From positions 3,162,001-3,226,000 of the forward strand of contig NZ_CP034450.1 of the NCBI RefSeq assembly GCF_003952505.1: a stretch of DNA of 64,000 nt, read 5' to 3'. Positions 1 through 64,000 of this stretch are shown here, one piece after another; the first letter of the stretch is position 1; each line of letters begins with the position of its first letter. The position numbers and the translations under genes were made by a program. The notes beneath the pieces were generated by a model, which did no database searches, was not told the DNA's origin, and was given only the letters and a program-made list of their open reading frames with translations. The stretch comes from Mesorhizobium sp. M4B.F.Ca.ET.058.02.1.1 (GTDB lineage: Bacteria; Pseudomonadota; Alphaproteobacteria; Rhizobiales; Rhizobiaceae).

Positions 1-1
1 C

Positions 2-844
2 AACGAATTGGCGCGGCTGCTCGGCCGAACCTATGTCGATGTCTTCCGCAACATCCCGCTGATCCTCCAGGTCTTCTTCTGGTACGCGATCATCACGCAC
101 CTGCCGACGCCGCGCGCCGCGCACGAAGCCTGGGGCATGCTGCTGACCAGCCGCGGGCTCTACCTCCCTGCTCCCAATGTCGGCGGCGTGGCAATGGCGC
201 TGGCCATTTTGTCGGTGATCGCCGCTGTCGTGCTGCCGGTCTGGCTTGGCCGGACATCGCGGCTCAGCCAACCGGTCGGCGAGCGCCGGACCATCCAGCT
301 CGCCGGCATGGCAACGGCGCTTGCCTGCGCGGTCCTCATCCTGATCGTCGGTCGTCTGCCAGATGCGCCGCTGCTCGACTTCCCTGCCCTGCAAGGCCTC
401 AACCTAAGGGGCGGCCTGCGCATCCCACCAGAGTTTTCCGCGCTCGCGGTCGCCATCGCCATCTATGGCGGCTCCTACATCGCCGAGATCGTCCGCGGCG
501 GCTTCAAGGCGGTCGGCAAGGGCCAGGTGGAGGCGGCACTCTCGCTGGGGCTCAGCCCATGGCGGGTCTTCACGCTGGTCAAGCTGCCGCTTGCTCTGCG
601 CGCCATGCTGCCGATCCTCGCCAACCAGTATGTCTGGCTGATCAAGGCGACGACGATGGGCATCGCAGTCGGCTTCACCGACTTCTTCATGATCGTGGCG
701 CTGACCATCAACCATTCCGGCCAGACGCTTGAGGCGATCGGTATTTTGATGGCGGGCTTCCTGACCATCAACCTCAGCCTCGCCGCAGTGTTCAACCGCA
801 TCAACAAGGCTATTGCCCTCAAGGGCAATCAACTGAGGGGGTGA
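2..844 (+). CDS. amino-acid ABC transporter permease, AapQ/BztB type (5' partial)
   Basis: Inner-membrane permease subunit of a polar amino-acid ABC transporter. The frame is open to the window edge, so the first internal TTG is not a real start; about a third of a ~400-residue AapQ-like protein is missing. The visible part has several hydrophobic segments and the conserved cytoplasmic EAA loop (EAALSLGLSPWRVFTLVKLP), which docks on the ATPase. The next two genes are a second permease and an ATPase in the usual Aap/Bzt order, 3 bp and 10 bp apart, so this is one operon. The substrate is not readable; the downstream hydantoinase and aminotransferase genes suggest an amino acid or cyclic derivative (inference). 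The binding protein should lie just left of the window. Confidence 0.85.
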   Translation, partial: NELARLLGRTYVDVFRNIPLILQVFFWYAIITHLPTPRAAHEAWGMLLTSRGLYLPAPNVGGVAMALAILSVIAAVVLPVWLGRTSRLSQPVGERRTIQLAGMATALACAVLILIVGRLPDAPLLDFPALQGLNLRGGLRIPPEFSALAVAIAIYGGSYIAEIVRGGFKAVGKGQVEAALSLGLSPWRVFTLVKLPLALRAMLPILANQYVWLIKATTMGIAVGFTDFFMIVALTINHSGQTLEAIGILMAGFLTINLSLAAVFNRINKAIALKGNQLRG

Positions 845-847
845 GAG

Positions 848-1927
848 ATGGAAATGGTCTTTGTCGCGCCACCTGCTCCCAGGAGGATCGAGGACCTGAA
901 GCGGCGCTTCTTTGCGACGCCAGTTCAGGCGCTGCTGTCGTTGATCTCCCTGGCGGTAATGGTCTTCCTTGCCTGGAAGTTGCTCAACTGGGCGATCTTC
1001 TCAGCTGTTTTCACGACAAGCGGCGGCCCTGAAGCCTGCCAGGCGGCGGCGGGAGCCTGCTGGTCGGTCATCGCCGCAAGATGGCGGATCATCCTGTTCG
1101 GCCTTTATCCTTTTGAGGAGCAATGGCGCTCGGCGCTCGCCTGCGTCGCCGTGGTGGTGATGACGGTTCTGAGCTGCATGCCGGCCTTCTGGACCGGGCG
1201 CCGCATCGCGCTGGTCTGGGGCGCCGGAACGGCCCTCTATTACATGCTGATGAAGGGCGGGGTACTTGGCCTCGCCTATGTCGGCGAGGAAGCATGGGGC
1301 GGGCTGGCGCTGACCCTCTTCATCTTCGTGACCACCTGCCTGATCGGCTTCCCGCTGGCGATCTGCCTGGCCTTGCTGCGCCGGTCGGAACTGCCGTGGA
1401 TATCGCGGACCACCGGCATCATCATCGACTCGGTCCGCTCGCTGCCGCTGATCTCGATCCTCTTCACCTTCGCAATCGTCCTGCCGTTCGCGCTGCCGCA
1501 GTGGCTGGCGGGCGACAAGCTGTACCGGGTAATCCTGGGCTCGGCCCTGTTCTTCTCCGCCTACCAGGCGGAGATCGTCAGAGGCGGCCTGCAGGGCGTT
1601 CCCAACGGACAGGAAGAGGCCGCCATGGCACTCGGCATGAGCTATTGGCAGCGCATCGGCCGCATCCTTCTGCCGCAGGCCATGCGCAACGCGCTGCCGG
1701 CCACGATCAACCAGTTCGTCATCTCGTTCAAGGAGACCTCGCTGGTGGTCATTGTCGGCTTCTTCGAGATCCTGGCGTCGGGCAACGCCGCCTACGGAAC
1801 CGGCGAGTGGCGCTTCGCCTATGTCGAGGTCTACGCCTTCATCGCCTTCATCTACTTCGTCTTCGTTTTCAGCCTGTCCCGCTACGGCGCCTTTCTCGAG
1901 CGCCGCATGTCGGTCGGCGAACGCTAG
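848..1927 (+). CDS. amino-acid ABC transporter permease, AapM/BztC type
   Basis: Second inner-membrane permease, 359 aa, partner of the preceding subunit. It has an N-terminal membrane segment near residues 25-50, a loop, then the core permease domain (about 140-350) with the EAA motif ([20 protein letters not shown]). Length and two-part architecture fit AapM/BztC, which carry a large insert between the first membrane helix and the core. The ATG is preceded by GAGAG a few bases upstream. It lies between the other permease (stop 3 bp upstream) and the ATPase (ATG 10 bp downstream). Family assignment is firm; transported amino acids are unknown. Confidence 0.88.
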
Positions 1928-1937
1928 GGAGGCCCGC

Positions 1938-2702
1938 ATGACCATAGGCAATTCGGATGAATCCGGCGGGCCCGCGGTCCGCATCGAGAACCTCGACAAA
2001 TATTACGGAGCCTTCCACGCGCTGCGGAACATAGATCTTTCCGTGGGGCAGGGAGAGAGGATCGTCGTCTGCGGTCCCTCCGGCTCCGGCAAGTCCACCA
2101 TGATCCGCTGCATCAACCGGCTCGAGCAGCACAATGGCGGCCGCATCACCGTGCTCGGCACCGAACTCAACGACGATGTCGGCAACATCGACGAGATCAG
2201 GCGGGAGGTCGGCATGGTGTTCCAGCACTTCAACCTGTTCCCGCATATGACGGTGCTGGAGAACTGCATGCTTGCGCCGATGATCGTGCGCAAGCATGCG
2301 CGCGCGGAGGTCGAGGCGACCGCACGGCGCTATCTGGAGAAGGTCCGCATCCCCGAGCAGGCGATGAAGTTTCCCGGCCAGCTCTCCGGCGGCCAGCAGC
2401 AGCGGGTGGCGATCGCGCGTGCCCTTTGCATGCAGCCGCAGATCATGCTGTTCGACGAGCCGACCTCGGCGCTCGATCCGGAAATGATCTCCGAAGTGCT
2501 GGACGTCATGGTCACGCTCGCCTCCGAAGGCATGACGATGATCTGCGTCACGCATGAGATGGGCTTCGCGCGCCGGGTCGCCGACCGGGTGATCTTCATG
2601 GACGCCGGCGAGATCGTCGAGCAGGCGCCGCCGGAGCAATTCTTCGCCGGCTCCGAGAACGAGCGCACGCGGCAGTTCCTGTCGCAAGTGCTGGGTCATT
2701 GA
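1938..2702 (+). CDS. amino-acid ABC transporter ATP-binding protein, AapP/GlnQ type
   Basis: Cytoplasmic ATPase that drives the two permeases upstream. 254 aa. Walker [10 protein letters not shown] at about residues 46-54, Q-loop [10 protein letters not shown] near 94, signature LSGGQQQ near 149, Walker [13 protein letters not shown] near 169, and a switch His in [10 protein letters not shown]. The start was placed at ATG 1938 (MTIGNSDES...), 10 bp after the permease stop with AGGGAGG in between; the frame stays open further upstream inside the permease gene, but homologues start near here. It completes an AapQMP-like module. Confidence 0.92.
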
Positions 2703-2766
2703 ACGGCATTCGGGAAGATGCAACGTTCCGCAGCTGCACGCCGCCAGCTATCTCCCGGGTATTTCG

Positions 2767-4173
2767 ATGACTGATCCCACCGCCGTGCTGAGCGAGATTC
2801 TCGGGCCGAAAGGCTGGCTTTCGGGCAGCGATTCCGAGCCCTACCAGCGCGACTGGCTCAACCGTTACGGCGTGCCACCGCTTGGCGTCGCCAGACCGGC
2901 GAGCACCGCCGAAGTGGCTGCGGTGGTCAACGTGTGTCGGGAGGCTGGGCTGGCGGTGGTGCCGCAAGGCGGCAACACCGGGCTTTGCGGCGGCGCCGTC
3001 GCGGAGCAGCCCAACGCGGTGATCGTCTCGCTGTCGCGCATGGCGGCGATCGGCAAACCGGACCTCGACAGCGGCTCGATCATCGTCGAGGCGGGCGTCG
3101 TGCTCGCCGCGCTACACGAGGCGCTGGAGCCGCACGGCCTGATGTTCCCGATGCATCTCGGAGCGGAAGGCAGCGCCAGGATCGGCGGCCTGATCGGCAC
3201 CAATGCCGGCGGCAGCCTCGCATTCCGCTACGGCATGATGCAGGACCTGGTGCTCGGGCTCGAGCTCGTGACCCCGGACGGGGTGGTGTGGGACGGGCTG
3301 CGCGCGGTGCAGAAGGACAATGCCGGCTATCAGCTGCGCAAACTGTTCTGCGGCGCGGAAGGCACGCTCGGCATCGTGACGCGCGCGGGGCTCAGGCTCT
3401 ACCCGACGCCAAAACAGCAGGCGGGCGCGCTCCTGGTCCTGCCCGACTTTGCCGCCGCCGTCTCCTTCGGCGCTTTCCTGCGCGGCGAGGCCGGCGAATT
3501 CCTCACCGGGCTCGAATTCTTCTGCGATCTCGGCCTGGAGCTGGCGCTCAAGCATGTTCCCGATCTCACCTACCAGTTGGAGACAAGGGGCGACGTCTAT
3601 CTGCTCGTCGAGCTGGCTTCGGGTTCGCCTCGGGTTCCCCTGGACGGAATCCTGAACTCGGCGCTGGAATGGGGCATGGAGCAAGGCCTGGTGCTCGACG
3701 GCGCGCTGGCGACATCGGGCGCGCACCGGGCCCAGTTCTGGCGACTGCGCGAGGAACAGCCGGAGGGACAGCGGCTGGAGGGCGAGCAGCTCAAGCATGA
3801 CATCTCGGTGCCGCCGGGCGCCATCGCCCGTTTCATCGAGGCGGGCGCCCGGGTCTGCCAAGACATCCTGCCCGGCGTGCGGATCAACCCGTTCGGGCAT
3901 CTCGGCGACGGCAACATCCACTACAATCTGTCGCCGCCGGAAGGCCGTGCCGATTTCGACGGCAAGGCCGGGCGGTTGGCCGAAGCACTGTCGGCGCTCG
4001 CCACGGAGATGGGCGGCAGCTTCGCAGCCGAGCATGGGCTTGGCCGCGCCAAGATCGCCATGGCCGATCGCAATCGCGATGCGGTGGAGCGGGACCTGAT
4101 GGCGCGGCTGAAGGGCGCGCTCGATCCAAAGGGCACCATGAACCCCGGCGTTCTGGTGCGCCCGCCACTGTAA
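2767..4173 (+). CDS. FAD-binding oxidoreductase, GlcD / D-2-hydroxyglutarate dehydrogenase family
   Basis: 468 aa flavoprotein of the FAD_binding_4 / FAD-oxidase C family, which oxidises 2-hydroxyacids such as D-lactate, glycolate or D-2-hydroxyglutarate to 2-oxoacids. The FAD PCMH domain covers about residues 40-215, with the pyrophosphate-binding motif PQGGNTGLCGGA near 63-74. The C-terminal cap has the metal/substrate motif HLGDGNIHYN and the family ending EHGLGRAK...DPKGTMNPG. Length matches D2HGDH-type enzymes. It begins 64 bp after the transporter ATPase on the same strand. In this operon it could oxidise a hydroxyacid made by the neighbouring enzymes (inference); exact substrate unknown. 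Confidence 0.88.
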   Translation: MTDPTAVLSEILGPKGWLSGSDSEPYQRDWLNRYGVPPLGVARPASTAEVAAVVNVCREAGLAVVPQGGNTGLCGGAVAEQPNAVIVSLSRMAAIGKPDLDSGSIIVEAGVVLAALHEALEPHGLMFPMHLGAEGSARIGGLIGTNAGGSLAFRYGMMQDLVLGLELVTPDGVVWDGLRAVQKDNAGYQLRKLFCGAEGTLGIVTRAGLRLYPTPKQQAGALLVLPDFAAAVSFGAFLRGEAGEFLTGLEFFCDLGLELALKHVPDLTYQLETRGDVYLLVELASGSPRVPLDGILNSALEWGMEQGLVLDGALATSGAHRAQFWRLREEQPEGQRLEGEQLKHDISVPPGAIARFIEAGARVCQDILPGVRINPFGHLGDGNIHYNLSPPEGRADFDGKAGRLAEALSALATEMGGSFAAEHGLGRAKIAMADRNRDAVERDLMARLKGALDPKGTMNPGVLVRPPL

Positions 4174-4290
4174 AGAAAAACTTTCGAATGGACCGCATTT
4201 CTTGATTTCGTCCCGGCCTGCCTGCGTGCAGGTATAGATCCGAAGAGGCAGGCTCGATCCGCTTGCCGCCAATCGTGAGGATGCCGAAGC

Positions 4291-5961
4291 ATGGTCCGCA
4301 ATGGCGGTCACCTTCTTGTCGAGTGCCTGATCGCGCTTGGCGCGAGCAAGAGCTTCGGCGTTCCCGGCGAAAGCTATCTCGCCGTCCTCGACGCGCTGCA
4401 CGACACCCATGGCAAGCTCGACTACGTGCTTTGCCGCAACGAGGGCGGCGCGGCGTTCATGGCCTCCGCCTATGGCAAGCTGACGGGCTCGCCCGGTATC
4501 TGCTTCGTGACGCGCGGCCCGGGCGTGACCAATGCCAGCATCGGCGTGCATACGGCCATGCAAGACAGCTCTCCGATGATCCTCTTCGTCGGCCAGGTCG
4601 GCACCGACATGAAAGGGCGCGAGGCCTTCCAGGAGATCGACTACCGCGCGGTGTTCGGAACGGTCGCCAAATGGGCGGTCGAGATCGATGACGTCTCGCG
4701 TCTGCCGGAGATCGTGGCGCGGGCCTGGACCACCGCCCTGACCGGGCGGCCCGGCCCGGTTGTGATCGCGCTGCCTGAAGACATGCTCACCACCCTGACC
4801 GAGGCCGCGCCGCTCACCAGGCCGGCCGCGATCTTCGAGCCGGCACCGTCAGCGGAAGCGCTCGCCTCGGCGTTCAAGCTGCTGACGGGAGCCGAAAGGC
4901 CGGTGCTGCTGATGGGTGGCACCAACTGGACGGCGGAGGGACGCACAGCGCTGCAGGCTTTCGCCGAGGCCTCCGACATCCCTGTCGTGGCGGCCTTCCG
5001 CTATCAGGACCGGTTCGACAATCATTCGCCGGCCTTCGTCGGCGAGGCCGGCGTCGGCATGGTAGCGCATGTCAGGAACCTGATCCGCGAAGCGGACGTG
5101 ATCCTGGCTATCAATGTCCGCTTCGGCGAGATGACGACGGACGGCTACACGCTGCTGTCGGTACCGGTGCCGCGGCAAAAGCTGATCCATGTGCATGGCT
5201 CCGACCGCGAGATCGGCAAGATCTATGTGCCGACGATCGGCATCCATGCCGGCCCGAACGCCTTTGCCAAGGCGCTGACCCCGGTCAAAGGCGGCTGGGC
5301 CGACTGGCGGGCATCCGCGCGCAAGGCCTATGAAGACACATTCGCGGCGCCCGTCCAGCCCGGCCCGGTGGACATGGTGCAGGTTGCCGCCTGGCTGCGC
5401 GACACCTTGCCGGCCGATGTCATCCTCACCAACGGCGCCGGCAATTTCACGGTATGGCCGAACAAGTTCTTCAAGTTCGGGCCGGAGGCGCGGCTGCTTG
5501 CTCCGCAGTCGGGCGCGATGGGTTACGGCCTGCCGGCGGCGATCGCGGCCAAGGTCGCGTTTCCGCAGCGAACGGTCGTCTGCTTTGCCGGTGACGGCGA
5601 CTTCCAGATGAACTGCCAGGAACTCGGAACCGCCATGCAGGCGGGCGCGCAGCCGATCGTGCTGATCCTCAACAACGGCATCTACGGCACCATCCGCGCG
5701 CACCAGGAGCGCAACTATCCGGCCCGCGTTTCCGGGACCTCGCTCGAGAACCCGGACTTCGTGACGCTGGCGATGGCCTATGGCTTCCACGCCGAGCGGG
5801 TAGAGTCGACGGAAGATTTCGCCGCCTCGTTCGGCCGCGCGCTTAGCTCCGCGACCGGCGCCGTTCTCGACATCGCCATTTCGCCCGAAGCGCTCACGCC
5901 CCGGCAGACCCTTTCCCAGATGCGCGACGCCGCGCTCGCTTCCCAGAAGGCCAAGGCATGA
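4291..5961 (+). CDS. thiamine-diphosphate-dependent enzyme, acetolactate synthase-like
   Basis: 556 aa with the three-domain layout of the POX/acetolactate-synthase superfamily: N-terminal pyrimidine-binding domain (SFGVPGESYLAVLDAL, with the activating Glu in NEGGAAFMASAYG), central domain around residues 190-330, and C-terminal diphosphate domain with the GDG...NN metal motif (GDGDFQMN ... ILNNGIYGTIRAHQ). Such enzymes decarboxylate or ligate 2-oxoacids; the precise reaction is not deducible. It is unlikely to be the anabolic IlvB, because no small regulatory subunit follows and it sits in a catabolic operon. Its stop overlaps the hydantoinase A start by four bases (ATGA), implying translational coupling. 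A 117-bp gap precedes it. Confidence 0.87.
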   Translation: MVRNGGHLLVECLIALGASKSFGVPGESYLAVLDALHDTHGKLDYVLCRNEGGAAFMASAYGKLTGSPGICFVTRGPGVTNASIGVHTAMQDSSPMILFVGQVGTDMKGREAFQEIDYRAVFGTVAKWAVEIDDVSRLPEIVARAWTTALTGRPGPVVIALPEDMLTTLTEAAPLTRPAAIFEPAPSAEALASAFKLLTGAERPVLLMGGTNWTAEGRTALQAFAEASDIPVVAAFRYQDRFDNHSPAFVGEAGVGMVAHVRNLIREADVILAINVRFGEMTTDGYTLLSVPVPRQKLIHVHGSDREIGKIYVPTIGIHAGPNAFAKALTPVKGGWADWRASARKAYEDTFAAPVQPGPVDMVQVAAWLRDTLPADVILTNGAGNFTVWPNKFFKFGPEARLLAPQSGAMGYGLPAAIAAKVAFPQRTVVCFAGDGDFQMNCQELGTAMQAGAQPIVLILNNGIYGTIRAHQERNYPARVSGTSLENPDFVTLAMAYGFHAERVESTEDFAASFGRALSSATGAVLDIAISPEALTPRQTLSQMRDAALASQKAKA

Positions 5962-8051
5962 CCTCCAGAACTGACGACATCCGTCTCGGCGCGGACATCG
6001 GCGGCACCTTCACCGACATCGCCCTAGACATCAGGGGGACGCTGTTCTCGACCAAGGTGCTGACCAACTATTCGGCGCCCGAGCAGGCGATCCTAGACGG
6101 CATCGCCATCGTGACCCGCGATGCCGGCATCTCGCCTTCCGAAATCGGCATCATCATCCACGGCACGACGCTGGCGACCAATGCGCTGATCGAGCGGCGC
6201 GGCGCGAGGACCGCGCTGGTCACGACCGAGGGGTTCCGCGACGTGATCGAGATGCGGACGGAGAACCGCTTCGAACAGTATGATCTCAACCTGCAACTGC
6301 CGACGCCGCTGATCCCGCGCGAGGACCGTTTCACGGTCAAGGGCCGCATCGGCGCCGAAGGCCAGGAGTTGCAGCCGCTCGACGAGGCAGCGCTGGAGGA
6401 AATCGCTGATCGGATCGCGGCGGCCAATTTCGGCTCGGTGGCGATCGGCTTCATCCATGCCTACGCCAATCCGGACCACGAGCGCCGTGCCCGCGAAGTC
6501 CTCTCGCGAAAACTTAGCATCCCGATCTCGATCAGCGCCGAGGTGTCGCCGCAGATGCGCGAGTTCGAGCGCTTCAACACGGTCTGCGCCAACGCCTATG
6601 TGCGGCCGCAGATGGCCGACTACCTCGCCCGCCTGCAGATCCGCCTGAAGGAGATGGGCGCCGACTGCCCGGTGTTCATGATCCATTCGGGCGGCGGCCT
6701 GATCTCAGTGGAGACCGCCTCGGAATTCCCGGTGCGGCTGGTCGAATCCGGACCGGCCGGCGGCGCCATCTTCGCGGCCGACATCGCAAGGCGCTTCGGC
6801 CTGGAAAAGGTCGTCTCCTACGACATGGGCGGCACCACCGCCAAGATCTGCCTGATCGAGGACTATGCGCCGCGCACGGCAAGGACCTTCGAGGTGGCGC
6901 GCACCTACCGCTTCTGCAAGGGATCGGGCATGCCGATCTCTATTCCCGTGATCGAGATGATCGAGATCGGTGCCGGCGGCGGCTCCATCGCCTGGGTCGA
7001 CGCCATGGGCCGCATCCAGACCGGGCCCGAAAGCGCCGGATCGGAGCCAGGTCCGGCCTGCTACGGCCGCGGCGGCAAGCGTCCGGCGATCACCGACGCC
7101 GACCTTGTGCTCGGCAAGCTCGATCCTGACAATTTCGCCGGCGGCGCGATCAAGCTCGATACCTCTGCCTCCGAGCAGGCGATCCTGCGCGTCGGCGAGC
7201 GGCTGTCACTCAACGCGATGTCGACCGCCTTCGGCATCTGCGAAGTGGTGGACGAGAACATGGCCAATGCCGCCCGCGTCCATGCCGTCGAAAACGGCAA
7301 GAACATCTCCGACAATCTGATGATCGCCTTCGGCGGCGCCGCGCCCCTCCACGCGGCAAGGCTGTGCGAGAAGCTCGGCATCGACCAGTGCATCGTCCCC
7401 AAGGGCGCCGGCGTCGGGTCGGCGATCGGTTTCCTGAAGGCGCCATTCGGCTACGAGGCGCTGGCCTCTAAGCTGACGCGGCTGTCGCGGTTCACGCCTT
7501 CCGAGGTCAACGCCCTGCTCGCCGATCTCAAGGCGTCGGCCGAGGGCTTCGTGCGAACCGGCGCCAGCGGCAGGATCGCCTGCGAGATCACCGCCTTCAT
7601 GCGCTACGCCGGCCAGGGCTGGGAAATTCCCGTGGCGCTGGCGGACGAGCCGTTCGGCGACGATGCCGTAGCAAGGCTGAAGGAGCTGTTCGAGACGAAC
7701 TACCAGCGCTTCTTCGGCCGCGCCATCGAGGGGCTCGACGGGCTGGAGATCGAGATCGTCACCTGGTCGGTCAAGGCGACGGATGTTCGCCCGGCCGTCG
7801 CCAGGCATGAACTTACCGCCGGCAAGCGGTCGAGTGAAGCAGTCACCACCCGGGCTGTCTTCGATCCGGCGAGCGGCGCGCCGCAGACCTATGGCATCAT
7901 CGACCGTGAGACGCTTTGCGCCGGCGATCGCGTGGCCGGGCCGGCGGTCATCGTCGAGCGCGAGACCTCCACCGTCATCACCACCAGCTTCGATGCCGTC
8001 ATCCAGAGCGACGGCGCGATCCTTCTCATCCGCAAAGGCGGCCAGGCATGA
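5958..8051 (+). CDS. hyuA: hydantoinase/5-oxoprolinase subunit A (HyuA family)
   Basis: ATP-dependent cyclic-amide hydrolase, large subunit; family members open hydantoins, N-methylhydantoin or 5-oxoproline, or carboxylate ketones. 697 aa. The N-terminal HydA domain has the ATPase motif LGADIGGTFTDIALD (residues ~10-24) and TTLATNALIERRGA. The central domain has RLVESGPAGGAIFAA and YDMGGTTAKICLIE, followed by GAGGGSIAWVD. Start and stop both overlap neighbours by ATGA, coupling it to the ThDP enzyme and subunit B. The A/B split is the bacterial HyuA/HyuB arrangement. The residues that separate hydantoinase, oxoprolinase and acetone-carboxylase activities cannot be resolved by eye. Confidence 0.9.
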   Translation: MTSRTDDIRLGADIGGTFTDIALDIRGTLFSTKVLTNYSAPEQAILDGIAIVTRDAGISPSEIGIIIHGTTLATNALIERRGARTALVTTEGFRDVIEMRTENRFEQYDLNLQLPTPLIPREDRFTVKGRIGAEGQELQPLDEAALEEIADRIAAANFGSVAIGFIHAYANPDHERRAREVLSRKLSIPISISAEVSPQMREFERFNTVCANAYVRPQMADYLARLQIRLKEMGADCPVFMIHSGGGLISVETASEFPVRLVESGPAGGAIFAADIARRFGLEKVVSYDMGGTTAKICLIEDYAPRTARTFEVARTYRFCKGSGMPISIPVIEMIEIGAGGGSIAWVDAMGRIQTGPESAGSEPGPACYGRGGKRPAITDADLVLGKLDPDNFAGGAIKLDTSASEQAILRVGERLSLNAMSTAFGICEVVDENMANAARVHAVENGKNISDNLMIAFGGAAPLHAARLCEKLGIDQCIVPKGAGVGSAIGFLKAPFGYEALASKLTRLSRFTPSEVNALLADLKASAEGFVRTGASGRIACEITAFMRYAGQGWEIPVALADEPFGDDAVARLKELFETNYQRFFGRAIEGLDGLEIEIVTWSVKATDVRPAVARHELTAGKRSSEAVTTRAVFDPASGAPQTYGIIDRETLCAGDRVAGPAVIVERETSTVITTSFDAVIQSDGAILLIRKGGQA

Positions 8052-9664
8052 GCGACATTGGCGAAATCCGCATGCAGGTGATGTGGAACCGGTTGATCTC
8101 GGTGGTCGAGGAGCAGGCGCTTACCCTACTTCGCACCGCTTTTTCGACCTCGGTGCGCGAGTCCGGCGACCTGTCGGCGGGCGTGTTCGACCCGCGCGGC
8201 CAGATGCTGGCGCAGGCGGTCACCGGCACGCCTGGCCACGTCAACACCATGGCCGAGGCCGTGCTGCATTTCATGAACGCGATCCCGCGCGAGGAGATGT
8301 TCGAGGGCGACACCTACGTCACCAACGATCCCTGGCAGGGCACCGGCCATCTGCACGACATCACCATGGTGTCGCCGTCGTTCCTGAATGGCGAGCTGGT
8401 GGCGTTCTTCGCCTGCACGGCGCATGTCGTGGATGTCGGCGGGCGCGGCTTCGGCGCCGACGCCAAGTCGGTTTACGAGGAAGGCATCCAGATCCCGATC
8501 ATGAAGTTCGCGGAGATGGGCAAGGTCAATCTCGACCTCGTCAGGTTGCTGCGCGCCAATGTCCGCGAACCGAACCAGGTGGTCGGCGACTTCTATTCGC
8601 TGGCCGCCTGCAACGAGGTCGGCCACCGGCGCCTCGTCGACATGATGAGGGAGATCGGGCTGGCGTCGCTGGATGGGCTCGGCGACTTCATCTTCTCGCG
8701 CACCCGCGACGCCATGCTCGACCGCATCAAGGCGCTGCCCAAGGGAAGCTGGTCGAACGAGCTGGTGACCGATGGCTATGACGAGCCGGTCAAGCTTGCC
8801 GCCACGGTTTCGGTCCGCGATGATCATGTCGAGGTCGATTTCACCGGCACCGACCCGATGAGCCGCTGGGGCATCAACTGTCCGATCATCTACAGCAAGG
8901 CCTATGCCTGCTACGCCCTGAAATGCGTGGTGGCGCCCGACATTCCGAACAATGCCGCTTCGCTGGCCTTCTTCACTGTGTCGTCGCCGGTCAACATCCT
9001 GAACGCCGTGCGGCCGGCGCCGGTGGCGCTGCGCCACATCTTCGGCCATATGGTCCCAGACCTCGTGCTCGGTGCGATTTCCCAGGCGCTTCCCGGCAAG
9101 ATCCTCTCGGAAGGCGCCGGTGCGCTGTGGAACATCCACATCTCGGCGCGGCCGGTCGCGGGCGGTTCGGGTCGTCGCGCCGAGGTGCTGATGTTCAACT
9201 CGGGCGGCATGGGCGCCCGCCCCGAGCTTGATGGCCTATCAGCGACGGCCTTCCCGTCGGGCGTGCACACGATGCCGATCGAGGCGACGGAGCATACCGG
9301 GCCGATCGTTATCTGGCGCAAGGAACTGCGCCCGAACTCCGGCGGCGACGGCGAATTCCGCGGCGGCCTGGGACAGGTCATCGAGATCGAGGCGACCGAC
9401 GGCCATGAATTCGACTTCTCGGCCATGTTCGACCGCGTCAACCATCCGCCGCGCGGGCGCAATGGCGGCAGGCCCGGCGTTGCCGGGGTGGTCAAGCTGG
9501 ACGACGGCACGATGATGCGGCCGAAGGGCTGGCAGCATGTTCCGGCCGGGCGCCGGCTGATCCTGGAATTGCCGGGCGGCGGCGGTTATGGCGATCCGGC
9601 CAGGCGCGACGCCGCCGCGCGGGCGAACGACCGATCCAAGGGTTACATCTCGGAGAACGACTGA
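8048..9664 (+). CDS. hyuB: hydantoinase/5-oxoprolinase subunit B (HyuB family)
   Basis: Second subunit of the HyuAB cyclic-amide hydrolase, 538 aa. It starts at ATG 8048, which overlaps the subunit A stop (ATGA); the frame is open upstream but the protein MSDIGEIRMQVMWNRL begins as HyuB proteins do. Hydantoinase_B motifs include STSVRESGDLSAGVFDPRG, TGTPGHVNTM and FVTNDPWQG-like YVTNDPWQGTGHLHDIT (metal/nucleotide region), with a Gly-rich C-terminus GGGGYGDPA. Its TGA overlaps the next ATG (TGATG). HyuA and HyuB are expected to form one hetero-oligomer. Confidence 0.9.
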   Translation: MSDIGEIRMQVMWNRLISVVEEQALTLLRTAFSTSVRESGDLSAGVFDPRGQMLAQAVTGTPGHVNTMAEAVLHFMNAIPREEMFEGDTYVTNDPWQGTGHLHDITMVSPSFLNGELVAFFACTAHVVDVGGRGFGADAKSVYEEGIQIPIMKFAEMGKVNLDLVRLLRANVREPNQVVGDFYSLAACNEVGHRRLVDMMREIGLASLDGLGDFIFSRTRDAMLDRIKALPKGSWSNELVTDGYDEPVKLAATVSVRDDHVEVDFTGTDPMSRWGINCPIIYSKAYACYALKCVVAPDIPNNAASLAFFTVSSPVNILNAVRPAPVALRHIFGHMVPDLVLGAISQALPGKILSEGAGALWNIHISARPVAGGSGRRAEVLMFNSGGMGARPELDGLSATAFPSGVHTMPIEATEHTGPIVIWRKELRPNSGGDGEFRGGLGQVIEIEATDGHEFDFSAMFDRVNHPPRGRNGGRPGVAGVVKLDDGTMMRPKGWQHVPAGRRLILELPGGGGYGDPARRDAAARANDRSKGYISEND

Positions 9665-10866
9665 TGAGCTATGTTTCCTCGCGACTGTCGGTGGTGAAGC
9701 CCTCGGCTTCGATGGCAGCCTCGCAGGCGGCCAAGGCGCTGCGCGCCAAGGGCGTCGACGTGATCGACCTCGGGCTCGGCGAGCCGGATTTCCCGACGCC
9801 CACGCACATCATCGACGCCGCCCATTTCGCGGCGAAGGCCGGCCAGACGCTCTACACCGGTGCCGCCGGCACAGCCGAGGTGCGCGAAGCCATTGCCGGC
9901 AAGTTCCGACGTGAAAATGGTCTCGACTCCACGGCCGACGACATTGTCGTCGCCAATGGCGCCAAGCAGATCATCTTCAACGCGCTGCTGGCGACGCTGG
10001 AGGGCGGCGACGAGGCGATCCTGCCGGCGCCCTATTTCGTCTCCTATCCGGAAATGGTCAAGCTGCTTGGCGGCACGCCTGTCGTCGTCGAATGCCCGGA
10101 GACCACCGGCTTCCGGCTGACGCCGGCGCTGCTGGAAGAGGCGATCACGCCAAGGACGAAGTGGCTGTTCCTCAACATGCCCGGCAACCCGTCCGGCGCC
10201 GTCTATTCGGAAACCGATCTCAAGGCGCTGGGGGCGGTGCTGGCAAGGCACCCGCAGGTGCTCGTGCTGTCCGACGAGATTTACGAGCACATCCTTTTCG
10301 ACGGGCGCGAATTCGTGTCCTTCGGCAAGGCCTGTCCCGAGCTCAAGGACCGCACGCTGATCGTCAACGGCGTATCGAAGTCCTATGCGATGACCGGCTG
10401 GCGTGTCGGCTACGCGGCCGGACCGGGGCCGCTGGTCAAGGCGATGTCGACGATCCAGAGCCAGTCCTGCACTTCCGTCTGCTCGATCGCGCAGGCGGCG
10501 ACAGTCGCCGCGCTCAGCGGCCCGCAGGACGAAGTGGGGCGCTTCAGGCAAGCCTTCGAGGCGCGTCGCAACCTGGTTGTGGACGGCATCCGCAAGATCA
10601 ACGGGCTGACGCTTTCGCCGCCGGACGGCGCTTTCTATGCCTATATCGGCTGCGCCAGCCTGATCGGCCGCAAGACCCCGAAGGGCGTCGTGCTCGAGGA
10701 CGACGCGGCCGTGGCAGACTATCTTCTCAACGAAGGCCGCGTGGCGTCCGTGCCTGGCGTGGCGTATGGACTGTCACCCTATTTCCGCATCTCGACCGCG
10801 ACCAGCGCAGAGGTGCTCAGCGAGGCGATCTCGCGGATCAACACCGCCGTCGCGCAAGTGGAGTAA
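9664..10866 (+). CDS. class I/II pyridoxal-phosphate aminotransferase (aspartate aminotransferase-like)
   Basis: 400 aa fold-type I PLP aminotransferase. Visible: LGLGEPDFPTP at the N-terminus, TLYTGAAGTAEVREAIA, the Asn and Asp of the PLP site (NMPGNPSGAVY; SDEIYEHI), the Schiff-base lysine in NGVSKSYAMTGWRVGYA near residue 240, and the substrate-carboxylate Arg in SPYFRIS near the C-terminus. It resembles the broad aspartate/aromatic aminotransferases of rhizobia. The start overlaps the hyuB stop by one base. Its role is probably to move the amino group of the compound taken up or opened by the operon onto 2-oxoglutarate (inference). Confidence 0.9.
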   Translation: MSYVSSRLSVVKPSASMAASQAAKALRAKGVDVIDLGLGEPDFPTPTHIIDAAHFAAKAGQTLYTGAAGTAEVREAIAGKFRRENGLDSTADDIVVANGAKQIIFNALLATLEGGDEAILPAPYFVSYPEMVKLLGGTPVVVECPETTGFRLTPALLEEAITPRTKWLFLNMPGNPSGAVYSETDLKALGAVLARHPQVLVLSDEIYEHILFDGREFVSFGKACPELKDRTLIVNGVSKSYAMTGWRVGYAAGPGPLVKAMSTIQSQSCTSVCSIAQAATVAALSGPQDEVGRFRQAFEARRNLVVDGIRKINGLTLSPPDGAFYAYIGCASLIGRKTPKGVVLEDDAAVADYLLNEGRVASVPGVAYGLSPYFRISTATSAEVLSEAISRINTAVAQVE

Positions 10867-11682
10867 ATGATGCCGCACTACGAACGTATCCTGATCACCG
10901 GCGCCGCCGGCCGCCTCGGCTCGGAGCTGCGCAAGGGGCTGGTGCCGCTGGCAAAAACCATCCGCCTGGCGGGGCGCCATCCGTTTGGCGATCTTGCCGC
11001 TCACGAGGAAGAAGCGGTCTTCGACCTCGCCGACATGGAGGCGACGATCGCGGCGACCAAGGATTGCGATGCGATCGTCCACTTCGGCGGCGCGCCGCTC
11101 GAATGCGAGTGGCAGACCATCCTCGATTCCAGCATCCGCGGCTCCTACCACATCTATGAAGGCGCCCGGAAACACGGGGTGAAGCGCGTCATCTATGCCT
11201 CCTCGGTACATGCCATCGGCTATCACGAGGTCGAGGCGCATATCGGCGTCGACGCACCGGTGCGGCCCGACAGCCTGTATGGCGTGTCGAAGAATTTCGT
11301 CGAGAGCCTCAGCCGGCTCTACTGGGACAAGTTCGGCATCGAGACGGTGTGCCTTCGCATCTTCTCGTCCTTCCCCGAGCCGGCGGACCGGCGCATGCTT
11401 TGGTCCTACCTCTCCTTTGCCGATTGCGTGCGGCTGGTCGAGGCCTCGCTGACGGCGCCGCGCGTCGGCCACACGATCTCCTTCGGCATTTCCGACAACA
11501 AGGTGAAGACGGTCGACAACAGCGGCGCCAACCATCTGGGCTTCATCCCGCAGGACAGCGCCGAACCATTCCGCGCCGCCGTCGAGGCGAAAACGGCCAT
11601 TCCCGATCCAAAAAGGCCGTCAGTGAAATATCTCGGCGGATGGTTCTGCGAACTCGGCCATCCGGACGACAAGGCCGAATAG
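10867..11682 (+). CDS. NAD-dependent epimerase/dehydratase-type SDR, uronate dehydrogenase-like
   Basis: 271 aa extended short-chain dehydrogenase. It has a Rossmann nucleotide motif near the N-terminus (ITGAAGRLGSELRKGL), the active-site Ser in IYASSVHAIGYHE, and the YxxxK pair in DSLYGVSKNFVESLSRLY. The compact size and the pattern SSVHAIGY match uronate (hexuronate) dehydrogenases, but related members act on other sugars or hydroxy-compounds, so the substrate is open. It starts immediately after the aminotransferase TAA; two in-frame ATGs (10867, 10870) are possible. It is the last gene of the operon. A hairpin and a 386-bp gap follow. Confidence 0.8.
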   Translation: MMPHYERILITGAAGRLGSELRKGLVPLAKTIRLAGRHPFGDLAAHEEEAVFDLADMEATIAATKDCDAIVHFGGAPLECEWQTILDSSIRGSYHIYEGARKHGVKRVIYASSVHAIGYHEVEAHIGVDAPVRPDSLYGVSKNFVESLSRLYWDKFGIETVCLRIFSSFPEPADRRMLWSYLSFADCVRLVEASLTAPRVGHTISFGISDNKVKTVDNSGANHLGFIPQDSAEPFRAAVEAKTAIPDPKRPSVKYLGGWFCELGHPDDKAE

Positions 11683-11718
11683 CGATCGGTCGGGCAGGAA
11701 CGCCCCCATCAGCGCAAT

Positions 11719-11759
11719 CTTGCCGTCCGGAAAGACTGAAGGCTTTTCGGGACGGCAAG
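11719..11759. terminator. strong hairpin after the operon (no clear U-tract)
   Basis: Inverted arms CTTGCCGTCC (11719-11728) and GGACGGCAAG (11750-11759) are perfect over 10 bp, and the stem extends inward with GGAAAG opposite CTTTTC. It lies 37 bp after the last operon stop, so a terminator or mRNA-end stabiliser is plausible. There is no run of T after the right arm, so classical intrinsic termination is doubtful. Confidence 0.45.
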
Positions 11760-11814
11760 CCGCGCGAAGCCGTCTCACCAAGGCAATTTTGCACACGCCG
11801 GGGCATTGGCGCCT

Positions 11815-11851
11815 GTCCGTTTGCTGCGGGGTTTGCAGCGCCGGAACGGAC
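11815..11851. repeat. nested inverted repeat left of the att-like copy
   Basis: Outer arms GTCCGTT (11815-11821) and AACGGAC (11845-11851) enclose inner arms GCTGC and GCAGC. It lies about 10 bp left of the tRNA-flank copy. It could be a recombinase arm site or a decayed hairpin; only the symmetry is directly seen. Confidence 0.35.
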
Positions 11852-11860
11852 GGAAAGCCT

Positions 11861-11910
11861 TGCCTGTCCAAGGTTTCAGCGATTTCAAAGGGATGGGCTG
11901 GCGCTGCGTA
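11861..11910 (+). repeat. left att-like direct repeat (copy of tRNA-Thr 3' end and flank)
   Basis: Ungapped alignment with 28801-28850 gives 40 identities in 50. The core 11875-11908 versus 28815-28848 matches at 31 of 34, starting TTCAGCGATTTCAA and ending GCTGCG. The last bases of the right copy are the CCA, discriminator and acceptor-stem 3' strand of tRNA-Thr. The rest of the tRNA is absent here. Both copies have the same orientation, as expected for attL/attR of an element inserted at a tRNA 3' end. Confidence 0.6.
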
Positions 11911-12068
11911 ACATTGTGACGTCCAGTGAAAAGACCTTGGCGTTCAATCACGGACGATCGAGTTCCTTCGAAACGGCGCGCGCCTTTGCCTTGGCCTCCT
12001 GTTGCGATAGCATGGCCGCAAATTAGCTGTGGCTGAAAAATCGGATTTCGCTGAGGGGGCGAAAGTTC

Positions 12069-12974
12069 ATGGAGATGCAGCAGGTCCGCTATTTTTTGGC
12101 CCTGTCGAATACGTTGAATTTCACCAGAGCGGCCGAGGAGTGCAACGTCACGCAGCCGGCGCTCACGCGTGCGATCAAGACGCTCGAAGAGGAATTGGGT
12201 GGAGAACTGCTTCGGCGCGAGCGCCAGCATTCGCACCTGACGGAACTCGGGCGGCGTATGCTGCCGCTTCTGCAGCAGTGCTATGATGCGGCGACGTCCG
12301 CCAAATCGCTTGCCAAGGCCGTGCAAAGCAGCGACGTCGCGCCGCTCAACGTGACGATTTCGAACAGCATCAATATTGCGCTGCTGGTTTCGCCTTTCAC
12401 GGAGCTTTTCCGGGCCTATCCAGGCGTCCACCTCAAGATCAACCGCGGCTCGCCGGCCGCCGTCATGGACGCGCTCAAGAATGGTGACGTCGAACTCGCC
12501 GTTGCCGGCCCGCTGGGGCAAGCCTGGGATCGCCTCGACATGTGGCCGCTCTTCCAGGAGGGAATCGAACTTGCTGTGAATTCCGATCACCCGCTCGCGC
12601 GGCGCAATGAGGCCGATGTCGCGTTGAACCAGCTTGCCGCGGAACCGGTGCTCAGCCGGATCGATTGGGAGACGAGCGAGGAGCTATCGCGTGGCCTGTC
12701 TGCCAAAGGCCTCACGCCTCGAACCGCGCACGAAGTCGAGACCGACCAGGATCTGCTCGCGCTGCTCGAGGCCAACGCCGGCGTAGGATTCGTCTGCCTG
12801 ACGGCACCCCGGTCGCCGAACACGCGCCGGCTCAAGCTTCGCGATCTCGATGTCTCGCGGATCGTCTCCGTCTACGCGGTTGCCGGGCGGCACAGATCTC
12901 CCGTGGCCGCGACCCTGCTCAACCTGTTGAGGTCGACGGACTGGTCGCCCTTCGGCGTCAGCGAGCCCGCCTGA
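12069..12974 (+). CDS. LysR-family transcriptional regulator (paralogue 1)
   Basis: 301 aa. The winged helix-turn-helix covers residues ~1-60 (QVRYFLALSNTLNFTRAAEE, then NVTQPALTRAIKTLEEELGG) and is followed by a periplasmic-binding-protein-like effector domain. The N-terminus is strikingly similar to the LysR proteins at 18832 and 22299, sharing FTRAAE-C-NVTQPAL-RAI and HLTELG. ATG 12069 gives the usual LysR start; the alternative ATG two codons later is also possible. It converges on the redoxin gene and the two stop regions overlap by 17 bp. Whether it controls the leftward redox cluster or the rest of the island is unknown. Confidence 0.9.
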   Translation: MEMQQVRYFLALSNTLNFTRAAEECNVTQPALTRAIKTLEEELGGELLRRERQHSHLTELGRRMLPLLQQCYDAATSAKSLAKAVQSSDVAPLNVTISNSINIALLVSPFTELFRAYPGVHLKINRGSPAAVMDALKNGDVELAVAGPLGQAWDRLDMWPLFQEGIELAVNSDHPLARRNEADVALNQLAAEPVLSRIDWETSEELSRGLSAKGLTPRTAHEVETDQDLLALLEANAGVGFVCLTAPRSPNTRRLKLRDLDVSRIVSVYAVAGRHRSPVAATLLNLLRSTDWSPFGVSEPA

Positions 12975-13662
12975 GCGCCGCGATCAGGTCGTCGATGTCC
13001 ATTCGTCGGCGGTAATCAGGATCGACAAAGCGATCGGTGATGATCCCGTCCGTTCCGACGATGAAAGTCGCGGGGATTGGCAGGAACCAACTGGCGTTGC
13101 CCTGGTAGTTTGGAAGATCGTAGGCAACGCCCATCAAGCGCTCCATCTCGGCCCCGATCCAAATCGCCAGGTTGAGGGACAGAGCGTAGCCATTGTCCAT
13201 ATCGGTCAGGAAGGGGAAGCCTGCGCCAACGGCAGCCTTCATCGCCTTGGTGAATTTGCGTCGCTCAGGCATGATCACCACGACCTGGCCGCCCAAAGCC
13301 GCGATCTCCTGCTGGGCTTCGACGATGCCGATCGCGTTCAGCCGGCAGTAGGGGCACCAATGCCCGCGCTGAAAGGTGACCACGGCGGGACCCTGGAGCA
13401 GGATGTCGGCCAGGCCAACCAGCCTGCCCTCATCGTCCGGCAGCAGGAACGGCGGCATGGCATCGCCGGGAGTTGGCGCCGCGGCTCCGGCTCCCTGTTT
13501 CTCCAGGCGATCCACAAGGCGGTCTACCGCCTCGGCGAAATTCGCGTCGATCCGTCGGACTGCCGCGGCAATCACCGCCAGCCGCTCGTTGAGAGGCGCA
13601 TCAAGTTCGACGGCTGCATGGACGGCCTGTTCAAATGTCATGGGCTGGTCGGCGGCGGCCAT
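12958..13662 (-). CDS. peroxiredoxin-like AhpC/TSA redoxin
   Basis: 234 aa thioredoxin-fold protein. The core starts near residue 65 (PGDAMPPFLLPDDEGRLVGL) and carries the active-site motif GHWCPYCRLN, placing Cys-x-x-Cys at the peroxidatic position. The N-terminal ~60 residues form a helical extension with regularly spaced Asp/Glu/Ala. The start was set at ATG 13662 (MAAADQPMTF) rather than further upstream because it matches a compact protein. It is last in a leftward cluster with a disulfide reductase, NDH-2, patatin and 3-hydroxybutyrate dehydrogenase. A function in peroxide or thiol reduction is likely; the electron donor may be the neighbouring reductase (inference). Confidence 0.85.
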   Translation of the reverse strand: MAAADQPMTFEQAVHAAVELDAPLNERLAVIAAAVRRIDANFAEAVDRLVDRLEKQGAGAAAPTPGDAMPPFLLPDDEGRLVGLADILLQGPAVVTFQRGHWCPYCRLNAIGIVEAQQEIAALGGQVVVIMPERRKFTKAMKAAVGAGFPFLTDMDNGYALSLNLAIWIGAEMERLMGVAYDLPNYQGNASWFLPIPATFIVGTDGIITDRFVDPDYRRRMDIDDLIAALRRAR

Positions 13663-13802
13663 TTCTGCGCTTTCATCGATCTGACGCAGCCTATCATCGA
13701 AGCCCCTCCGCCGCGGCCATGTTTTTCTTGCATGGTTTTGATGCCTTGCGCGCATCAAAGCGGGCGAGGTTCGTATTCTGTTCGCCGCCTGACCTCAGTT
13801 CG

Positions 13803-15149
13803 TTACAACATGTTCCTGATATCGGCGGAGAAGGTCGGGAAACCGTAGACCATATCGGCAAGCTGCGATGCCGTGATGGCGTGTTTCATCGCGAGTGCAA
13901 AGATATGGATCAGTTCTTCGCCGGCATGGCCAACCATGTGGGCGCCGACGATCCTGCCCGTCGTTTCCTCGACAATGATCTTCGACCACGCCACCGTCTC
14001 GGCATAGGTCCTCGCCGTGAGCCAGCCCTGCATATCGTTGAGGTGGATCCTGACGTCGAGTCCCCGTTCCCTCGCCTTGGCTTCGGTCAGTCCGACACTT
14101 GCCACGGCCGGAATGCTGTAGAGACACGCCGGGATATGATCGTAGTCGGGCCGATGTTTCGGTCCGTCGACAATGTTGCGGCCAACGATGCCGCCCTCGT
14201 AGGTCGCTACCGGCGAAAGCTGCGGAGAGTTCCACACCGCGTCGCCGCAGACGTAGACATCGGGATTGGAGCGCGAGCGCAGATGGCCGTCGATTTCGAT
14301 CCTGCCCTCGCGATGCACGATAACGGCGGCGCCAAGATCGAGGCCCTCGACATTGGCCACGCGCCCGGCGCAATTGACAACCCTGTCCGCTTCCACCGCG
14401 CACTCGGCACCGTCCGCCACGAAAGTGACGCGCAGCCGTCCGTCAGCCTCGTCGATCCTCTTGACCCAGGCCAGGGTGCGTATGCTTATGCCGATACGCT
14501 CGCTCACATCCCGGATCTGTTCGACGGCTTCGACATCGAAACCTCCGAGCAAATGCGGCAGCGCTTCGAGAATCGTGACCTCAACGCCGGCGCGCGCATA
14601 GACGTGGCCAAGTTCGAAGGCGATGACGCCGCCGCCAATGAACACCGCGGCGCGGGGCAGCACTGGATCGTTCAAAACATCGTCGGAAGTCGTCAGATGC
14701 TCGGCGCCCGGGATCGGCAGCGAGCGTGGCTTCGAGCCGGTGGCAATGACGATGTTCCTGGCCTCGAGTTCCCGCCCGTCGACGCGGATGGCGTTGCTGC
14801 CGATAAAGGCGGCCTCGCCGTGGATGACATTGACGCCTCGCTTGGCCATCAGTCCGGACAGCCGGGACGGAATGTCCCTGATCATTTCCTTTTCCCGCTC
14901 GATCAGCGCGCTCCAGTCGAGCCTCGGGGAATCGATGCTGATCGCATGCCGATCGGCCCGTTCGATTTCATCAAGCGCATGGGCCGCCGCAACCAGCACT
15001 TTCTTCGGCGTGCAGCCGCGATTGGGGCAGGTGCCGCCAAGGTCGCGGGCCTCGATCATGGCGACGGAAAGCCCTGCGGCGCGGGTCGCGACCGTGACGC
15101 CCATTCCTGCATTGCCGCCGCCAAGGACGACCACGTCATACTTTTCCAT
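13803..15149 (-). CDS. pyridine nucleotide-disulfide oxidoreductase, glutathione/mercuric reductase-like
   Basis: 448 aa flavoenzyme of the lipoamide dehydrogenase/glutathione reductase family. FAD-binding VVLGGGNAGMG at residues 6-16, redox-active pair in GGTCPNRGCTPKK near 40, NAD(P)-binding VFIGGGVIAFELG near 168, and second FAD motif VYVCGDAV near 305. The dimer-interface motif that normally reads HPT-x-x-E is here FPTFSAD, so the proton-relay His and Glu are replaced. That, with the CPNRGC pair, argues for a divergent subgroup rather than true Lpd or Gor. Neither E2 dehydrogenase genes nor mer genes lie nearby. The next gene upstream, NDH-2, ends 19 bp away. Confidence 0.82.
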   Translation of the reverse strand: MEKYDVVVLGGGNAGMGVTVATRAAGLSVAMIEARDLGGTCPNRGCTPKKVLVAAAHALDEIERADRHAISIDSPRLDWSALIEREKEMIRDIPSRLSGLMAKRGVNVIHGEAAFIGSNAIRVDGRELEARNIVIATGSKPRSLPIPGAEHLTTSDDVLNDPVLPRAAVFIGGGVIAFELGHVYARAGVEVTILEALPHLLGGFDVEAVEQIRDVSERIGISIRTLAWVKRIDEADGRLRVTFVADGAECAVEADRVVNCAGRVANVEGLDLGAAVIVHREGRIEIDGHLRSRSNPDVYVCGDAVWNSPQLSPVATYEGGIVGRNIVDGPKHRPDYDHIPACLYSIPAVASVGLTEAKARERGLDVRIHLNDMQGWLTARTYAETVAWSKIIVEETTGRIVGAHMVGHAGEELIHIFALAMKHAITASQLADMVYGFPTFSADIRNML

Positions 15150-15168
15150 CTAACCGACTCCGCCCTGC

Positions 15169-16563
15169 CTAGTGGAGCTTGATCCGGGGTCTGGTGCGCC
15201 TGACCACCATCTCGCCGATCGAGTCCAACGCGGTCTTTGCGAGGCCGTGCACCGCCTTGAGATGCATCTTGTGCAGCGAGCGATAAACGAGCCTCGCAAG
15301 CAGGCCCTCGATCTTCAGCCCGCCGATCAGGCTGCCGAACGCACCGTAGTCGGCAAGCGAGACAAGGGAGCCGTAGTCGCGGTAGCGGAAGGCCGGCGTG
15401 GCCTGTCCCGCGAGGCGCGCGGCAACCACCTTCACCAGGTGGTCGGCCTGTTGATGAGCCGTCTGTGCGCGAGGCGGCAAGGCATTGTCTTCGCCCGGCA
15501 GGACGCAGTTCGCGCAGTCGCCGATCGCGAACACATTCTCGTCTCCTACAGCACGCAAGGTCTCGTCCACCATCAGGCGGTTGATGCGGTCTGTCTCGAG
15601 GCCATCGAGGGTCTTCAGGAAATCCGGCGCCTTGATCCCGGCCGCCCAGACCACGAGCTCTGCTGGCACAAACAGCTTTTCGCCCAGCCTGATGCCCTCC
15701 TCGGTCACTTCGGTGACCTTGATGCCGCAGCGTACATGGACGCCCATCTTGATGAGCAGGCGTGCCGAAGCCCGCGCCATGTGCTCCTGAAGCGCCGGCA
15801 GGATGCGCGGCCCGGCCTCGACGATGGTGATGCGAATCAACTTCTCGAAGTCGATGTTGTCGAGGTTGTGCGAAGCGATTTCCCGCATCGATTTGTGCAG
15901 TTCCGCGGCCAGTTCGACGCCGGTCGCTCCGGCGCCGACGATGACGCAATGGAGCTGACCGGGCGACAGTTGCTCGTATTGCGCATTGGCCCGCAGGCAT
16001 GCGTCTATCATGCGCTTGTTGAAGCGGGTGGCCTGCTCAGCCGTGTCGAGCGAAATGGCATGGCGCGCGGCGCCCGGCGTGCCGAAATCGTTGCTGACGC
16101 TGCCGACGGCCAGCACCAGCGTGTCATAGCCCAGCACCCGCGGCGGTATGACCTGCCTGCCGTCGTCGTCGAAGCTGGGCGCGACGAAGACCTGGCGCCT
16201 TGCACGATCGATGCCGACGACCTCGCCTATGCGGTATCGATAGTGGTGCCGGCTGGCATGGGCGATGTATTCGACGGCGTCATGCGAAGTGTTCAGCGCG
16301 CCCGACGCCACCTCATGCAACAGCGGCTTCCAGATATGGGTGCGGTTGCGATCGACAAGTGTGACGGAAAGCCGCCGTTTGCCGAACTTGCGGCCGAGCC
16401 GTGTCGCCAGTTCCAGGCCGCCGGCGCCGCCGCCCACAATGACCACGCGATGCAGGGACTTGTCCGCATGCGAGGGAGTCTCCGTGATCGTGCGGAACAG
16501 CGCGGCGTTGTTGGCAAGCACGGCTTCCGGAATCAATCGCATGCCGGGGGTGATGATCTGCAT
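15169..16563 (-). CDS. ndh: type II NADH:quinone oxidoreductase (NDH-2)
   Basis: 464 aa single-subunit, non-pumping NADH dehydrogenase of the membrane surface. FAD-binding motif VVIVGGGAGGLELATRLG near residues 40-57 followed by VTLVDRN; NADH-binding motif CVIVGAGATGVELAAEL near 206; AIGDCANCVLPG near 346. The C-terminal stretch HKMHLKAVHGLAK with following basic residues resembles the membrane-anchoring end of NDH-2. The start at 16563 has GGAG eight bases upstream. Placed next to 3-hydroxybutyrate dehydrogenase, it could reoxidise the NADH that enzyme makes (inference). Confidence 0.88.
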   Translation of the reverse strand: MQIITPGMRLIPEAVLANNAALFRTITETPSHADKSLHRVVIVGGGAGGLELATRLGRKFGKRRLSVTLVDRNRTHIWKPLLHEVASGALNTSHDAVEYIAHASRHHYRYRIGEVVGIDRARRQVFVAPSFDDDGRQVIPPRVLGYDTLVLAVGSVSNDFGTPGAARHAISLDTAEQATRFNKRMIDACLRANAQYEQLSPGQLHCVIVGAGATGVELAAELHKSMREIASHNLDNIDFEKLIRITIVEAGPRILPALQEHMARASARLLIKMGVHVRCGIKVTEVTEEGIRLGEKLFVPAELVVWAAGIKAPDFLKTLDGLETDRINRLMVDETLRAVGDENVFAIGDCANCVLPGEDNALPPRAQTAHQQADHLVKVVAARLAGQATPAFRYRDYGSLVSLADYGAFGSLIGGLKIEGLLARLVYRSLHKMHLKAVHGLAKTALDSIGEMVVRRTRPRIKLH

Positions 16564-16596
16564 CGGTGGTCTCCGTGTCTTCTCGGCGCGCGCCCA

Positions 16597-17748
16597 TCAC
16601 TCTTGCGACTCGTGGATGACGATGCCCTGCAGCATGTCGACCTCGCATTCCCACGGCTTTTCCGCGAGGACGCGCTGCCCATGCTCGTATCCTGCTTGCC
16701 AGCGGGTGCGGATGCCCGAGCGGGTGAAATCGATGTCCTTGGTGTGGTCCTCGCCGTCGAGGCGCGGCGAAAGGAGCCGGACAAGATGCATGACCGAAGG
16801 GCAGCCATAGGACGCCAACTCCTTGAAGATGGGATCCTCGCGCCGCTCCTCGGGTACGAGCTTTCCCATTTCTCGCACGACGTGACGAAGCCGATGCAGC
16901 TGCTCCTGGCGGGCCACGTGGCTCTTGCCGCGGCTGGCGTATTGAAGGTCCTTTTGCCGCCCCATCACTTGCCAGATCGATTTCGGCTCCGTGGCGCGCG
17001 GTTGCCACATGTTGACCGCAAAGATCAGCGCGTCGCGCCGCGGACGTGCGTCGAGCACCACCTCGATCGGCGTGTTCGAATAGATGCCACCGTCCCAGTA
17101 CGGCTCGCCGTCGATGCAGACGGCTGGAAACGCCGGCGGCAAGGCACCTGACGCCATGATGTGCGCCACCGACAACGTCATCTCACGCGTGTCGAAATAT
17201 TTGAGTTCGCTGGTGTTGACGTTGACCGCGCCGACCGTCAGTCGCGTGTGGCGCCCGTTGAGGTAGTCGAAGTCGATCAGATTGCTCAGCGTCCTTTTGA
17301 GCGGATCGGTGGTGTAATAGGATGCATTCTCAACGCCGACCTCGCGATTGAGCCCGAACATGGCGCTTGGGTTCGGTTCGAAGAAACCCGGGATGCCGCG
17401 CATCACCGTGCCCATGTTGGCGAAGATATTGCTCGGAACCATCATCCGGAAAAACTCGTCGAGCGGGCTGCTCCGGCAGACGCCGTCCCAGAACTCCTGA
17501 AGCCTCGGCAGGCGATCCCTGGGGTCGTTTCCGGCAATCAGCGCGGCGTTGATGGCGCCGATCGACGTGCCGATGACCCAATCCGGTTCAACGCCGCCTT
17601 CGACGAGCGCTTGGTAGACCCCGGCCTGATAGGCCCCGAGCGCACCACCGCCTTGAAGGACAAGGACGGTCTGGCGTTTGGGCTCACCCTGAGGGCCGAT
17701 CTCAAGTGCCGCCTCGGAGACGGGCGGATTTCGCGTGATCCTGTTCAT
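16597..17748 (-). CDS. patatin-like phospholipase with DUF3734-type C-terminus
   Basis: 383 aa serine hydrolase with a Ser-Asp dyad. Oxyanion-hole motif GGGALGAYQAGVYQAL near residues 33-48, nucleophile elbow GTSIG near 60, catalytic Asp in YWDGGIYSNTP near 218. The C-terminal ~100 residues (from VNMWQPRATEPKSIWQVMGR) match the extension of patatin proteins found beside 3-hydroxybutyrate dehydrogenase genes in proteobacteria. Patatins cleave acyl esters of lipids or, in some cases, polyhydroxyalkanoate. The bdhA-like gene directly upstream, 25 bp away, favours polyhydroxybutyrate or oligomer turnover (inference). Confidence 0.88.
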   Translation of the reverse strand: MNRITRNPPVSEAALEIGPQGEPKRQTVLVLQGGGALGAYQAGVYQALVEGGVEPDWVIGTSIGAINAALIAGNDPRDRLPRLQEFWDGVCRSSPLDEFFRMMVPSNIFANMGTVMRGIPGFFEPNPSAMFGLNREVGVENASYYTTDPLKRTLSNLIDFDYLNGRHTRLTVGAVNVNTSELKYFDTREMTLSVAHIMASGALPPAFPAVCIDGEPYWDGGIYSNTPIEVVLDARPRRDALIFAVNMWQPRATEPKSIWQVMGRQKDLQYASRGKSHVARQEQLHRLRHVVREMGKLVPEERREDPIFKELASYGCPSVMHLVRLLSPRLDGEDHTKDIDFTRSGIRTRWQAGYEHGQRVLAEKPWECEVDMLQGIVIHESQE

Positions 17749-17773
17749 GGCCTTGTCGCTCCTCGTTGCCGGC

Positions 17774-18556
17774 TCAATGGGCGGTCCAGCCGCCTTCGAT
17801 CGGCATGACTGCGCCGGTGATCGAGGCCGCTTCGTCCGAGGCTAGGAACAGGCAGAGCGCAGCAACCTGCTCCACCGTCACGAACTGCTTGGTCGGCTGC
17901 GCGGCCAAAAGCACATCCTTGATCACCTGCTGTTCGGTGATCCCGCGCGCCCTCGCGGTGTCCGGTATCTGCTTCTCGACCAGCGGGGTGAGCACGTAGC
18001 CGGGGCAAACCGCGTTGACGGTGATGCCCTGCTCGGCGACTTCCAGCGCAACCGTCTTGGTCAGGCCGGCGACACCGTGCTTGGCCGCGACGTAGGCGGA
18101 TTTGTAGGGGGAAGCGACCAGAGCGTGCGCGGAGGCGACGTTGATTATGCGACCCCATTTGCGCGCCTTCATCGCCTGCAGGGCACGCCGGATCGTATAG
18201 AAGGAAGACATGAGATCGATCGCCACGACCGCTTCCCATCTCTCGATCGGGAAGTCATCGATCGGCGCGACATGCTGAATGCCGGCGTTGTTGACCAGAA
18301 TGTCGACCGCGCCGAATTCTGCGATGGCCTTGTCCATCATCTCCGTGACGGCATCGCCCTTGCTCATGTCAGCGCCGTCATAGCGGACGGTCACACCGTG
18401 GTCGACGGCCAGTTTTTTCCGCAGCAACTCGATCTCGCCGGCATTTCCGAAACCGTTCAGAACGATGTTGCAGCCCTTGGCCGCGAAGGCTTCGGCGATG
18501 CCTTGGCCGATGCCGCTGGTCGAGCCGGTGATGAGTGCTGTCTTTCCATTGAGCAT
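17774..18556 (-). CDS. bdhA: 3-hydroxybutyrate dehydrogenase (classical SDR)
   Basis: 260 aa NAD-dependent SDR. Cofactor motif ALITGSTSGIGQGIAEAF at residues ~6-23, NNAGIQHVAPI near 90, catalytic Tyr-Lys in YKSAYVAAKHG near 155, and the BdhA-type segment AVCPGYVLTPLVEKQIPD, with the residues that orient D-3-hydroxybutyrate. It oxidises 3-hydroxybutyrate to acetoacetate. Two ATGs two codons apart are possible; the second (18556) was chosen because GAGG lies eight bases from it but only two from the first. A divergent LysR gene starts 276 bp away, the usual arrangement for a regulator and its target. Confidence 0.88.
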   Translation of the reverse strand: MLNGKTALITGSTSGIGQGIAEAFAAKGCNIVLNGFGNAGEIELLRKKLAVDHGVTVRYDGADMSKGDAVTEMMDKAIAEFGAVDILVNNAGIQHVAPIDDFPIERWEAVVAIDLMSSFYTIRRALQAMKARKWGRIINVASAHALVASPYKSAYVAAKHGVAGLTKTVALEVAEQGITVNAVCPGYVLTPLVEKQIPDTARARGITEQQVIKDVLLAAQPTKQFVTVEQVAALCLFLASDEAASITGAVMPIEGGWTAH

Positions 18557-18831
18557 CGTCATTTCCTCTTGTTTGAGCCGCGGGCGCGAATGGCCAGTGG
18601 TTGCGAGCGACGGGCTGCAGCACCCCGGCTCTGGATCTGCGGACCAGTATGGCGAGCGGCCCGAAACTGCGGAAATGCCGTTGAGACATGGATTCGATAG
18701 CCGACGGTCAGATCGTGGTCCCGCATCCGAGGTGTCGATCGACCGATCGGGTTGTTTGACGTAAGGGCAGCTAGTAAGATCATCCGGCAACGCGGGGGCG
18801 TGCGTATGCGCGTTCGGTGAGGGAGCGTGCA

Positions 18832-19746
18832 GTGGAGATCAGCCAGGTCAGATACTTCTTGGCCGTCGCCAAGGAGCTGAATTTCACCAGGGCGGCCGAG
18901 CAGTGCAATGTCACGCAGCCCGCGCTTTCACGCGCCATCAAGCTGCTGGAAGACGAATTCGGCGGAGCGCTATTCCACCGTGAGCGCCGCTTCACGCACC
19001 TCACCGAGCTCGGCCGGATGGTCGAGACCTATCTCGAGGGCGTCTTCGAGAACTCGCGCCAGGCAAAGCAGATCGCCGAGCAATATGTGAATTTGAAAAA
19101 GATGCCGCTCAGGGTCGGCATCATGAGCACGATCGCCCCGGACGAGATTATCGAGCTCATCGCGGCTGTCCGGGGGCATCATCCTGGCGTAGAGCTTCAC
19201 CTTTGCGATTCTGACGCCGTGAGCCTGAGGCGGAGGCTGCTGGAAGGCAACCTCGAGGCCGCCATCTATGCGTTGCCGTCGAACGTGCCCGACGAAGAAG
19301 TGCATTCCCTGCCACTGTTTCAAGAGCAGATGGTGATGGCGGTTCACCTGGCTCATCGCCTCGCCAACCAGCGCATGGTGCGGGTGAAGGATATGAGCAA
19401 CGAAAGCTACATCCACCGCAACAATTGCGAGTTTGCAGGCTATGCGGATGCCATCCTCGCCGAACAGGGCGTCACGGTCAGCCCGGTCTACTGGAGCGAT
19501 CGTGACGACTGGACGCTGGCGATGATCGCGGCCGGGCTCGGTTTCGGTTTCATGCCTGAGCACACCGCCAAGCACCCGGGCGTGGTGGCCTTGCCAATCA
19601 CCGAACCGGAGTTCTGGCGCGAGGTCAATCTTGTCACCGTGCGCGGCCGCAGGCACTCGCCTGCGGTCGGCGCGCTGGTGCGCGAGGCCACGCAGAAGAA
19701 GTGGTTCGGCGAACGGGCGAAGGCTCTGGCCGCCGCCGCCGAGTAG
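18832..19746 (+). CDS. LysR-family transcriptional regulator (paralogue 2)
   Basis: 304 aa. HTH at residues 1-60 (EISQVRYFLAVAKELNFTRA, NVTQPALSRAIKLLEDEFGG), then an effector-binding domain with RVGIMSTIAPDEI at its start. GTG 18832 is taken as the start because GAGGGAG lies upstream and the residues after it match the other island LysR proteins; an upstream in-frame GTG at 18817 is less likely. It is transcribed away from the bdhA-patatin-ndh cluster and is the natural candidate regulator of that cluster. Confidence 0.88.
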   Translation: MEISQVRYFLAVAKELNFTRAAEQCNVTQPALSRAIKLLEDEFGGALFHRERRFTHLTELGRMVETYLEGVFENSRQAKQIAEQYVNLKKMPLRVGIMSTIAPDEIIELIAAVRGHHPGVELHLCDSDAVSLRRRLLEGNLEAAIYALPSNVPDEEVHSLPLFQEQMVMAVHLAHRLANQRMVRVKDMSNESYIHRNNCEFAGYADAILAEQGVTVSPVYWSDRDDWTLAMIAAGLGFGFMPEHTAKHPGVVALPITEPEFWREVNLVTVRGRRHSPAVGALVREATQKKWFGERAKALAAAAE

Positions 19747-19808
19747 TTTCGCTGTGCGGGGCGCCCTCCTTGGATGCACAGGCAGCGGATCTCCGGCACT
19801 GTCCGCGC

Positions 19809-20273
19809 TCAATTCTTTCTTACCGTCGAGGTCACGGACTGGATGACCTCCGTCGCCATCTTGAACTGCGCGGTGCGGTCGGTGATGCCGTGCCGTTTGG
19901 CGATCCAGTCGAAATCGCTGTAGGCGGCGTAAACCGAACCATCGGGGGTCTGGTAGACCAGCACCCGCACCGGCCAGTCCAGGCCGGCCTCGGGATTGGA
20001 CGTGATGAAGGTAGTGCCGAGCGCCGGATTGCCGAACATCACCAGCCGGGACGGCCTGACATCGTTGCCGGCATTCTTGCCAAGCCTGGCCTGGTCGATC
20101 ACGCCGAAGAACATGATGCCCTTCTTCAGCACGTCCTTCTTGATGCGAGCTACGGTCTCGACGACGGAATAGTCGCTCTTGACCGTGACGACGCCGTCGG
20201 ATGCGGCGGCCGGAAGGGCAACCGCCATCAGCATGGCGGCGCCTGCAATCATGGTTTTCAGGTAGTTGGTCAT
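19809..20273 (-). CDS. secreted DUF302 protein
   Basis: 154 aa with an N-terminal signal peptide (TMIAGAAMLMAVALPAAASDG, cleavage near residue 23-25) and a mature DUF302 domain: VVTVKSDYSVVETVARIK at the start and VRVLVYQTPDGSVYAAYSD in the middle. DUF302 domains are small alpha-beta folds of unknown biochemical role, often near redox or metal genes. ATG 20273 has AAGGAG six bases upstream. It is the last gene of a leftward set after a cupin protein and an MFS transporter, with a 44-bp gap to the latter. Confidence 0.85.
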   Translation of the reverse strand: MTNYLKTMIAGAAMLMAVALPAAASDGVVTVKSDYSVVETVARIKKDVLKKGIMFFGVIDQARLGKNAGNDVRPSRLVMFGNPALGTTFITSNPEAGLDWPVRVLVYQTPDGSVYAAYSDFDWIAKRHGITDRTAQFKMATEVIQSVTSTVRKN

Positions 20274-20317
20274 GTCAATCTCCTTGGTTGGATAGCGAAG
20301 TTGTCGGTCTTTGCGTG

Positions 20318-21520
20318 TCACGTCCTCGGCGTTTGCAACATGCGCGCAGTCGCGATCGCGCCGGCGAGAACCGAGGCGAGCACACCCACGCACGCGGCCC
20401 AGCCGATACGGTCGTAGAGCTGCCCGATGATGAAGCTGCCGGCGAGCCCGCCCGCATAGTAGGACGCAAGGTAGATGCCGCTTGCGGCGGCGCGATCGCG
20501 CGAGGCGGTCCGGCTCACATGCCCGGTGGCTATCGCCTGCGCCAGGAAGGTGCCGATGGCGACCAAAGCCATCCCGGCAAGAACGACCGGGAGGCTGGCG
20601 GCGAGCAGCAGAAGCAGTCCGACGATCGCCAGCCCGAGTGTCGCTCCGATCCCTCCGCTCGGACCGAGACCTGCCGCGACGCGCCCGGCAAGCGGGGTCG
20701 TCAGCATCGAGGGCAGGAAGACGAAATAGACCGCGCCCAAGGCCATCGGTGTCAGCGACAGCGGTGTCGCAACGAGCTGGAAGTTCACATAGGTGAAGGT
20801 GCCGATGAAGACGAAAAGGATCAGGAAGCCGATCGCGAAACAGGCGCGCAGCTCGGCGTTTTGCAGCGGAGCCTTCCATGCGGCGCGGGCGGGCTCGCCC
20901 ATCCCATCGGCGCGCATCATTGCAGAGGTCTTCTGCAGTGTGAGCCAGACAAGGGCGGCGCCGAACAGATTGAGGCCGGCGAAGATCAGAAAGTTGGTGG
21001 AGATGCCGAATGTGTCGGCGACGGCGGCTGACATCAGCCGGCCGAAGAAGTTGCTGGCAACATTGCCGGTCACGTAAGCCGCAAGCGCGCTCGTCGTCTG
21101 CCGCGCGGAGAAATGCTCGGCCAGGTAGGCCATCGTCAGCGTAAAGGCGGTCGACATGCACAAGCCTTGCGCTACGCGCAGCAGGGCGAAGACCACAATG
21201 CTGTCGGTCTGTGAAAGCAACGTCGTCGGGATCGCCAAAATGGCCAGGCTGATCCAGATGCCGTTGCGGCGATCGATGCCGCGCCCGAAGAGCGCGACGG
21301 CGATACCGGCCACCGCCATGCCGAAGGTGCTGGCATTGACGGCGAAACCCATGGTTGCGCGACTGACGCCGAATCTTGCCACCAGCGAAGGCAGGATGGC
21401 CTGAGTGGCGAACAGGTCGACAAGCGTCAGAAACGCGATCAAGGCAATCAGGCCGAAGCGCCAGCTGTCCGCGGCAACCATGCGGAGCCGCCTCGGTTCG
21501 GTATGTTCACTGGACGTCAT
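20318..21520 (-). CDS. MFS transporter, drug/sugar efflux type
   Basis: 400 aa, about 12 hydrophobic helices in two halves separated by a polar loop near residue 195. Loop 2-3 carries the MFS signature in altered form (GRGIDRRNGIWIS). N-terminal LTLVDLFATQAILPSLVARF and VAQGLCMSTAFTLTMAYLAE resemble the YnfM/arabinose-efflux group (COG2814). ATG 21520 is chosen because GGAG lies seven bases upstream; the frame stays open for 11 more codons. It lies in a cupin - MFS - DUF302 unit. The substrate is unknown, and export is more likely than import. Confidence 0.85.
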   Translation of the reverse strand: MTSSEHTEPRRLRMVAADSWRFGLIALIAFLTLVDLFATQAILPSLVARFGVSRATMGFAVNASTFGMAVAGIAVALFGRGIDRRNGIWISLAILAIPTTLLSQTDSIVVFALLRVAQGLCMSTAFTLTMAYLAEHFSARQTTSALAAYVTGNVASNFFGRLMSAAVADTFGISTNFLIFAGLNLFGAALVWLTLQKTSAMMRADGMGEPARAAWKAPLQNAELRACFAIGFLILFVFIGTFTYVNFQLVATPLSLTPMALGAVYFVFLPSMLTTPLAGRVAAGLGPSGGIGATLGLAIVGLLLLLAASLPVVLAGMALVAIGTFLAQAIATGHVSRTASRDRAAASGIYLASYYAGGLAGSFIIGQLYDRIGWAACVGVLASVLAGAIATARMLQTPRT

Positions 21521-21610
21521 GTCAGGCTCCGTGGCCACACGTCCCCAGGCCATCGCCCGAGGACGCGATTTTATTGCTGATGCTGGGATCTGCTGACCGC
21601 GACGAGCGGC

Positions 21611-22111
21611 TCACATCATGTGGTCTTCGTGCATCGCAGGCGGCAGGACGTCGGCCGAATAGAGCACCGCTGGAACCTTGCCGTTGTTCTTCCACCAGTG
21701 GGCGAGCTGGCCGAACTCGGCCGTCGCGTCGCCGGCCGGATGTTCGATGCCGACCTTACAGGTGCTGCGGTATTCGGTGATCGAGCCCTCGACCACCAGA
21801 ATGTTTGCCGGGCGGACATTGTGCTCATGCCACGGCACGACGCCGCCAGGCTGAACAACGAGCTTGCGCAGGCGCAGCATGTTGCCTTTCCAGCCTTCGC
21901 CCTTGCTGCTTAAATCGATTGCGGAAAGGACCGTGTCGGTCACGCCGACCGGTTTACTGGGATGTTCCTGGATGTCGGTGGTGGCGGCCTGGCCAGCAGG
22001 GCAGTCGCCGGCGAAAACCGGAGCCACCGAGAACGCGGCGGTCGCGGTGAGAAGTCCGAGTGTCAACGCCAACTTCAGCGGCACCCGCAATGCAATAGTC
22101 TTGCAAGCCAT
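21611..22111 (-). CDS. secreted cupin-domain protein
   Basis: 166 aa with signal peptide (residues ~1-34, ending SVAPVFAGDC) and a single cupin barrel. Motif 1 is RLRKLVVQPGGVVPWHEHN, giving two of the metal-ligand histidines; VVEGSITEYR follows; motif 2 is weak, with HWWKNNGKVPAV in its place. ATG 22111 has AAGGAG eight bases upstream. The mature protein contains two Cys (DCPAG and STCKVG) that could form a disulfide in the periplasm. No enzymatic activity can be assigned. It is the first gene of the cupin-MFS-DUF302 unit, downstream of a co-oriented LysR gene. Confidence 0.82.
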   Translation of the reverse strand: MACKTIALRVPLKLALTLGLLTATAAFSVAPVFAGDCPAGQAATTDIQEHPSKPVGVTDTVLSAIDLSSKGEGWKGNMLRLRKLVVQPGGVVPWHEHNVRPANILVVEGSITEYRSTCKVGIEHPAGDATAEFGQLAHWWKNNGKVPAVLYSADVLPPAMHEDHMM

Positions 22112-22298
22112 GTCTAGTTCTCCTTTGTCGGTGCCCAATCGCGGAAGCGGGGCATGAGTGGAGAGTGACGGCAGCCTCGACGAAAGAGAAATGCTGACTG
22201 GCTCTTAATTCGATACCTGAAAACTATGATGGACAACCGCGCCAACGAGGCTGTTTCGCCACGACATTTATCGCGGCGTTAGACTTCATTTCGAATTG

Positions 22299-23213
22299 CT
22301 ACGCAGCCGTTTTCCTGGCCGGCAGATCTATGCCGCTTTCCGGCCAGCTGTGTGCCTTGACACTGTTCACGAAGGTCGAGGTCGCCGGTGAGAACCGGCG
22401 GCCCGACACGACGACCAGCGAGACCTCCCGCCAAACCTCGGGATCGATGACAGGCCTGATCTGCAAGCCCGGGATGACGGCGCTGAATTCCGGGATGAAG
22501 CAGATGCCAAGTCCACCGGAAACCATGTTCTGGATCCAGTCTTCGCGCTCGCTGGCGTAGGATATCCTGAGCTTCACACCGCGGTCATTGCAGAGACCGG
22601 CGAGGTGGTCGCGATACTCGCAATTCAACCTTCTCAGGTAGTTCTCGCCGTCGAGTTCGGAAATGGCGACATTGTCGTTGCGAGCCAGCCGGTGGCCGTT
22701 CGGGAAGGCCAGGACGAACCGCTCGCGATAGAGCGGAGTGACGTCGAAACGCTCCGGAAAACTGTTGCTGGACGCCATGATGGCGACGTCGATCTCACCC
22801 GCTTCAAGCAGTTGCGACAGCGAAGCCGGCACACCCTCCACCAGCTGCAACTGGATGCCCTGCTGGCGTCTGTTGAAATCGGCCAGCAAGCCGGTGAAGC
22901 GACGCGGACCAATGGTGCACATGACGCCAACCTTGAGATTTGCGTTTTCCAGGCAAAGGAATTTCGACGCCTCCTGGCGCACGCCGGTCACCTCGTCGAG
23001 GATCTGCTGGAACCGCGGGCGTAGCAGGGCACCCAGATCGGTAAGGTGGGTCAGGTTCCGTTCGCGGCGAAACAGCAGGCCGCCGACCTCATCCTCCAAC
23101 TGCTGGATGGCGCGCGACAGCGCTGGTTGGGTGACGTTGCATTTTTCGCCGGCGCGCGTGAAGTTCCGCGTCTCGCACACGGCCAGGAAGTAGCGGATGT
23201 GATGAATGTCCAT
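22299..23213 (-). CDS. LysR-family transcriptional regulator (paralogue 3)
   Basis: 304 aa. N-terminal HTH (HIRYFLAVCETRNFTRAGEK, NVTQPALSRAIQQLEDEVGG) closely parallels the two LysR proteins at 12069 and 18832, including RRERNLTHLTDLG. The effector domain begins LKVGVMCTIGPRRF and is collinear with paralogue 2. It lies upstream of the cupin-MFS-DUF302 set on the same strand (187-bp gap with no clear terminator) and downstream of the two small secreted-protein genes. It could regulate either side. Confidence 0.88.
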   Translation of the reverse strand: MDIHHIRYFLAVCETRNFTRAGEKCNVTQPALSRAIQQLEDEVGGLLFRRERNLTHLTDLGALLRPRFQQILDEVTGVRQEASKFLCLENANLKVGVMCTIGPRRFTGLLADFNRRQQGIQLQLVEGVPASLSQLLEAGEIDVAIMASSNSFPERFDVTPLYRERFVLAFPNGHRLARNDNVAISELDGENYLRRLNCEYRDHLAGLCNDRGVKLRISYASEREDWIQNMVSGGLGICFIPEFSAVIPGLQIRPVIDPEVWREVSLVVVSGRRFSPATSTFVNSVKAHSWPESGIDLPARKTAA

Positions 23214-23384
23214 GCCGGTTTATCCCTCTGCTGCATAGATGCATGTGCAGGTTGGAACCGTGCCGCAAACCATTCCATCACGCCAATGCATGGGGGCTAT
23301 GAAGTCGATAGCGTTTCGTCATGCGCCAATGGCGGGCCAGGGCCCGCCATCAAACCCTGCAATAGTGCTCGGCGCCCGCAAGCG

Positions 23385-23660
23385 TCAGCTGTGATGGCCC
23401 AAAGCGAAGAGCTGGGCGCAGAACTGAGCATGCGGCTTGCTCATGGCGGCGTCGTTGCATTCCTTCATCATCGCATCCTGCGTCGCCTTCGGCATGGCTT
23501 TCCACGCCGTCTCGAAGTCGGCACTCGACTTCATCGCCTTCATGCCGGAATCGGTGAAGAAGGGCTGCATGTTGGACGGTTCGTCGAGCGCGCCGGCGAA
23601 GGCAACGCCGCCGAGCTTGGAAATGGCAAAAGCACCGAGGCAGATAGCTTTTAGATTCAT
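23385..23660 (-). CDS. small secreted protein, unknown family (paralogue A)
   Basis: 91 aa. Signal peptide at residues 1-22 (CLGAFAISKLGGVAFAGALD), mature part about 69 aa, acidic to neutral. It shares with the protein at 23850 the pattern F-[FY]-T-D-x-x-M-x-[AT]-M-K, F-x-x-A-W-x-A-x-P and the block CNDAAMSKPHAQFCAQLFAL. The two cysteines sit 14 residues apart and could form a disulfide or, with the His and Met residues, bind metal (inference). ATG 23660 has AAGGAC eight bases upstream. I do not recognise the family. Confidence 0.72.
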   Translation of the reverse strand: MNLKAICLGAFAISKLGGVAFAGALDEPSNMQPFFTDSGMKAMKSSADFETAWKAMPKATQDAMMKECNDAAMSKPHAQFCAQLFALGHHS

Positions 23661-23849
23661 TTTCAAGTCCTTCTCTGATCGGGTAGTCGCCCTATCGACG
23701 ACCGTTTGACTGATTGACAGCAAGTCAGAATTTCCGAGTTCCTCATTGCTGAGTTTGATCTTGCGACGACCAGCCGGCAACCTGCCAATGCCATCTGCGT
23801 ATCGAGGTTATGCCGCGCATGCATCTCGTAGATGTCTACGGTCGCACCG

Positions 23850-24125
23850 CTAATTAGCTCCGCCCAAAGCGAGGACGTTGGCGCAGAATTGGGCGTGGGG
23901 CTTACTCATCGACGGGTCGTTGCAAGCCTTCGTCATCTTGACCCGGTCATGCTTCGGCACGGCGAACCAGGCCTTCTTGAACCCGGCCATCGGTTTCATC
24001 GTCTGCATCGTGGCGTCCGTATAGAACGTCGGCAATGCGGCGAGGTCATTGAACGGGTCAGCTGAAGCCGGGCTCGCACCAAGACCAATTGCAAGCGCAG
24101 CCACACAGACGAGTGGTCTTCTCAT
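23850..24125 (-). CDS. small secreted protein, unknown family (paralogue B)
   Basis: 91 aa, signal peptide residues 1-22 (CVAALAIGLGASPASADP). The mature protein has FYTDATMQTMKPMAGFKKAW and CNDPSMSKPHAQFCANVLAL, collinear with paralogue A; identical spacing of the two Cys, the PHAQ motif and the tryptophan argues for a tandem duplication. Two adjacent ATGs exist (24128 and 24125); the second is better spaced from AGGAGG. It is separated from paralogue A by 189 bp and is encoded on the same strand. Function unknown; export to the periplasm is likely. Confidence 0.72.
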   Translation of the reverse strand: MRRPLVCVAALAIGLGASPASADPFNDLAALPTFYTDATMQTMKPMAGFKKAWFAVPKHDRVKMTKACNDPSMSKPHAQFCANVLALGGAN

Positions 24126-24346
24126 CATTCACCTCCTGTTCCAGGCCGCGGTTCTGGCAACGATGCCAGAGTTGGTGACACGCATCGCCTGGCCTGATCG
24201 GGAGGAAGAGTGCGGCCCGAAAAGACCGGCAGCCAATGCAATCTGCCTATGGACTTCATGCCACCTTGGCATTTCGGCTGAAGAAGAAGATGCGGCAGTC
24301 TCCTCACCAGTCGCCCCGCCAGCGACTTTGGGATGGAGACCAAGAG

Positions 24347-25207
24347 ATGCACGTCCAGTCCGGAACGCGAATTGACCAGGCCATCATTCCCGGGACGCGT
24401 TCCCGGCTGGAAGAGGGGCAGTCTGTCGACATCATCCTGGCAAGTGATGCACACGGCGCCTTCGTCTGGGGCGTGCTCGACCGCCTGCTGGATGAGCCGA
24501 ACCTTGTCTTCAGCGCAGTTACAGCGTCCGGTTTCGGAGCTGTGGAGGCGGCGGTCCTGGCCTACGGCTTGAGCCTTGGCGGCCGGCGTGGCGCTCGGAT
24601 GGCGCTCACCAACTTCTGGCGGCGCGTCAGCCACGCCTCGATGTTCTCCATCGACAGAGCCAGTCTGCTTCGATCGATACTGGAACAGTCGATCGACATC
24701 GAGCAACTCCGCGACGAGCGCTGCCCGGTGAAACTCGGCGTCCTGGCCGTCAACGCCGGCACCGACGCCGTGAAGGTCTTCACAGGCGAGCAATTGTCGA
24801 TCAACGCTATCGTGGCGGCAGCCACCGTCCCGTTCCTCTCCCCGCCTGTCGAAATCGACGGCGACAGCTATTGGGGTGATGGCGAACTCTCGCAGTTGCC
24901 GCCTGCTCGGTCGCCGAAAACCAGCCATCGCCTGATCATCGCAGGTAGGCCTTCACTGTTCACGACACTATGTCCGGATCGCAGCTTCTCCTCCACCCAT
25001 TGCACGACCAAATGCGCGCCGGTTCACACCATCTTCGACAGTCAATACCGAGGTGGGGCTGCGCTCTTCGCGAGACCCTGGATCGACTGGGGTGAACTGA
25101 CTGGCATGCGTGACAGAGGTCGGCAATGTGCCGAAGGCTGGCTTGTCGCCGATCTTTTCGGCATCGACGAACGCCCAGCTGTCGGCTGCCGAGTCCAACA
25201 CATATAG
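24347..25207 (+). pseudogene. degenerate patatin-like hydrolase
   Basis: An open frame whose first ~190 residues read like a patatin with its catalytic features gone. SDAHGAFVWGVLDRLL stands where the oxyanion-hole GG-x-x-G-x-x-x-G motif belongs. TASGFGAVEAAVLAYGLSLG replaces the G-x-S-x-G elbow (no Ser in the G-x-x-x-G frame). YWGDGELSQLPP replaces the DG[GA] Asp motif. After about 24910 the family resemblance stops and the remaining ~100 codons look like accidental read-through. It could be a dead copy of a PHB-type patatin or, less likely, a non-catalytic paralogue. The functional-looking patatin at 16597 is only distantly similar. Confidence 0.5.
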
Positions 25208-25264
25208 GCGCGCCTCCCTCCCGCCTAGCAGCGTCTGCTTCGCATACTCCCGAACGCAGGCGCC

Positions 25265-25297
25265 AAGCCCTCCGGTGGCCCCGCCGGAGGGCTTTTT
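25265..25297 (+). terminator. intrinsic terminator upstream of bufferin operon
   Basis: Perfect 11-bp stem: AAGCCCTCCGG (25265-25275) and CCGGAGGGCTT (25284-25294), 8-base loop, followed by a T-run to 25297. As the left arm starts with AA, it may work in both directions. It separates the decayed patatin frame from the bufferin operon 146 bp further on. Confidence 0.75.
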
Positions 25298-25337
25298 CGC
25301 ATCGCTCTCCAGAACATAGTGGCCGCGTATCAATTCC

Positions 25338-25365
25338 ATGCCGAGACAGCATTTCAGCTCGGCAT
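25338..25365. promoter_or_regulatory. palindrome in bufferin operon leader
   Basis: ATGCCGAG (25338-25345) and CTCGGCAT (25358-25365) form a perfect 8-bp inverted repeat with a 12-base loop, 78 bp before the bufA start. It may be an operator or a leader hairpin. No recognisable -35/-10 or ECF promoter pair could be fixed next to it. Confidence 0.35.
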
Positions 25366-25442
25366 CACGATCGGAGAGAGTGCATGCAGACGGGCCCTGC
25401 AGGCCGGTCTTTCCCTCGAAACACCAACCAGGAGACAAGCCT

Positions 25443-25712
25443 GTGATCAACACCAAGACCCTCATCGGATCGGCCCTCGCGGCCGCCACTTCGCTCGCCG
25501 CGACGGCGGCCTACAGCGGTCCCTCCGCCAAGCCCGGCTTCGCCTTCGAGAAGTGCTACGGCGTCGTCAAGGCCGGCCAGAACGACTGCCAGACCGCGAC
25601 GCATTCATGCGCCGGCACCGCAACCACCGACAATCAGCCGGATTCCTGGCTCTACGTGCCCGCAGGCAGCTGCGCCAAGATCACCGGCGGCAGCGACAAG
25701 CCGAAAGCCTGA
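25443..25712 (+). CDS. bufA: bufferin precursor peptide (DUF2282, BufA1-like)
   Basis: 89 aa. Signal peptide (residues 1-24: [20 protein letters not shown]), then a short mature peptide with four cysteines in the DUF2282 pattern: [27 protein letters not shown] and VPAGSCAKI. In described bufferins, cysteines are converted by the BufB/BufC enzyme pair to 5-thiooxazole-type heterocycles that bind copper in the periplasm; modification here is inferred from the family and the adjacent bufB and bufC. GTG 25443 is the start: AGGAGA lies about eight bases upstream and the signal peptide begins there. It is the first gene of the operon. Confidence 0.88.
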
Positions 25713-25755
25713 ACGATCCAGACTTCGAACCGACCCTCTTGAATGGAGCAGACCG

Positions 25756-26790
25756 ATGTCCCGTGCGTTTCAGCCCCTCGCGATCCCCGCATCAGCGGGC
25801 ATCGGTCTTCGCTCCCCCCACATCTCGGAGATGCTGACGCGACGGCCCTCCGCCGGCTGGCTCGAAGTTCATGCCGAGAACTACATGGGAGACGGCGCCT
25901 GCGTCGAGGCGCTAGAGCGGCTGCGTGAGATCTACCCGCTCTCGGTGCATGGCGTTGGCCTGTCGCTCGGCAGCGCGCGGGGAGTTGACCGTGCCCATCT
26001 GGAGCGCCTGCGCAAGGTCTGCGCGCGCTTCCAACCCGATCTGGTCTCGGAGCATCTCGCCTGGAGCGTTGCCGACGGCGCCTATCTCAACGATCTCTTG
26101 CCGCTGCGCTATGACGAAGAGGCGCTGGCCGTCGTTGCCCGCAATGTCGAGACCGTCCAGGACACGCTGAAGCGGCAGGTGCTCATCGAGAACCTGTCGG
26201 CCTATCTGGCCTTTGCGGACTCCTCGATGAATGAGGCCGAATTCCTGGCCGAGCTGGTGGCTAGAACAGGCTGCGGCCTGCTGCTGGACGTCAACAACGT
26301 CCAGGTTTCGGCGCACAATTTGCAGTATGACGCCAAAGCCTTCATCGATGCGCTGCCGGCCGACGCGATCGGCGAAATCCATCTTGCCGGCCACGCGATC
26401 AATCAGGTCGGTGCCGACACCGTGCTCATCGACGACCATGGCTCGCGGGTGCCGCCGGTCGTCTGGGCGCTCTACCAGCATGCCGTGGGCCGGCTCGGAC
26501 CGCGCCCGACGTTGATCGAATGGGACACCGACGTTCCCGTTCTCGACGTGCTGCTTGGCGAAGCGATGTGGGCCGACATGCTGACCGCCTCGATCATGTT
26601 CAACCGTCGGCAGGTTGCGAGACGCAACCAAACGACCGAAGCCCGGTCGGCGCCCATCCGCCTTTCTCTCGAAGGTGAAACGACGACCAGCATGCCGGTG
26701 CTTGCGGCGTTTGCCGCTGCCAGAGCCGCCAGGCCGTCCATGTCCGCAGCGTTGCCGTCAATTGAGGAGGAATACCATGCTGCCGCTTGA
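25756..26790 (+). CDS. bufB: DUF692 multinuclear iron oxidase (MNIO), BufB/MbnB family
   Basis: 344 aa TIM-barrel enzyme of the MNIO family, which uses a multi-iron centre and O2 to rearrange peptide cysteines. Visible family motifs: GIGLRSPH, WLEVHAENYM, VHGVGLSLG (His ligand), VSEHLAW (Glu/His), LIENLSAYL, LLLDVNNVQVSAHN (Asp/Asn/His), IHLAGH, LIDDHG and TLIEWDTDVP. The core ends near residue 285; about 55 further residues, rich in Ala, Arg, Thr and Ser, form an extension. It starts 43 bp after the precursor gene, overlaps bufC by 14 bp, and would act on BufA in the cytoplasm before export. Confidence 0.92.
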   Translation: MSRAFQPLAIPASAGIGLRSPHISEMLTRRPSAGWLEVHAENYMGDGACVEALERLREIYPLSVHGVGLSLGSARGVDRAHLERLRKVCARFQPDLVSEHLAWSVADGAYLNDLLPLRYDEEALAVVARNVETVQDTLKRQVLIENLSAYLAFADSSMNEAEFLAELVARTGCGLLLDVNNVQVSAHNLQYDAKAFIDALPADAIGEIHLAGHAINQVGADTVLIDDHGSRVPPVVWALYQHAVGRLGPRPTLIEWDTDVPVLDVLLGEAMWADMLTASIMFNRRQVARRNQTTEARSAPIRLSLEGETTTSMPVLAAFAAARAARPSMSAALPSIEEEYHAAA

Positions 26791-27562
26791 ACTCCTGCAG
26801 ACCACCCTGGCGCGATCGGTGCTCGCCATGGAACCAGTCGCAGCCGCAAATGTGCTGACCGCCGGCAGGGCCGATCCGTTGGCCCGCCTGCGCATCTACC
26901 AGAACAACACGCGCAGTTCGCTGACCGCGGCGCTGATGGCGGCTTTTCCCGTCACCGTCCGGCTGGTAGACGAACGCTTCTTCCGTTATGTGGCGAGCGA
27001 GTTCATTCGACGCCACCCGCCGGTTGAATCCCGTCTTTCGCGCTATGGGGCCGGCTTCCCGCGCTTCCTGAAGACGATCGACACGCTGTCTGACATGCCG
27101 ATCGTCGCCGAAACGGCGCGGCTCGAATGGGCCATAGCGGAGGCACTCGATACGGCTTCGCTGCCGCCCCGCAGCCTCGCAGAATACGACAACACCGACC
27201 TCGGGTCCTCGCCGGATATCCTGCTCCAGCCTTCACTGCGGCTGATCGTCTCGCACTGGTCGATCCTGTCGGTATGGATGGCGCATCAACAGGAGACGGC
27301 GGCCGACGAAAGCACTACCTGGACAAGGCGTCCCGAACGTGTGGCGTTGTGGCGATCGGGGAACTACGTGCGGCTTTTTCTGCTCGACCGCGCGAGCTTC
27401 GCCTTCTGGCATTCGCTGAAACACGGTCTCGGCCTCGAGCATGCCACTGGCCGTGCCCTGGCTCTCGACCCGACCTTCGACCTGGTTTCCGCCCTTATGC
27501 GTCTGTTCCGCGACAGGCTCGTCACCAACGTGCGAGTCGCCGCGAATTCCCCCTCAAATTGA
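26777..27562 (+). CDS. bufC: DUF2063 protein, BufC-type MNIO partner
   Basis: 261 aa. The N-terminal DUF2063 domain (residues ~5-100) has LARLRIYQNNTRSSLTAAL followed by AAFPVTVRLVDERFFRYVA, the usual helical start of MbnC/BufC-like partners; the C-terminal half includes GNYVRLFLLDRASFAFW. Such proteins recruit the leader of the precursor to the MNIO enzyme. ATG 26777 is fixed by GAGGAGG seven bases upstream and lies inside the end of bufB. Its TGA overlaps an ATG of the DoxX frame. Confidence 0.88.
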   Translation: MLPLELLQTTLARSVLAMEPVAAANVLTAGRADPLARLRIYQNNTRSSLTAALMAAFPVTVRLVDERFFRYVASEFIRRHPPVESRLSRYGAGFPRFLKTIDTLSDMPIVAETARLEWAIAEALDTASLPPRSLAEYDNTDLGSSPDILLQPSLRLIVSHWSILSVWMAHQQETAADESTTWTRRPERVALWRSGNYVRLFLLDRASFAFWHSLKHGLGLEHATGRALALDPTFDLVSALMRLFRDRLVTNVRVAANSPSN

Positions 27563-27573
27563 TGGAGATGGTC

Positions 27574-28050
27574 ATGACCGCAATATCCGAACACTCCTCG
27601 TCCAACCCGGCCGGCTTTGTCGGCTTCTACAAGCGTATCATCAAGCTTCCCGAACACATTCCGTTTTCGCTGGTCCAACTCGCCGCACGCGTCGCGGTCG
27701 CGCATGTCTTCTGGCAGTCCGCGCAGACGAAGCTCGTATCCTGGCCGGTGACGCTGCAGCTTTTCGCCAACGAATACAATCTGCCGTTCATCGACCCGTC
27801 GATCGCGGCGCTACTGGCCACGGCGGCTGAACTGACGGGCTCGGTGTTGATATTCCTCGGGCTGTTTTCGCGCCTCGCTGCCCTGATGCTGATCGGCGTC
27901 GTCTCCGTCATCCAGATCTTCGTCTATCCGGAGAACTGGGCGGAGCACCTGCTATGGGCGTCGTTGCTGCTGCTCGTGCTGGCACGCGGCGCCGGTGTGT
28001 TCTCGCTAGACTATGTCGCGGCGCGGGTTCTCTCGGCGCCTGGAAGGTGA
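27574..28050 (+). CDS. DoxX-family membrane protein of the bufferin operon
   Basis: 158 aa, four hydrophobic segments (QLAARVAVAHVFWQSAQTKL, LLATAAELTGSVLIFLGLFS, LAALMLIGVVSVIQIFV, LLWASLLLLVLARGAGVFSL). DoxX members are small inner-membrane proteins, commonly the last gene of DUF2282-DUF692-DUF2063 operons; the role is unknown but probably redox-linked. Three in-frame ATGs are available (27562, 27568, 27574); 27574 is best spaced from GGAG, while 27562 overlaps the bufC stop as TGATG. The operon ends here, followed by a decayed gene. Confidence 0.85.
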   Translation: MTAISEHSSSNPAGFVGFYKRIIKLPEHIPFSLVQLAARVAVAHVFWQSAQTKLVSWPVTLQLFANEYNLPFIDPSIAALLATAAELTGSVLIFLGLFSRLAALMLIGVVSVIQIFVYPENWAEHLLWASLLLLVLARGAGVFSLDYVAARVLSAPGR

Positions 28051-28074
28051 ACATTCCGACCGAGGGGGAAAAGC

Positions 28075-28782
28075 ACGGCGCGCATCTTCATCGATCACGC
28101 CCACCCCGAGCCCAACAGCTTCAACGGCGCCCTGACCCGCGCCGCACAGGGTTGTCTGCGGCGGGACACGAAGTTGTTGTCTCAGATCTCTATGCTATCG
28201 GCTTCAACCCAATATCAGATCGTCGCAACTTCACGACGATACGCGACGCAAACTACTACCGTCAGCAGTCTGAGGAGGCGAACGCGGCTGCCCATGACGG
28301 GTTCGCGCCGGACATCCAGGCGGAGATGGGCAAGCTTTTCTGGTGCGACGCCTTGATCCTGCAGTTCCCGCTCTGGTGGTTCGGGCTGCCGGCGATCCTC
28401 AAGGGCTGGGTTGACCGAGTGTTCGCGTCCCGGCGGCCGCATCTATGGCGGCGGCAAATGCTATGATCGCAGCGTCTTTGCGGGAAAACGAGCGATGTGT
28501 TCCGTCACCATCGGCGGACCGCCGCCGATCTATTCAGGCTGTGGACTGAACGGCCCAATCTCGGAGATCCTGTTCCCGTCAACCACGGAATGCTCCATTT
28601 TTGTAGGCTTCACGGTTATCGAGCCTTTCCTTGTGCACGCACCAGCGCGCATCAGCGACGGTGAACGCCAGAGGTGGCTCGATCGTTACCGCGAATGCGT
28701 CCTCAGCCTCGCGAATGCTCCGACGATCACGCATCCGAAGCTCGCGGACTTCGACGACGCCCATGTCCTGAAATCGGTGTGA
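28075..28782 (+). pseudogene. decayed NAD(P)H:quinone oxidoreductase (flavodoxin-like fold)
   Basis: The frame begins GEAK-T-ARIFIDHAHPEPNSFNGALTRA with ACG at 28075 where the ATG should be, after a good GGGGGA ribosome-binding sequence. The frame shifts near 28143 to GHEVVVSDLYAIGFNPISDR and continues through FPLWWFGLPAILKGWVDRVFA. It shifts again near 28432 to GRIYGGGKCYDRSVFAGKRA and runs to 28782. Together these segments make a nearly full-length NQO/MdaB-like FMN protein (~235 aa). Two indels and a lost start make this a genuine pseudogene rather than a single sequencing error. It is directly inside the tRNA end of the island. Confidence 0.82.
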
Positions 28783-28800
28783 AAGATGGGCACAAGCCCT

Positions 28801-28838
28801 TGCATGTCAAGGACTTCAGCGATTTCAATGGGATAGGC

Positions 28839-28850
<12 letters not shown>
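28801..28850 (+). repeat. right att-like direct repeat at tRNA-Thr 3' end
   Basis: Right partner of 11861-11910 (40/50 identities; core 31/34). It spans the last bases of the acceptor stem, the encoded CCA, and about 38 bp downstream of the tRNA. It is the presumed original attachment site. Confidence 0.55.
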
Positions 28851-28913
<63 letters not shown>

Positions 28914-28990
28914 CGATGGCGGGGCTTCTGCCATAACGAACCGGCGAGCGCAAGGCCAAGAAAAACCTAAAGTGTCGCGCTTCATCGTCG

Positions 28991-29011
28991 CAAAACCGCC
29001 ACGCGGTTTTG
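28991..29011. terminator. perfect short hairpin upstream of tRNA-Thr
   Basis: CAAAACCGC (28991-28999) and GCGGTTTTG (29003-29011) form a 9-bp stem with a 3-base loop. It has a terminator-like shape in either direction but no following U-run outside the stem. It may mark the end of a lost gene or belong to the neighbouring repeat. Confidence 0.35.
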
Positions 29012-29032
29012 GGCGGCATGACCCTGAGTGTT

Positions 29033-29079
29033 GCATGTCGTTGTCCCGAAACCACTGCGCACTTTTTGGGCGACATGCA
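29033..29079. repeat. palindromic intergenic repeat (AAACC-core type)
   Basis: Imperfect palindrome starting GCATGTCG and ending CGACATGC, with a CCCGAAACC / CACTTTTTGGG core. It has the same architecture as the repeat at 33834-33884 (CCGAAAACCGC ... CACTTTTCGG), so it belongs to one dispersed family of ~50-bp elements that occupy spacers here. Confidence 0.55.
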
Positions 29080-29184
29080 TTGGCAATGCCGCGGCTGTGG
29101 AAGCCGCCTTCCTCGACATGGCCGCGCCACAATGTTGGCTATGCCTCAGCAAGGTTGGCTAGTCAGCCGGCCGGGGATGGGACG

Positions 29185-29385
29185 ATGAATGACAAGGCAA
29201 ATCCACCGAAAAAAGGCGCAGGCGACCGCAAGGACCGGCTCGCCGAAGCCTTGCGCGCCAATCTCGGGAAGCGCAAGGCGCAGTCGCGCTCGCGCCGCTC
29301 GGGCGACGCCGACAAGCGGCGCGCCAATGAGCCCGATCAGCGGCCGGAAGGATTGCCGACTGCTGGAAAAATGCACAAGGACTAG
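29185..29385 (+). CDS. small basic hypothetical protein
   Basis: 66 aa, strongly charged and lysine/arginine-rich (DRKDRLAEALRANLGKRKAQ, SRSRRSGDADKRR). No membrane segment or signal peptide. It sits just before murA on the same strand, a place where rhizobia often carry a short conserved hypothetical gene. ATG 29185 is preceded by GGGGATGGGA. Nucleic-acid binding is conceivable from the charge, but nothing specific can be assigned. Confidence 0.6.
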   Translation: MNDKANPPKKGAGDRKDRLAEALRANLGKRKAQSRSRRSGDADKRRANEPDQRPEGLPTAGKMHKD

Positions 29386-29520
29386 CCCAAACCCGGCCAC
29401 ACTGCTCCGCCACACTCGGCGCAGGGGACCCAGAATCCTTGAACCAAGCCGGCCAATGGTCTAGACGGGCCGATACTCAAACGATTGAACCGGCCGTTCC
29501 GGCCGAGGGGACATTCTCTC

Positions 29521-30813
29521 ATGGATCGCATCAGAATTGTCGGCGGCAACAAGCTCGCCGGAAGCATTCCGATCTCCGGCGCGAAAAACGCGGCATTGCC
29601 GCTGATGATCGCCTCGCTGCTCACCGACGACACGCTGACGCTGGAGAACGTGCCGCATCTGGCCGATGTCGAGCAATTGATCCGCATCCTCGGCAATCAC
29701 GGCGTCGACTATTCGGTCAACGGCCGTCGTGAGAAGCAGCAGGAAGGCTATTCGCGCACCATCAATTTCTCCGCCCGCAACATCGTCGACACCACGGCGC
29801 CGTATGAACTGGTGTCGAAGATGCGCGCCTCCTTCTGGGTGATCGGGCCGCTGCTGGCCCGCATGGGCGAGGCAAAGGTGTCGCTGCCGGGCGGCTGCGC
29901 CATCGGCACGCGCCCGGTCGACCTGTTCCTGGAAGGCCTGCAGGCGCTCGGCGCCGATCTCGACGTCGACACCGGCTATGTCATCGCCAAGACCAAAAAC
30001 GGCCGTCTCGTCGGCAACCGCTATGTGTTCCCGAAAGTGTCGGTCGGCGCCACTCATGTGCTGATGATGGCTGCTTCGCTGGCCAAGGGCGAGACGGTGC
30101 TGGAAAACGCCGCTTGCGAACCCGAGATCGTCAACCTCGCCGAATGCCTCAACGCCATGGGCGCCAGGATTTCCGGCGCCGGCACGCCAACCATCACCAT
30201 CGATGGCGTCGAGGCGCTGTCGGGGGCCCGCGTGCGCGTCATTCCCGACCGCATCGAGACCGGCACCTATGCGATGGCGGTGGCGATGACCGGCGGCGAC
30301 GTCGTGCTCGAAGGCGCCCGACCAGAATTGCTGCAGACCGCGCTCGATGTCATTTCCGAGACCGGCGCCGAGATCACGCCGACCAATTCCGGCATCCGCG
30401 TCCGGCGCAACGGCGCCGGCATTGCGCCGGTCGACGTGACGACGGCGCCCTTCCCGGCCTTCCCGACCGATTTGCAGGCGCAGTTCATGGGCCTGATGAC
30501 CATGGCCAAGGGCAAGTCGCGCATCACCGAGACCATCTTCGAGAACCGTTTCATGCATGTGCAGGAGCTCGCCCGGCTCGGCGCCCACATCACGCTTTCC
30601 GGCCAGACGGCCATCGTCGACGGCGTCGCCAAGCTGAAGGGCGCGCCGGTGATGGCGACCGATCTGCGCGCCTCGGTCTCGCTGGTCATCGCTGGCCTTG
30701 CCGCCGAAGGCGAGACCACGGTCAACCGCGTCTATCACCTCGACCGCGGCTTCGAGCGGCTGGAGGAGAAGCTTTCCGGCTGCGGCGCGGTGATAGAGCG
30801 GATTTCGGGCTGA
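29521..30813 (+). CDS. murA: UDP-N-acetylglucosamine 1-carboxyvinyltransferase
   Basis: 430 aa cytosolic enzyme for the first committed step of peptidoglycan synthesis: transfers enolpyruvate from PEP to UDP-GlcNAc. Start [20 protein letters not shown], substrate loop with the reactive cysteine in [16 protein letters not shown] (Cys near residue 126, target of fosfomycin), and conserved [14 protein letters not shown] and RHFENRFMH-like [20 protein letters not shown] 29521 follows GAGGGGACATTCTC; the in-frame start 12 codons earlier is not needed. It heads the conserved murA-DUF2948-hisD block. Confidence 0.96.
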
Positions 30814-30890
30814 CGGCCGCAAGGCACCCGTTGCAGACAAAGAGGCCTTCAACTCGTTTTGGAATGGCCAATTGTTAAAAGTCGGCGCCG

Positions 30891-30938
30891 CCCCTCATCC
30901 GCCTGCCGGCACCTTCTGCCCGTAAACGGGGGAGAAGT
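30891..30938 (+). repeat. CCTCATCCGCCTGCCGG intergenic repeat, copy 1
   Basis: Begins CCCCTCATCCGCCTGCCGGC, followed by ACCTTCT-GCCCG-TAAACGGGGGAGAAG. The second half is a hairpin (CTTCT-CCCCG / CGGGG-AGAAG type). Further copies lie at 48265, 48381 (opposite strand) and 49809; 40911 is a related composite. Confidence 0.7.
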
Positions 30939-31047
30939 CCGCTGGCAAACCTGAGCCGGTTGCCTTGACAGAAACCCTGTGCGGTTGCGCGGAATGGAAA
31001 GACCGCCTAACACGAAGCTTGAAACCAACGTTAGGTACAAATTCCGC

Positions 31048-31479
31048 ATGGCTCTCAAGCTCATCGCGCTCGACGACCAGGACCTGGGCATCGTCTCGGC
31101 CCATGTCCAGGACGCCGTGATGAAGGTCTCGGACCTCGAATTCCTGCCGGCGGCCAAGCGCTTCGTGCTGACCATGAACCGTTTCGTCTGGGAGGCGAAA
31201 TCCAGCCTGTTCCGCCAGCACAATGAGCGGCGGCAGGCGGTGCTGCATTTCGACCGCGTGCTAGGCGCCAAGACCAGCGGTATCGCCCGCGACAAGCCGG
31301 CCGAGGTGCTGTCACTTTTGGCGATCAGCTTTGTCGAAATCAGCAAGCCCGCCGGCATCGTCGAGCTTATCTTCTCCGGCGGCGGCACGATCATGCTCGA
31401 TGTCGAGTGCATCGAGGCGCGGCTTGCCGACATAGGCGGCACCTGGGAAGCCTCCTCGCGTCCCGTGCACAGGGCTTGA
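31048..31479 (+). CDS. DUF2948 family protein
   Basis: 143 aa, soluble, mostly beta. Starts MALKLIALDDQDLGIVSAHV and contains VSDLEFLPAAKRFVLTMNRF and LDVECIEARLADIG, the usual DUF2948 ends. Found in alphaproteobacteria between murA and hisD; biochemical function unknown. ATG 31048 was chosen over the longer frame (31 codons upstream) because family members start here. hisD begins 9 bp after its stop, so the two are probably co-transcribed. Confidence 0.85.
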   Translation: MALKLIALDDQDLGIVSAHVQDAVMKVSDLEFLPAAKRFVLTMNRFVWEAKSSLFRQHNERRQAVLHFDRVLGAKTSGIARDKPAEVLSLLAISFVEISKPAGIVELIFSGGGTIMLDVECIEARLADIGGTWEASSRPVHRA

Positions 31480-31488
31480 GCGCAGCAG

Positions 31489-32781
31489 ATGGCCATCACA
31501 CTCAGCCATTCCGACGCCGATTTCGAGCAGCGTTTCGCCGCCTTCCTGACGACCAAGCGGGAGGTGTCGGCCGATGTCGACGCCGCGGTGCGCGAGATCG
31601 TCCAGTGCGTGCGCGCCGAGGGCGACAAGGCCCTCATCGACTATACGCTGAAGTTCGACAAGGCCGACCTCGCCAAGCTTGGCGTCGCCGTCTCCAAGGA
31701 TGACATCGCCAAGGCCTATGCCGAGGCCGATCCGCAAACGGTCGAGGCGCTGCGCTTCGCCCGCGACCGCATCCGCTCGCATCACGAGCGGCAGAAGCCG
31801 AAGGACGACCGCTACACGGACGCCGCCGGCGTCGAGCTCGGCTCGCGCTGGACGGCGATCGAGGCTGTCGGGCTCTACGTGCCGGGCGGTACCGCAAGCT
31901 ATCCGAGCTCGGTGCTGATGAACGCGGTGCCGGCCAAGGTTGCCGGCGTCGAGCGCATCGTCATCGTGGTGCCGGCGCCGGGCGGCGTCATCAACCCGCT
32001 GGTGCTGGTGGCGGCCGATATCGCCGGCGTCTCCGAGGTCTACCGCGTCGGCGGCGCGCAGGCGATCGCCGCCCTTGCCTATGGCACGGACACGATAAGG
32101 CCGGTCGCCAAGATCGTCGGGCCCGGCAACGCCTATGTCGCGGCGGCCAAGCGCCAGGTGTTCGGCACGGTCGGCATCGACATGATCGCCGGACCGTCGG
32201 AAGTGCTGGTGGTGGCCGACGGCAGCAACGACCCCGAGTGGATCGCCGCCGACCTTTTGGCCCAGGCCGAGCATGACGTGTCGGCGCAATCGATTCTGAT
32301 CACCGACGACCCCGCCTTCGGCAAGGCGGTGGAGGAAGCCGTCCAGCGCCAGTTGCAGAACCTGCCACGCGCCGAGACCGCCGCTGCAAGCTGGCGCGAT
32401 TTCGGCGCCGTCATCCTGGTGCCGACGATCGAAGCCTCGCTGCCGCTGGTCGACCGCATCGCCGCCGAACATGTGGAACTTGCCATCGACGACGCCGAGG
32501 CCTTCCTTGCCAGGATGCGCAATGCCGGCGCCGTCTTCCTTGGCCGCCACACGCCCGAGGTCATCGGCGACTATGTCGGCGGCTCAAACCACGTGCTGCC
32601 GACCGCGCGCTCGGCGCGCTTCTCATCGGGGCTTTCGGTGCTCGATTTCGTCAAGCGCACCTCGATCCTCAAGCTCGGGCCGGAGCAGCTGCGCACGCTG
32701 GCGCCGGCGGCGATCGCGCTCGCCAGGGCGGAAGGGCTTGATGCGCATGGCCGTTCCGTCGCGATCAGGTTGAACATGTAG
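31489..32781 (+). CDS. hisD: histidinol dehydrogenase
   Basis: 430 aa Zn- and NAD-dependent enzyme for the last two steps of histidine synthesis (L-histidinol to L-histidine). Motifs: [20 protein letters not shown] near residue 125, [14 protein letters not shown] near 187, [20 protein letters not shown] near 207, [14 protein letters not shown] near 227, and the metal-ligand segment [14 protein letters not shown] with GGSNHVLPT. Length is normal. Here it is separated from other his genes, as usual in rhizobia. Confidence 0.96.
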
Positions 32782-32783
32782 CG

Positions 32784-33269
32784 ATGTCCGACTACGACCA
32801 AACCCGCGCCAGGCTGATCGATGTCGAGCTCGACGAATCGATCGGCCGTTCGACGCCCGATGTCGAGCACGAGCGGGCGGTGGCGATCTTCGACCTGATC
32901 GAGGAAAACAGTTTCCAGCCGGTCAATGACGACGGAGCCGGACCGTACAGGCTGAAGCTGTCGCTGGTCGATTCCCGGCTGGTCTTCGCCGTGGCGCGCG
33001 AGGATGGCGCGGCCGTCGTCACGCACATCCTGTCGCTGACGCCGCTGCGGCGCATCGTCAAGGACTATTACCTGATCTGCGAAAGCTATTACGACGCCAT
33101 CCGCTCGTCGACGCCGAGCCATATCGAGGCGATCGACATGGGCCGGCGCGGCCTGCACAATGAGGGTTCGCAAACTCTGATGGACCGGCTTGCCGGCAAG
33201 ATCGACATCGATTTCGACACGGCGCGCCGGCTGTTCACGCTGGTCTGCGTGCTGCACTGGCGAGGCTAG
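32784..33269 (+). CDS. UPF0262 family protein
   Basis: 161 aa cytosolic protein of unknown function, confined largely to alphaproteobacteria. Starts [20 protein letters not shown] and contains [30 protein letters not shown] [20 protein letters not shown], and [13 protein letters not shown]. It starts 2 bp after the hisD stop, and its stop overlaps the leader of the phosphatase gene. The operon position is conserved, but no biochemical role follows. Confidence 0.88.
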
Positions 33270-33272
33270 GCC

Positions 33273-33722
33273 CTGGCCTCGCTGCCGCATTCGGTCCTCT
33301 TTCTGTGCGGCATGAACGCCGTGCGTTCGCCGATGGCCGAGGCGCTGGCGCGGCGCATGCTGCCCTCGGCCATCTTCGTCGCCTCGGCCGGCGTGCGCGC
33401 GGGCGAACGCGACCCGTTCGTCGACGCGGTGTTGACCGAGGACACGCTGTCGCTCGGTGAGCGCCAGCCGAGGACCATGGACGAGCTGGAGGACGACTAT
33501 TTCGACCTGATCGTCACGCTGGCGCCGGAGGCGCACCACGCGGCGCTCGAGCTCACCCGCTCGCTCGCCGTCGAGGTCGAATACTGGCCGATGCCGGACC
33601 CGACGGATGCCGGCGGCACGCGCGAGCACATCATGGCCGCCTATCGCGATGTGCGCGAGCGCCTGAAGGCGCGCATCGCCAGACGTTTTCCCGCATCCGA
33701 GGCAAAAAGCGCCTTGGATTAA
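33273..33722 (+). CDS. low-molecular-weight protein tyrosine phosphatase/arsenate reductase-like, probable CTG start
   Basis: About 149 aa. The LMW-PTP P-loop C-x5-R is present as VLFLCGMNAVRSPMAEAL, with the general-acid region WPMPDPTDAGG. The first ATG in frame (33312) lies after the catalytic Cys and would remove it. Upstream, the frame is closed by TAG at 33267, which is also the stop of the preceding gene, and only CTG codons (33273 and 33282) are available. CTG 33273 has GAGG seven bases upstream. Unless a base is missing from the sequence, a CTG start is needed for an active enzyme. Coupled to UPF0262. Confidence 0.78.
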   Translation: MASLPHSVLFLCGMNAVRSPMAEALARRMLPSAIFVASAGVRAGERDPFVDAVLTEDTLSLGERQPRTMDELEDDYFDLIVTLAPEAHHAALELTRSLAVEVEYWPMPDPTDAGGTREHIMAAYRDVRERLKARIARRFPASEAKSALD

Positions 33723-33771
33723 GCGTGTTCACAAGCGGACGATTATCATATAGGTTCCGCCGAAATTCCGG

Positions 33772-33822
33772 CCGGAGTCGGATGATTTCCGGTCGGTTCG
33801 GCCGGAAATCATCCGACTCCGG
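33772..33822. repeat. 21-bp perfect inverted repeat
   Basis: Arms 33772-33792 and 33802-33822 are perfect reverse complements over 21 bp (CCGGAGTCGG...TTTCCGG), loop TCGGTTCGG. It lies in the 197-bp spacer between the phosphatase and infA, beside a second palindrome. It would form a very stable cruciform or mRNA hairpin and could terminate the hisD operon, but no U-run follows. Confidence 0.7.
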
Positions 33823-33833
33823 ATCAAAGAAGT

Positions 33834-33884
33834 AGAGCATGATGTCGTCCGAAAACCGCTTGACACTTTTCGGCATCATGCTCT
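33834..33884. repeat. palindromic intergenic repeat (CCGAAAACCGC core)
   Basis: AGAGCATGATG and CATCATGCTCT end arms, with CCGAAAA and TTTTCGG inside and a GCTTGACAC centre. Related to 29033-29079. It is 35 bp before the infA start. Confidence 0.7.
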
Positions 33885-33919
33885 AGGCGCCGGAACCGAA
33901 ATCCAAGCAAAGGTATCGA

Positions 33920-34138
33920 ATGCCGAAGGAAGAAGTCCTCGAGTTTCCGGGTGTGGTCACGGAACTGCTGCCCAACGCGATGTTCCGGGTGAAGCTCGAA
34001 AACGAACACGAGATCATCGCCCACACGGCCGGCCGCATGCGCAAGAACCGTATCCGCGTGCTGACCGGCGACAAGGTCCTGGTCGAGATGACGCCCTACG
34101 ACCTGACCAAGGGCCGCATCACCTACCGTTTCAAGTAA
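33920..34138 (+). CDS. infA: translation initiation factor IF-1
   Basis: 72 aa S1/OB-fold protein that binds the 30S A site during initiation. The sequence from [20 protein letters not shown] through [20 protein letters not shown] to [12 protein letters not shown] is that of IF-1, full length. It stands after a long repeat-filled spacer, so it probably has its own promoter, and is followed 19 bp later by maf. Confidence 0.98.
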
Positions 34139-34157
34139 CAGCCCGGCGCGACCCCAG

Positions 34158-34784
34158 ATGAGCATCCTGCAGAAGCTCGTGCTTGCCTCGGGTTCGCCGC
34201 GCCGCATCGAGCTGCTGCAGCAGGCCGGCATCGAGCCGGACCGCGTGCTGCCGGCCGATGTCGACGAGACGCCGCTGCGCGCCGAGCATCCGCGCTCGCT
34301 GGCCAAGCGGCTTTCCAAGGACAAGGCCGAGAAGGCGTTCGCCTCGCTGAAGAGCGAGGACGACTATGCGCCGGGCTTCGTTCTCGCCGCCGACACGGTG
34401 GTGGCGGTCGGCCGCCGCATCCTGCCCAAGGCCGAGACGATCGACGACGCCGCCAACTGCCTCGGCCTGCTCTCCGGCCGTTCGCACCGGGTCTATTCCG
34501 GCATCTGCCTGATCACGCCGGGCGGCAAACTGCGCCAGAAGCTGGTCGAGACCCGGGTGCGCTTCAAGCGGCTGCCGCGCGAGGAGATCGACGCCTATGT
34601 CGCCTCCGGCGAATGGCGCGGCAAGGCCGGCGGCTATGCCGTGCAAGGCCTCGCCGGCTCCTTCGTCGTCAAGCTGGTCGGCTCCTACACCAACGTCGTC
34701 GGCCTGCCGCTCTACGAGACGACGGCCCTGCTTGCCGGCGAGGGCTTCAAGGTGCATGCGAGCTGGCTCACCGCGCGCCCATGA
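34158..34784 (+). CDS. maf: Maf family nucleotide pyrophosphatase
   Basis: 208 aa. Maf proteins hydrolyse canonical (dTTP, UTP) or modified nucleoside triphosphates and affect septation. Motifs: [20 protein letters not shown] at the N-terminus, [16 protein letters not shown] near residue 75 with the catalytic Asp, [11 protein letters not shown] near 110, [14 protein letters not shown] near 153. Its stop overlaps the yacG start by ATGA. A standard infA-maf-yacG order. Confidence 0.93.
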
Positions 34785-34999
34785 GCCTGGACGACAAGGT
34801 CACGCCGCTGCGCCCCCGGCGCCCCTGCCCCGAATGCGGCAAGGCATCGGTGCGCGAGCACTATCCGTTCTGCTCGGCGCGCTGCAAGGACATCGACCTC
34901 AATCGCTGGCTGAAGGGCGCCTACGTCATCCCCGGGCGCAACGCAGAGGAAGAAGGCGAAGGGCCGGAGCAAAACCCGGCGCCCAAGGACGAGCCGTAA
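34781..34999 (+). CDS. yacG: DNA gyrase inhibitor YacG
   Basis: 72 aa zinc-ribbon protein that binds GyrB and inhibits gyrase. Four-Cys zinc site: [18 protein letters not shown] and [15 protein letters not shown]. The acidic C-terminal tail ([17 protein letters not shown]) is typical. The ATG overlaps the maf stop. Short but unambiguous. Confidence 0.93.
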
Positions 35000-35073
35000 G
35001 CGCACGATATCAGCTGTTTTGCCGCCGTCTTTCGGTGGTTTTCTTTTCCCGGCTGAAATCCGTGCTTAGGCGC

Positions 35074-35101
35074 TGGACAGGCTGAATTCCCGTGCTATAA
35101 C
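35074..35101 (+). promoter_or_regulatory. candidate sigma-70 promoter of tRNA-Phe
   Basis: TGGACA (35074-35079), 16-bp spacer, TATAAC (35096-35101), 71 bp before the tRNA. Good match to rhizobial housekeeping promoters (TTGAC / CTATAT). Confidence 0.5.
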
Positions 35102-35172
35102 CCACGCGCTTTCTAGGGGCGCCGGCGGCGTCTTCAAGAAATCCGGCCTGCGAAATCTCGTTTGCCGGCGAG

Positions 35173-35248
<76 letters not shown>

Positions 35249-35375
35249 TTTTTTCCTCACAATGTCCCAACCACTACCGGGCGCCTTGCGCCAGACGCCG
35301 ATTGGCGGGATGCTGCCGCAGGCGAACCGGGGGGCAAACCGGCACGCCGGATCGATATGGCTGCTGGAATGTCTG

Positions 35376-35861
35376 ATGCCGCGAGCTTGCTTCGCCCTTG
35401 TTGCCATCGTTGCCTTGATGACGCCGTTAGAGGCAGGCGAGCGCGCGTCTCATCTGCTTGACCACGCCAGTCTCGCGACAGCCTATGCGCGGGAATCGGA
35501 CACCGTCACTGCCTACACGACCGCAATGGCGCGCTTCCGCCTGCAACTCGGAACACGTCCCGGCCAAACCGGCCTCGCGGTTCCTCTTGAGCCGCGGCTG
35601 TTGCGGACCGAATTCAGCCAACGGACATGGCGCTCGGCGGACGGCAGCCTGCTGCAGGGCTTCGCCGGCAAGGGCGGCTTCCGGCTGACCGCCGGGAACT
35701 GCCTTGCCCAGATCTGCCTGGCCAGCGAATGCAGCGACGATGGCTGGCCGGTCTATGCCTGCAGCGACGGGCGCAAGCGCAAGATGTCCGTCACCGACTT
35801 CGTGACGGCGGTGTTCGACGGCGTGCCCTACCGGCGATTGAGCGCGCCTCCGGCGAAGTGA
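35376..35861 (+). CDS. hypothetical secreted protein
   Basis: 161 aa from ATG 35376. A signal peptide (CFALVAIVALMTPLEAGERA, cleavage near residue 20) is followed by a ~140-residue mature part with four cysteines in the C-terminal half (NCLAQICLASECSDDGW and YACSDGRKRK), probably disulfide-bonded in the periplasm. The frame is open back to 35262, but the signal peptide fixes the likely start; the ribosome-binding site (GCTGGAA) is weak. No family recognised. It is preceded by tRNA-Phe. Confidence 0.6.
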   Translation: MPRACFALVAIVALMTPLEAGERASHLLDHASLATAYARESDTVTAYTTAMARFRLQLGTRPGQTGLAVPLEPRLLRTEFSQRTWRSADGSLLQGFAGKGGFRLTAGNCLAQICLASECSDDGWPVYACSDGRKRKMSVTDFVTAVFDGVPYRRLSAPPAK

Positions 35862-35912
35862 CGTCGCAACACGTCGATCTTTCTGCCCGACAGGTATACG
35901 GCAAAGACCGGC

Positions 35913-36240
35913 CTACCTCACCGCAAACGCTGCCTGCACGGCGCGGTTGACCGTCACCGGCAGGATCGACATGTGGTTCTCGCCGGCAGCTCGAAGCTGG
36001 CGCTGATGCGGGAGATGGCGTCCAGCCGCTCGGCCATCAGGCGGGCGAATTCGTCGGTGCGCGTCACCTGCTTGTGCTCCAGGCGCTTCTGCTCATCCTC
36101 GGCGCCGACCTGGAACGGCGCCAGCTTTTCCGTCTCGTATTCGCCGGCCGACAGGATCACTTGCGCCTCCAGCCCCTCGGGTCTGGCTGTTTCGAAGGCC
36201 TCCAGAAAAAGGATCGATGGCGCGGTCTTCCCAATGGCGA
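35913..36240 (-). pseudogene. 3' remnant of alpha/beta-hydrolase (COG2819 siderophore-esterase type), frameshifted
   Basis: On the minus strand, the reading AIGKTAPSILFLEAFETA, VILSAGEYETEKLAPF, RLMAERLDAISRISASFELP followed after one frameshift by GENHMSILPVTVNRAVQAAF and a stop resembles the C-terminal third of COG2819 hydrolases (IroE/BesA-like), with the catalytic His in ENHMS. The frameshift at 35981-35988 is repaired by one extra G in a GG run. The N-terminal two thirds are missing to the right of 36240, replaced by AT-rich DNA. A siderophore-type transporter lies 0.8 kb away, supporting an iron-release function for the ancestor. Confidence 0.6.
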
Positions 36241-36298
36241 TTGTATATTTGACAGACCCGTTGCCTGAATCCGGGGTGCGCTGTTATGTGAAAAGCCC

Positions 36299-36529
36299 AT
36301 GAAACCCAATAAGTATATGATGCGAGCCGTTATGGTCGCTACGGAGCTTGCTCTAGTCTGGTTGGTTGCCCAATCCTTTTGGACGGGCAGGATTCCTCTC
36401 AAGGATCACCCCGTAGAGCGAGCTCTTGACCCATTTACTTACTGGGTTGAGTTGGCCGTGATCACTTTCGCCATCATAACCCTGCCGCTCTGGATGCTCT
36501 ACCGCGAGCGGCAGGAGCCTAGGCCATGA
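36299..36529 (+). CDS. small membrane protein of unknown function
   Basis: 76 aa, with two hydrophobic helices (VMVATELALVWLVAQSFWTG and WVELAVITFAIITLPLWMLY) and short charged ends. Base composition is clearly more AT-rich than its neighbours, suggesting acquisition. Its TGA overlaps the next ATG (ATGA), so the two tiny genes are translationally coupled. No family recognised. Confidence 0.6.
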   Translation: MKPNKYMMRAVMVATELALVWLVAQSFWTGRIPLKDHPVERALDPFTYWVELAVITFAIITLPLWMLYRERQEPRP

Positions 36530-36660
36530 GTTGGTTTGTTTTGGCAGTCGTGATTGTCGGGCTTGTTGTTCCGGCTATTCTGGCTGCGGCCTATTATTGG
36601 ACCGACCTCGAAACCCGTAAAGGCCGTGGGTGGAATTGGCTGCGAGGCAAGGGCTTTTAG
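36526..36660 (+). CDS. 44-residue single-span membrane protein
   Basis: Starts with ATG in the ATGA overlap with the preceding gene: one membrane helix (SWFVLAVVIVGLVVPAILAA) followed by a basic tail (DLETRKGRGWNWLRGKGF). Below usual gene-finder size limits. A coupled start, a plausible helix with a positive-inside tail and shared AT-rich composition support a real gene. Function unknown. Confidence 0.5.
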   Translation: MSWFVLAVVIVGLVVPAILAAAYYWTDLETRKGRGWNWLRGKGF

Positions 36661-36699
36661 CGCGCCGGCCCTGTCCCGTTCCACCGGATGTATCGGGCT

Positions 36700-36991
36700 T
36701 TACTCCGCCGCAGCCTCATCCGCGCCGCGACCGGGAAGCGCCGACACCTTTTCCAGCAGGCCAAGAGCGCGAGCCAAAGTGTCGGGGGGTACCAGCTTAT
36801 ATGCGTCTGGATTGGGCGCGATGAAATGCCTGCCATTCGGCGCGCGCCAAAGACAACCACTCTTGGTGCACGGGCCAATTTTGGCGCAGCTTCGCTCCAG
36901 CAGCGCTGCCTCTTGGAACAAAATCGTGAACAGTGGTGTCGGCGATCGGGGCGGGGGACGCCGTCGGCAGGGCGGACATTTCTATCTCCAC
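36700..36991 (-). other. uncertain short reading frames downstream of siderophore permease
   Basis: Two overlapping minus-strand frames. One starts at ATG 36991 (MSALPTASPAPIADTTVHDF) and ends at 36797. The other runs to the TAA at 36700 and includes LLERSCAKIGPCTKSGCLW and FIAPNPDAYKLVPPDTLARA, but has no convincing start. Joined by a shift near 36930 they would make a ~95-residue protein. It directly follows the permease gene on the same strand. I do not recognise the product and cannot exclude that neither frame is coding. Confidence 0.25.
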
Positions 36992-37001
36992 TGGGGCAAG
37001 A

Positions 37002-39032
37002 TCAGCGGCGGCGAAGCAGCCCCATCAGCACCGGGCCGCTGATCAGCGTGGCGACGAGACCGGCCGGAATCTGGCGCGGCAAGATCGCGGTGCGGCCGAT
37101 CCAGTCGGCGGCGACCATGATCAGCGCGCCGAGGAGCACGGCGCCCACCGCCTGCGGCAGCGCGCGCGAAAGGCCGAGGCGGCGGGCGAGATGCGGCGCC
37201 ATCAGGCCGATGAAGGTCAGCGGACCGACGATCAGGGTCGAGGCGGCGGTGAGCGCGGCGACCATCAGCAGGACGGCGAACCGGACTTTTCGCACGTCGA
37301 GGCCAAGCGCCATCACCGCGGCGGCGCCGAGCGGCAGCATGTCCAGCCAGCGGATGAAGAGGGGAGCCACGAGGAACAGGCAAAGCGCGGCGGCCGCAGT
37401 GAGCAGCGCCGAGTCCGCATCGACGCCGTAGGTCGAGCCGGTCAGCCAATTGAGCAGCAGCATGGCGCGCGGGTCGCCGGTTGCGGTCAGCACCAGGATC
37501 AGCGCATCGAACAGAGCGGTCAGCGCGACGCCGGCGAGCAGCAGCCGCTCCGGCGCGTAGGCGGCGCGGCTGCCGAGCGCAAGTGTCGCCGCCAGAGCAG
37601 CGAAGGCGCCGACGGTCGCCGCCATCATCTGCAGCGGACGGCTGGGGCCAGCCACGGAAAACAGCGCCGCCATCATGCCGAGCGCAGCACCCGCGCTGAT
37701 GCCTAGCACTTCGGGGCTGGCCATCGGATTGCCTGTCAGGCGCTGCATCATCAAGCCGGCCAGCGCCAGCATGGCGCCGGCGGCAAGCGCGGCCGAAACG
37801 CGCGGCAGTCGCCATGACAGCAAGGGTGCCAACTGGTCGCCGAGGACGAAGCTCCAGCCGTGCGGCCCCGGTCCGTAGCAGAGCACAAGCGCGAGCAGCA
37901 AAAGGAGCGACAGGCCGATCGCCGCCAGCAGGGGGCCAGGAGGGCTCGCGCGCGGCAGCCGTTCGGCGATAGGCGCTGGAAGCTCGGCGCCAAGCGCAAG
38001 GCGCGGCAGCAGCCAGAGCAGCAGCGGCGCGCCGAGAAGCGCCGTGATGGCGCCGGTCGGCAAATGATCGCCCTGTGGCCCGGTCAGCAGTTGCACGCCC
38101 TGGTCGGCGGCCCATAGCAGCGCGGCGCCGATCAACGGCGCCATGACCAGCCGCTGGCCGAGCCGGCGGGCGCCGCCTATGCGGGCAAGGGCCGCCGCCG
38201 CGAGGCCGACAAAGCCTACGACGCCAACGGCCGCGACGACAAAGGCAATCAGCGCAACGGCAGCGGCAAGCCCGGAAAAGCGATAGACGCCGAGCGGCAG
38301 GCCGAGGCTGCGCGCGCCCTCGTCGTCGAGGCCGAGCAAGGTCAGCGGCCGCACCATCAGGCCGATCGCCAATGCCGCGAGGCTCAGACGCGGCAGGAGC
38401 CACAGCGTGGTCTTCCAATCCTGCTGACCGAGCGAGCCGGAGCCCCAGATAAACAGGTTGGCCAGCCATTCGTGCCTGAGCACGATAAGGGCGGCGCCAA
38501 TCGCTCCGGCATAGAGGCTGACAACAAGGCCGCCGAGCACGACGGACAGCGGGGACAGGCCTTTGTGCCAGGACAGCGCGAAGACTGCAGCGAGCGCGAC
38601 AAGGGCACCTGCAAGCGCCACCCATTCGCGACCGAAGGAAAGCAGCGCGGGCGAGAAAAGCGTGGCCAGCGCCAGTGCCAAATAGGCGCCGGCCAACACG
38701 CCGACGGTCTCCGGCGAGGCGAGCGGATTGCGCAGCACCTGCTGCAGCACCGTTCCGGCGAGGCCGAGGGCCGCGCCGCAAAGCAGGCTGACGGCAAGCC
38801 TCGGCAGGAAGGCATAGTGGACGAGCACCTGCCGCATGTCGTCGATTTCGGGTAAAGCGAGCGCCTTGAGCCAAAGCGCCGGCGGCAGTTGAACGGCAAG
38901 ATTGGGAATGGTCGCCGCCACGGCCAAGGCCGCGAGCGCAGCGCAAAGCAGGATGGCTACGGTCGGCTGGCCACCGGCGCGCGGGACGATGAGACCGGCC
39001 GTACCCACTTTGCTTACCGCCGCATCAGCCAT
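37002..39032 (-). CDS. fused FecCD/FhuB-type siderophore ABC transporter permease
   Basis: 676 aa, two tandem FecCD permease domains (about residues 30-335 and 350-670), each with about ten hydrophobic segments; this doubled form is typical of FhuB. Repeated motifs: GAALGLAGTVLQQVLRNPLA in the first half and AGLMMQRLTGNPMASPEVLG in the second, both the canonical FecCD G-x-x-x-Q...NPLA-x-P motif; VGFVGLAAAALAR and IGLMAPHLARRLG form the ATPase-contacting loops. The start overlaps the substrate-binding gene by 8 bp. No ATPase gene adjoins it, so that subunit must come from elsewhere. Confidence 0.9.
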   Translation of the reverse strand: MADAAVSKVGTAGLIVPRAGGQPTVAILLCAALAALAVAATIPNLAVQLPPALWLKALALPEIDDMRQVLVHYAFLPRLAVSLLCGAALGLAGTVLQQVLRNPLASPETVGVLAGAYLALALATLFSPALLSFGREWVALAGALVALAAVFALSWHKGLSPLSVVLGGLVVSLYAGAIGAALIVLRHEWLANLFIWGSGSLGQQDWKTTLWLLPRLSLAALAIGLMVRPLTLLGLDDEGARSLGLPLGVYRFSGLAAAVALIAFVVAAVGVVGFVGLAAAALARIGGARRLGQRLVMAPLIGAALLWAADQGVQLLTGPQGDHLPTGAITALLGAPLLLWLLPRLALGAELPAPIAERLPRASPPGPLLAAIGLSLLLLLALVLCYGPGPHGWSFVLGDQLAPLLSWRLPRVSAALAAGAMLALAGLMMQRLTGNPMASPEVLGISAGAALGMMAALFSVAGPSRPLQMMAATVGAFAALAATLALGSRAAYAPERLLLAGVALTALFDALILVLTATGDPRAMLLLNWLTGSTYGVDADSALLTAAAALCLFLVAPLFIRWLDMLPLGAAAVMALGLDVRKVRFAVLLMVAALTAASTLIVGPLTFIGLMAPHLARRLGLSRALPQAVGAVLLGALIMVAADWIGRTAILPRQIPAGLVATLISGPVLMGLLRRR

Positions 39033-39942
39033 TGCCGTTTTCTCCTGTCATCGCCCTGGTCAGCACGCGGGCGAAGCGGGCGGCGGAAGGAAGCCCGCCG
39101 AACATCAGCACGGCGGGCAGGCGCATGATCGATCGGTTGCGCACGAAGGGCATGGCGTTCCAGACCGGGCTTTCGGTCAGCGTGCCGCCGGCGCCCTCGG
39201 GCATGGGCTCGAGAAAGGCGAGACGCGCATCGCTCGCTGTCGCCAGGCCGTCGATGCCGACGGTCGAAAAGCCCCAATAATTGGTCTCGCCGGTCCAGGC
39301 GTTGCGGATGCCGATGCGGTCGAACACCGCCTGGAAGAGACTCCTGGCGCCATAGACGCGCACATTGCGCGGATCGAGGAAGTTGACGATGTAGACCGGC
39401 CTTGCCGCCAGCGGCGCGAGTTTCTGCCTGGTCTCGGTGAAACAGGCCTCGGTCGCCGCGATCAGCGCCTCGCTTTCGGCCTGCCTGCGGGTCAGCCTGG
39501 CGAGCTCGCGGGTCGCCTCGACGGCTAGCCGGTAGGGTTCTCCGGCCTCGGTGTAGAGGCCGATCGTCTTCACCGGCGCGACGCGCTCGAGCTGCGGCTT
39601 GATGCCGTCGAGATAGGGAATGGACAGGATGATGTCGGGCTTCAGCTGCTGGAGGAATTCGAGATTGGGCTCGAGCAAGGTGCCGACATCGGCGATCTCC
39701 GGCGGCAGCGGCGGCTCGACCACCCAGGTCTCCCAGACCTCGCGATCGGCGATGGCGACCGGCCTGACGCCAAGCATCAGCAGGGTCTCGGCCAACCCGT
39801 CGTCGAGGCAGACGATGCGCAGCGGCCGCGCCTCGGCGGAGGCGGCCATGGGCAGCAGGAACAGCCCGAGCGCGGCGCGCCGGGTGATGTTGCCGCGCTT
39901 GGTCGTTCGCCTGTCGTTCTCCGGCACGATCCTGGTTTCCAT
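39025..39942 (-). CDS. iron-siderophore ABC transporter substrate-binding protein, FhuD/FecB type
   Basis: 305 aa periplasmic-binding protein of the FecB/TroA class. The N-terminus has a twin-arginine-like signal (ITRRAALGLFLLPMAASAEA). The mature protein has LRIVCLDDGLAETLLMLGVR, EIADVGTLLEPNLEFLQQLK and PDIILSIPYLDGIKPQLERV, the usual helical-backbone pattern for Fe-siderophore or cobalamin binding. It is transcribed ahead of the fused permease. A TTGACT/TAGTCA promoter-like pair with 17-bp spacing lies upstream around 39980-40015 on the minus strand; iron regulation is likely for the family but no operator could be fixed. Confidence 0.85.
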   Translation of the reverse strand: METRIVPENDRRTTKRGNITRRAALGLFLLPMAASAEARPLRIVCLDDGLAETLLMLGVRPVAIADREVWETWVVEPPLPPEIADVGTLLEPNLEFLQQLKPDIILSIPYLDGIKPQLERVAPVKTIGLYTEAGEPYRLAVEATRELARLTRRQAESEALIAATEACFTETRQKLAPLAARPVYIVNFLDPRNVRVYGARSLFQAVFDRIGIRNAWTGETNYWGFSTVGIDGLATASDARLAFLEPMPEGAGGTLTESPVWNAMPFVRNRSIMRLPAVLMFGGLPSAARFARVLTRAMTGENGNG

Positions 39943-40147
39943 GGACTTCCCGAAATCGGCCTATGCCGCCGATGCCAAGCTGACTATGAAACATGACATC
40001 TCCAGTCAACATTTAAGATGACAAAGTCGATCAGGATTTTGCAGCGGCACGATCCAGCTTCCTGAAGACGAATGGAACCCAGGCGGGTTGCGATCCCGCC
40101 GCCACCCGTGGCATCTGTCGCCGTCCATCGGGAAAGAACGCCGGATC

Positions 40148-40906
40148 ATGGCACGACCGCAGCATACCACCAGACGCGCTGCGAGCGCGGGTGTCAGCCT
40201 CAGTCGCGCGCTGTCGAAGCTTGGGCTGTGCTCGCGCAAGCAGGCCGAGGTACTGATCGCGGAGGGCCGCGTGCGGGTGGCAGGCAAGGTCGCGCGCGAT
40301 CCATCGCTGCGCATCGATCTCGACCGCGACCGCATCGCGGTTGACGGCGAGCAGGTCGTTGCCGAGCGCAAGGTCTATCTGATGATCAACAAACCGCGCG
40401 GGCTGGTCACAACCCGCGACGATCCCGAAGGACGCGGCACGGTCTACGATTGCCTCGAGGGGCTCGACCTGCCCTTCGTGTCGCCCGTCGGGCGGCTGGA
40501 CAAAGCCAGCGAAGGCCTGCTTTTGATGACCAATGACACGCGCTGGGCGAACGGACTGCTCGATCCGGCCTCGCATGTCGACAAGACCTATCACGTGCAG
40601 ATCGGCACCGCGCCCGACGACGCCATGCTGGCACGGTTTCGCGACGGCGCGACGGTCGACGGCGAACTGCTGACGGCGCGCTCGATCGAGCTGCTGCGCA
40701 GCGGCGGCCGCACGGCCTGGCTGGAGGTCGTGCTCGACGAAGGCCGCAACCGCCAGATCCGCCGGCTACTTGCCGCCTTCGACGTCGAGGTGCTGAGGCT
40801 GATCAGGGTGGCTGTCGGGCTCTTACAGCTCGGCGAACTCGCGAAGGGCAAGGCACGGCACCTGACGGTCGAGGAACTGACAATGCTTGAGGGCGACAGC
40901 GTCTAG
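40148..40906 (+). CDS. rRNA pseudouridine synthase, RsuA/RluB/RluF family
   Basis: 252 aa. An S4 RNA-binding domain (SLSRALSKLGLCSRKQAEVL, then VRVAGKVARDPSLRI) precedes the catalytic domain with KVYLMINKPRGLVTTRDDPE and the catalytic Asp in PVGRLDKASEGLLLMTND, ending with VVLDEGRNRQIRRLLAAFDV. It converts specific uridines in 16S or 23S rRNA; RluF-like or RluB-like cannot be separated by eye. Start at ATG 40148 (MARPQHTT); the upstream extension to 40088 is not typical. Divergent from the siderophore genes. Confidence 0.9.
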   Translation: MARPQHTTRRAASAGVSLSRALSKLGLCSRKQAEVLIAEGRVRVAGKVARDPSLRIDLDRDRIAVDGEQVVAERKVYLMINKPRGLVTTRDDPEGRGTVYDCLEGLDLPFVSPVGRLDKASEGLLLMTNDTRWANGLLDPASHVDKTYHVQIGTAPDDAMLARFRDGATVDGELLTARSIELLRSGGRTAWLEVVLDEGRNRQIRRLLAAFDVEVLRLIRVAVGLLQLGELAKGKARHLTVEELTMLEGDSV

Positions 40907-40910
40907 CATT

Positions 40911-41059
40911 CCCCCTCGCCCGGATCGCCAACCGAATTGCGAAGGGCAATTCGGGGCATGCGACCTCCCCCGAGGGGAGAGGAGATCAGAGGCGCGGGCG
41001 CTTCCTCCTCTTCTCCCCTCGGGGAGAAGGTGGCCGCTAAGCGGCCGGATGAGGGGGAC
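40911..41059. repeat. composite palindromic intergenic repeat block
   Basis: About 150 bp between two convergent genes. It contains CCGAATTGC/GCAATTCGG arms (40932-40954), CCTCCCCCGAGGGGAG, and CTTCTCCCCTCGGGGAGAAGG followed by TGGCCGCTAAGCGGCCGGAT GAGGGGG. The CTTCTCCCC...GGGGAGAAGG hairpin is shared with the copies at 30891, 48381 and 49809. It probably serves as a bidirectional terminator as well. Confidence 0.65.
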
Positions 41060-41069
41060 ACCCGATCGG

Positions 41070-41651
41070 CTACCTCTGATTCCACCTGCGGATGACAGGC
41101 TCGCTCAAATCGTGCTCATAGCCGAGAACGCTGAGACTCGCCGTGTCCAGCACGAAATGTTCGCCGCCTTCAGGCGGCAGTCCGATCCACCGCGCCGCGA
41201 GCACGCGCAGGAAATGCGCGCTCGAAAAGATCAGGACATTGCCAGCGACAACGCGGAGCCCGGCGATGATGGCATCGGCCCTGGCGCCGACATCGGCGGC
41301 CTGCTCGCCGCCGGGACAGCCGTCGCGAAACACGTTCCAGCCGGGGCGACCGGCGACAATCTCCTTCGTCGTCACGCCTTCATAGGCGCCGTAGTCCCAT
41401 TCCTGGAGGTCCGGGTTCTTCACAGCACTTTCCCCGAAGCCGGCAAGTTGGCAGGTGTCGAAGGCACGCTGCGAAGGGCTCGACCACACCGCCTGGAAGG
41501 ACAGGCCCTTGAGGCGATCGGTGAGGCCGCGGGCGGTCTCCTCACCCTTCGCCGTCAGCGGAATGTCGGTGCGACCGGTGTGCTTGCCCGAGGCGCTCCA
41601 TTCGGTTTCGCCATGGCGGATCAGGTAGATCTCGGGAAATTTGCTGCTCAT
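41070..41651 (-). CDS. histidine phosphatase family protein (phosphoglycerate mutase-like)
   Basis: 193 aa. The catalytic RHG motif is in IYLIRHGETEWSASGKHTGR near residue 12. The acid/base Glu is probably in EWDYGAYEGVTTKEI near 88, and the second catalytic His is in IFSSAHFLRVLAARWIG near 150. Small size and lack of effector domains fit the broad-specificity branch-1 phosphatases (GpmB/CobC-like) rather than glycolytic mutase. No neighbour defines the substrate: dctA lies downstream and a repeat block upstream. Confidence 0.85.
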   Translation of the reverse strand: MSSKFPEIYLIRHGETEWSASGKHTGRTDIPLTAKGEETARGLTDRLKGLSFQAVWSSPSQRAFDTCQLAGFGESAVKNPDLQEWDYGAYEGVTTKEIVAGRPGWNVFRDGCPGGEQAADVGARADAIIAGLRVVAGNVLIFSSAHFLRVLAARWIGLPPEGGEHFVLDTASLSVLGYEHDLSEPVIRRWNQR

Positions 41652-41786
41652 TGCCGGCCCCTCGGCGCTGGTGACAAGGCCGGACGACCAGCCCGCGCCA
41701 GCCTATGCGGCGACCGGCAAAAAGAACAGGCCGCGACCGGTTTTACCGGCCGCGGCCTCTCCATGCTTGGGAGGCGCCTGACGGGG

Positions 41787-43120
41787 TCAGGCTGGCTGGA
41801 GACCGCCCGACAGCGCCAAGTCGGCTTCTTCCGGCAACTGGCCAGCCATGGCGGCGGCGAATTGCGTCTGGTCGAGCTCGCCTTCCCAGCGCGCCACGAC
41901 GATGGTGGCCACGGCGTTGCCGACGAAGTTGGTCAGCGCCCGGCATTCCGACATGAAGCGGTCGACACCGAGGATCAGCGCCATGCCGGCGACCGGCACC
42001 GAAGGCACGACCGAGAGCGTGGCGGCCAGCGTGATGAAGCCGGCGCCGGTGATGCCGGCGGCACCCTTGGAGCTCAGCATGGCCACCAGCAGCAGCAGGA
42101 TCTGGTCGCCGAAGGTGAGCGGTGTGTCGGTGGCCTGAGCGATGAACAGCGCGGCCAGCGTCATGTAGATGTTGGTGCCGTCGAGGTTGAAGGAATAGCC
42201 GGTCGGGATGACCAGGCCGACCACCGACCGGTTGCAGCCAGCGCGCTCCATCTTGGCCATCAGGCCAGGCAGGGCGGCTTCCGAGGACGAGGTGCCGAGC
42301 ACCAGCAGCAGCTCTTCCTTGATGTAGCGGATCAGCGCCAGGATCGAGAAGCCGTTGTACCATGCCACCGCGCCGAGCACGACCAGCACGAAGAGCAGCG
42401 ACGTCAGGTAGAAGGTGCCGATCAGGAAGGCGAGGTTGGCGATCGCGCCGATGCCGTATTTGCCGACGGTGAAAGCCATGGCGCCGAAGGCGCCGATGGG
42501 GCGGCCTTCATCAGGATGGCGACGAGGCGGAAGATCGGCGCGGTGAGCGCCTGCAGGAAGTCGACCACCGGACGACCGCGATCGCCGACCAGGGCCAGCG
42601 CGACGCCGAACAACACCGAGAAGAACAACACCTGCAGGATATCGCCCTGCGCGAAGGCGCCAGTGATGGTGTCGGGAATGATGTTCATCAGGAAGCCGAC
42701 GATGGTCGTGTCATGCGCCTTCTCGGTGAAGGTCGACACCTTGCTGGCGTCGAGCGTCGCCGGATTGATGTGCATGCCGGCGCCGGGCTGGACGACATTG
42801 GAGACGACGAGGCCGACGACCAGCGCCAGCGTCGAGAAGAACAGGAAGTAGATCATCGCCTTGCCGGCGACCCGGCCGACCTTGTGCAGGTCGGAGACGC
42901 CGGCAATGCCGGTCGCCACGGTCAGGAAGATCACCGGCGCGATCACCATCTTGACCAGCTTGATGAAGGCGTCGCCGAGCGGCTTCAGCGACGCGCCGAT
43001 GTCGGGATAGAAATGGCCGAGCAGAATGCCGGCGGCGATAGCCGCCAGGACTTGCACATAGAGATGCCGATAAAAGGGTATCTTGCCGCGCGGCTCGGCG
43101 GCAGCGAATGCTGTCTGCAT
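41787..43120 (-). pseudogene. dctA: C4-dicarboxylate:cation symporter DctA, single-base frameshift
   Basis: DAACS-family inner-membrane importer of succinate, malate and fumarate. The first frame (43120 to ~42500) runs from [20 protein letters not shown] through [20 protein letters not shown] to [12 protein letters not shown]. The second (from ~42500 to 41787) continues [40 protein letters not shown] and the C-terminus. Together they give a normal ~444-residue DctA. The frame is lost at the GGGG run 42498-42501 (CCCC on the coding strand), where one more base would give [12 protein letters not shown]. The start at 43120 has GGAGGA upstream. A sigma-54 promoter and divergent dctBD confirm identity. 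Inactivation or consensus error are both possible. Confidence 0.9.
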
Positions 43121-43206
43121 GACGTCCTCCGTTGCGCCCCGATCGAAAGGCTCGACCTCCCGGGGCATTTGACCTCCAACAGCCTCGCGGCTGCCGATTC
43201 CGTCTT

Positions 43207-43222
43207 TGCAACCCGCGTGCCA
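43207..43222 (-). promoter_or_regulatory. sigma-54 (RpoN) promoter of dctA
   Basis: Minus strand TGGCACGCGGGTTGCA: GG at -24 and GC at -12 with the exact TGGCACG-N4-TTGCA consensus, 87 bp before the dctA ATG. The sigma-54 activator DctD is encoded 2 kb away. Confidence 0.9.
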
Positions 43223-43328
43223 GTTTCCGTCGGCGCGGACTTACTTTGATTTTGTTGGTTTTTTTCGAGCCGCTGGCCGCCCGGTCTGGCGGCGGCGTGC
43301 GGCCATCCGCATGGGTCGAATTGTGTTT

Positions 43329-43346
43329 TGTGCGAAATCATGCACA
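43329..43346. promoter_or_regulatory. candidate DctD upstream activator site
   Basis: TGTGCGAAATCATGCACA: inverted repeat TGTGC/GCACA, centred about 115 bp upstream of the dctA -24/-12 element, at the spacing expected for an NtrC-type enhancer. Similar TGTGCG-type palindromes are described as DctD sites in rhizobia. A second site is not obvious. It lies just before the dctB start. Confidence 0.55.
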
Positions 43347-43354
43347 GATGGGCG

Positions 43355-45226
43355 ATGCTGCAGCGCCCCGCAGCCGGCGCCATTGCCGGCCTTTCTCCAA
43401 CGCCCGAGCAGCTCGGCAAAAGGGCGCGCCGAGCGTGGCTGCTGTTTGCCGGCGTGGCCCTCGCCATCATCGCCGCGGCGCTCTACGGCGCCGGCCTTTA
43501 TGGCCGCGCGGTCGAGGTCGACGCGCTTGCCGCGCAGGGGCGCACCGACGCCAACCTGAAGGTGGCGCTGCTCCGCGCCGTGCTGGAAAACCCGCGCGCG
43601 CTGCCGCTGCTTCTGTCTGAGGACCAGCAGGTGCATGACGCGCTGACCGCGCGCACCAATGCCGCGATCGACGTGCTCAACCGCAAGCTCGAAGGGCTGG
43701 TGTCCGGCACCAAGGCGTCGGTGCTCTACGTCACCGGCACGGACGGCCTGGCGGTCGCGTCGAGCAACTGGCGCGAGCCGACCAGCTTCGTCGGCAACGA
43801 CTACGGCTTCCGCGCCTATTTCTCCCGCGCCATGCAGACGGGAACCGCCGAGTATTTCGCGCTCGGCAATGTCAGCAAGCGCCCCGGCCTCTACATCTCG
43901 CGCCGTGTCGGCAGCGCCTCGGCACCGCTTGGCGTCGTTGTCGTCAAGATGGAGTTCGACCAGCTCGAGGCCGACTGGCACGAGGCCAACCGGCCGGCCT
44001 ATGTCAGCGACGAGCATGGCGTCGTGCTGATCACCAGCGTGCCGTCCTGGCGCTTCATGACGACGGCGCCGCTTGCCGGCGCCTCCCTTGCCGAAATCCG
44101 GGACAGCCAGCAGTTCGGCGACGCGCCGCTGGTGCCGCTGCCGATCACGCGGAGGGAACCCTTGAGCGCCGACGTGTCCATAGTGCATGCGATCACGCCG
44201 GGCGGCAGCGATGGCGAATATCTCAGGCTGTCGACGCCGGTCGCCTCGACGCCGTGGCGGCTCGACTATCTCGTTCCGGCCGAGGCGCCGATCGCCGCCG
44301 CCCAGCGCGAGATGCGGCTCCTGGCGCTCGGCGTCATCGGGCCGCTCATCGGCCTTGCCGCCTATCTGTTATGGCGCCGGCAATCCGCGCAGATGCGGAT
44401 CGCCGCCGAACAGGCGACGCGCGCCGAGCTCGAACGTCGTGTCGTCGAGCGCACCGAGGATCTGAGCCGCGCCCGCGATCGCCTGCAGGCCGAGATCACC
44501 GACCATCGCAGCACAGAGGCCAAGCTGCAGGTGGTGCAGCAGGAGCTGGTGCAAGCCAATCGACTGGCCATCCTCGGTCAGGTCGCCGCCGGTGTCGCTC
44601 ATGAGATCAACCAGCCGGTGGCGACCATCCGCGCCTATGCCGACAATGCGCGCGTCTTCCTCGACCGCCAGCAGACGGCGCCGGCCGAGGAGAACCTCGA
44701 TGCCATCGCGGCGCTGACCGAGCGTATCGGCACCATCACCGACGAGTTGAAAACCTTCGCCCGCAAGGGCCGCACGGCGGCCGAGCCGGTCGAGTTGCGC
44801 GGCGTCATCGAGGGCGCGGTGGTGCTGCTCAGAAGCCGTTTCGCCGGCCGGCTCGACGCGCTCGATATCGCGCTGCCGCCGCCCGCACTCAAGGTCATGG
44901 GCAATCGGGTGCGGCTGGAACAGGTGCTGATCAATTTGTTCCAGAACGCGCTGGAGGCGCTGGACGGTCGCGACGGCGCCAGGGTCGAGGTTTTGGTCGA
45001 GGAAAAAGACGACGGCGTCGTGCTCAATGTCTCGGACAACGGGCCGGGCATTCCGCCGGCGATCCTGAAATCGCTGTTCACGCCCTTCAACACCTCGAAG
45101 GAGAAAGGGCTGGGGCTAGGTCTCGTCATCTCCAAGGACATCGTCGCCGACTATGGCGGACGCATCGAGGTCGCGAGCGGCGCCGAGGGCACGCGTTTCA
45201 CCATCCATCTTGCGAAAGCGGCGTAG
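43355..45226 (+). CDS. dctB: C4-dicarboxylate sensor histidine kinase
   Basis: 623 aa membrane kinase. First membrane helix ([20 protein letters not shown]) near residues 27-50, a large periplasmic sensor with two PAS/CACHE-like repeats (about 50-310), second helix ([19 protein letters not shown]) near 325, coiled-coil linker (about 345-415), and HisKA with phospho-accepting His in [19 protein letters not shown]. The HATPase domain has [27 protein letters not shown] and [12 protein letters not shown]. It phosphorylates DctD. Starts at ATG 43340 or 43355 are possible; 43355 leaves the palindrome outside the gene. dctD starts 2 bp after the stop. Confidence 0.92.
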
Positions 45227-45227
45227 C

Positions 45228-46583
45228 ATGGCGACCAACGACCCCGCCCCGGTCATCCTGATCGACGACGACGCCGATCTCCTGAAGGCGACAAGGCAGA
45301 CGCTGGAGCTCGCCGGCTTCGCGGTGTCGGCCTTTTCGATGGCGCGAGAGGCTCTGGCCGGGCTCGACGCCGGTTTCGCCGGCGTGGTGGTGTCCGACAT
45401 CCGCATGCCCGAGATCGACGGACTGCAGCTTTTCGACCACATCGTGGAGGTAGACCCGGACATCCCTGTCATCCTCGTCACCGGCCATGGCGACATCGCG
45501 ATGGCCGTGAAGGCGATCAAGGACGGCGCATACGACTTCATCACCAAGCCCTTCGCGGCCGACCGGCTTGCACAAAGTGTCTGGCGGGCGGCCGAAAAGC
45601 GCCGCCTGGTGATGGAGAACCGGGCCTTGCGCGAGGCGGCCGAGCAGGCGCAGGACAGCCTGCCGCTGATCGGCCAGACGCCGGCGATGGAGCGGCTGCG
45701 CCGCACGCTGAGACAGATCGCCGATACCGATGTCGACGTTCTGGTGACCGGCGAGACGGGCTCCGGCAAGGAAGTGGTGGCGAGCCTGCTGCACCGCTGG
45801 AGCCGCCGCGCCCAGGGCAATTTCGTGGCGCTGAACTGCGGCACGCTGCCGGAGACGGTGATCGAGAGCGAATTGTTCGGCCACGAGGCAGGCGCCTTCA
45901 CCGGCGCACAGAAGAAGAGGATTGGCCGCATCGAGCATTCAAGCGGCGGCACGCTGTTCCTCGACGAGATCGAGAGCATGCCGCCCTCGACCCAGGTGCA
46001 GATGCTGCGGGTGCTGGAAATGCGCGAGGTGACGCCGCTCGGCACCAATGAGGTGCGGCCCGTCGACCTGCGCGTCGTCGCCGCCGCCAAGGTCGATCTT
46101 GGCGATCCCGGCCAGCGAGGTGCCTTCCGCGAGGACCTTTACTACCGGCTGAACGTGGTGACGCTGTCGATCCCGCCGCTGCGCGAGCGCCGCGACGACG
46201 TGGCCCTGCTGTTCGGCTATTTCGCCGAGCGTGCGGCCGCCCGCTTCCAACGCTCGATGCCGGCCGTGCCGGCGGCGGTTACCCGCCATCTGAGAGAACA
46301 TGACTGGCCCGGCAATGTGCGGGAGCTCGCCCATTTCGCCGAGCGTTTCGTGCTCGGGCTTGAGGACAGCGCCGGCGCGCAACAGCCTGCCCCGGCCGAA
46401 TCGGATGCTGCCATGCCGCTGCCCGAACGGCTCGACCGCTACGAGGCCGAGATCATCCGCGAGACACTTGGCCGCAATGACGGCGATGTCCGGCGCACGA
46501 TCGAGGCGCTGGGGATTCCGCGCAAGACCTTCTACGACAAGTTGCAGCGGCACGGCATCGTGCGCAGCGATTTTTCCAGATAA
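45228..46583 (+). CDS. dctD: C4-dicarboxylate response regulator, sigma-54 activator
   Basis: 451 aa NtrC-type activator. The receiver domain (residues 10-125) has the acidic pair IDDDAD, phospho-Asp in [13 protein letters not shown], and Lys in ITKPF. The AAA+ domain (about 150-380) has Walker A GETGSGKE, the sigma-54 contact loop GAFTGAQ, and Walker [11 protein letters not shown]. The C-terminal Fis-type HTH ([20 protein letters not shown]) binds DNA. It activates the sigma-54 promoter of dctA. Start at ATG 45228 ([17 protein letters not shown]). Confidence 0.95.
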
Positions 46584-46754
46584 TTCAATCGGGTGGAACG
46601 GAAAGCAGGGCGCGGCCGTTTGAAAGGCGCCGCGAACCGTGGCACGTCGGCACCAGATAGTCCCGAAGATCGCGGCGGAGTCCCCTGGCGAGGTGCGTTC
46701 GGGTTGCACTTGGCCGATGTTGATGGTTTGTTGCCGGGCAGCGGAGATTAAGTG

Positions 46755-47099
46755 ATGCGAGAACCCGTCGGTCAAGACGAATATGGGTCGACCAGTCCCT
46801 TCGATCCGGACGAACTGTCGAATTTGAACGCGATCGGCCCGGCCATGGGGAGTGGCAACGACTTCGAGAAATACGCCGTCGCGGTGATCATTGTGTTCGG
46901 CGCGCTGATCATCGGCGGACTGATGGCCGCCTCGATGACCTTCGGCCACCGCAACGGCTTCCTGTTCGCGCTTGGCGGGGCAACATCCGCCTGGATATCG
47001 GGCAATGCGCTGCTGCTCGACCGGCCCCGCCTCTATGCCCTGTTCGTCGGCATCGCCGCCGTCATGCTGCTGGCCTCCACGTTGACACTGGTCGTCTGA
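46755..47099 (+). CDS. hypothetical membrane protein
   Basis: 114 aa. An acidic soluble N-terminus of about 40 residues is followed by three hydrophobic segments (YAVAVIIVFGALIIGGLMAA, NGFLFALGGATSAWISGNAL, LYALFVGIAAVMLLASTLTL). GCGGAG lies eight bases before ATG 46755; the adjacent GTG is also in frame. No family recognised. It stands alone 171 bp after dctD, with no clear link to it. Confidence 0.6.
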   Translation: MREPVGQDEYGSTSPFDPDELSNLNAIGPAMGSGNDFEKYAVAVIIVFGALIIGGLMAASMTFGHRNGFLFALGGATSAWISGNALLLDRPRLYALFVGIAAVMLLASTLTLVV

Positions 47100-47199
47100 C
47101 CGGGCCTATCAACCAGGGCCTGGTAGCCAAGCGCCTCGCCAGCCGCGGCGCGGCTGTCGATGGCGCCGTTGTAGCGGGGCCGCCTGGCCCCAGCCACCA

Positions 47200-47921
47200 T
47201 CAGGGCTTAGCAGCAATCAGAACATAACCCCGCGTGCGGTTAGCATTGTCCGAGTCTTGCGTGTTCATTGCGTTAAATAGGTCGGCTGTCGTCACCCAGA
47301 CGGGGGATATTTGTACCGAGCAACGTCGAGGATGAGGAAACGGTCGGTCTCGGCATCATAAGCGGCCAAGGGTGAGATGTGGCCGCCTTTTTCCTGACCC
47401 ATGGCTTTGCGCAAGTAATTGACGATGACAAAGTGCCTTTTGGTCGCGAGATAGCCTCGGACCTCCTTGCGGAAGGTGTCCATGCTGCTGTCGGCAGCAT
47501 GTCGCACCTCAACCTGCACGGGCTGCAACGCAAGAAGGCCACCCAATTCATCTAAAGTCATGCCCTGCTTTTTGATTGTCTCAGCCGGAATGACCTGCTC
47601 GCTGCGGGCATCCAGAAGATTGTCCTGAGTGAAGGTGCTGTAGGGGTCATACTCGGGCACCGGTGGGGCTGGAACGCCAATGGCATTCAGAACCATGACA
47701 CTGCTGGCCACCCCACAAAAAGCTTGGTTCTTCTGGGTGACGAAATTTATGGCCAGCGTAAAATAGGCTTCGCGGGCATCGGCCTCGATCAAGAGCGCTT
47801 CACCGGCATCGGAAGCCGCCCCGATGAGATTTGCCGGCAGCGGCAGCGTCTCGGCTCTGGCCTCCATCGAGGCCAATAACGTGGCAAGCAATGCGAGTCG
47901 AATGACATGCTTCATGAACAT
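47200..47921 (-). pseudogene. secreted phytochelatin synthase-like peptidase, late single-base frameshift
   Basis: Papain-like C83 family; bacterial members cleave glutathione and some make phytochelatin. Signal peptide (VIRLALLATLLASMEARAET). Catalytic triad: Cys in KNQAFCGVASSVMVLNA, His in EKGGHISPLAAYD, Asp in FLILDVARYKYPP. The frame then ends early (stop at 47292), but after one inserted base in the GGGGG run at 47302-47306 it reads VWVTTADLFNAMNTQDSDNA and GYVLIAAKP to a stop at 47200, the normal family C-terminus. Without repair only ~30 residues are lost after the triad, so activity might survive. ATG 47921 has GAGGAG eight bases upstream. Confidence 0.85.
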
Positions 47922-48264
47922 CGTCGCGCTCCTCGGCTGATCACCCTTCGGCCTGACAAACTTGCTCCCAAGTCTCGCAGCTGTCCAGACGAGCTTCGGC
48001 GCCATGAGAGCCATCTGTGACCCCTGATGTCAGCGAACGGCGAAGACGGCGGCCGATGGCGTGAAGGCGAAGGTGAGCGAAAGGCTGACGGCGATCAGCG
48101 TCCGGCGGTGAGATGCATGGCGGGGACTCCGGGGCGTGGGGGACGCCTAGGAAAGACCCTTGGAGCGCGATAGTCCAATAACAATTGAATAATCGAAACG
48201 GCCCGCTTACCCCGCCTCCGCTGCGGTCTTTGTCCGAAGGATAGGAAATGCCCAAGCTCAGTGC

Positions 48265-48299
48265 TGCCCCTCATCGCCCTGCCGGGCACTTCTCCCCCT
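48265..48299 (+). repeat. CCTCATCCGCCTGCCGG repeat, truncated copy
   Basis: GCCCCTCATCGCCCTGCCGG then GCACTTCTCCCCCT; the second hairpin arm is missing. Same family as 30891-30938. Confidence 0.6.
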
Positions 48300-48380
48300 A
48301 GACAGTTAGAAGGGGCACTCATCGGTGGTTTCGATAATCGCCAGGCTAGCAGAACAGACGCCGAGGTCGCGGTCAGCTCT

Positions 48381-48425
48381 CTTCTCCCCGTTCACGGGGA
48401 GAAGGCGCCGGCAGGCGGATGAGGG
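48381..48425 (-). repeat. CCTCATCCGCCTGCCGG repeat, inverted copy
   Basis: CTTCTCCCCG-TTCA-CGGGGAGAAG hairpin followed by GCGCCGGCAGGCGGATGAG; full-length copy on the minus strand. With the truncated plus-strand copy 80 bp away it makes an inverted pair. Confidence 0.7.
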
Positions 48426-48481
48426 CAGCACTGAGCTTGGCGATTGTCGAAAAACTGCCTTGAGCAATCGCCGACTTGGCT

Positions 48482-49774
48482 TCAAACAATGCCCCCACCG
48501 CCGCTGGCGACCGCAGGCCGCTCCGCCGCGACCTTCGCCCGGTAGCCGGCGGCGCGGTAAGCTGCGACCGGATCGATGGCGCCGCCGGTCTTCATCCGCG
48601 CCATGGCCAGGATCGGCTCGACATCGGTGCGATAGGCGGCTTTCAGCGTCTGCGTCGCCATCAGCGCGTCATTGGTCTCCTGGAAGCCCTCGAGCGCCCT
48701 GCGGTCGACCAGCAGCGCCTGCGCATAGGAGCGCTGCACTTCCACCGCCGACAGCATCAGGCTTTCGATCGGGTCGGTGACGTTGTGGCTCTGGTCGAGC
48801 ATGTGCGCTGGGTTGAACCGGTCGGCTCCGGATAGCTCGGCGTCGACCAACTCGTTGAAGACCAGGAACAGTCGGTAGGGATCGATCGAGCCGGCATCGA
48901 GATCGTCGTCGCCATATTTGGAATCGTTGAAGTGGAAGCCGCCGAGCTTCTTGAACTGGATCAGCCGCGACACGATCATCTCGATGTTGACGTTCGGCGC
49001 ATGGTGGCCGAGATCGACCAGGCAGTAAGCCTTGTCGCCGAGTTCTTTCGCGATGATGTAGTTGGTGCCCCAGTCCTGCACGACCGTCGAATAGAAGGCC
49101 GGCTCGTACATCTTGTGCTCGGTGAAAAGCCGCCAGTCGTCCGGCAGCCCGGCATAGATGTCGCGCATGGCGTCGAGATAGCGCTCGAAGGCTCTGGCGA
49201 AATTGACCTGGCCGGGAAAGTTCGAGCCGTCGCCGATCCACACCGTCAGCGCCTTCGAGCCAAGCGTCTTGCCGATCTCGATGCATTCGAGATTGTGCTC
49301 GACCGCCTGGCGGCGCGTGCCGGCATCGGCATGCGACAGCGAGCCGAATTTGTAGGAAAGCTCCTGGTCCTTGGCGTCGGAGAAGGTGTTCGAATTCATG
49401 GCGTCGAAGCCGAGGCCGAAGCGCGACGCGGCCTGCTTCAGCCGCTTCGGGTCAGCCTTGTCCCAGGGGATGTGCAGCGAGACGGTCGGCGTCGCCTGGG
49501 TCAGCTGGCTGATGACTGCGCAGTCCTCGATCTTGTCGAAGATGTCGCGCGGCTCACCAGCACCGGGGAAACGGGCAAAGCGGGTGCCGCCGGTGCCGAC
49601 GCCCCAGGACGGGATCGCCACGGCGAATTTCTCCACCTTGTCGCGGATAGCGTCAATGGCGATGCCGCGCCGGTCGAGGTGTTCGCCGAGCGAGTCGTAA
49701 TCGCGTTCGAGGTCGCTCTTGCGCGCAGCGTTTTGGCTGGCGACGAGGTCGGCTGAGATAATGGTTTCGGACAA
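48482..49774 (-). CDS. rhaI: L-rhamnose isomerase, RhaI type
   Basis: 430 aa metal-dependent TIM-barrel isomerase converting L-rhamnose to L-rhamnulose. Metal and substrate residues are in VWIGDGSNFPGQVNFARAFE, LFTEHKMYEPAFYSTVVQDW, YCLVDLGHHAPNVNIEMIV and GGFHFNDSKYGDDDLDAGSI. This is the Pseudomonas/rhizobial RhaI family, not E. coli RhaA. It lies downstream of rhaD on the same strand with a repeat copy in the 86-bp gap. Confidence 0.95.
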   Translation of the reverse strand: MSETIISADLVASQNAARKSDLERDYDSLGEHLDRRGIAIDAIRDKVEKFAVAIPSWGVGTGGTRFARFPGAGEPRDIFDKIEDCAVISQLTQATPTVSLHIPWDKADPKRLKQAASRFGLGFDAMNSNTFSDAKDQELSYKFGSLSHADAGTRRQAVEHNLECIEIGKTLGSKALTVWIGDGSNFPGQVNFARAFERYLDAMRDIYAGLPDDWRLFTEHKMYEPAFYSTVVQDWGTNYIIAKELGDKAYCLVDLGHHAPNVNIEMIVSRLIQFKKLGGFHFNDSKYGDDDLDAGSIDPYRLFLVFNELVDAELSGADRFNPAHMLDQSHNVTDPIESLMLSAVEVQRSYAQALLVDRRALEGFQETNDALMATQTLKAAYRTDVEPILAMARMKTGGAIDPVAAYRAAGYRAKVAAERPAVASGGGGIV

Positions 49775-49808
49775 CTGCTATTCCTCCCAAGACTACGTTC
49801 GGCTGGCG

Positions 49809-49852
49809 CTTCATCCGCCTGCCGGCACCTTCTCCCCGTGAACGGGGAGAAG
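49809..49852 (+). repeat. CCTCATCCGCCTGCCGG repeat between rhaD and rhaI
   Basis: CTTCATCCGCCTGCCGGCAC then CTTCTCCCCGTGAACGGGGAG AAGG. Full copy inside the rhaDI transcription unit; its hairpin could separate or stabilise the two mRNA segments. Confidence 0.7.
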
Positions 49853-49860
49853 GAAGTTGC

Positions 49861-51963
49861 CTAGCGCGTAAAGCTTTGCGCGTTGCCCGCGTCGACATTG
49901 ATGATGTTGCCGGTCGACTTGGCCGACATGTCGGAGGCGAAGAAGTAGATCGCCTCGGCGATGTCCTCCGGGAAGACCGAGCGCTTCAGCATCGAGCGCG
50001 AGCGGTAGTGCTCCTCGAGATCGTTGGTCGACATCTTGTAGGCAGCGGCGCGCTGTTCCTTCCATTCGCCGCTCCAGATCTTGGAGCCGCGCAGCACGGC
50101 GTCCGGATTGACGACGTTGACCCTGATCTGCGCCTCCGCGCCCTCAAGGGCGAGGCAGCGCGCGAGATGGATCTCGGCCGCCTTGGCCGTGCAATAGGCG
50201 GCGGCGTTGGGCGAAGCGGCAAGCCCGTTCTTGGAGGCGACGAAGACGACGTTGCCGCCGATCTTCTGGGCACGGAACAGCCGGAACGCCTCGCGCGAGA
50301 CGAGGAAATAGCCGGTGGACAATATGTCCATGTTCTTGTTCCACAGCGCCAGCGACGTCTCCTCGATCGGCGCCGAGGAGGCAAGGCCGGCATTCGAGAC
50401 AAGGATGTCGATGCCGCCGAACTCGACCGACGTCTCGGCGAAGCCCGCGACGACCTGGTCCTCCGAGGTGACGTTGATCACCACCGGCCGGACGAAATCC
50501 TTGCCATAGGCTTTCGACAGTTCGTCATTGGCGCTGGCGAGCGCCGCCTCGTCGATGTCGGCCAGCACCACGCAGGCGCCTTCGCGCAGCAGCCGGTTGG
50601 CGGTGGCGCGGCCGATGCCGCCGGCGCCGCCTGTAACCAGCGCGATCTGGCCGGCCAGCGCCTTCGGCTTCGGCAGACGCTGCAGCTTGGCTTCCTCGAG
50701 CAGCCAGTATTCGATGTCGAAGGCCTCCTGCGCCGGCAGGCCGACATAGGACGAGACGGTCGAGGCGCCGCGCATGACGTTGATGGCGTTCACATAGAAT
50801 TCGCCGGAGATGCGCGCGGTCGCCTTGTCGCCGGCGAAGGTGAACATGCCGACGCCCGGCATCAGATAGACCACGGCATTGGGATCGCGAATGGCGGGTG
50901 AGTCCACATGCTTGCAACTGTCGTAATAGGCCTGGTAGCCGACACGATATTCGGCGATGTCGTCGGCAAGACGCGCAATGACGGCGTCGACGTCAGGTTT
51001 CGCCGGGTCGAATTCGATCACCAGCGGCCGGATCTTGGTGCGCAGGAAATGGTCAGGGCATGAGGTGCCCAGTGCTGCCAGCGGCCGCAAATCCCTCGAA
51101 TTGACGAATTCGAGCACGGCGGGCTGGTCGTCGAATTGGCCGAGCTTGTGGCTCTTCTCCGAGATCAGGCCGCGGATCCTCGGCATCAGCTTCGCGGCAA
51201 TCGCGCGGCGCGCAGGCGCGTCGAGCGACTTCACCGCCTCGCCGCCGAAGATGGCCACGCCTTCAGACCGGCGCTCGAACCACTCGATCGCCTGGTTGAT
51301 GACCGAGATCGTCGTCTCGTAGCATTCCTTCGGTGTGTCGCCCCAGCTGAACAGGCCGTGGCTTTCGAGGATGACGCCCTTCGCCTCGGGGTTCTCCAGG
51401 CAGAATTTCTCCAGCCACAGGCCGAGCTCGAAGCCCGGCCGCTTCCAGGGCAGCCAGCCGATGGCATCGCCAAAGATCTCCTTCGTCAGCGTCTTGGAAT
51501 CCTTCGCCGCGGCAATGGCGATGATGGCGTCGGGATGCATGTGGTCGACGCAAGGCCTCGGCACGAAGGCATGCAGCGGCGTGTCGATCGAGGCCGCGCG
51601 CGGATTGAGGTTGAAGGTGCAGTGCGGCAGGTAGCCGACCATCTCGTCCTCATGCGCGAGGCCGCGATAGAGACCTTTCAGCGCACGCAATTTGTCCATG
51701 TAGAGCGTGGCAAAGCCGTCGAGCTTGATCGAGGCGCTGTCGCCGCCCGAGCCCTTGACCCACAGAACCTCGACGTCCTCGCCGGTCAGCGGGTCCTTCT
51801 GCCAGACCTTGGACGAGGTGTTGCCGCCGCCATAGTTGGTGACGCGCTTGTCGGAACCCAGCGTGTTGGAGCGATAGACCAGAAGCTCCGGGTCGCTCAA
51901 TCCTTTGGCCTTCGCATCGTCCCACAGATTGGCGAGGCGCGAGCCGGAGCGCTTGTCGAGCAT
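49861..51963 (-). CDS. rhaD: bifunctional rhamnulose aldolase / alcohol dehydrogenase
   Basis: 700 aa fusion. The N-terminal class II aldolase/adducin domain (about residues 1-400) has NYGGGNTSSKVWQKDP, HPDAIIAIAAAKDS and VILESHGLFSWGDTPKECYE. The C-terminal SDR domain (about 430-700) has IALVTGGAGGIGRATANRLL, LVSNAGLASSAPIEE and the YxxxK pair in AAYCTAKAAEIHLAR. It cleaves rhamnulose (phosphate) to lactaldehyde plus DHA(P) and oxidises lactaldehyde. ATG 51963 has GGAGG seven bases upstream. Divergent from rhaR. Confidence 0.94.
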   Translation of the reverse strand: MLDKRSGSRLANLWDDAKAKGLSDPELLVYRSNTLGSDKRVTNYGGGNTSSKVWQKDPLTGEDVEVLWVKGSGGDSASIKLDGFATLYMDKLRALKGLYRGLAHEDEMVGYLPHCTFNLNPRAASIDTPLHAFVPRPCVDHMHPDAIIAIAAAKDSKTLTKEIFGDAIGWLPWKRPGFELGLWLEKFCLENPEAKGVILESHGLFSWGDTPKECYETTISVINQAIEWFERRSEGVAIFGGEAVKSLDAPARRAIAAKLMPRIRGLISEKSHKLGQFDDQPAVLEFVNSRDLRPLAALGTSCPDHFLRTKIRPLVIEFDPAKPDVDAVIARLADDIAEYRVGYQAYYDSCKHVDSPAIRDPNAVVYLMPGVGMFTFAGDKATARISGEFYVNAINVMRGASTVSSYVGLPAQEAFDIEYWLLEEAKLQRLPKPKALAGQIALVTGGAGGIGRATANRLLREGACVVLADIDEAALASANDELSKAYGKDFVRPVVINVTSEDQVVAGFAETSVEFGGIDILVSNAGLASSAPIEETSLALWNKNMDILSTGYFLVSREAFRLFRAQKIGGNVVFVASKNGLAASPNAAAYCTAKAAEIHLARCLALEGAEAQIRVNVVNPDAVLRGSKIWSGEWKEQRAAAYKMSTNDLEEHYRSRSMLKRSVFPEDIAEAIYFFASDMSAKSTGNIINVDAGNAQSFTR

Positions 51964-52050
51964 AGATATCCTCCCTTCGGACGCAAAAGGGTGCGGTCCT
52001 TTTCGCGGGGAATGTCTACGCAAGACGCCCTCTTGTCAATCACAAACGAT

Positions 52051-52067
52051 CAATATCGATCATATTG
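52051..52067. promoter_or_regulatory. candidate RhaR operator
   Basis: CAATATCGATCATATTG: arms CAATAT/ATATTG around CGATC, in the AT-rich core of the rhaD-rhaR intergenic region; related GATCA motifs recur on both sides up to 52100. A DeoR-family regulator is encoded next to it. Confidence 0.5.
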
Positions 52068-52100
52068 CACTGCACAATGAAAATATATGATCGGAAATGA

Positions 52101-52130
52101 TTGACACTGCTCGTTTTGAGTGCCTAGATG
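52101..52130 (+). promoter_or_regulatory. candidate promoter of rhaR operon
   Basis: TTGACA (52101-52106), 18-bp spacer, TAGATG (52125-52130), 19 bp before the rhaR ATG. The -35 is perfect, the -10 moderate. Confidence 0.45.
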
Positions 52131-52148
52131 CTCAGGCAGGGAGGAACC

Positions 52149-52957
52149 ATGCACGAAAAAGAGCGCCACAGGATCATTCTGTCCGCCGTCCAGGAAAAGC
52201 CTGTGGTGACGGTGCAGGAGATGGTCGACTTGACAGACTCCTCCGAGGCGACGATCCGGCGCGACATCGCGGCCCTGCATGTGCAGAAGCGCCTGCGCCG
52301 GGTGCGCGGCGGCGCCGAGGCGATCTCGCCGCCGCAGTTCATCGGCCTTGCCGGCCGCCCCTTCTCGGTCAACGAGACGCTGAACGCCGCGCAGAAGCGG
52401 GCGATCGCGCGGGAAGCCGTCGATCTCTGCAAGGACGGCGAGCCGATTATCATCAATGGCGGCACCACCACTTTCCAGATGGTGCATTTCCTGACCGGCC
52501 GCCGCATGCCGATCTTCACCAATTCCTTCCCAATCGCCGAACACCTGCTCAAGCACACGAAGAATACGGTGATGCTGTCAGGGGCACGATCTACCGCGAG
52601 CAGAACATCATCCTGTCGCCCTTCGACAATGACGTGACGCGCAATTTCTACGCGCGACGCATGTTCATGGGCGCGCAGGGGCTGGGGCCGCTCGGGCTGA
52701 TGGAAGGCGACCCGCTGCTGATCCAGGCCGAGCAGAAGCTGATCGACCAGGCCGACGAACTGGTGGTGCTGGTCGATTCCTCGAAGTTCCGCATGCGCTC
52801 CAGCCTGATCCTGTGCGGGCTGACGCGCATCGCCACCGTGATCACCGACGACGGCATCGAGGACCGCGAGGCCAAGATGCTCGAAAGCGCCGGGGTAACG
52901 CTGATCGTCGCCCGCAAGGCGGCCACCGAGAAGGAAGAATCTTCACTGCAGGCCTGA
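52149..52957 (+). pseudogene. rhaR: DeoR-family rhamnose regulator RhaR, single-base frameshift
   Basis: DeoR/GlpR-type repressor. HTH at residues ~3-57 (KPVVTVQEMVDLTDSSEATI, RRDIAALHVQKRLRRVRGGA), then the sugar-phosphate sensor domain. The first frame runs to NTVMLSG at ~52583; the second continues GTIYREQNIILSPFDNDVT to SLQA at 52957. One extra base in the GGGG run 52581-52584 restores a 269-residue protein of normal length. ATG 52149 has GGGAGGA upstream. If the frameshift is real, only the HTH and part of the sensor would be made, and the operon could be deregulated. Confidence 0.88.
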
Positions 52958-53005
52958 GCGGCCCGCAGCGGCGATGGAAATGCAACGCTCAAGGGAGGAT
53001 ATTCG

Positions 53006-54001
53006 ATGAGCTTTTTGAAGAAACTGCTGGTCACGGCGGCCTTTTCCGCCGCCATGTTCGTGAATGCCGCCTATGCAGAGAACGTCAAGATCGCGCTGGT
53101 GGTGAAATCACTCGGCAACGGCTTCTTCGACGCCGCCAACAAGGGCGCCGAGGAAGCGGCCAAGGAACTGGGCGATGTCGAGGTGATCTACACCGGCCCG
53201 ACCAAGGCGACCGCCGAGGCGCAGATCGAGGTGATCAACTCGCTGATCGCGCAGAAGGTCAATGCGATCGCGGTTTCGGCCAATGACGCCGACGCGCTGG
53301 TGCCGGTGCTGAAGAAGGCGATGGATCGCGGCATCACCGTGATCTCGTGGGACTCCGGCGTTGCCAAGGAAGGCCGCCAACTGCACCTCAACCCGTCGGA
53401 CACCGGCCTGATCGGCGAGACCATCATCAAGCTCGCCGCCGACTACCTGCCGGAAGGCGGCGACGTCGCCATCCTCTCCGCATCGTCGACCGCGACCAAT
53501 CAGAATGCCTGGATCGAGGCGGCGAAGAAGGTGCTGCCGGAGAAGTTCCCGAAGATCAAGCTCGTCGCCACCGTCTATGGCGATGACGACTCGGCCAAGA
53601 GCACGGACGAAGCCAAAGGCCTGCTGAAGTCCTATCCGAACCTCAAGGCAATCATCGCGCCGACCACCGTCGGCGTGGTCGCCGCCGCCCAGGTCGTCAC
53701 CGACGCGAACCTGATCGGCAAGGTCAACGTCACCGGTCTGGCGCTGCCGTCCGAGTTCAAGAAGTTCATCGACAACGGCGCCAGCCAGGCGGTCGCGCTG
53801 TGGAACCCGATCGACCTCGGCTACTCGGCCATCTACCTCGCCCATGACCTGGCAGTGAAGAAGGAAGAGGCCAAGCCCGGCGCAACGCTGTCGATCGGCC
53901 GCGTCGGCAAGGTGACGCTCGACGACACCAACTCGGCTGCGATGGCTCCGCCCTTCCAGTTCGACAAGACCAACATCGAGAAGTTCTCCAAGATCTATTG
54001 A
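53006..54001 (+). CDS. rhaS: rhamnose ABC transporter substrate-binding protein
   Basis: 331 aa periplasmic protein of the ribose/rhamnose class (peripla_BP_4). Signal peptide LVTAAFSAAMFVNAAYAE. Mature start NVKIALVVKSLGNGFFDAAN, then AIAVSANDADALVPVLKKAM, ISWDSGV and LPSEFKKFIDNGASQAVALW. GGGAGG lies before the ATG. It delivers L-rhamnose to RhaPQ. A palindrome follows before rhaT, consistent with higher expression of the binding protein. Confidence 0.95.
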   Translation: MSFLKKLLVTAAFSAAMFVNAAYAENVKIALVVKSLGNGFFDAANKGAEEAAKELGDVEVIYTGPTKATAEAQIEVINSLIAQKVNAIAVSANDADALVPVLKKAMDRGITVISWDSGVAKEGRQLHLNPSDTGLIGETIIKLAADYLPEGGDVAILSASSTATNQNAWIEAAKKVLPEKFPKIKLVATVYGDDDSAKSTDEAKGLLKSYPNLKAIIAPTTVGVVAAAQVVTDANLIGKVNVTGLALPSEFKKFIDNGASQAVALWNPIDLGYSAIYLAHDLAVKKEEAKPGATLSIGRVGKVTLDDTNSAAMAPPFQFDKTNIEKFSKIY

Positions 54002-54022
54002 TCCTGGTCGACTTCAAGCTCG

Positions 54023-54048
54023 TGCGGCGGGACAATTGTCCCGCCGCA
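54023..54048. terminator. perfect palindrome between rhaS and rhaT
   Basis: 26-bp perfect palindrome, 5' half TGCGGCGGGACAA, with no U-run after it. The likely role is partial attenuation or protection of the rhaS mRNA 3' end. Confidence 0.55.
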
Positions 54049-54085
54049 TCTTCAAACGGACCTTCTCTCAGGGCCTGATACGGAT

Positions 54086-55642
54086 ATGGATACGACAGCC
54101 CAGCACAAAGTGGAGACGGAACGGCCGCTTTCGGGCCCGGCCCAGCCTGCCGCCCCGCGCCTGACGCTCTCCGGCATTTCGAAAAGTTTCCCCGGTGTCC
54201 GCGCGCTGCACAATGTCAGCCTGTCGCTCTATCCGGGCCAGGTGACGGCGCTGATCGGCGAGAACGGCGCCGGCAAGTCGACGCTGGTCAAGATCATGAC
54301 CGGCATCTACCAGCCCGACGCCGGCGAAATCGGCATCGACGGCGAGGCCACAACGCTGCACAGCGCGCATGCCGCCTTCGGCCACGGCATCACCGCCATC
54401 CATCAGGAAACCGTGCTGTTCGACGACCTTTCGGTCGCCGAAAACATCTTTCTCGGCCACGCGCCGCGCACCCGCTTCGGCACCATCGACTGGCGCACCA
54501 TGCGCAAGAATGCACGCGAGGTGCTGGAGACCATGCGCGCCGGCCATATCGACGCCGACGCGCGGCTGAGGGACCTCGGCATCGCCAACAAGCACTTGGT
54601 CGCCGTGGCGCGCGCCATGTCGATCGATGCGCGCATCGTCATCATGGACGAGCCGACCGCCGCGCTCTCGATGAAGGAGATCGAGGAGCTTTTCCTGCTG
54701 ATCGAATTCCTGAAGAGCGAAGGCAAGGCGGTGCTGTTCATCAGCCACAAGTTCGATGAGATCTACCGCATCGCCGACCGCTACACGGTCTTCCGCGACG
54801 GCGAGATGGTCGGCGAGGGCTTGCTCAAGGATGCCGGCCAGAACGAAATCGTGCGCATGATGGTCGGTCGCAACGTCGACCACATCTTCCCGCAGCGCGA
54901 GCCGAAGATCGGCGCGCCGGTGCTCGCGGTTTCCGGCCTGTCGCATCCGACCGAATTCGACGACATCGGTTTCGAGCTGCGCAAGGGCGAGATCCTAGGC
55001 TTCTACGGCCTGGTCGGCGCCGGGCGCAGCGAAGTGATGCAGGCGATTTCGGGCATCACCCGCACCAGCCGGGGCACGATCACGCTGGACGGCAAGCCGA
55101 TCGCGCCGAAATCGGCCGCCGACTCCATCGAGGCCGGCATCGTCTACGTGCCGGAGGAGCGCGGCAAGCAGGGCGTGGTGATCGGGATGCCGATCTTCCA
55201 GAACGTTTCGCTGCCCTCGCTCATGCGCACTTCGAAATCCGGCGTGCTCAGGCTGGCGGAAGAGTTCGCGCTCGCCCGCTCCTACACCGAACGGCTGGAT
55301 CTCAGAGCCTCATCGCTCAGCCAGGATGTCGGCACGCTTTCCGGCGGCAACCAGCAGAAGGTGGTCATCGCCAAATGGCTGGCGACCACACCCAAGGTGA
55401 TTATCCTCGACGAGCCGACCAAGGGCATCGACATCGGCTCCAAGGCCGCCGTGCACGGCTTCATGGCCGAGCTCGTCGCGCAAGGCCTGTCGGTGATCAT
55501 GGTCTCCTCCGAACTGCCGGAGATACTCGGCATGTCGGACCGTGTCGTCGTCATGCGAGAAGGCCGCATCGCGGCCGTCCACGACAACAAGGGGCTCGAT
55601 GCCGAGACGCTGGTAAGAACCGCAGCGGGGATCGCGGCATGA
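54086..55642 (+). CDS. rhaT: rhamnose ABC transporter ATPase (double ABC domain)
   Basis: 518 aa with two ABC domains, as in RbsA/XylG. First Walker A GENGAGKSTLVKIMTGIY (near residue 66) with Walker B VIMDEPTAALSM. The second domain has the degenerate P-loop GLVGAGRSEVMQ, full signature LSGGNQQKVVIAKWL and Walker B VIILDEPTKGIDIG. It powers rhamnose import through RhaP and RhaQ. The stop overlaps rhaP (ATGA). Confidence 0.94.
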   Translation: MDTTAQHKVETERPLSGPAQPAAPRLTLSGISKSFPGVRALHNVSLSLYPGQVTALIGENGAGKSTLVKIMTGIYQPDAGEIGIDGEATTLHSAHAAFGHGITAIHQETVLFDDLSVAENIFLGHAPRTRFGTIDWRTMRKNAREVLETMRAGHIDADARLRDLGIANKHLVAVARAMSIDARIVIMDEPTAALSMKEIEELFLLIEFLKSEGKAVLFISHKFDEIYRIADRYTVFRDGEMVGEGLLKDAGQNEIVRMMVGRNVDHIFPQREPKIGAPVLAVSGLSHPTEFDDIGFELRKGEILGFYGLVGAGRSEVMQAISGITRTSRGTITLDGKPIAPKSAADSIEAGIVYVPEERGKQGVVIGMPIFQNVSLPSLMRTSKSGVLRLAEEFALARSYTERLDLRASSLSQDVGTLSGGNQQKVVIAKWLATTPKVIILDEPTKGIDIGSKAAVHGFMAELVAQGLSVIMVSSELPEILGMSDRVVVMREGRIAAVHDNKGLDAETLVRTAAGIAA

Positions 55643-56616
55643 AGAATTTGCGCAAATACCGCGAGATCTGGCTGCTTGCGGCAATCGCGGTGCTGATCGG
55701 CCTGATCTCGACCCGCTTCCCGGGTTTCGCCGACCCGGCCAATCTGCGCCAGGTGTTCAACGATACCTCGATCCTGATGATCCTGGCGCTCGGCCAGATG
55801 GTGGTGATCCTGACGCGCTCGATCGACCTGTCGATGGCGTCCAACCTCTGCTTCACCGGTATGGTGGTGGCGATGCTCAACGCCGCGAATCCAGCGATCC
55901 CGATCCCGGCATTGATCGTGGTCGCGCTCGCCGTCGGGCTGGTTCTCGGCGCCATCAACGGCTTGCTGGTGTGGCGGCTGAACATTCCCTCGATCGTGGT
56001 GACGCTCGGCACCCTCACCATCTATCGCGGCGCGACCTTCGTGGTTTCCGGCGGCGCCTGGGTCAATGCCGACCAGATGAGCCCGGACTTCATCAACTTC
56101 CAGCGCGCCGCCTTCCTCGGCCTGCCGGTGCTTTCGTGGATCGCATTGCTGGTCATCGCGCTGTTCTTCGTGGTGATGACGCGCACGCAGATCGGCCGCT
56201 CGATCTATGCCATCGGCGTCAACCCGACCGCATCGGTCTACGCCGGCATCGATGTCGGCCGGACAAAATTCATCGTCTTCTGCATTTCCGGCATGATCGG
56301 CGGGCTCGCCGGCTATCTGTGGATCTCGCGCTATGTGATCGCTTCGGTCGAGGTCGCCAACGGCTATGAGCTCAACATCATCGCCGCCTGCGTCATCGGC
56401 GGCATCTCGATCGCCGGCGGCATCGGCTCGGTCGGCGGCGCGGTGCTCGGCGCGCTGTTTCTCGGCATCATCTCCAACGCGCTGCCGGTCATCAACATCT
56501 CGCCCTTCTGGCAGATGGCGATATCGGGCAGCGCCATCATCCTGGCCGTGGTGCTGAATGCGCGCGGTGAGCGCCGGCAGGGCCGGATCATCCTCAGAAA
56601 GGCGGAAGCGGCATGA
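55639..56616 (+). CDS. rhaP: rhamnose ABC transporter permease
   Basis: 325 aa, about nine hydrophobic segments, RbsC-like. Motifs: SIDLSMASNLCFTGMVVAML near residue 57, GAINGLLVWRLNIPSIVVTL near 105, and GRSIYAIGVNPTASVYAGI near 190. The ATG overlaps the rhaT stop; its own stop overlaps the rhaQ ATG. The longer open frame upstream lies within rhaT. Confidence 0.93.
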   Translation: MKNLRKYREIWLLAAIAVLIGLISTRFPGFADPANLRQVFNDTSILMILALGQMVVILTRSIDLSMASNLCFTGMVVAMLNAANPAIPIPALIVVALAVGLVLGAINGLLVWRLNIPSIVVTLGTLTIYRGATFVVSGGAWVNADQMSPDFINFQRAAFLGLPVLSWIALLVIALFFVVMTRTQIGRSIYAIGVNPTASVYAGIDVGRTKFIVFCISGMIGGLAGYLWISRYVIASVEVANGYELNIIAACVIGGISIAGGIGSVGGAVLGALFLGIISNALPVINISPFWQMAISGSAIILAVVLNARGERRQGRIILRKAEAA

Positions 56617-57614
56617 CCGACGCCCCTCACCCGCGCCACATCCCCGACCGGCTCGACAAGCCGCTCTCGTCCGCGATCTTTTCCTGGGAGGCGCTGCTCG
56701 TCGTCATCGCGGTTCTCATCTTCACGGTCAACAGCTTCGCCTCGCCCTATTTCCTCGACCCGTGGTCGCTGTCGGACCTGACCTTCAACTTCACCGAAAA
56801 GGCGCTGATCGCGCTCGCCATGGCGCTGTTGATCATTTCCGGCGAGATCGACCTGTCGGTCGCGGCGATCGTGGCGCTCGCCTCGACGATGATGGGGATG
56901 GCGGTGCAGGCCGGCGCCGGAACGCCGGTGCTGGTGGCCATCGGCATCGTTGTCGGGCTCGGCTGCGGCGCCTTCAACGGGCTGCTGGTCACGCGGCTAG
57001 GCCTGCCTTCCATCGTCGTCACCATCGGCACGATGAGCCTGTTCCGCGGCATCGCCTTCATCATCCTCGGCGACCAGGCCTACAAGGGCTATCCGGAGAG
57101 CTTCGCCTTCTTCGGCCAGGGCTATGTCTGGTGGGTTTTCTCGTTCGAACTGGCGCTGTTCCTCGTCGCCGCGCTCATCTACTGGTTCGTGCTGCATCGC
57201 ACGAGCTTCGGCCGCCGCGTCTTTGCCATCGGCAACAATCCGGTCGCCTGCCAGTTCTCCGGCGTGCGCGTCGACCGCATCAAGTTCATCTTGTTTTGCC
57301 TGACCGGGCTGATGTCCGGCATCGCCTCGGTGCTGATCACCTCGCGGCTCGGCTCGACAAGGCCGTCGATCGCGCAAGGCTATGAACTGGAAGCGATCAC
57401 CATGGTGGTGCTGGGCGGCGTCTCGATCCTCGGCGGCGCCGGCAGCATCCTGGGCGTCGTGCTCGCCGCCTTCATCATGGGGCTGGTGACTTTTGGGCTC
57501 GGGCTGCTCAACGTGCCGGGCATCGTCATGTCGATCTTCATCGGCCTCTTGCTGATCATCGTCATTGCGCTGCCCATCGTCTGGCGGCGCCTGCGCGAGG
57601 GACGCTTCGCGTGA
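56613..57614 (+). CDS. rhaQ: rhamnose ABC transporter permease
   Basis: 333 aa, paralogous to RhaP. Motifs: [40 protein letters not shown] and [20 protein letters not shown] in the same order. It forms the heteromeric membrane channel with RhaP. Coupled by overlap at both ends. Confidence 0.93.
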
Positions 57615-57928
57615 TGGAAAAATACGCCTTCAAGATGAAGCTCAATCCCGGCATGAAGGCCGAGTACAAGCACCGCCACGACGAGATCTGGCCTGAGCTG
57701 GTGGCGCTTTTGAAGCAGGCCGGTGTCTCCGATTACTCGATCCATCTCGACGAGGAAACCAACATCCTGTTCGGAGTGCTGTGGCGCAGCGATAGCCACG
57801 GCATGGCCGAGCTACCCAGCCATCCGGTGATGCAGCGCTGGTGGGCGCACATGGCCGATGTGATGGAAACCAGGGCCGATAACGAGCCGGTGGCGGTGCC
57901 GCTGGAAACCGTGTTCCATATGGCATGA
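57614..57928 (+). CDS. rhaM: L-rhamnose mutarotase
   Basis: 104 aa ferredoxin-like fold enzyme that interconverts alpha and beta L-rhamnose (also called RhaU in Rhizobium). [20 protein letters not shown] contains the conserved His/Tyr substrate residues; [20 protein letters not shown] and [10 protein letters not shown] follow. ATG 57614 overlaps the rhaQ TGA by one base. Confidence 0.93.
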
Positions 57929-59295
57929 TCCGCCACGTCGCCGTCATCGATATCGGCAAGACCAACGCCAAGGTGGCGCTGGTCGATCTCGCGACCCTGC
58001 GCGAGACGGCGCTGCGCCGCAGCGCCAACGCGCCCCTCACTGACGGCCCCTACCCGCATCACGACATCGAGTGGCTGTCGACGTTCATCCTCGATAGCCT
58101 CGCCGAACTCCACCGCGAGCAGCGCATCGACGCCATCTCGATCACCACCCATGGCGCGACGGCGGTGCTGGTCGACGCCGACGGAGGCCTGGCGCTGCCG
58201 GTGCTCGACTATGAATTTTCGGGACCAGACGACTTCGCCGAGGACTATGACCTCATCCGTCCGCCCTTTGTCGAGACAGGCACGCCGCGCCTGCCGGCCG
58301 GCCTGAACATCGGCGCGCAGCTCCTTTGGCAGCAGAGGCGTTTTCCAGCAGAATTTTCCAAGGCGGCCGCGATCCTGATGTACCCGCAATACTGGGCGCA
58401 GCGGCTGACTGGCGTGACTGCCAATGAGGTGACATCACTCGGCTGCCACACCGACCTCTGGAACCCGTGGAAGTCCGACTACTCGACGCTGGTGGACAAG
58501 ATGGGCTGGCGCCGGCTGCTGGCGCCGGTGCGGCCGGCGAAGGACCGGCTCGGCCCGATCCTGCCCGCACTCGCTCAGCAGACCGGGCTCGACCCGCAAA
58601 CGCCGGTGTACTGCGGGCTGCACGATTCCAACGCCTCGCTGCTGCCGCATCTCTTGTCCGACCGGCCGCCCTTCTCTGTCGTCTCGACCGGCACCTGGGT
58701 GGTTTCGATGGCGGTCGGCGGCGGCAAGGTCGAGCTCGATCCGGCCCGAGACACGCTGGTCAACGTCAACGCGCTCGGCGATCCCGTGCCTTCGGCTCGC
58801 TTCATGGGCGGGCGCGAGTTCTCGCTGCTGACCGACGGTCAGTCGCAGGACTGGAGCGAGGACGATATCGCCGCCGTGCTGGCGGGCAGGACGCTGCTTC
58901 TGCCCTCGACCCAGCAGGGATCGGGGCCGTTCCCGCTGCGGCAAGCGCAATGGCTCAATGCCGACGGAACGAGCGGCGGCGAGCGCTTCGTCGCCATCTC
59001 CTTCTATCTGGCGCTGATGACCGCGGCCTGCCTCGAGCTGATCGGTGGCGACGGGCCGACAACCGTGGAAGGACCCTTTGCCCGCAACCGCCTCTTTACC
59101 GGCATGCTGGCGGCCGCGACGGGGCGCACGGTCATCGCCTCCGAGGCCGCCACCGGCACCAGCATCGGCGCAGCACTTCTGGCATCCAAAGAGACGCCCG
59201 CGCACAGCAAGGTCGAGACAATAGAACCGCAAACTGATCCCATCTGGGCGGCCTATGTCACCGGGTGGCGTGGGGCGGTCGAAGCGCGGGACTGA
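57925..59295 (+). CDS. rhaK: rhamnulokinase / rhamnose kinase (FGGY family)
   Basis: 456 aa sugar kinase. N-terminal phosphate-binding [34 protein letters not shown] near residue 75, [15 protein letters not shown] near 235, adenosine-binding [17 protein letters not shown] near 255, and a C-terminal [11 protein letters not shown]. In Rhizobium the homologue is also needed for rhamnose transport. The ATG overlaps the rhaM stop; it ends the operon and abuts a convergent AT-rich gene. Confidence 0.93.
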
Positions 59296-59679
59296 TCAGG
59301 TCACGAATAGTAGGAATAAGTACGAAGAATACAAAATCGCCATATTAATGGCGTAAAAAGCATACCGGATCGGAAAATACACTTTGCTTATTGACGAAAA
59401 TGCTAAAAATATAATGGCAACCAAAAAGGCGTATATAATTAGCGGAGTCAATAAGAAATCCAGCTTAAATCCACTTGATTGCGAAAATAGAGATATGCCG
59501 TAATTAATTGACAGATACGATTCACATTCCGAACCTCCATCCCCATAGCTAATACCCATTCCAACATAATTTCCACAATTGTTGGCTTTTTCAAAAACAC
59601 AAGCAGACGAGCCTGATAAAAATGCCATTGCAGCAAACAAGATGGAATTAACTCTGCCAACGTCCCCAAGTATTCTCAT
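59296..59679 (-). CDS. AT-rich hypothetical membrane protein
   Basis: 127 aa. N-terminal hydrophobic segment (NSILFAAMAFLSGSSACVFE), a Cys-, Gly- and Tyr-containing loop (NNCGNYVGMGISYGDGGSEC), then two or three membrane helices (LLTPLIIYAFLVAIIFLAFS, YAFYAINMAILYSSYLFLLF). Codon use (ATA, AAA, TTA and similar) and AT content are sharply different from all neighbours, so recent foreign origin is likely. Its stop adjoins the rhaK stop with no gap. No homology recognised. Confidence 0.6.
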   Translation of the reverse strand: MRILGDVGRVNSILFAAMAFLSGSSACVFEKANNCGNYVGMGISYGDGGSECESYLSINYGISLFSQSSGFKLDFLLTPLIIYAFLVAIIFLAFSSISKVYFPIRYAFYAINMAILYSSYLFLLFVT

Positions 59680-59749
59680 CTAGGCATCCAACTGGATTCA
59701 AAATTTCTGGGTTGAGGTTACGTTCCGCTCCGATCGCAAGTCAATTTAG

Positions 59750-61576
59750 CTATAGAATCCGCTTGCCGAAGGCCGACATGACGAAGCTGACGGCATCGGT
59801 GGCGATCCTGGGTTCGAGATCGGCGGTGAAGCCAGAAACGCTCATCGACAAGAGCCCGCCCGAGAGTGCCACCGCCTCCATCGCCTGATGCGTTTCGCGC
59901 ACGGTGATGCCGCCGGAGCCTGCCGCCCAGCCGGAGAACTCGGTGACCTCGGGCGCATAGGCGACGTGGAACCCTTGGGTGCCGGAGGAGGCGATGTGGA
60001 TCGCCTCGCGCATCACTTCCCCCATGCCCATGGCGTCGATGTCGGTCATGGTGAAGGCGGAGACGCGCGAATCCGTCAGCACGCGCGCCTCGGCCGGATC
60101 GGCGTGGCGCAAGCCGACGATGACGATGTTTTCCGGCGAAAGCTGCGGCTGCAACGCGCCCGGCTTGTGATCCAGACCCAACATGCGGGCGAGCACCGAA
60201 GCCTCCGGCAGGTCGATGCCTTCGATCTCCTCGGGCATCAGCGCGGCGATGGAATCGATCCAGATCAGGCCAAATGAGTGTGTCGCCCGCGCGGTCGCGG
60301 CAAGTGCCGTGTGGGCAATGCGGCGGTCGGCGCCCGCCGTCAGCCGAATCAGGCCCGAAGGCGGCCGTTCCGCGTCGGCCAATTCGACGACATCGAAGTT
60401 CATCGCCTCGAGCCGCGCCCCGGTCGCCTCACGGGCGAGGATGCCCGCCGCCGACGGCTCGGCCGAGATCGACACCATCTTGCGGCCGGAATAGTCCTCG
60501 ACGTCGTGCATCGGGGCCTTCTCGACATATTCGGAGGTCATGGCGAGAAGCATGGCGCCATAGCTCATGCGGAAGGCGACGCGGCCGCCGACGACGGGAG
60601 GTGGATCGGCGTCCTGGACGTCAAGCAAAAGATGATCGCTGGAGGCGCCGAGCACGCGCACGCCCTTGGCGATCGGCATCAGGCCTTCGACCAGCACGTC
60701 CTCGCGGCCGATATTGGCGATGGCGCGCAGCCTGTCGCCCTCGTCGGGAAAGACCGGCTGGTTGCCGAACGCGTCGTAGCCGGACTGGCCGATCGGCCGC
60801 GATGGCTTCTTCTTGACCTCGATGATGTCGGCGGTAAGCCGGCAGGCATCGAGCTCCAGCGCTTCCCAGGGCGGATCGCGAAAAGTTTCCAGCCCGCCCT
60901 GCAGGATCGCCTCGCCGACCCTCAGATTGTTGATGCCGGCGGGCAGCCGGCCTTCGAGCAACAGCGGCAGCGAGGACGAGGCGCCGCCCGATATCCAATC
61001 GAGGCTTTTGCCCGACAGACGCTCGATCTTGTAGGCATGGGCGACGAGCTGGCCGAGATTCTCCTCGGTCGGCAAGATGGCGCCGAAGCAGCCGAGATTG
61101 GTGCCGATGCCGGCAATGCGCACGCCCTTCATCTCCAGGATCTGCTCGACGGTCGGCACAAGGTCGTTCGGCCAGATGCCTTCCCGCAGGTCGCCGAGGT
61201 CGACCATCAGCATGATGTCGTGGACGCGGCCCATGCGCTCGGCGATGCGGGCGATCTCGCGAATGATCGAAAGTTCCGACTGCAGGCTGATGTCGACGGT
61301 CCGCACCACCTCCTCGACGCGCGCGATGGGCGGGCTGCGCAAGAGCATGATCGGCGCATTGATGCCGCTGTCGCGCAGCCGGCGGATGTTCTCGAAGCGT
61401 GACTCCGCGATGCCGGCAACGCCGCCGCGCAGCATGGCGCGCGCCACCTGCGGCATGCCGCACATGCCCTTGGTGACGCCGAAGACCTCGATGCCGGAAT
61501 GCGCGCAGCGCTCGACGACGGTGCGCGCATTGCGCTCGATGCGGCCGAGATCGATGGCGACTTGCGGTCCAGACAT
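59750..61576 (-). CDS. alanine/ornithine racemase-type PLP protein fused to a metal-less ureohydrolase-like domain
   Basis: 608 aa. The N-terminal ~380 residues are a fold-type III PLP domain: Schiff-base Lys in VFGVTKGMCGMPQVARAML (near residue 37), MLMVDLGDLREGI, GIGTNLGCFGAILPTEENLG and ISGGASSSLPLLLEGRLP. The C-terminal ~215 residues follow the arginase/agmatinase fold: SFGLIWIDSIAAL where the DAHxD metal motif should be, VIVGLRHADPAEARVL, and HVAYAPEVTEFSGWAAGSGG where S-x-D-x-D-x-x-DP should be; the metal-ligand Asp/His are gone. It starts 2 bp after dadA. Likely D/L-amino acid racemisation, with the second domain structural or sensory (inference). Confidence 0.78.
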   Translation of the reverse strand: MSGPQVAIDLGRIERNARTVVERCAHSGIEVFGVTKGMCGMPQVARAMLRGGVAGIAESRFENIRRLRDSGINAPIMLLRSPPIARVEEVVRTVDISLQSELSIIREIARIAERMGRVHDIMLMVDLGDLREGIWPNDLVPTVEQILEMKGVRIAGIGTNLGCFGAILPTEENLGQLVAHAYKIERLSGKSLDWISGGASSSLPLLLEGRLPAGINNLRVGEAILQGGLETFRDPPWEALELDACRLTADIIEVKKKPSRPIGQSGYDAFGNQPVFPDEGDRLRAIANIGREDVLVEGLMPIAKGVRVLGASSDHLLLDVQDADPPPVVGGRVAFRMSYGAMLLAMTSEYVEKAPMHDVEDYSGRKMVSISAEPSAAGILAREATGARLEAMNFDVVELADAERPPSGLIRLTAGADRRIAHTALAATARATHSFGLIWIDSIAALMPEEIEGIDLPEASVLARMLGLDHKPGALQPQLSPENIVIVGLRHADPAEARVLTDSRVSAFTMTDIDAMGMGEVMREAIHIASSGTQGFHVAYAPEVTEFSGWAAGSGGITVRETHQAMEAVALSGGLLSMSVSGFTADLEPRIATDAVSFVMSAFGKRIL

Positions 61577-61578
61577 CT

Positions 61579-62829
61579 CTAGTTCCTGTAGACCAGCCCT
61601 TGCGGATCGATCTCCGGCTTGCGGCCGGCGACGATATCGGCGAGGAATTTTCCCGAGCCGCAAGCCATCGTCCAGCCGACATGGCCGTGGCCGGTGTCGA
61701 GGTAAAGGTTGGTGTAGCGCGCCTGCCCTATCACCGGCACGGAGTTCGGCATCATTGGCCTGAGGCCCGCCCAAAGCTCCGCTTTCTTCTCGTCGAAGGC
61801 GCCGGGAAACAGGTCCTTGCCGGTCCTGAACATGGCGGCGAAATCACGCGGCTTGAAGCTGCGGTCGAAGCCGGTGAACTCGGCGGTGGAGGCAAGGCGC
61901 AGCCGGTTGCCGAGCCGCGAATAGCCGATCAGCTGGTCCTCGTCGGCGCCGCCCATGGTCGGCCCCTTGCTCTCGTCCTCCAGCGGTATGGTCGCGGTGT
62001 AGCCCTTCACTGGATAGACCGGCAGGTCGATGCCGTAGCGGCGGCCGAGCAGGCCGCTTTCCGGTCCCAAGGAGATGACCACCGCGTCACCGGCGACCGG
62101 GCCGGCCGAGGTCATCACCGAGCGCACATGATCACCTTCGATGTCGAGGCCTTCGACGGTCGTGCCGAAGAGGAATTTGACGCCGAGCTTTGCGGCCGCA
62201 TAAGCGGCGAGCTTTTCCACGAACTGCCGGGAATCGCCCGTCTGGTCGATCGGCGAATAGACGCCGCCGGCGATCTTGTCCCTGGCGCCGGCGAGGCCGG
62301 GCTCCAGCTCGATCAGCCGGTCACGGCCGACGATCTCGATCGGCAGGCCGTGCTCGGCAAGGTAGCGGTAATTGTCGGTGCCGGTGTCGAGGCTGTGCTG
62401 CGAGCGGAAGAAATAGAGAATGCCCTTCTTACGCTCGTCGTAGTGAATGCCGGTCGCTTCCGAGAGCGCGTTGATGCAGTCGCGGGAATAGAGCGCCAGG
62501 CGCAGCTTGACCTGGCTGTTGGCGCGCAGGCGCGCCACCGTGCACTGGCGCAGGAAGCGCAGGCTCCAGGCGAGGAAATAGGGATCGAAGCGCAGCCTGA
62601 CCTTGATGCCGAGATCGTGGTTCCAGAGCGCGCGCATGAAGGTCTTCAGCGCGGCGGGCGAAGCCCAGGCGGTGGCGTCCCCGGGCGAGACAAGGCCGGC
62701 ATTCGACTGGCTGGTGCCACGCGCGGCGGCCTGGTGGCGCTCGATCACCGTCACCTCATGGCCATCGCTCGCCAGGTAATAGGCGGCCGCCGTGCCAACG
62801 ACGCCGGCCCCAAGCACCAAGACCTTCAT
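61579..62829 (-). CDS. dadA: D-amino acid dehydrogenase small subunit
   Basis: 416 aa FAD enzyme of the DAO family. Dinucleotide motif VLVLGAGVVGTAAAYYLASDGH at the N-terminus (residues 3-24), followed by VIERHQAAARGTSQSNAGLV; C-terminal GLRPMMPNSVPVIG and LYLDTGHGHVGWTMACGSG. It oxidises D-amino acids to 2-oxoacids and passes electrons to the respiratory chain. The racemase-fusion gene follows directly, giving a dad-like pair (racemase plus dehydrogenase). Confidence 0.92.
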   Translation of the reverse strand: MKVLVLGAGVVGTAAAYYLASDGHEVTVIERHQAAARGTSQSNAGLVSPGDATAWASPAALKTFMRALWNHDLGIKVRLRFDPYFLAWSLRFLRQCTVARLRANSQVKLRLALYSRDCINALSEATGIHYDERKKGILYFFRSQHSLDTGTDNYRYLAEHGLPIEIVGRDRLIELEPGLAGARDKIAGGVYSPIDQTGDSRQFVEKLAAYAAAKLGVKFLFGTTVEGLDIEGDHVRSVMTSAGPVAGDAVVISLGPESGLLGRRYGIDLPVYPVKGYTATIPLEDESKGPTMGGADEDQLIGYSRLGNRLRLASTAEFTGFDRSFKPRDFAAMFRTGKDLFPGAFDEKKAELWAGLRPMMPNSVPVIGQARYTNLYLDTGHGHVGWTMACGSGKFLADIVAGRKPEIDPQGLVYRN

Positions 62830-62840
62830 GCCGCCCCCTC

Positions 62841-62877
62841 GAGCGGTTCACCGTTTCACGGAAACGCAGAACCGCTC
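62841..62877. repeat. palindromic repeat between galE and dadA
   Basis: GAGCGGTTC (62841-62849) and GAACCGCTC (62869-62877) with CGTTTC/GAAACG inside: a nearly continuous stem. It lies 12 bp upstream of the dadA start codon, so it may hide the ribosome-binding site or terminate galE transcription. Confidence 0.6.
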
Positions 62878-62997
62878 TATTTCCTTGTTTTGACGCAATT
62901 CCGGAACAGGGCGGCGCGCCTCCACGCGCCGCCGTGAGACCCTCAATAGCGCGTCTCGGCGCGCAGGACGAGCCCTTGGGCTCGCAAGCTGATTGGG

Positions 62998-63993
62998 TCA
63001 GCCGCGTGCCGAGTTCTTGCCGCTGAGGATGCGTTCCCAGGCCAGCGCGTCGGCAACGATCTGATCGAGATCGTCGCGCTGCGGCGTCCAACCAAGCTCA
63101 GCGCGGGCAAGCTCGGAGTTGGCGACAATGGCGGCGGCGTCGCCGGGGCGGCGGTCGCCCATCTTGACCTCGAAATCACGGCCGAAGGCGCGGCGCACGC
63201 TGTCGATTACTTGCAGCACCGAGTAACCGTGGCTGTAGCCGCAATTGGCGACCAGGCTGGTGCCGCCTTCGCGTAGCCGCTGCAGCGCCAGCCGGTGCGC
63301 CGCCGCCAGATCGCTGACATGGATGTAATCGCGGATACAGGTGCCATCCGGGGTGGGATAGTCAGTGCCGAACACCTGCATGAAGGGGCGCTTGCCGAGC
63401 GCGGTCTCGCAGGCGACCTTGATCAGATGCGTGGCGCCCGGCGTCGACTGGCCGGTGCGGCCCTTGGGATCGGCGCCGGCGACGTTGAAATAGCGCAGCG
63501 CCGTATAGCGGATATCGTGCGCCTTCGCCGCGTCGCGCAACATCCACTCACTCATCAGCTTGGAAAGGCCGTAGGGCGATACCGGCGAAAGCCCGGCATC
63601 CTCGCGCACCGGTTCCAATCCGGCGCCACCATAGACCGCGGCGGTGGAGGAGAAGATGAAATGCGGCACGCCCTCGCGCACGGCCGTTTCGATCAGGGTG
63701 CGCGTCTTGGAAGTGTTGTTCTCGTAGTAGCCGAGCGGATCGGCGACCGACTCTGGCACCACGATCGAGCCGGCGAAATGGATGATGGCATCGACCTTGT
63801 TGTCCCTGATGATCTGGCCGACCAGTTCGCGGTCGGCGACATCGCCGACGACGAGCCTGGCCTCCGGCGCCACCGCCCATTCGAAGCCGGTCGAAAGCCG
63901 GTCGAGAACGACAACGCTCTCGCCCGCGTCCAGAAGCTCCCAGACCATATGGCTGCCGATATAACCGGCACCGCCCGTCACCAAAACCGTCAT
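62998..63993 (-). CDS. galE: UDP-glucose 4-epimerase
   Basis: 331 aa extended SDR interconverting UDP-glucose and UDP-galactose for polysaccharide synthesis. NAD motif VTGGAGYIGSHMVWELLDAG at residues 4-23, IIHFAGSIVVPESV near 70, catalytic Ser-Ser in FIFSSTAAVYG and Tyr-Lys in SPYGLSKLMSEWML, then RYFNVAGADPKGRTGQ. Full length, ending seven bases inside the window edge. Its promoter is outside the window. Confidence 0.94.
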   Translation of the reverse strand: MTVLVTGGAGYIGSHMVWELLDAGESVVVLDRLSTGFEWAVAPEARLVVGDVADRELVGQIIRDNKVDAIIHFAGSIVVPESVADPLGYYENNTSKTRTLIETAVREGVPHFIFSSTAAVYGGAGLEPVREDAGLSPVSPYGLSKLMSEWMLRDAAKAHDIRYTALRYFNVAGADPKGRTGQSTPGATHLIKVACETALGKRPFMQVFGTDYPTPDGTCIRDYIHVSDLAAAHRLALQRLREGGTSLVANCGYSHGYSVLQVIDSVRRAFGRDFEVKMGDRRPGDAAAIVANSELARAELGWTPQRDDLDQIVADALAWERILSGKNSARG

Positions 63994-64000
63994 ACGCGTC

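Follow-up and report, generated by a model that had tools for sequence, protein, structure and literature searches.

Genes of the bufferin operon

The window analysed here, meaning the whole 64,000-nucleotide stretch of contig NZ_CP034450.1 from Mesorhizobium sp. M4B.F.Ca.ET.058.02.1.1, carries four consecutive genes whose products all matched their families above the respective cut-offs, as a sequence-only reading of the same DNA had proposed (precursor, MNIO enzyme, partner and DoxX):

25443 to 25712, plus strand: bufA, Buf1/DUF2282 bufferin precursor (PF10048, 91 bits, cut-off 22.4; GTG start, 89 aa)
25756 to 26790, plus strand: bufB, MNIO bufferin maturase with a rhizobial C-terminal tail (PF05114, 339.5 bits; match to 3bww)
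26777 to 27562, plus strand: bufC, DUF2063-RRE partner, PME-type 1 (PF09836, 68.6 bits, cut-off 27.2); its start overlaps the end of bufB
27562 to 28050, plus strand: doxX (PF07681, 56.8 bits, cut-off 23.6); overlaps the bufC stop

The order bufABC then doxX is the usual one for a Buf1 bufferin gene cluster, and bufA and bufB were the sole DUF2282 and MNIO genes found in the genome. As read from the sequence, BufA contains cysteines 38, 49, 56 and 77 behind an N-terminus that resembles a Sec signal when judged by eye; it scored below the cut-off of the Buf2 model (28.5 vs 60). BufB passed the NCBIfam model NF050167 MNIO_BufB (366.7 bits, cut-off 310). A study of HvfB gives N175, D242 and H244 as required residues (PMC13419390), and these were placed by motif reading in the LDVNN and DDHG motifs of BufB. 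Alignment bore out the retention of metal-ligand motifs in the DUF692 enzyme, where substitution had been a concern: N180, N181, D226 and H228, together with D257, were invariant in all 40 aligned BufB proteins. A PDB search with the BufC sequence returned no match, and its predicted model (pLDDT 75.8, with a poor N-terminus) matched 8hci, 8hi7 and 3dee, with E ≤ 1e-4 and a TM-score of ~0.53 against TglHI chain A and 3dee. Immediately after doxX (~28060–28780) lies a flavodoxin-like oxidoreductase gene, split over two frames here and contiguous in several relatives. The locus is a real, canonical and intact-looking Buf1 bufferin operon. By family, BufA would be exported by Sec, BufC would present the substrate to BufB, BufB would oxidise the central BufA cysteines to 5-thiooxazoles, and the periplasmic product would buffer copper and perhaps other soft metals; modification and copper binding of BufA are accordingly predictions by analogy.

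A C-terminal extension of BufB of ~55 residues had been put forward as distinctive of this locus. The extension measures ~70 residues past the Pfam domain (~50 past the last long predicted helix), and it is present in rhizobial relatives, as 119 of the best 120 BufB matches listed were 333–344 aa long. Mean column conservation was 0.55 in the tail compared to 0.87 in the core, and one short motif stood out, an MPVLAAFAA-like stretch in a low-confidence helix (314–324). The idea of a special domain was rejected, since the tail is common to the listed relatives and weakly conserved outside this motif; on sequence grounds it is a lineage trait common to rhizobial relatives.

Setting of the operon at tRNA-Thr

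The operon lies near the right end of a ~17-kb block bracketed by imperfect att-like direct repeats. The features of the block that bear on the present analysis were:

11857 to 11910: left att-like repeat (core 11875–11908, 91% over 34 nt, E 4e-7; longer extent by eye)
12958 to 13758, minus strand: AhpC/TSA peroxiredoxin (PF00578, 60.6 bits; coordinates of the longest ORF, whose real start probably lies further inside)
20318 to 22138, minus strand: cupin and MFS genes (cupin 21611–22138, below cut-off at 25.2 vs 27.2; MFS transporter 20318–21553)
22299 to 23213, minus strand: lysR22299, LysR family candidate regulator (PF00126, PF03466; nearest solved structure OxyR, 4x6g, 102 bits)
24344 to 25207, plus strand: patatin-like gene (PF01734, 28.5 bits, cut-off 27.7), without the usual catalytic motifs
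28797 to 28848: right att-like repeat, overlapping the 3' end of tRNA-Thr (28839–28913, minus strand)

A genomic-island setting is supported by this arrangement, in which the 3' end of tRNA-Thr would have been the insertion site of the block. The segment from the patatin-like gene through the buf genes was present in 14 of 37 same-genus genomes, and in 3 of 12 other loci the repeat likewise had copies on the left side of the block. A non-island reading, suggested by murA synteny kept in several relatives, was dropped once the direct repeat was found. The Pfam matches to the island ORFs that were scanned included no integrase. In none of the 18 stretches examined were the genes of the window's left flank found next to tRNA-Thr, so no clean empty site emerged; the tRNA gene has the look of a hotspot that has taken up several insertions. 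The tRNA-flanked accessory region of the sequence-only reading thus held as an island bordered by tRNA-Thr and a direct repeat near 11.9 kb, while tRNA-Phe forms no border. The phytochelatin synthase gene to which it pointed is indeed elsewhere in the window (47292–48014), ~18 kb outside the island, and its linkage to the buf operon was rejected for that reason.

Operator-like arrays in the island

Upstream of bufA lies a regular array of four quarter sites with OxyR-like spacing. The pattern used to describe it, ATRS-N7-SYAT-N7-ATRS-N7-SYAT, was derived visually from four island promoters, among them that of lysR18817/bdhA, which carries more mismatches than a call allows. Scanning the window with up to 2 mismatches gave six matches, all in the island and three of them exact:

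13719 to 13755, plus strand: array at the 5' side of the AhpC/TSA peroxiredoxin gene (1 mismatch)
22191 to 22227, plus strand: array before cupin-MFS (1 mismatch)
23286 to 23322, plus strand: array before lysR22299 (1 mismatch)
23788 to 23824, plus strand: array before small protein 23385 (exact)
24236 to 24272, plus strand: array between small protein 23850 and the patatin-like gene (exact)
25316 to 25352, plus strand: array before bufA (exact)

Shuffled versions of the window gave a mean of 0.62 matches and a maximum of 4 (100 shuffles), and among 125 spacer combinations 7-7-7 alone gave 6 matches (3 exact), the next best giving 3 (0 exact). With up to 1 mismatch allowed, 11 other islands contained 58 arrays, all at the same six places, and none occurred in 346,784 bp of control DNA from the same genus. 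The bufA array, 91–127 bp upstream of the start, consists of two adjacent T-N11-A dyads with quarter sites every 11 bp and was exact in 40 of 41 leaders, the exception (L131) having a one-base insertion. One locus (L169) was without the lysR22299 array, and the diverged locus G016 kept arrays at lysR22299 and bufA only. An invariant 21-bp block was rejected in its literal form as a many-copy motif, with one other match in the genome (3 mismatches); among its matches in other genera (2–3 mismatches), three (G145, G124 and G223) were the bufA arrays of L204, L205 and L210. A consensus scan reported no sigma-70-type promoter downstream of the bufA array.

Other features of the leader region were set aside. 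The upstream ORF at 25338, in frame with bufA, was rejected as an N-terminal extension, between-species leader indels not being divisible by three. A reverse-strand ORF (24968–25489) had no family match, and its apparent conservation tracked the overlapping patatin-like gene, operator and bufA. A hairpin resembling a terminator, spotted by eye around ~25268–25297, is not claimed because the consensus scan did not report it. That the conserved leader is something else, such as an RNA element only accidentally resembling an array, is very improbable: conservation of the third spacer equals that of the quarter sites (0.996) and exceeds what a LysR site needs, and a leader hairpin (25387–25411) pairs in 96% of cells over 20 of the 41 leaders, but that hairpin has no double or compensatory changes and no covariation beyond shuffles, and the spaced quarter sites are common to six island transcription units and missing from the control DNA.

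Probable control of bufA by a LysR-type regulator

The operon resembles the Caulobacter bufferin 1 operon CC3254–CC3257 (sigma-F/NrsF) in its order precursor-MNIO-DUF2063-DoxX and its DUF2282 precursor (PMC12452194, PMC3511200), and by analogy the same chemistry would be expected. Unlike the Caulobacter operon, it has no sigma-F motif, a LysR-type array, no linked sigma or anti-sigma gene, an island location and an extended BufB tail. The rhizobial operon SMb20530–SMb20527 of S. meliloti, under RpoE7 (ECF16), likewise has DUF692 and DUF2063 genes; its adjacent ECF sigma gene and GTAAC-type promoter (PMC6180224) are both missing from the Mesorhizobium locus. The lack of a linked ECF sigma or anti-sigma gene was correctly noted from sequence, with no sigma or NrsF gene among the island genes. 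Its positive counterpart, the LysR-type array and nearby LysR gene, was the main point that the sequence-only reading missed; overall that reading was sound on the operon, metal motifs, absent ECF/anti-sigma genes and island, and not on the tail, tRNA-Phe or the phytochelatin synthase link.

OxyR regulon operators consist of four quarter sites at 11-bp steps. The island genes resemble an OxyR regulon in this spacing and in that the likely targets take in a peroxiredoxin gene; they differ in that the likely targets include the bufferin operon and that the lysR22299 product falls below the OxyR equivalog cut-off (124.3 vs 329 bits), as it does for its best NCBIfam match, CidR. The quarter-site letters differ from those of OxyR, and in the alignment to OxyR one cysteine of the protein pairs with C208 while another sits beside C199.

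Since the island carries three LysR genes (12069, 18817 and 22299), the assignment to lysR22299 rests on synteny. The arrays adjoin this gene, and its orthologue is the conserved neighbour in G016 and in all 12 genomes from 7 other genera, in each of which it lies near bufA with an array beside it; lysR12069 and lysR18817 orthologues were not called as best match in these loci. An array precedes bufA in 9 of these 12; L213 and L214 have none there, and L203 has only one, in a stretch shared with lysR. It is unlikely, given this synteny, that the arrays are operators of another island LysR or of a chromosomal one such as OxyR, a reading favoured by a distant locus (L066) in which a lysR12069 relative (39%) and a peroxiredoxin gene adjoin bufA with an exact array.

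Less likely still is that bufA remains under an unlinked sigma-F/NrsF-type ECF pair acting in trans, with the LysR array secondary. The single NrsF gene found in the genome does lie beside an ECF sigma gene ~2.2 Mb away, and the alphaproteobacterial controls of buf-type operons described in the available portions of two reports are ECF sigma factors, C. crescentus sigma-F and S. meliloti RpoE7 (PMC3511200, PMC6180224). However, the sigma-F motif GTAACC-N15-18-CGAA (≤ 1 mismatch) was found upstream of bufA in none of 15 island-type operons, yet in all four classical same-genus operons, such that LysR arrays and sigma-F motifs were mutually exclusive in same-genus loci; NrsF, moreover, occurs in nearly every same-genus genome (34 of 37), whether the island is present or absent.

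We therefore favour control by an island LysR-type regulator, with lysR22299 as the best candidate, which would govern bufA through the array instead of sigma-F/NrsF (ECF16). Its own gene would come under the same regulator, along with the genes for the peroxiredoxin, cupin-MFS, the small proteins and the patatin-like protein. That this Buf1 copper buffer has been rewired from ECF-sigma control into an island LysR stress regulon appears probable from the sequence comparisons; we infer DNA binding, which LysR acts, the signal (redox or copper) and the chemistry. A literature search on LysR or OxyR with DUF692, DUF2282 or bufferin, and on the rhizobial neighbours, judged by titles and abstract openings, found no paper on LysR control of these operons, and what is new here is the regulation, a LysR-type array and nearby LysR gene at a bufferin operon.

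Bufferins, together with captophorins, to which they are related, count among the RiPP metallophores with the widest distribution. The array offers an easily read DNA mark by which bufferin operons can be grouped according to control mode. Conserved LysR wiring, if true, would identify the regulator together with its exact operator and a co-regulated gene set, and would make bufferin roles besides copper buffering directly testable in soil symbionts that are harmless. More tentatively, and at somewhat less than even likelihood, a rhizobial bufferin lineage may have left ECF-sigma control for the regulon of a dedicated cysteine-rich OxyR-like LysR. Alongside the thiooxazole peptide with its copper binding, this regulon would take in a transporter, a hydroxybutyrate dehydrogenase and a patatin (decayed to a pseudo-enzyme in Mesorhizobium), joined in the island by a peroxiredoxin; the bufferin would then serve thiol/oxidant stress, with copper as one aspect, and would not be purely metal-sensed.

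The buf operon and its predicted product

The sequence-only reading had proposed a four-gene bufferin operon. All four genes lie at the positions it gave, each product scored above the curated cut-off of its Pfam family, and the reading stands.

25443-25712 (+), bufA, DUF2282 precursor
25756-26790 (+), bufB, MNIO enzyme
26777-27562 (+), bufC, partner protein
27562-28050 (+), doxX

BufB also exceeded the cut-off of the NCBIfam bufferin-maturase model, and BufA, BufC and DoxX fell below the NCBIfam Buf2, HvfC and HvfX models, respectively, which agrees with a Buf1 operon. In this 6.46-Mb, single-contig genome, bufA was the sole DUF2282 gene found and bufB the sole MNIO gene found. Taken alone, a bufferin operon would be ordinary, because thousands of such bufferins are already reported in passages of PMC12452194. 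Buf1 peptides are described in parts of PMC12452194 and PMC13097082 as carrying Cys-derived thiooxazoles at their central cysteines and binding periplasmic Cu; by analogy, the same modification and periplasmic Cu binding would be expected of BufA.

The MNIO structure 3bww aligned with BufB residues 14-269, with weaker matches to TglH and MbnB. Residues N180, N181, D226, H228, E255 and D257 were invariant in 40 BufB sequences, within the motifs LDVNN, DDHG and IEWD; by motif, N180/N181, D226 and H228 may be equated with HvfB N175, D242 and H244, the positions of inactive variants in an excerpt of PMC13419390. In the BufB model (40 sequences, pLDDT 73.5), the C-terminal tail was mostly poorly predicted except for a short helix (314-324), the place of the sole conserved tail motif. 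Sequence search of BufC against the PDB gave no match. Its AlphaFold2 model (43 sequences, pLDDT 75.8, residues 1-33 poor) gave three at E ≤ 0.001 and query TM ~0.53, namely 8hci and 8hi7 (TglHI complexes, chain A) and 3dee (NGO1945), the last being the reference fold of PME-type 1 partners in a passage of PMC12452194. After doxX, a flavodoxin-like NAD(P)H oxidoreductase gene (~28060-28780) is split over frames here and contiguous in several relatives.

The island and its other genes

The island is bounded by a direct repeat (11875-11908 and 28815-28848; 34 nt, 91%, E 4e-7), the right copy of which covers ten bases at the tRNA-Thr 3' end; the island ORFs included no recognisable integrase. The patatin-buf block occurred in 14 of 37 same-genus genomes (13 relatives and this genome), and genome G016 holds a diverged version. 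All 11 relatives traced further upstream (L161-L171) shared one gene order, lysR12069, ndh, patatin 2, MFS, cupin, lysR22299 and patatin-like, with lysR18817 in 10 and a Gor-like gene in 7 (matches above 50% identity). bufA lay within 10 of these stretches; L165 stops short of it, and its copy is in L037. Three of 12 loci have an att-like copy (24-63 nt) on the left side of the block. In 18 genomes that keep tRNA-Thr and murA, the 5.6 to 18.6 kb inspected on the left contained no match to an island gene at 45% identity or higher. These genomes comprise 14 in which murA has no adjoining block, a classical buf operon lying elsewhere in one of them, and 4 whose buf block is located elsewhere. The block and murA were ~21 kb (G010), ~325 kb (G003) and ~56 kb (G007) apart, matching expectation for an insertion hotspot. 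Outside the island are a phytochelatin synthase gene (47292-48014, -; PF05023, 206 bits) and a near-perfect inverted repeat (33772-33822; 24-nt arms, 3-nt gap).

Motif comparison of the patatin-like gene (24344-25207) covered the window, L031-L044 and L204-L214. The usual nucleophile and oxyanion motifs, GGGAHG/TSAGA, were replaced in all 11 Mesorhizobium-island copies found by text search (14 searched) and kept in G016 and 11/11 other-genus copies. Crude dN/dS relative to this genome was 0.28 (35 pairs kept) versus 0.14 for bufB (38 pairs kept), so the gene looks like a maintained pseudo-enzyme rather than a decaying gene, as these sequence comparisons suggest. In a few relatives a stop or frame break occurs close to the start, and the true start is probably further in. 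Two related small proteins (23385-23780 and 23850-24128, -) have a signal-like N-terminus, a conserved CND..MSKPHAQFC motif and no Pfam family. A DUF302 gene (19809-20273, -), downstream of the MFS gene, probably belongs to the cupin-MFS operon.

A repeated array in island promoters

Aligned 5' regions of 15 same-genus operons contained an almost invariant block. Its literal 21-bp form (R at one position) recurred in 40 stretches among GTDB species genomes; 38 are labelled Mesorhizobium and two carry a name of higher rank only. In 40/40, bufA started ~100 bp past the block. Comparison with other island promoters identified the block as a portion of a larger array, ATRS-N7-SYAT-N7-ATRS-N7-SYAT (25316-25352 before bufA), which comprises two T-N11-A dyads. 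We take such a dyad to be a LysR box, and the dyad spacing is presumably that of an OxyR site. Visual comparison of four promoters (bufA, patatin-like, lysR22299 and lysR18817/bdhA) gave the pattern, which was scanned afterwards. Of 41 leaders, 40 had the exact array and L131 a one-base insertion. Column conservation over the exact leaders was 0.997 for quarter sites and 0.914 for spacers; the third spacer was also nearly invariant (0.996), which is more than a LysR reading requires.

Scanning the window with up to two mismatches gave 6 matches (shuffles: mean 0.62, maximum 4 in 100), all inside the island and three exact. Three of them (peroxiredoxin, cupin and small protein 23385) are independent of the pattern definition; the lysR18817/bdhA site, used in that definition, is absent from the six. 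An array stands in front of each small-protein gene. The conserved segment ~18640-18780, flanked by lysR18817 and the 3-hydroxybutyrate dehydrogenase gene (17774-18559, -), is array-like with three mismatches. Among 125 spacer combinations tried in the island, 7-7-7 alone gave 6 matches (3 exact), the runner-up giving 3 (0 exact).

At up to one mismatch, 11 other islands gave 58 matches, at bufA, patatin-like, cupin and peroxiredoxin (11 each), lysR22299 (10) and the small protein (4), with none at other places in these islands (11 x 19.9 kb). Two were found in the diverged locus of G016, at lysR22299 and bufA, and control DNA from the same genus (346,784 bp) gave none. The only match in 24 classical (non-island-type) or distant buf loci was exact and 132 bp before bufA (L066:1712-1748). 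This distant bufA is from another family of the order, with LysR and peroxiredoxin genes adjoining, and hints that LysR-linked bufferins extend beyond the lineage studied.

Candidate regulator, other genera and sigma-F control

The candidate regulator, lysR22299 (22299-23213, -), encodes a LysR protein. Among solved structures, its best match was an OxyR (4x6g, 102 bits). The protein scored below the OxyR equivalog cut-off, and its top NCBIfam score, CidR, was likewise below cut-off. Several homologues are named hydrogen peroxide-inducible genes activator in source databases, which is a label and not a test. Among 120 homologues, C99 and C198 were invariant, C238 was present in 119 and C208 in 93. 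Aligned with 4x6g, using what we take to be the OxyR position names, C208 of the C198/C208 pair fell on OxyR C208 and C198 one residue ahead of OxyR C199.

BufA had a match at ≤1e-8 in 201 of 394 genomes of the family. The group at ≥66% identity (E ≤1.5e-37) extends to 7 other genera, represented by 12 genomes. After this group, the best listed match had E 3.8e-18, with identities of at most 56% among the matches shown. All 12 carry, close to bufA, an orthologue of lysR22299 (74-81%) that adjoins an array (11 exact, 1 with one mismatch). The array preceded bufA in 9 (up to one mismatch; 5 exact); at that threshold it was not found before bufA in L213 and L214, and L203 has one exact array between bufA and lysR. 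Two more one-mismatch matches lay away from these promoters (L204, L210). In 11 of the 12, bdhA and a patatin separate lysR from bufA. Ten have an NDH-like gene (30-34% identity) after doxX; in the other two the contig ends early.

An excerpt of PMC3511200 gives the C. crescentus sigma-F motif as GTAACC-N16-CGAA, and a buf-like operon is placed under S. meliloti RpoE7 control in a passage of PMC6180224. With spacers of 15-18 and at most one mismatch, confined to the first hexamer, the motif was absent upstream of bufA in all 15 island-type operons (window and L031-L044) and present in 4/4 classical same-genus loci (L045-L048); array and sigma-F motif are therefore mutually exclusive in the 19 loci examined within the genus. 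Of 21 classical or distant loci tested (of the 24), 7 had the motif and 13 neither signature; one motif also preceded the unlinked ECF gene. Comparative evidence suggests that six island transcription units share a putative LysR-type operator, kept across genera, that would replace a sigma-F promoter. What this adds to a known bufferin operon is its control, by a putative LysR-type operator.
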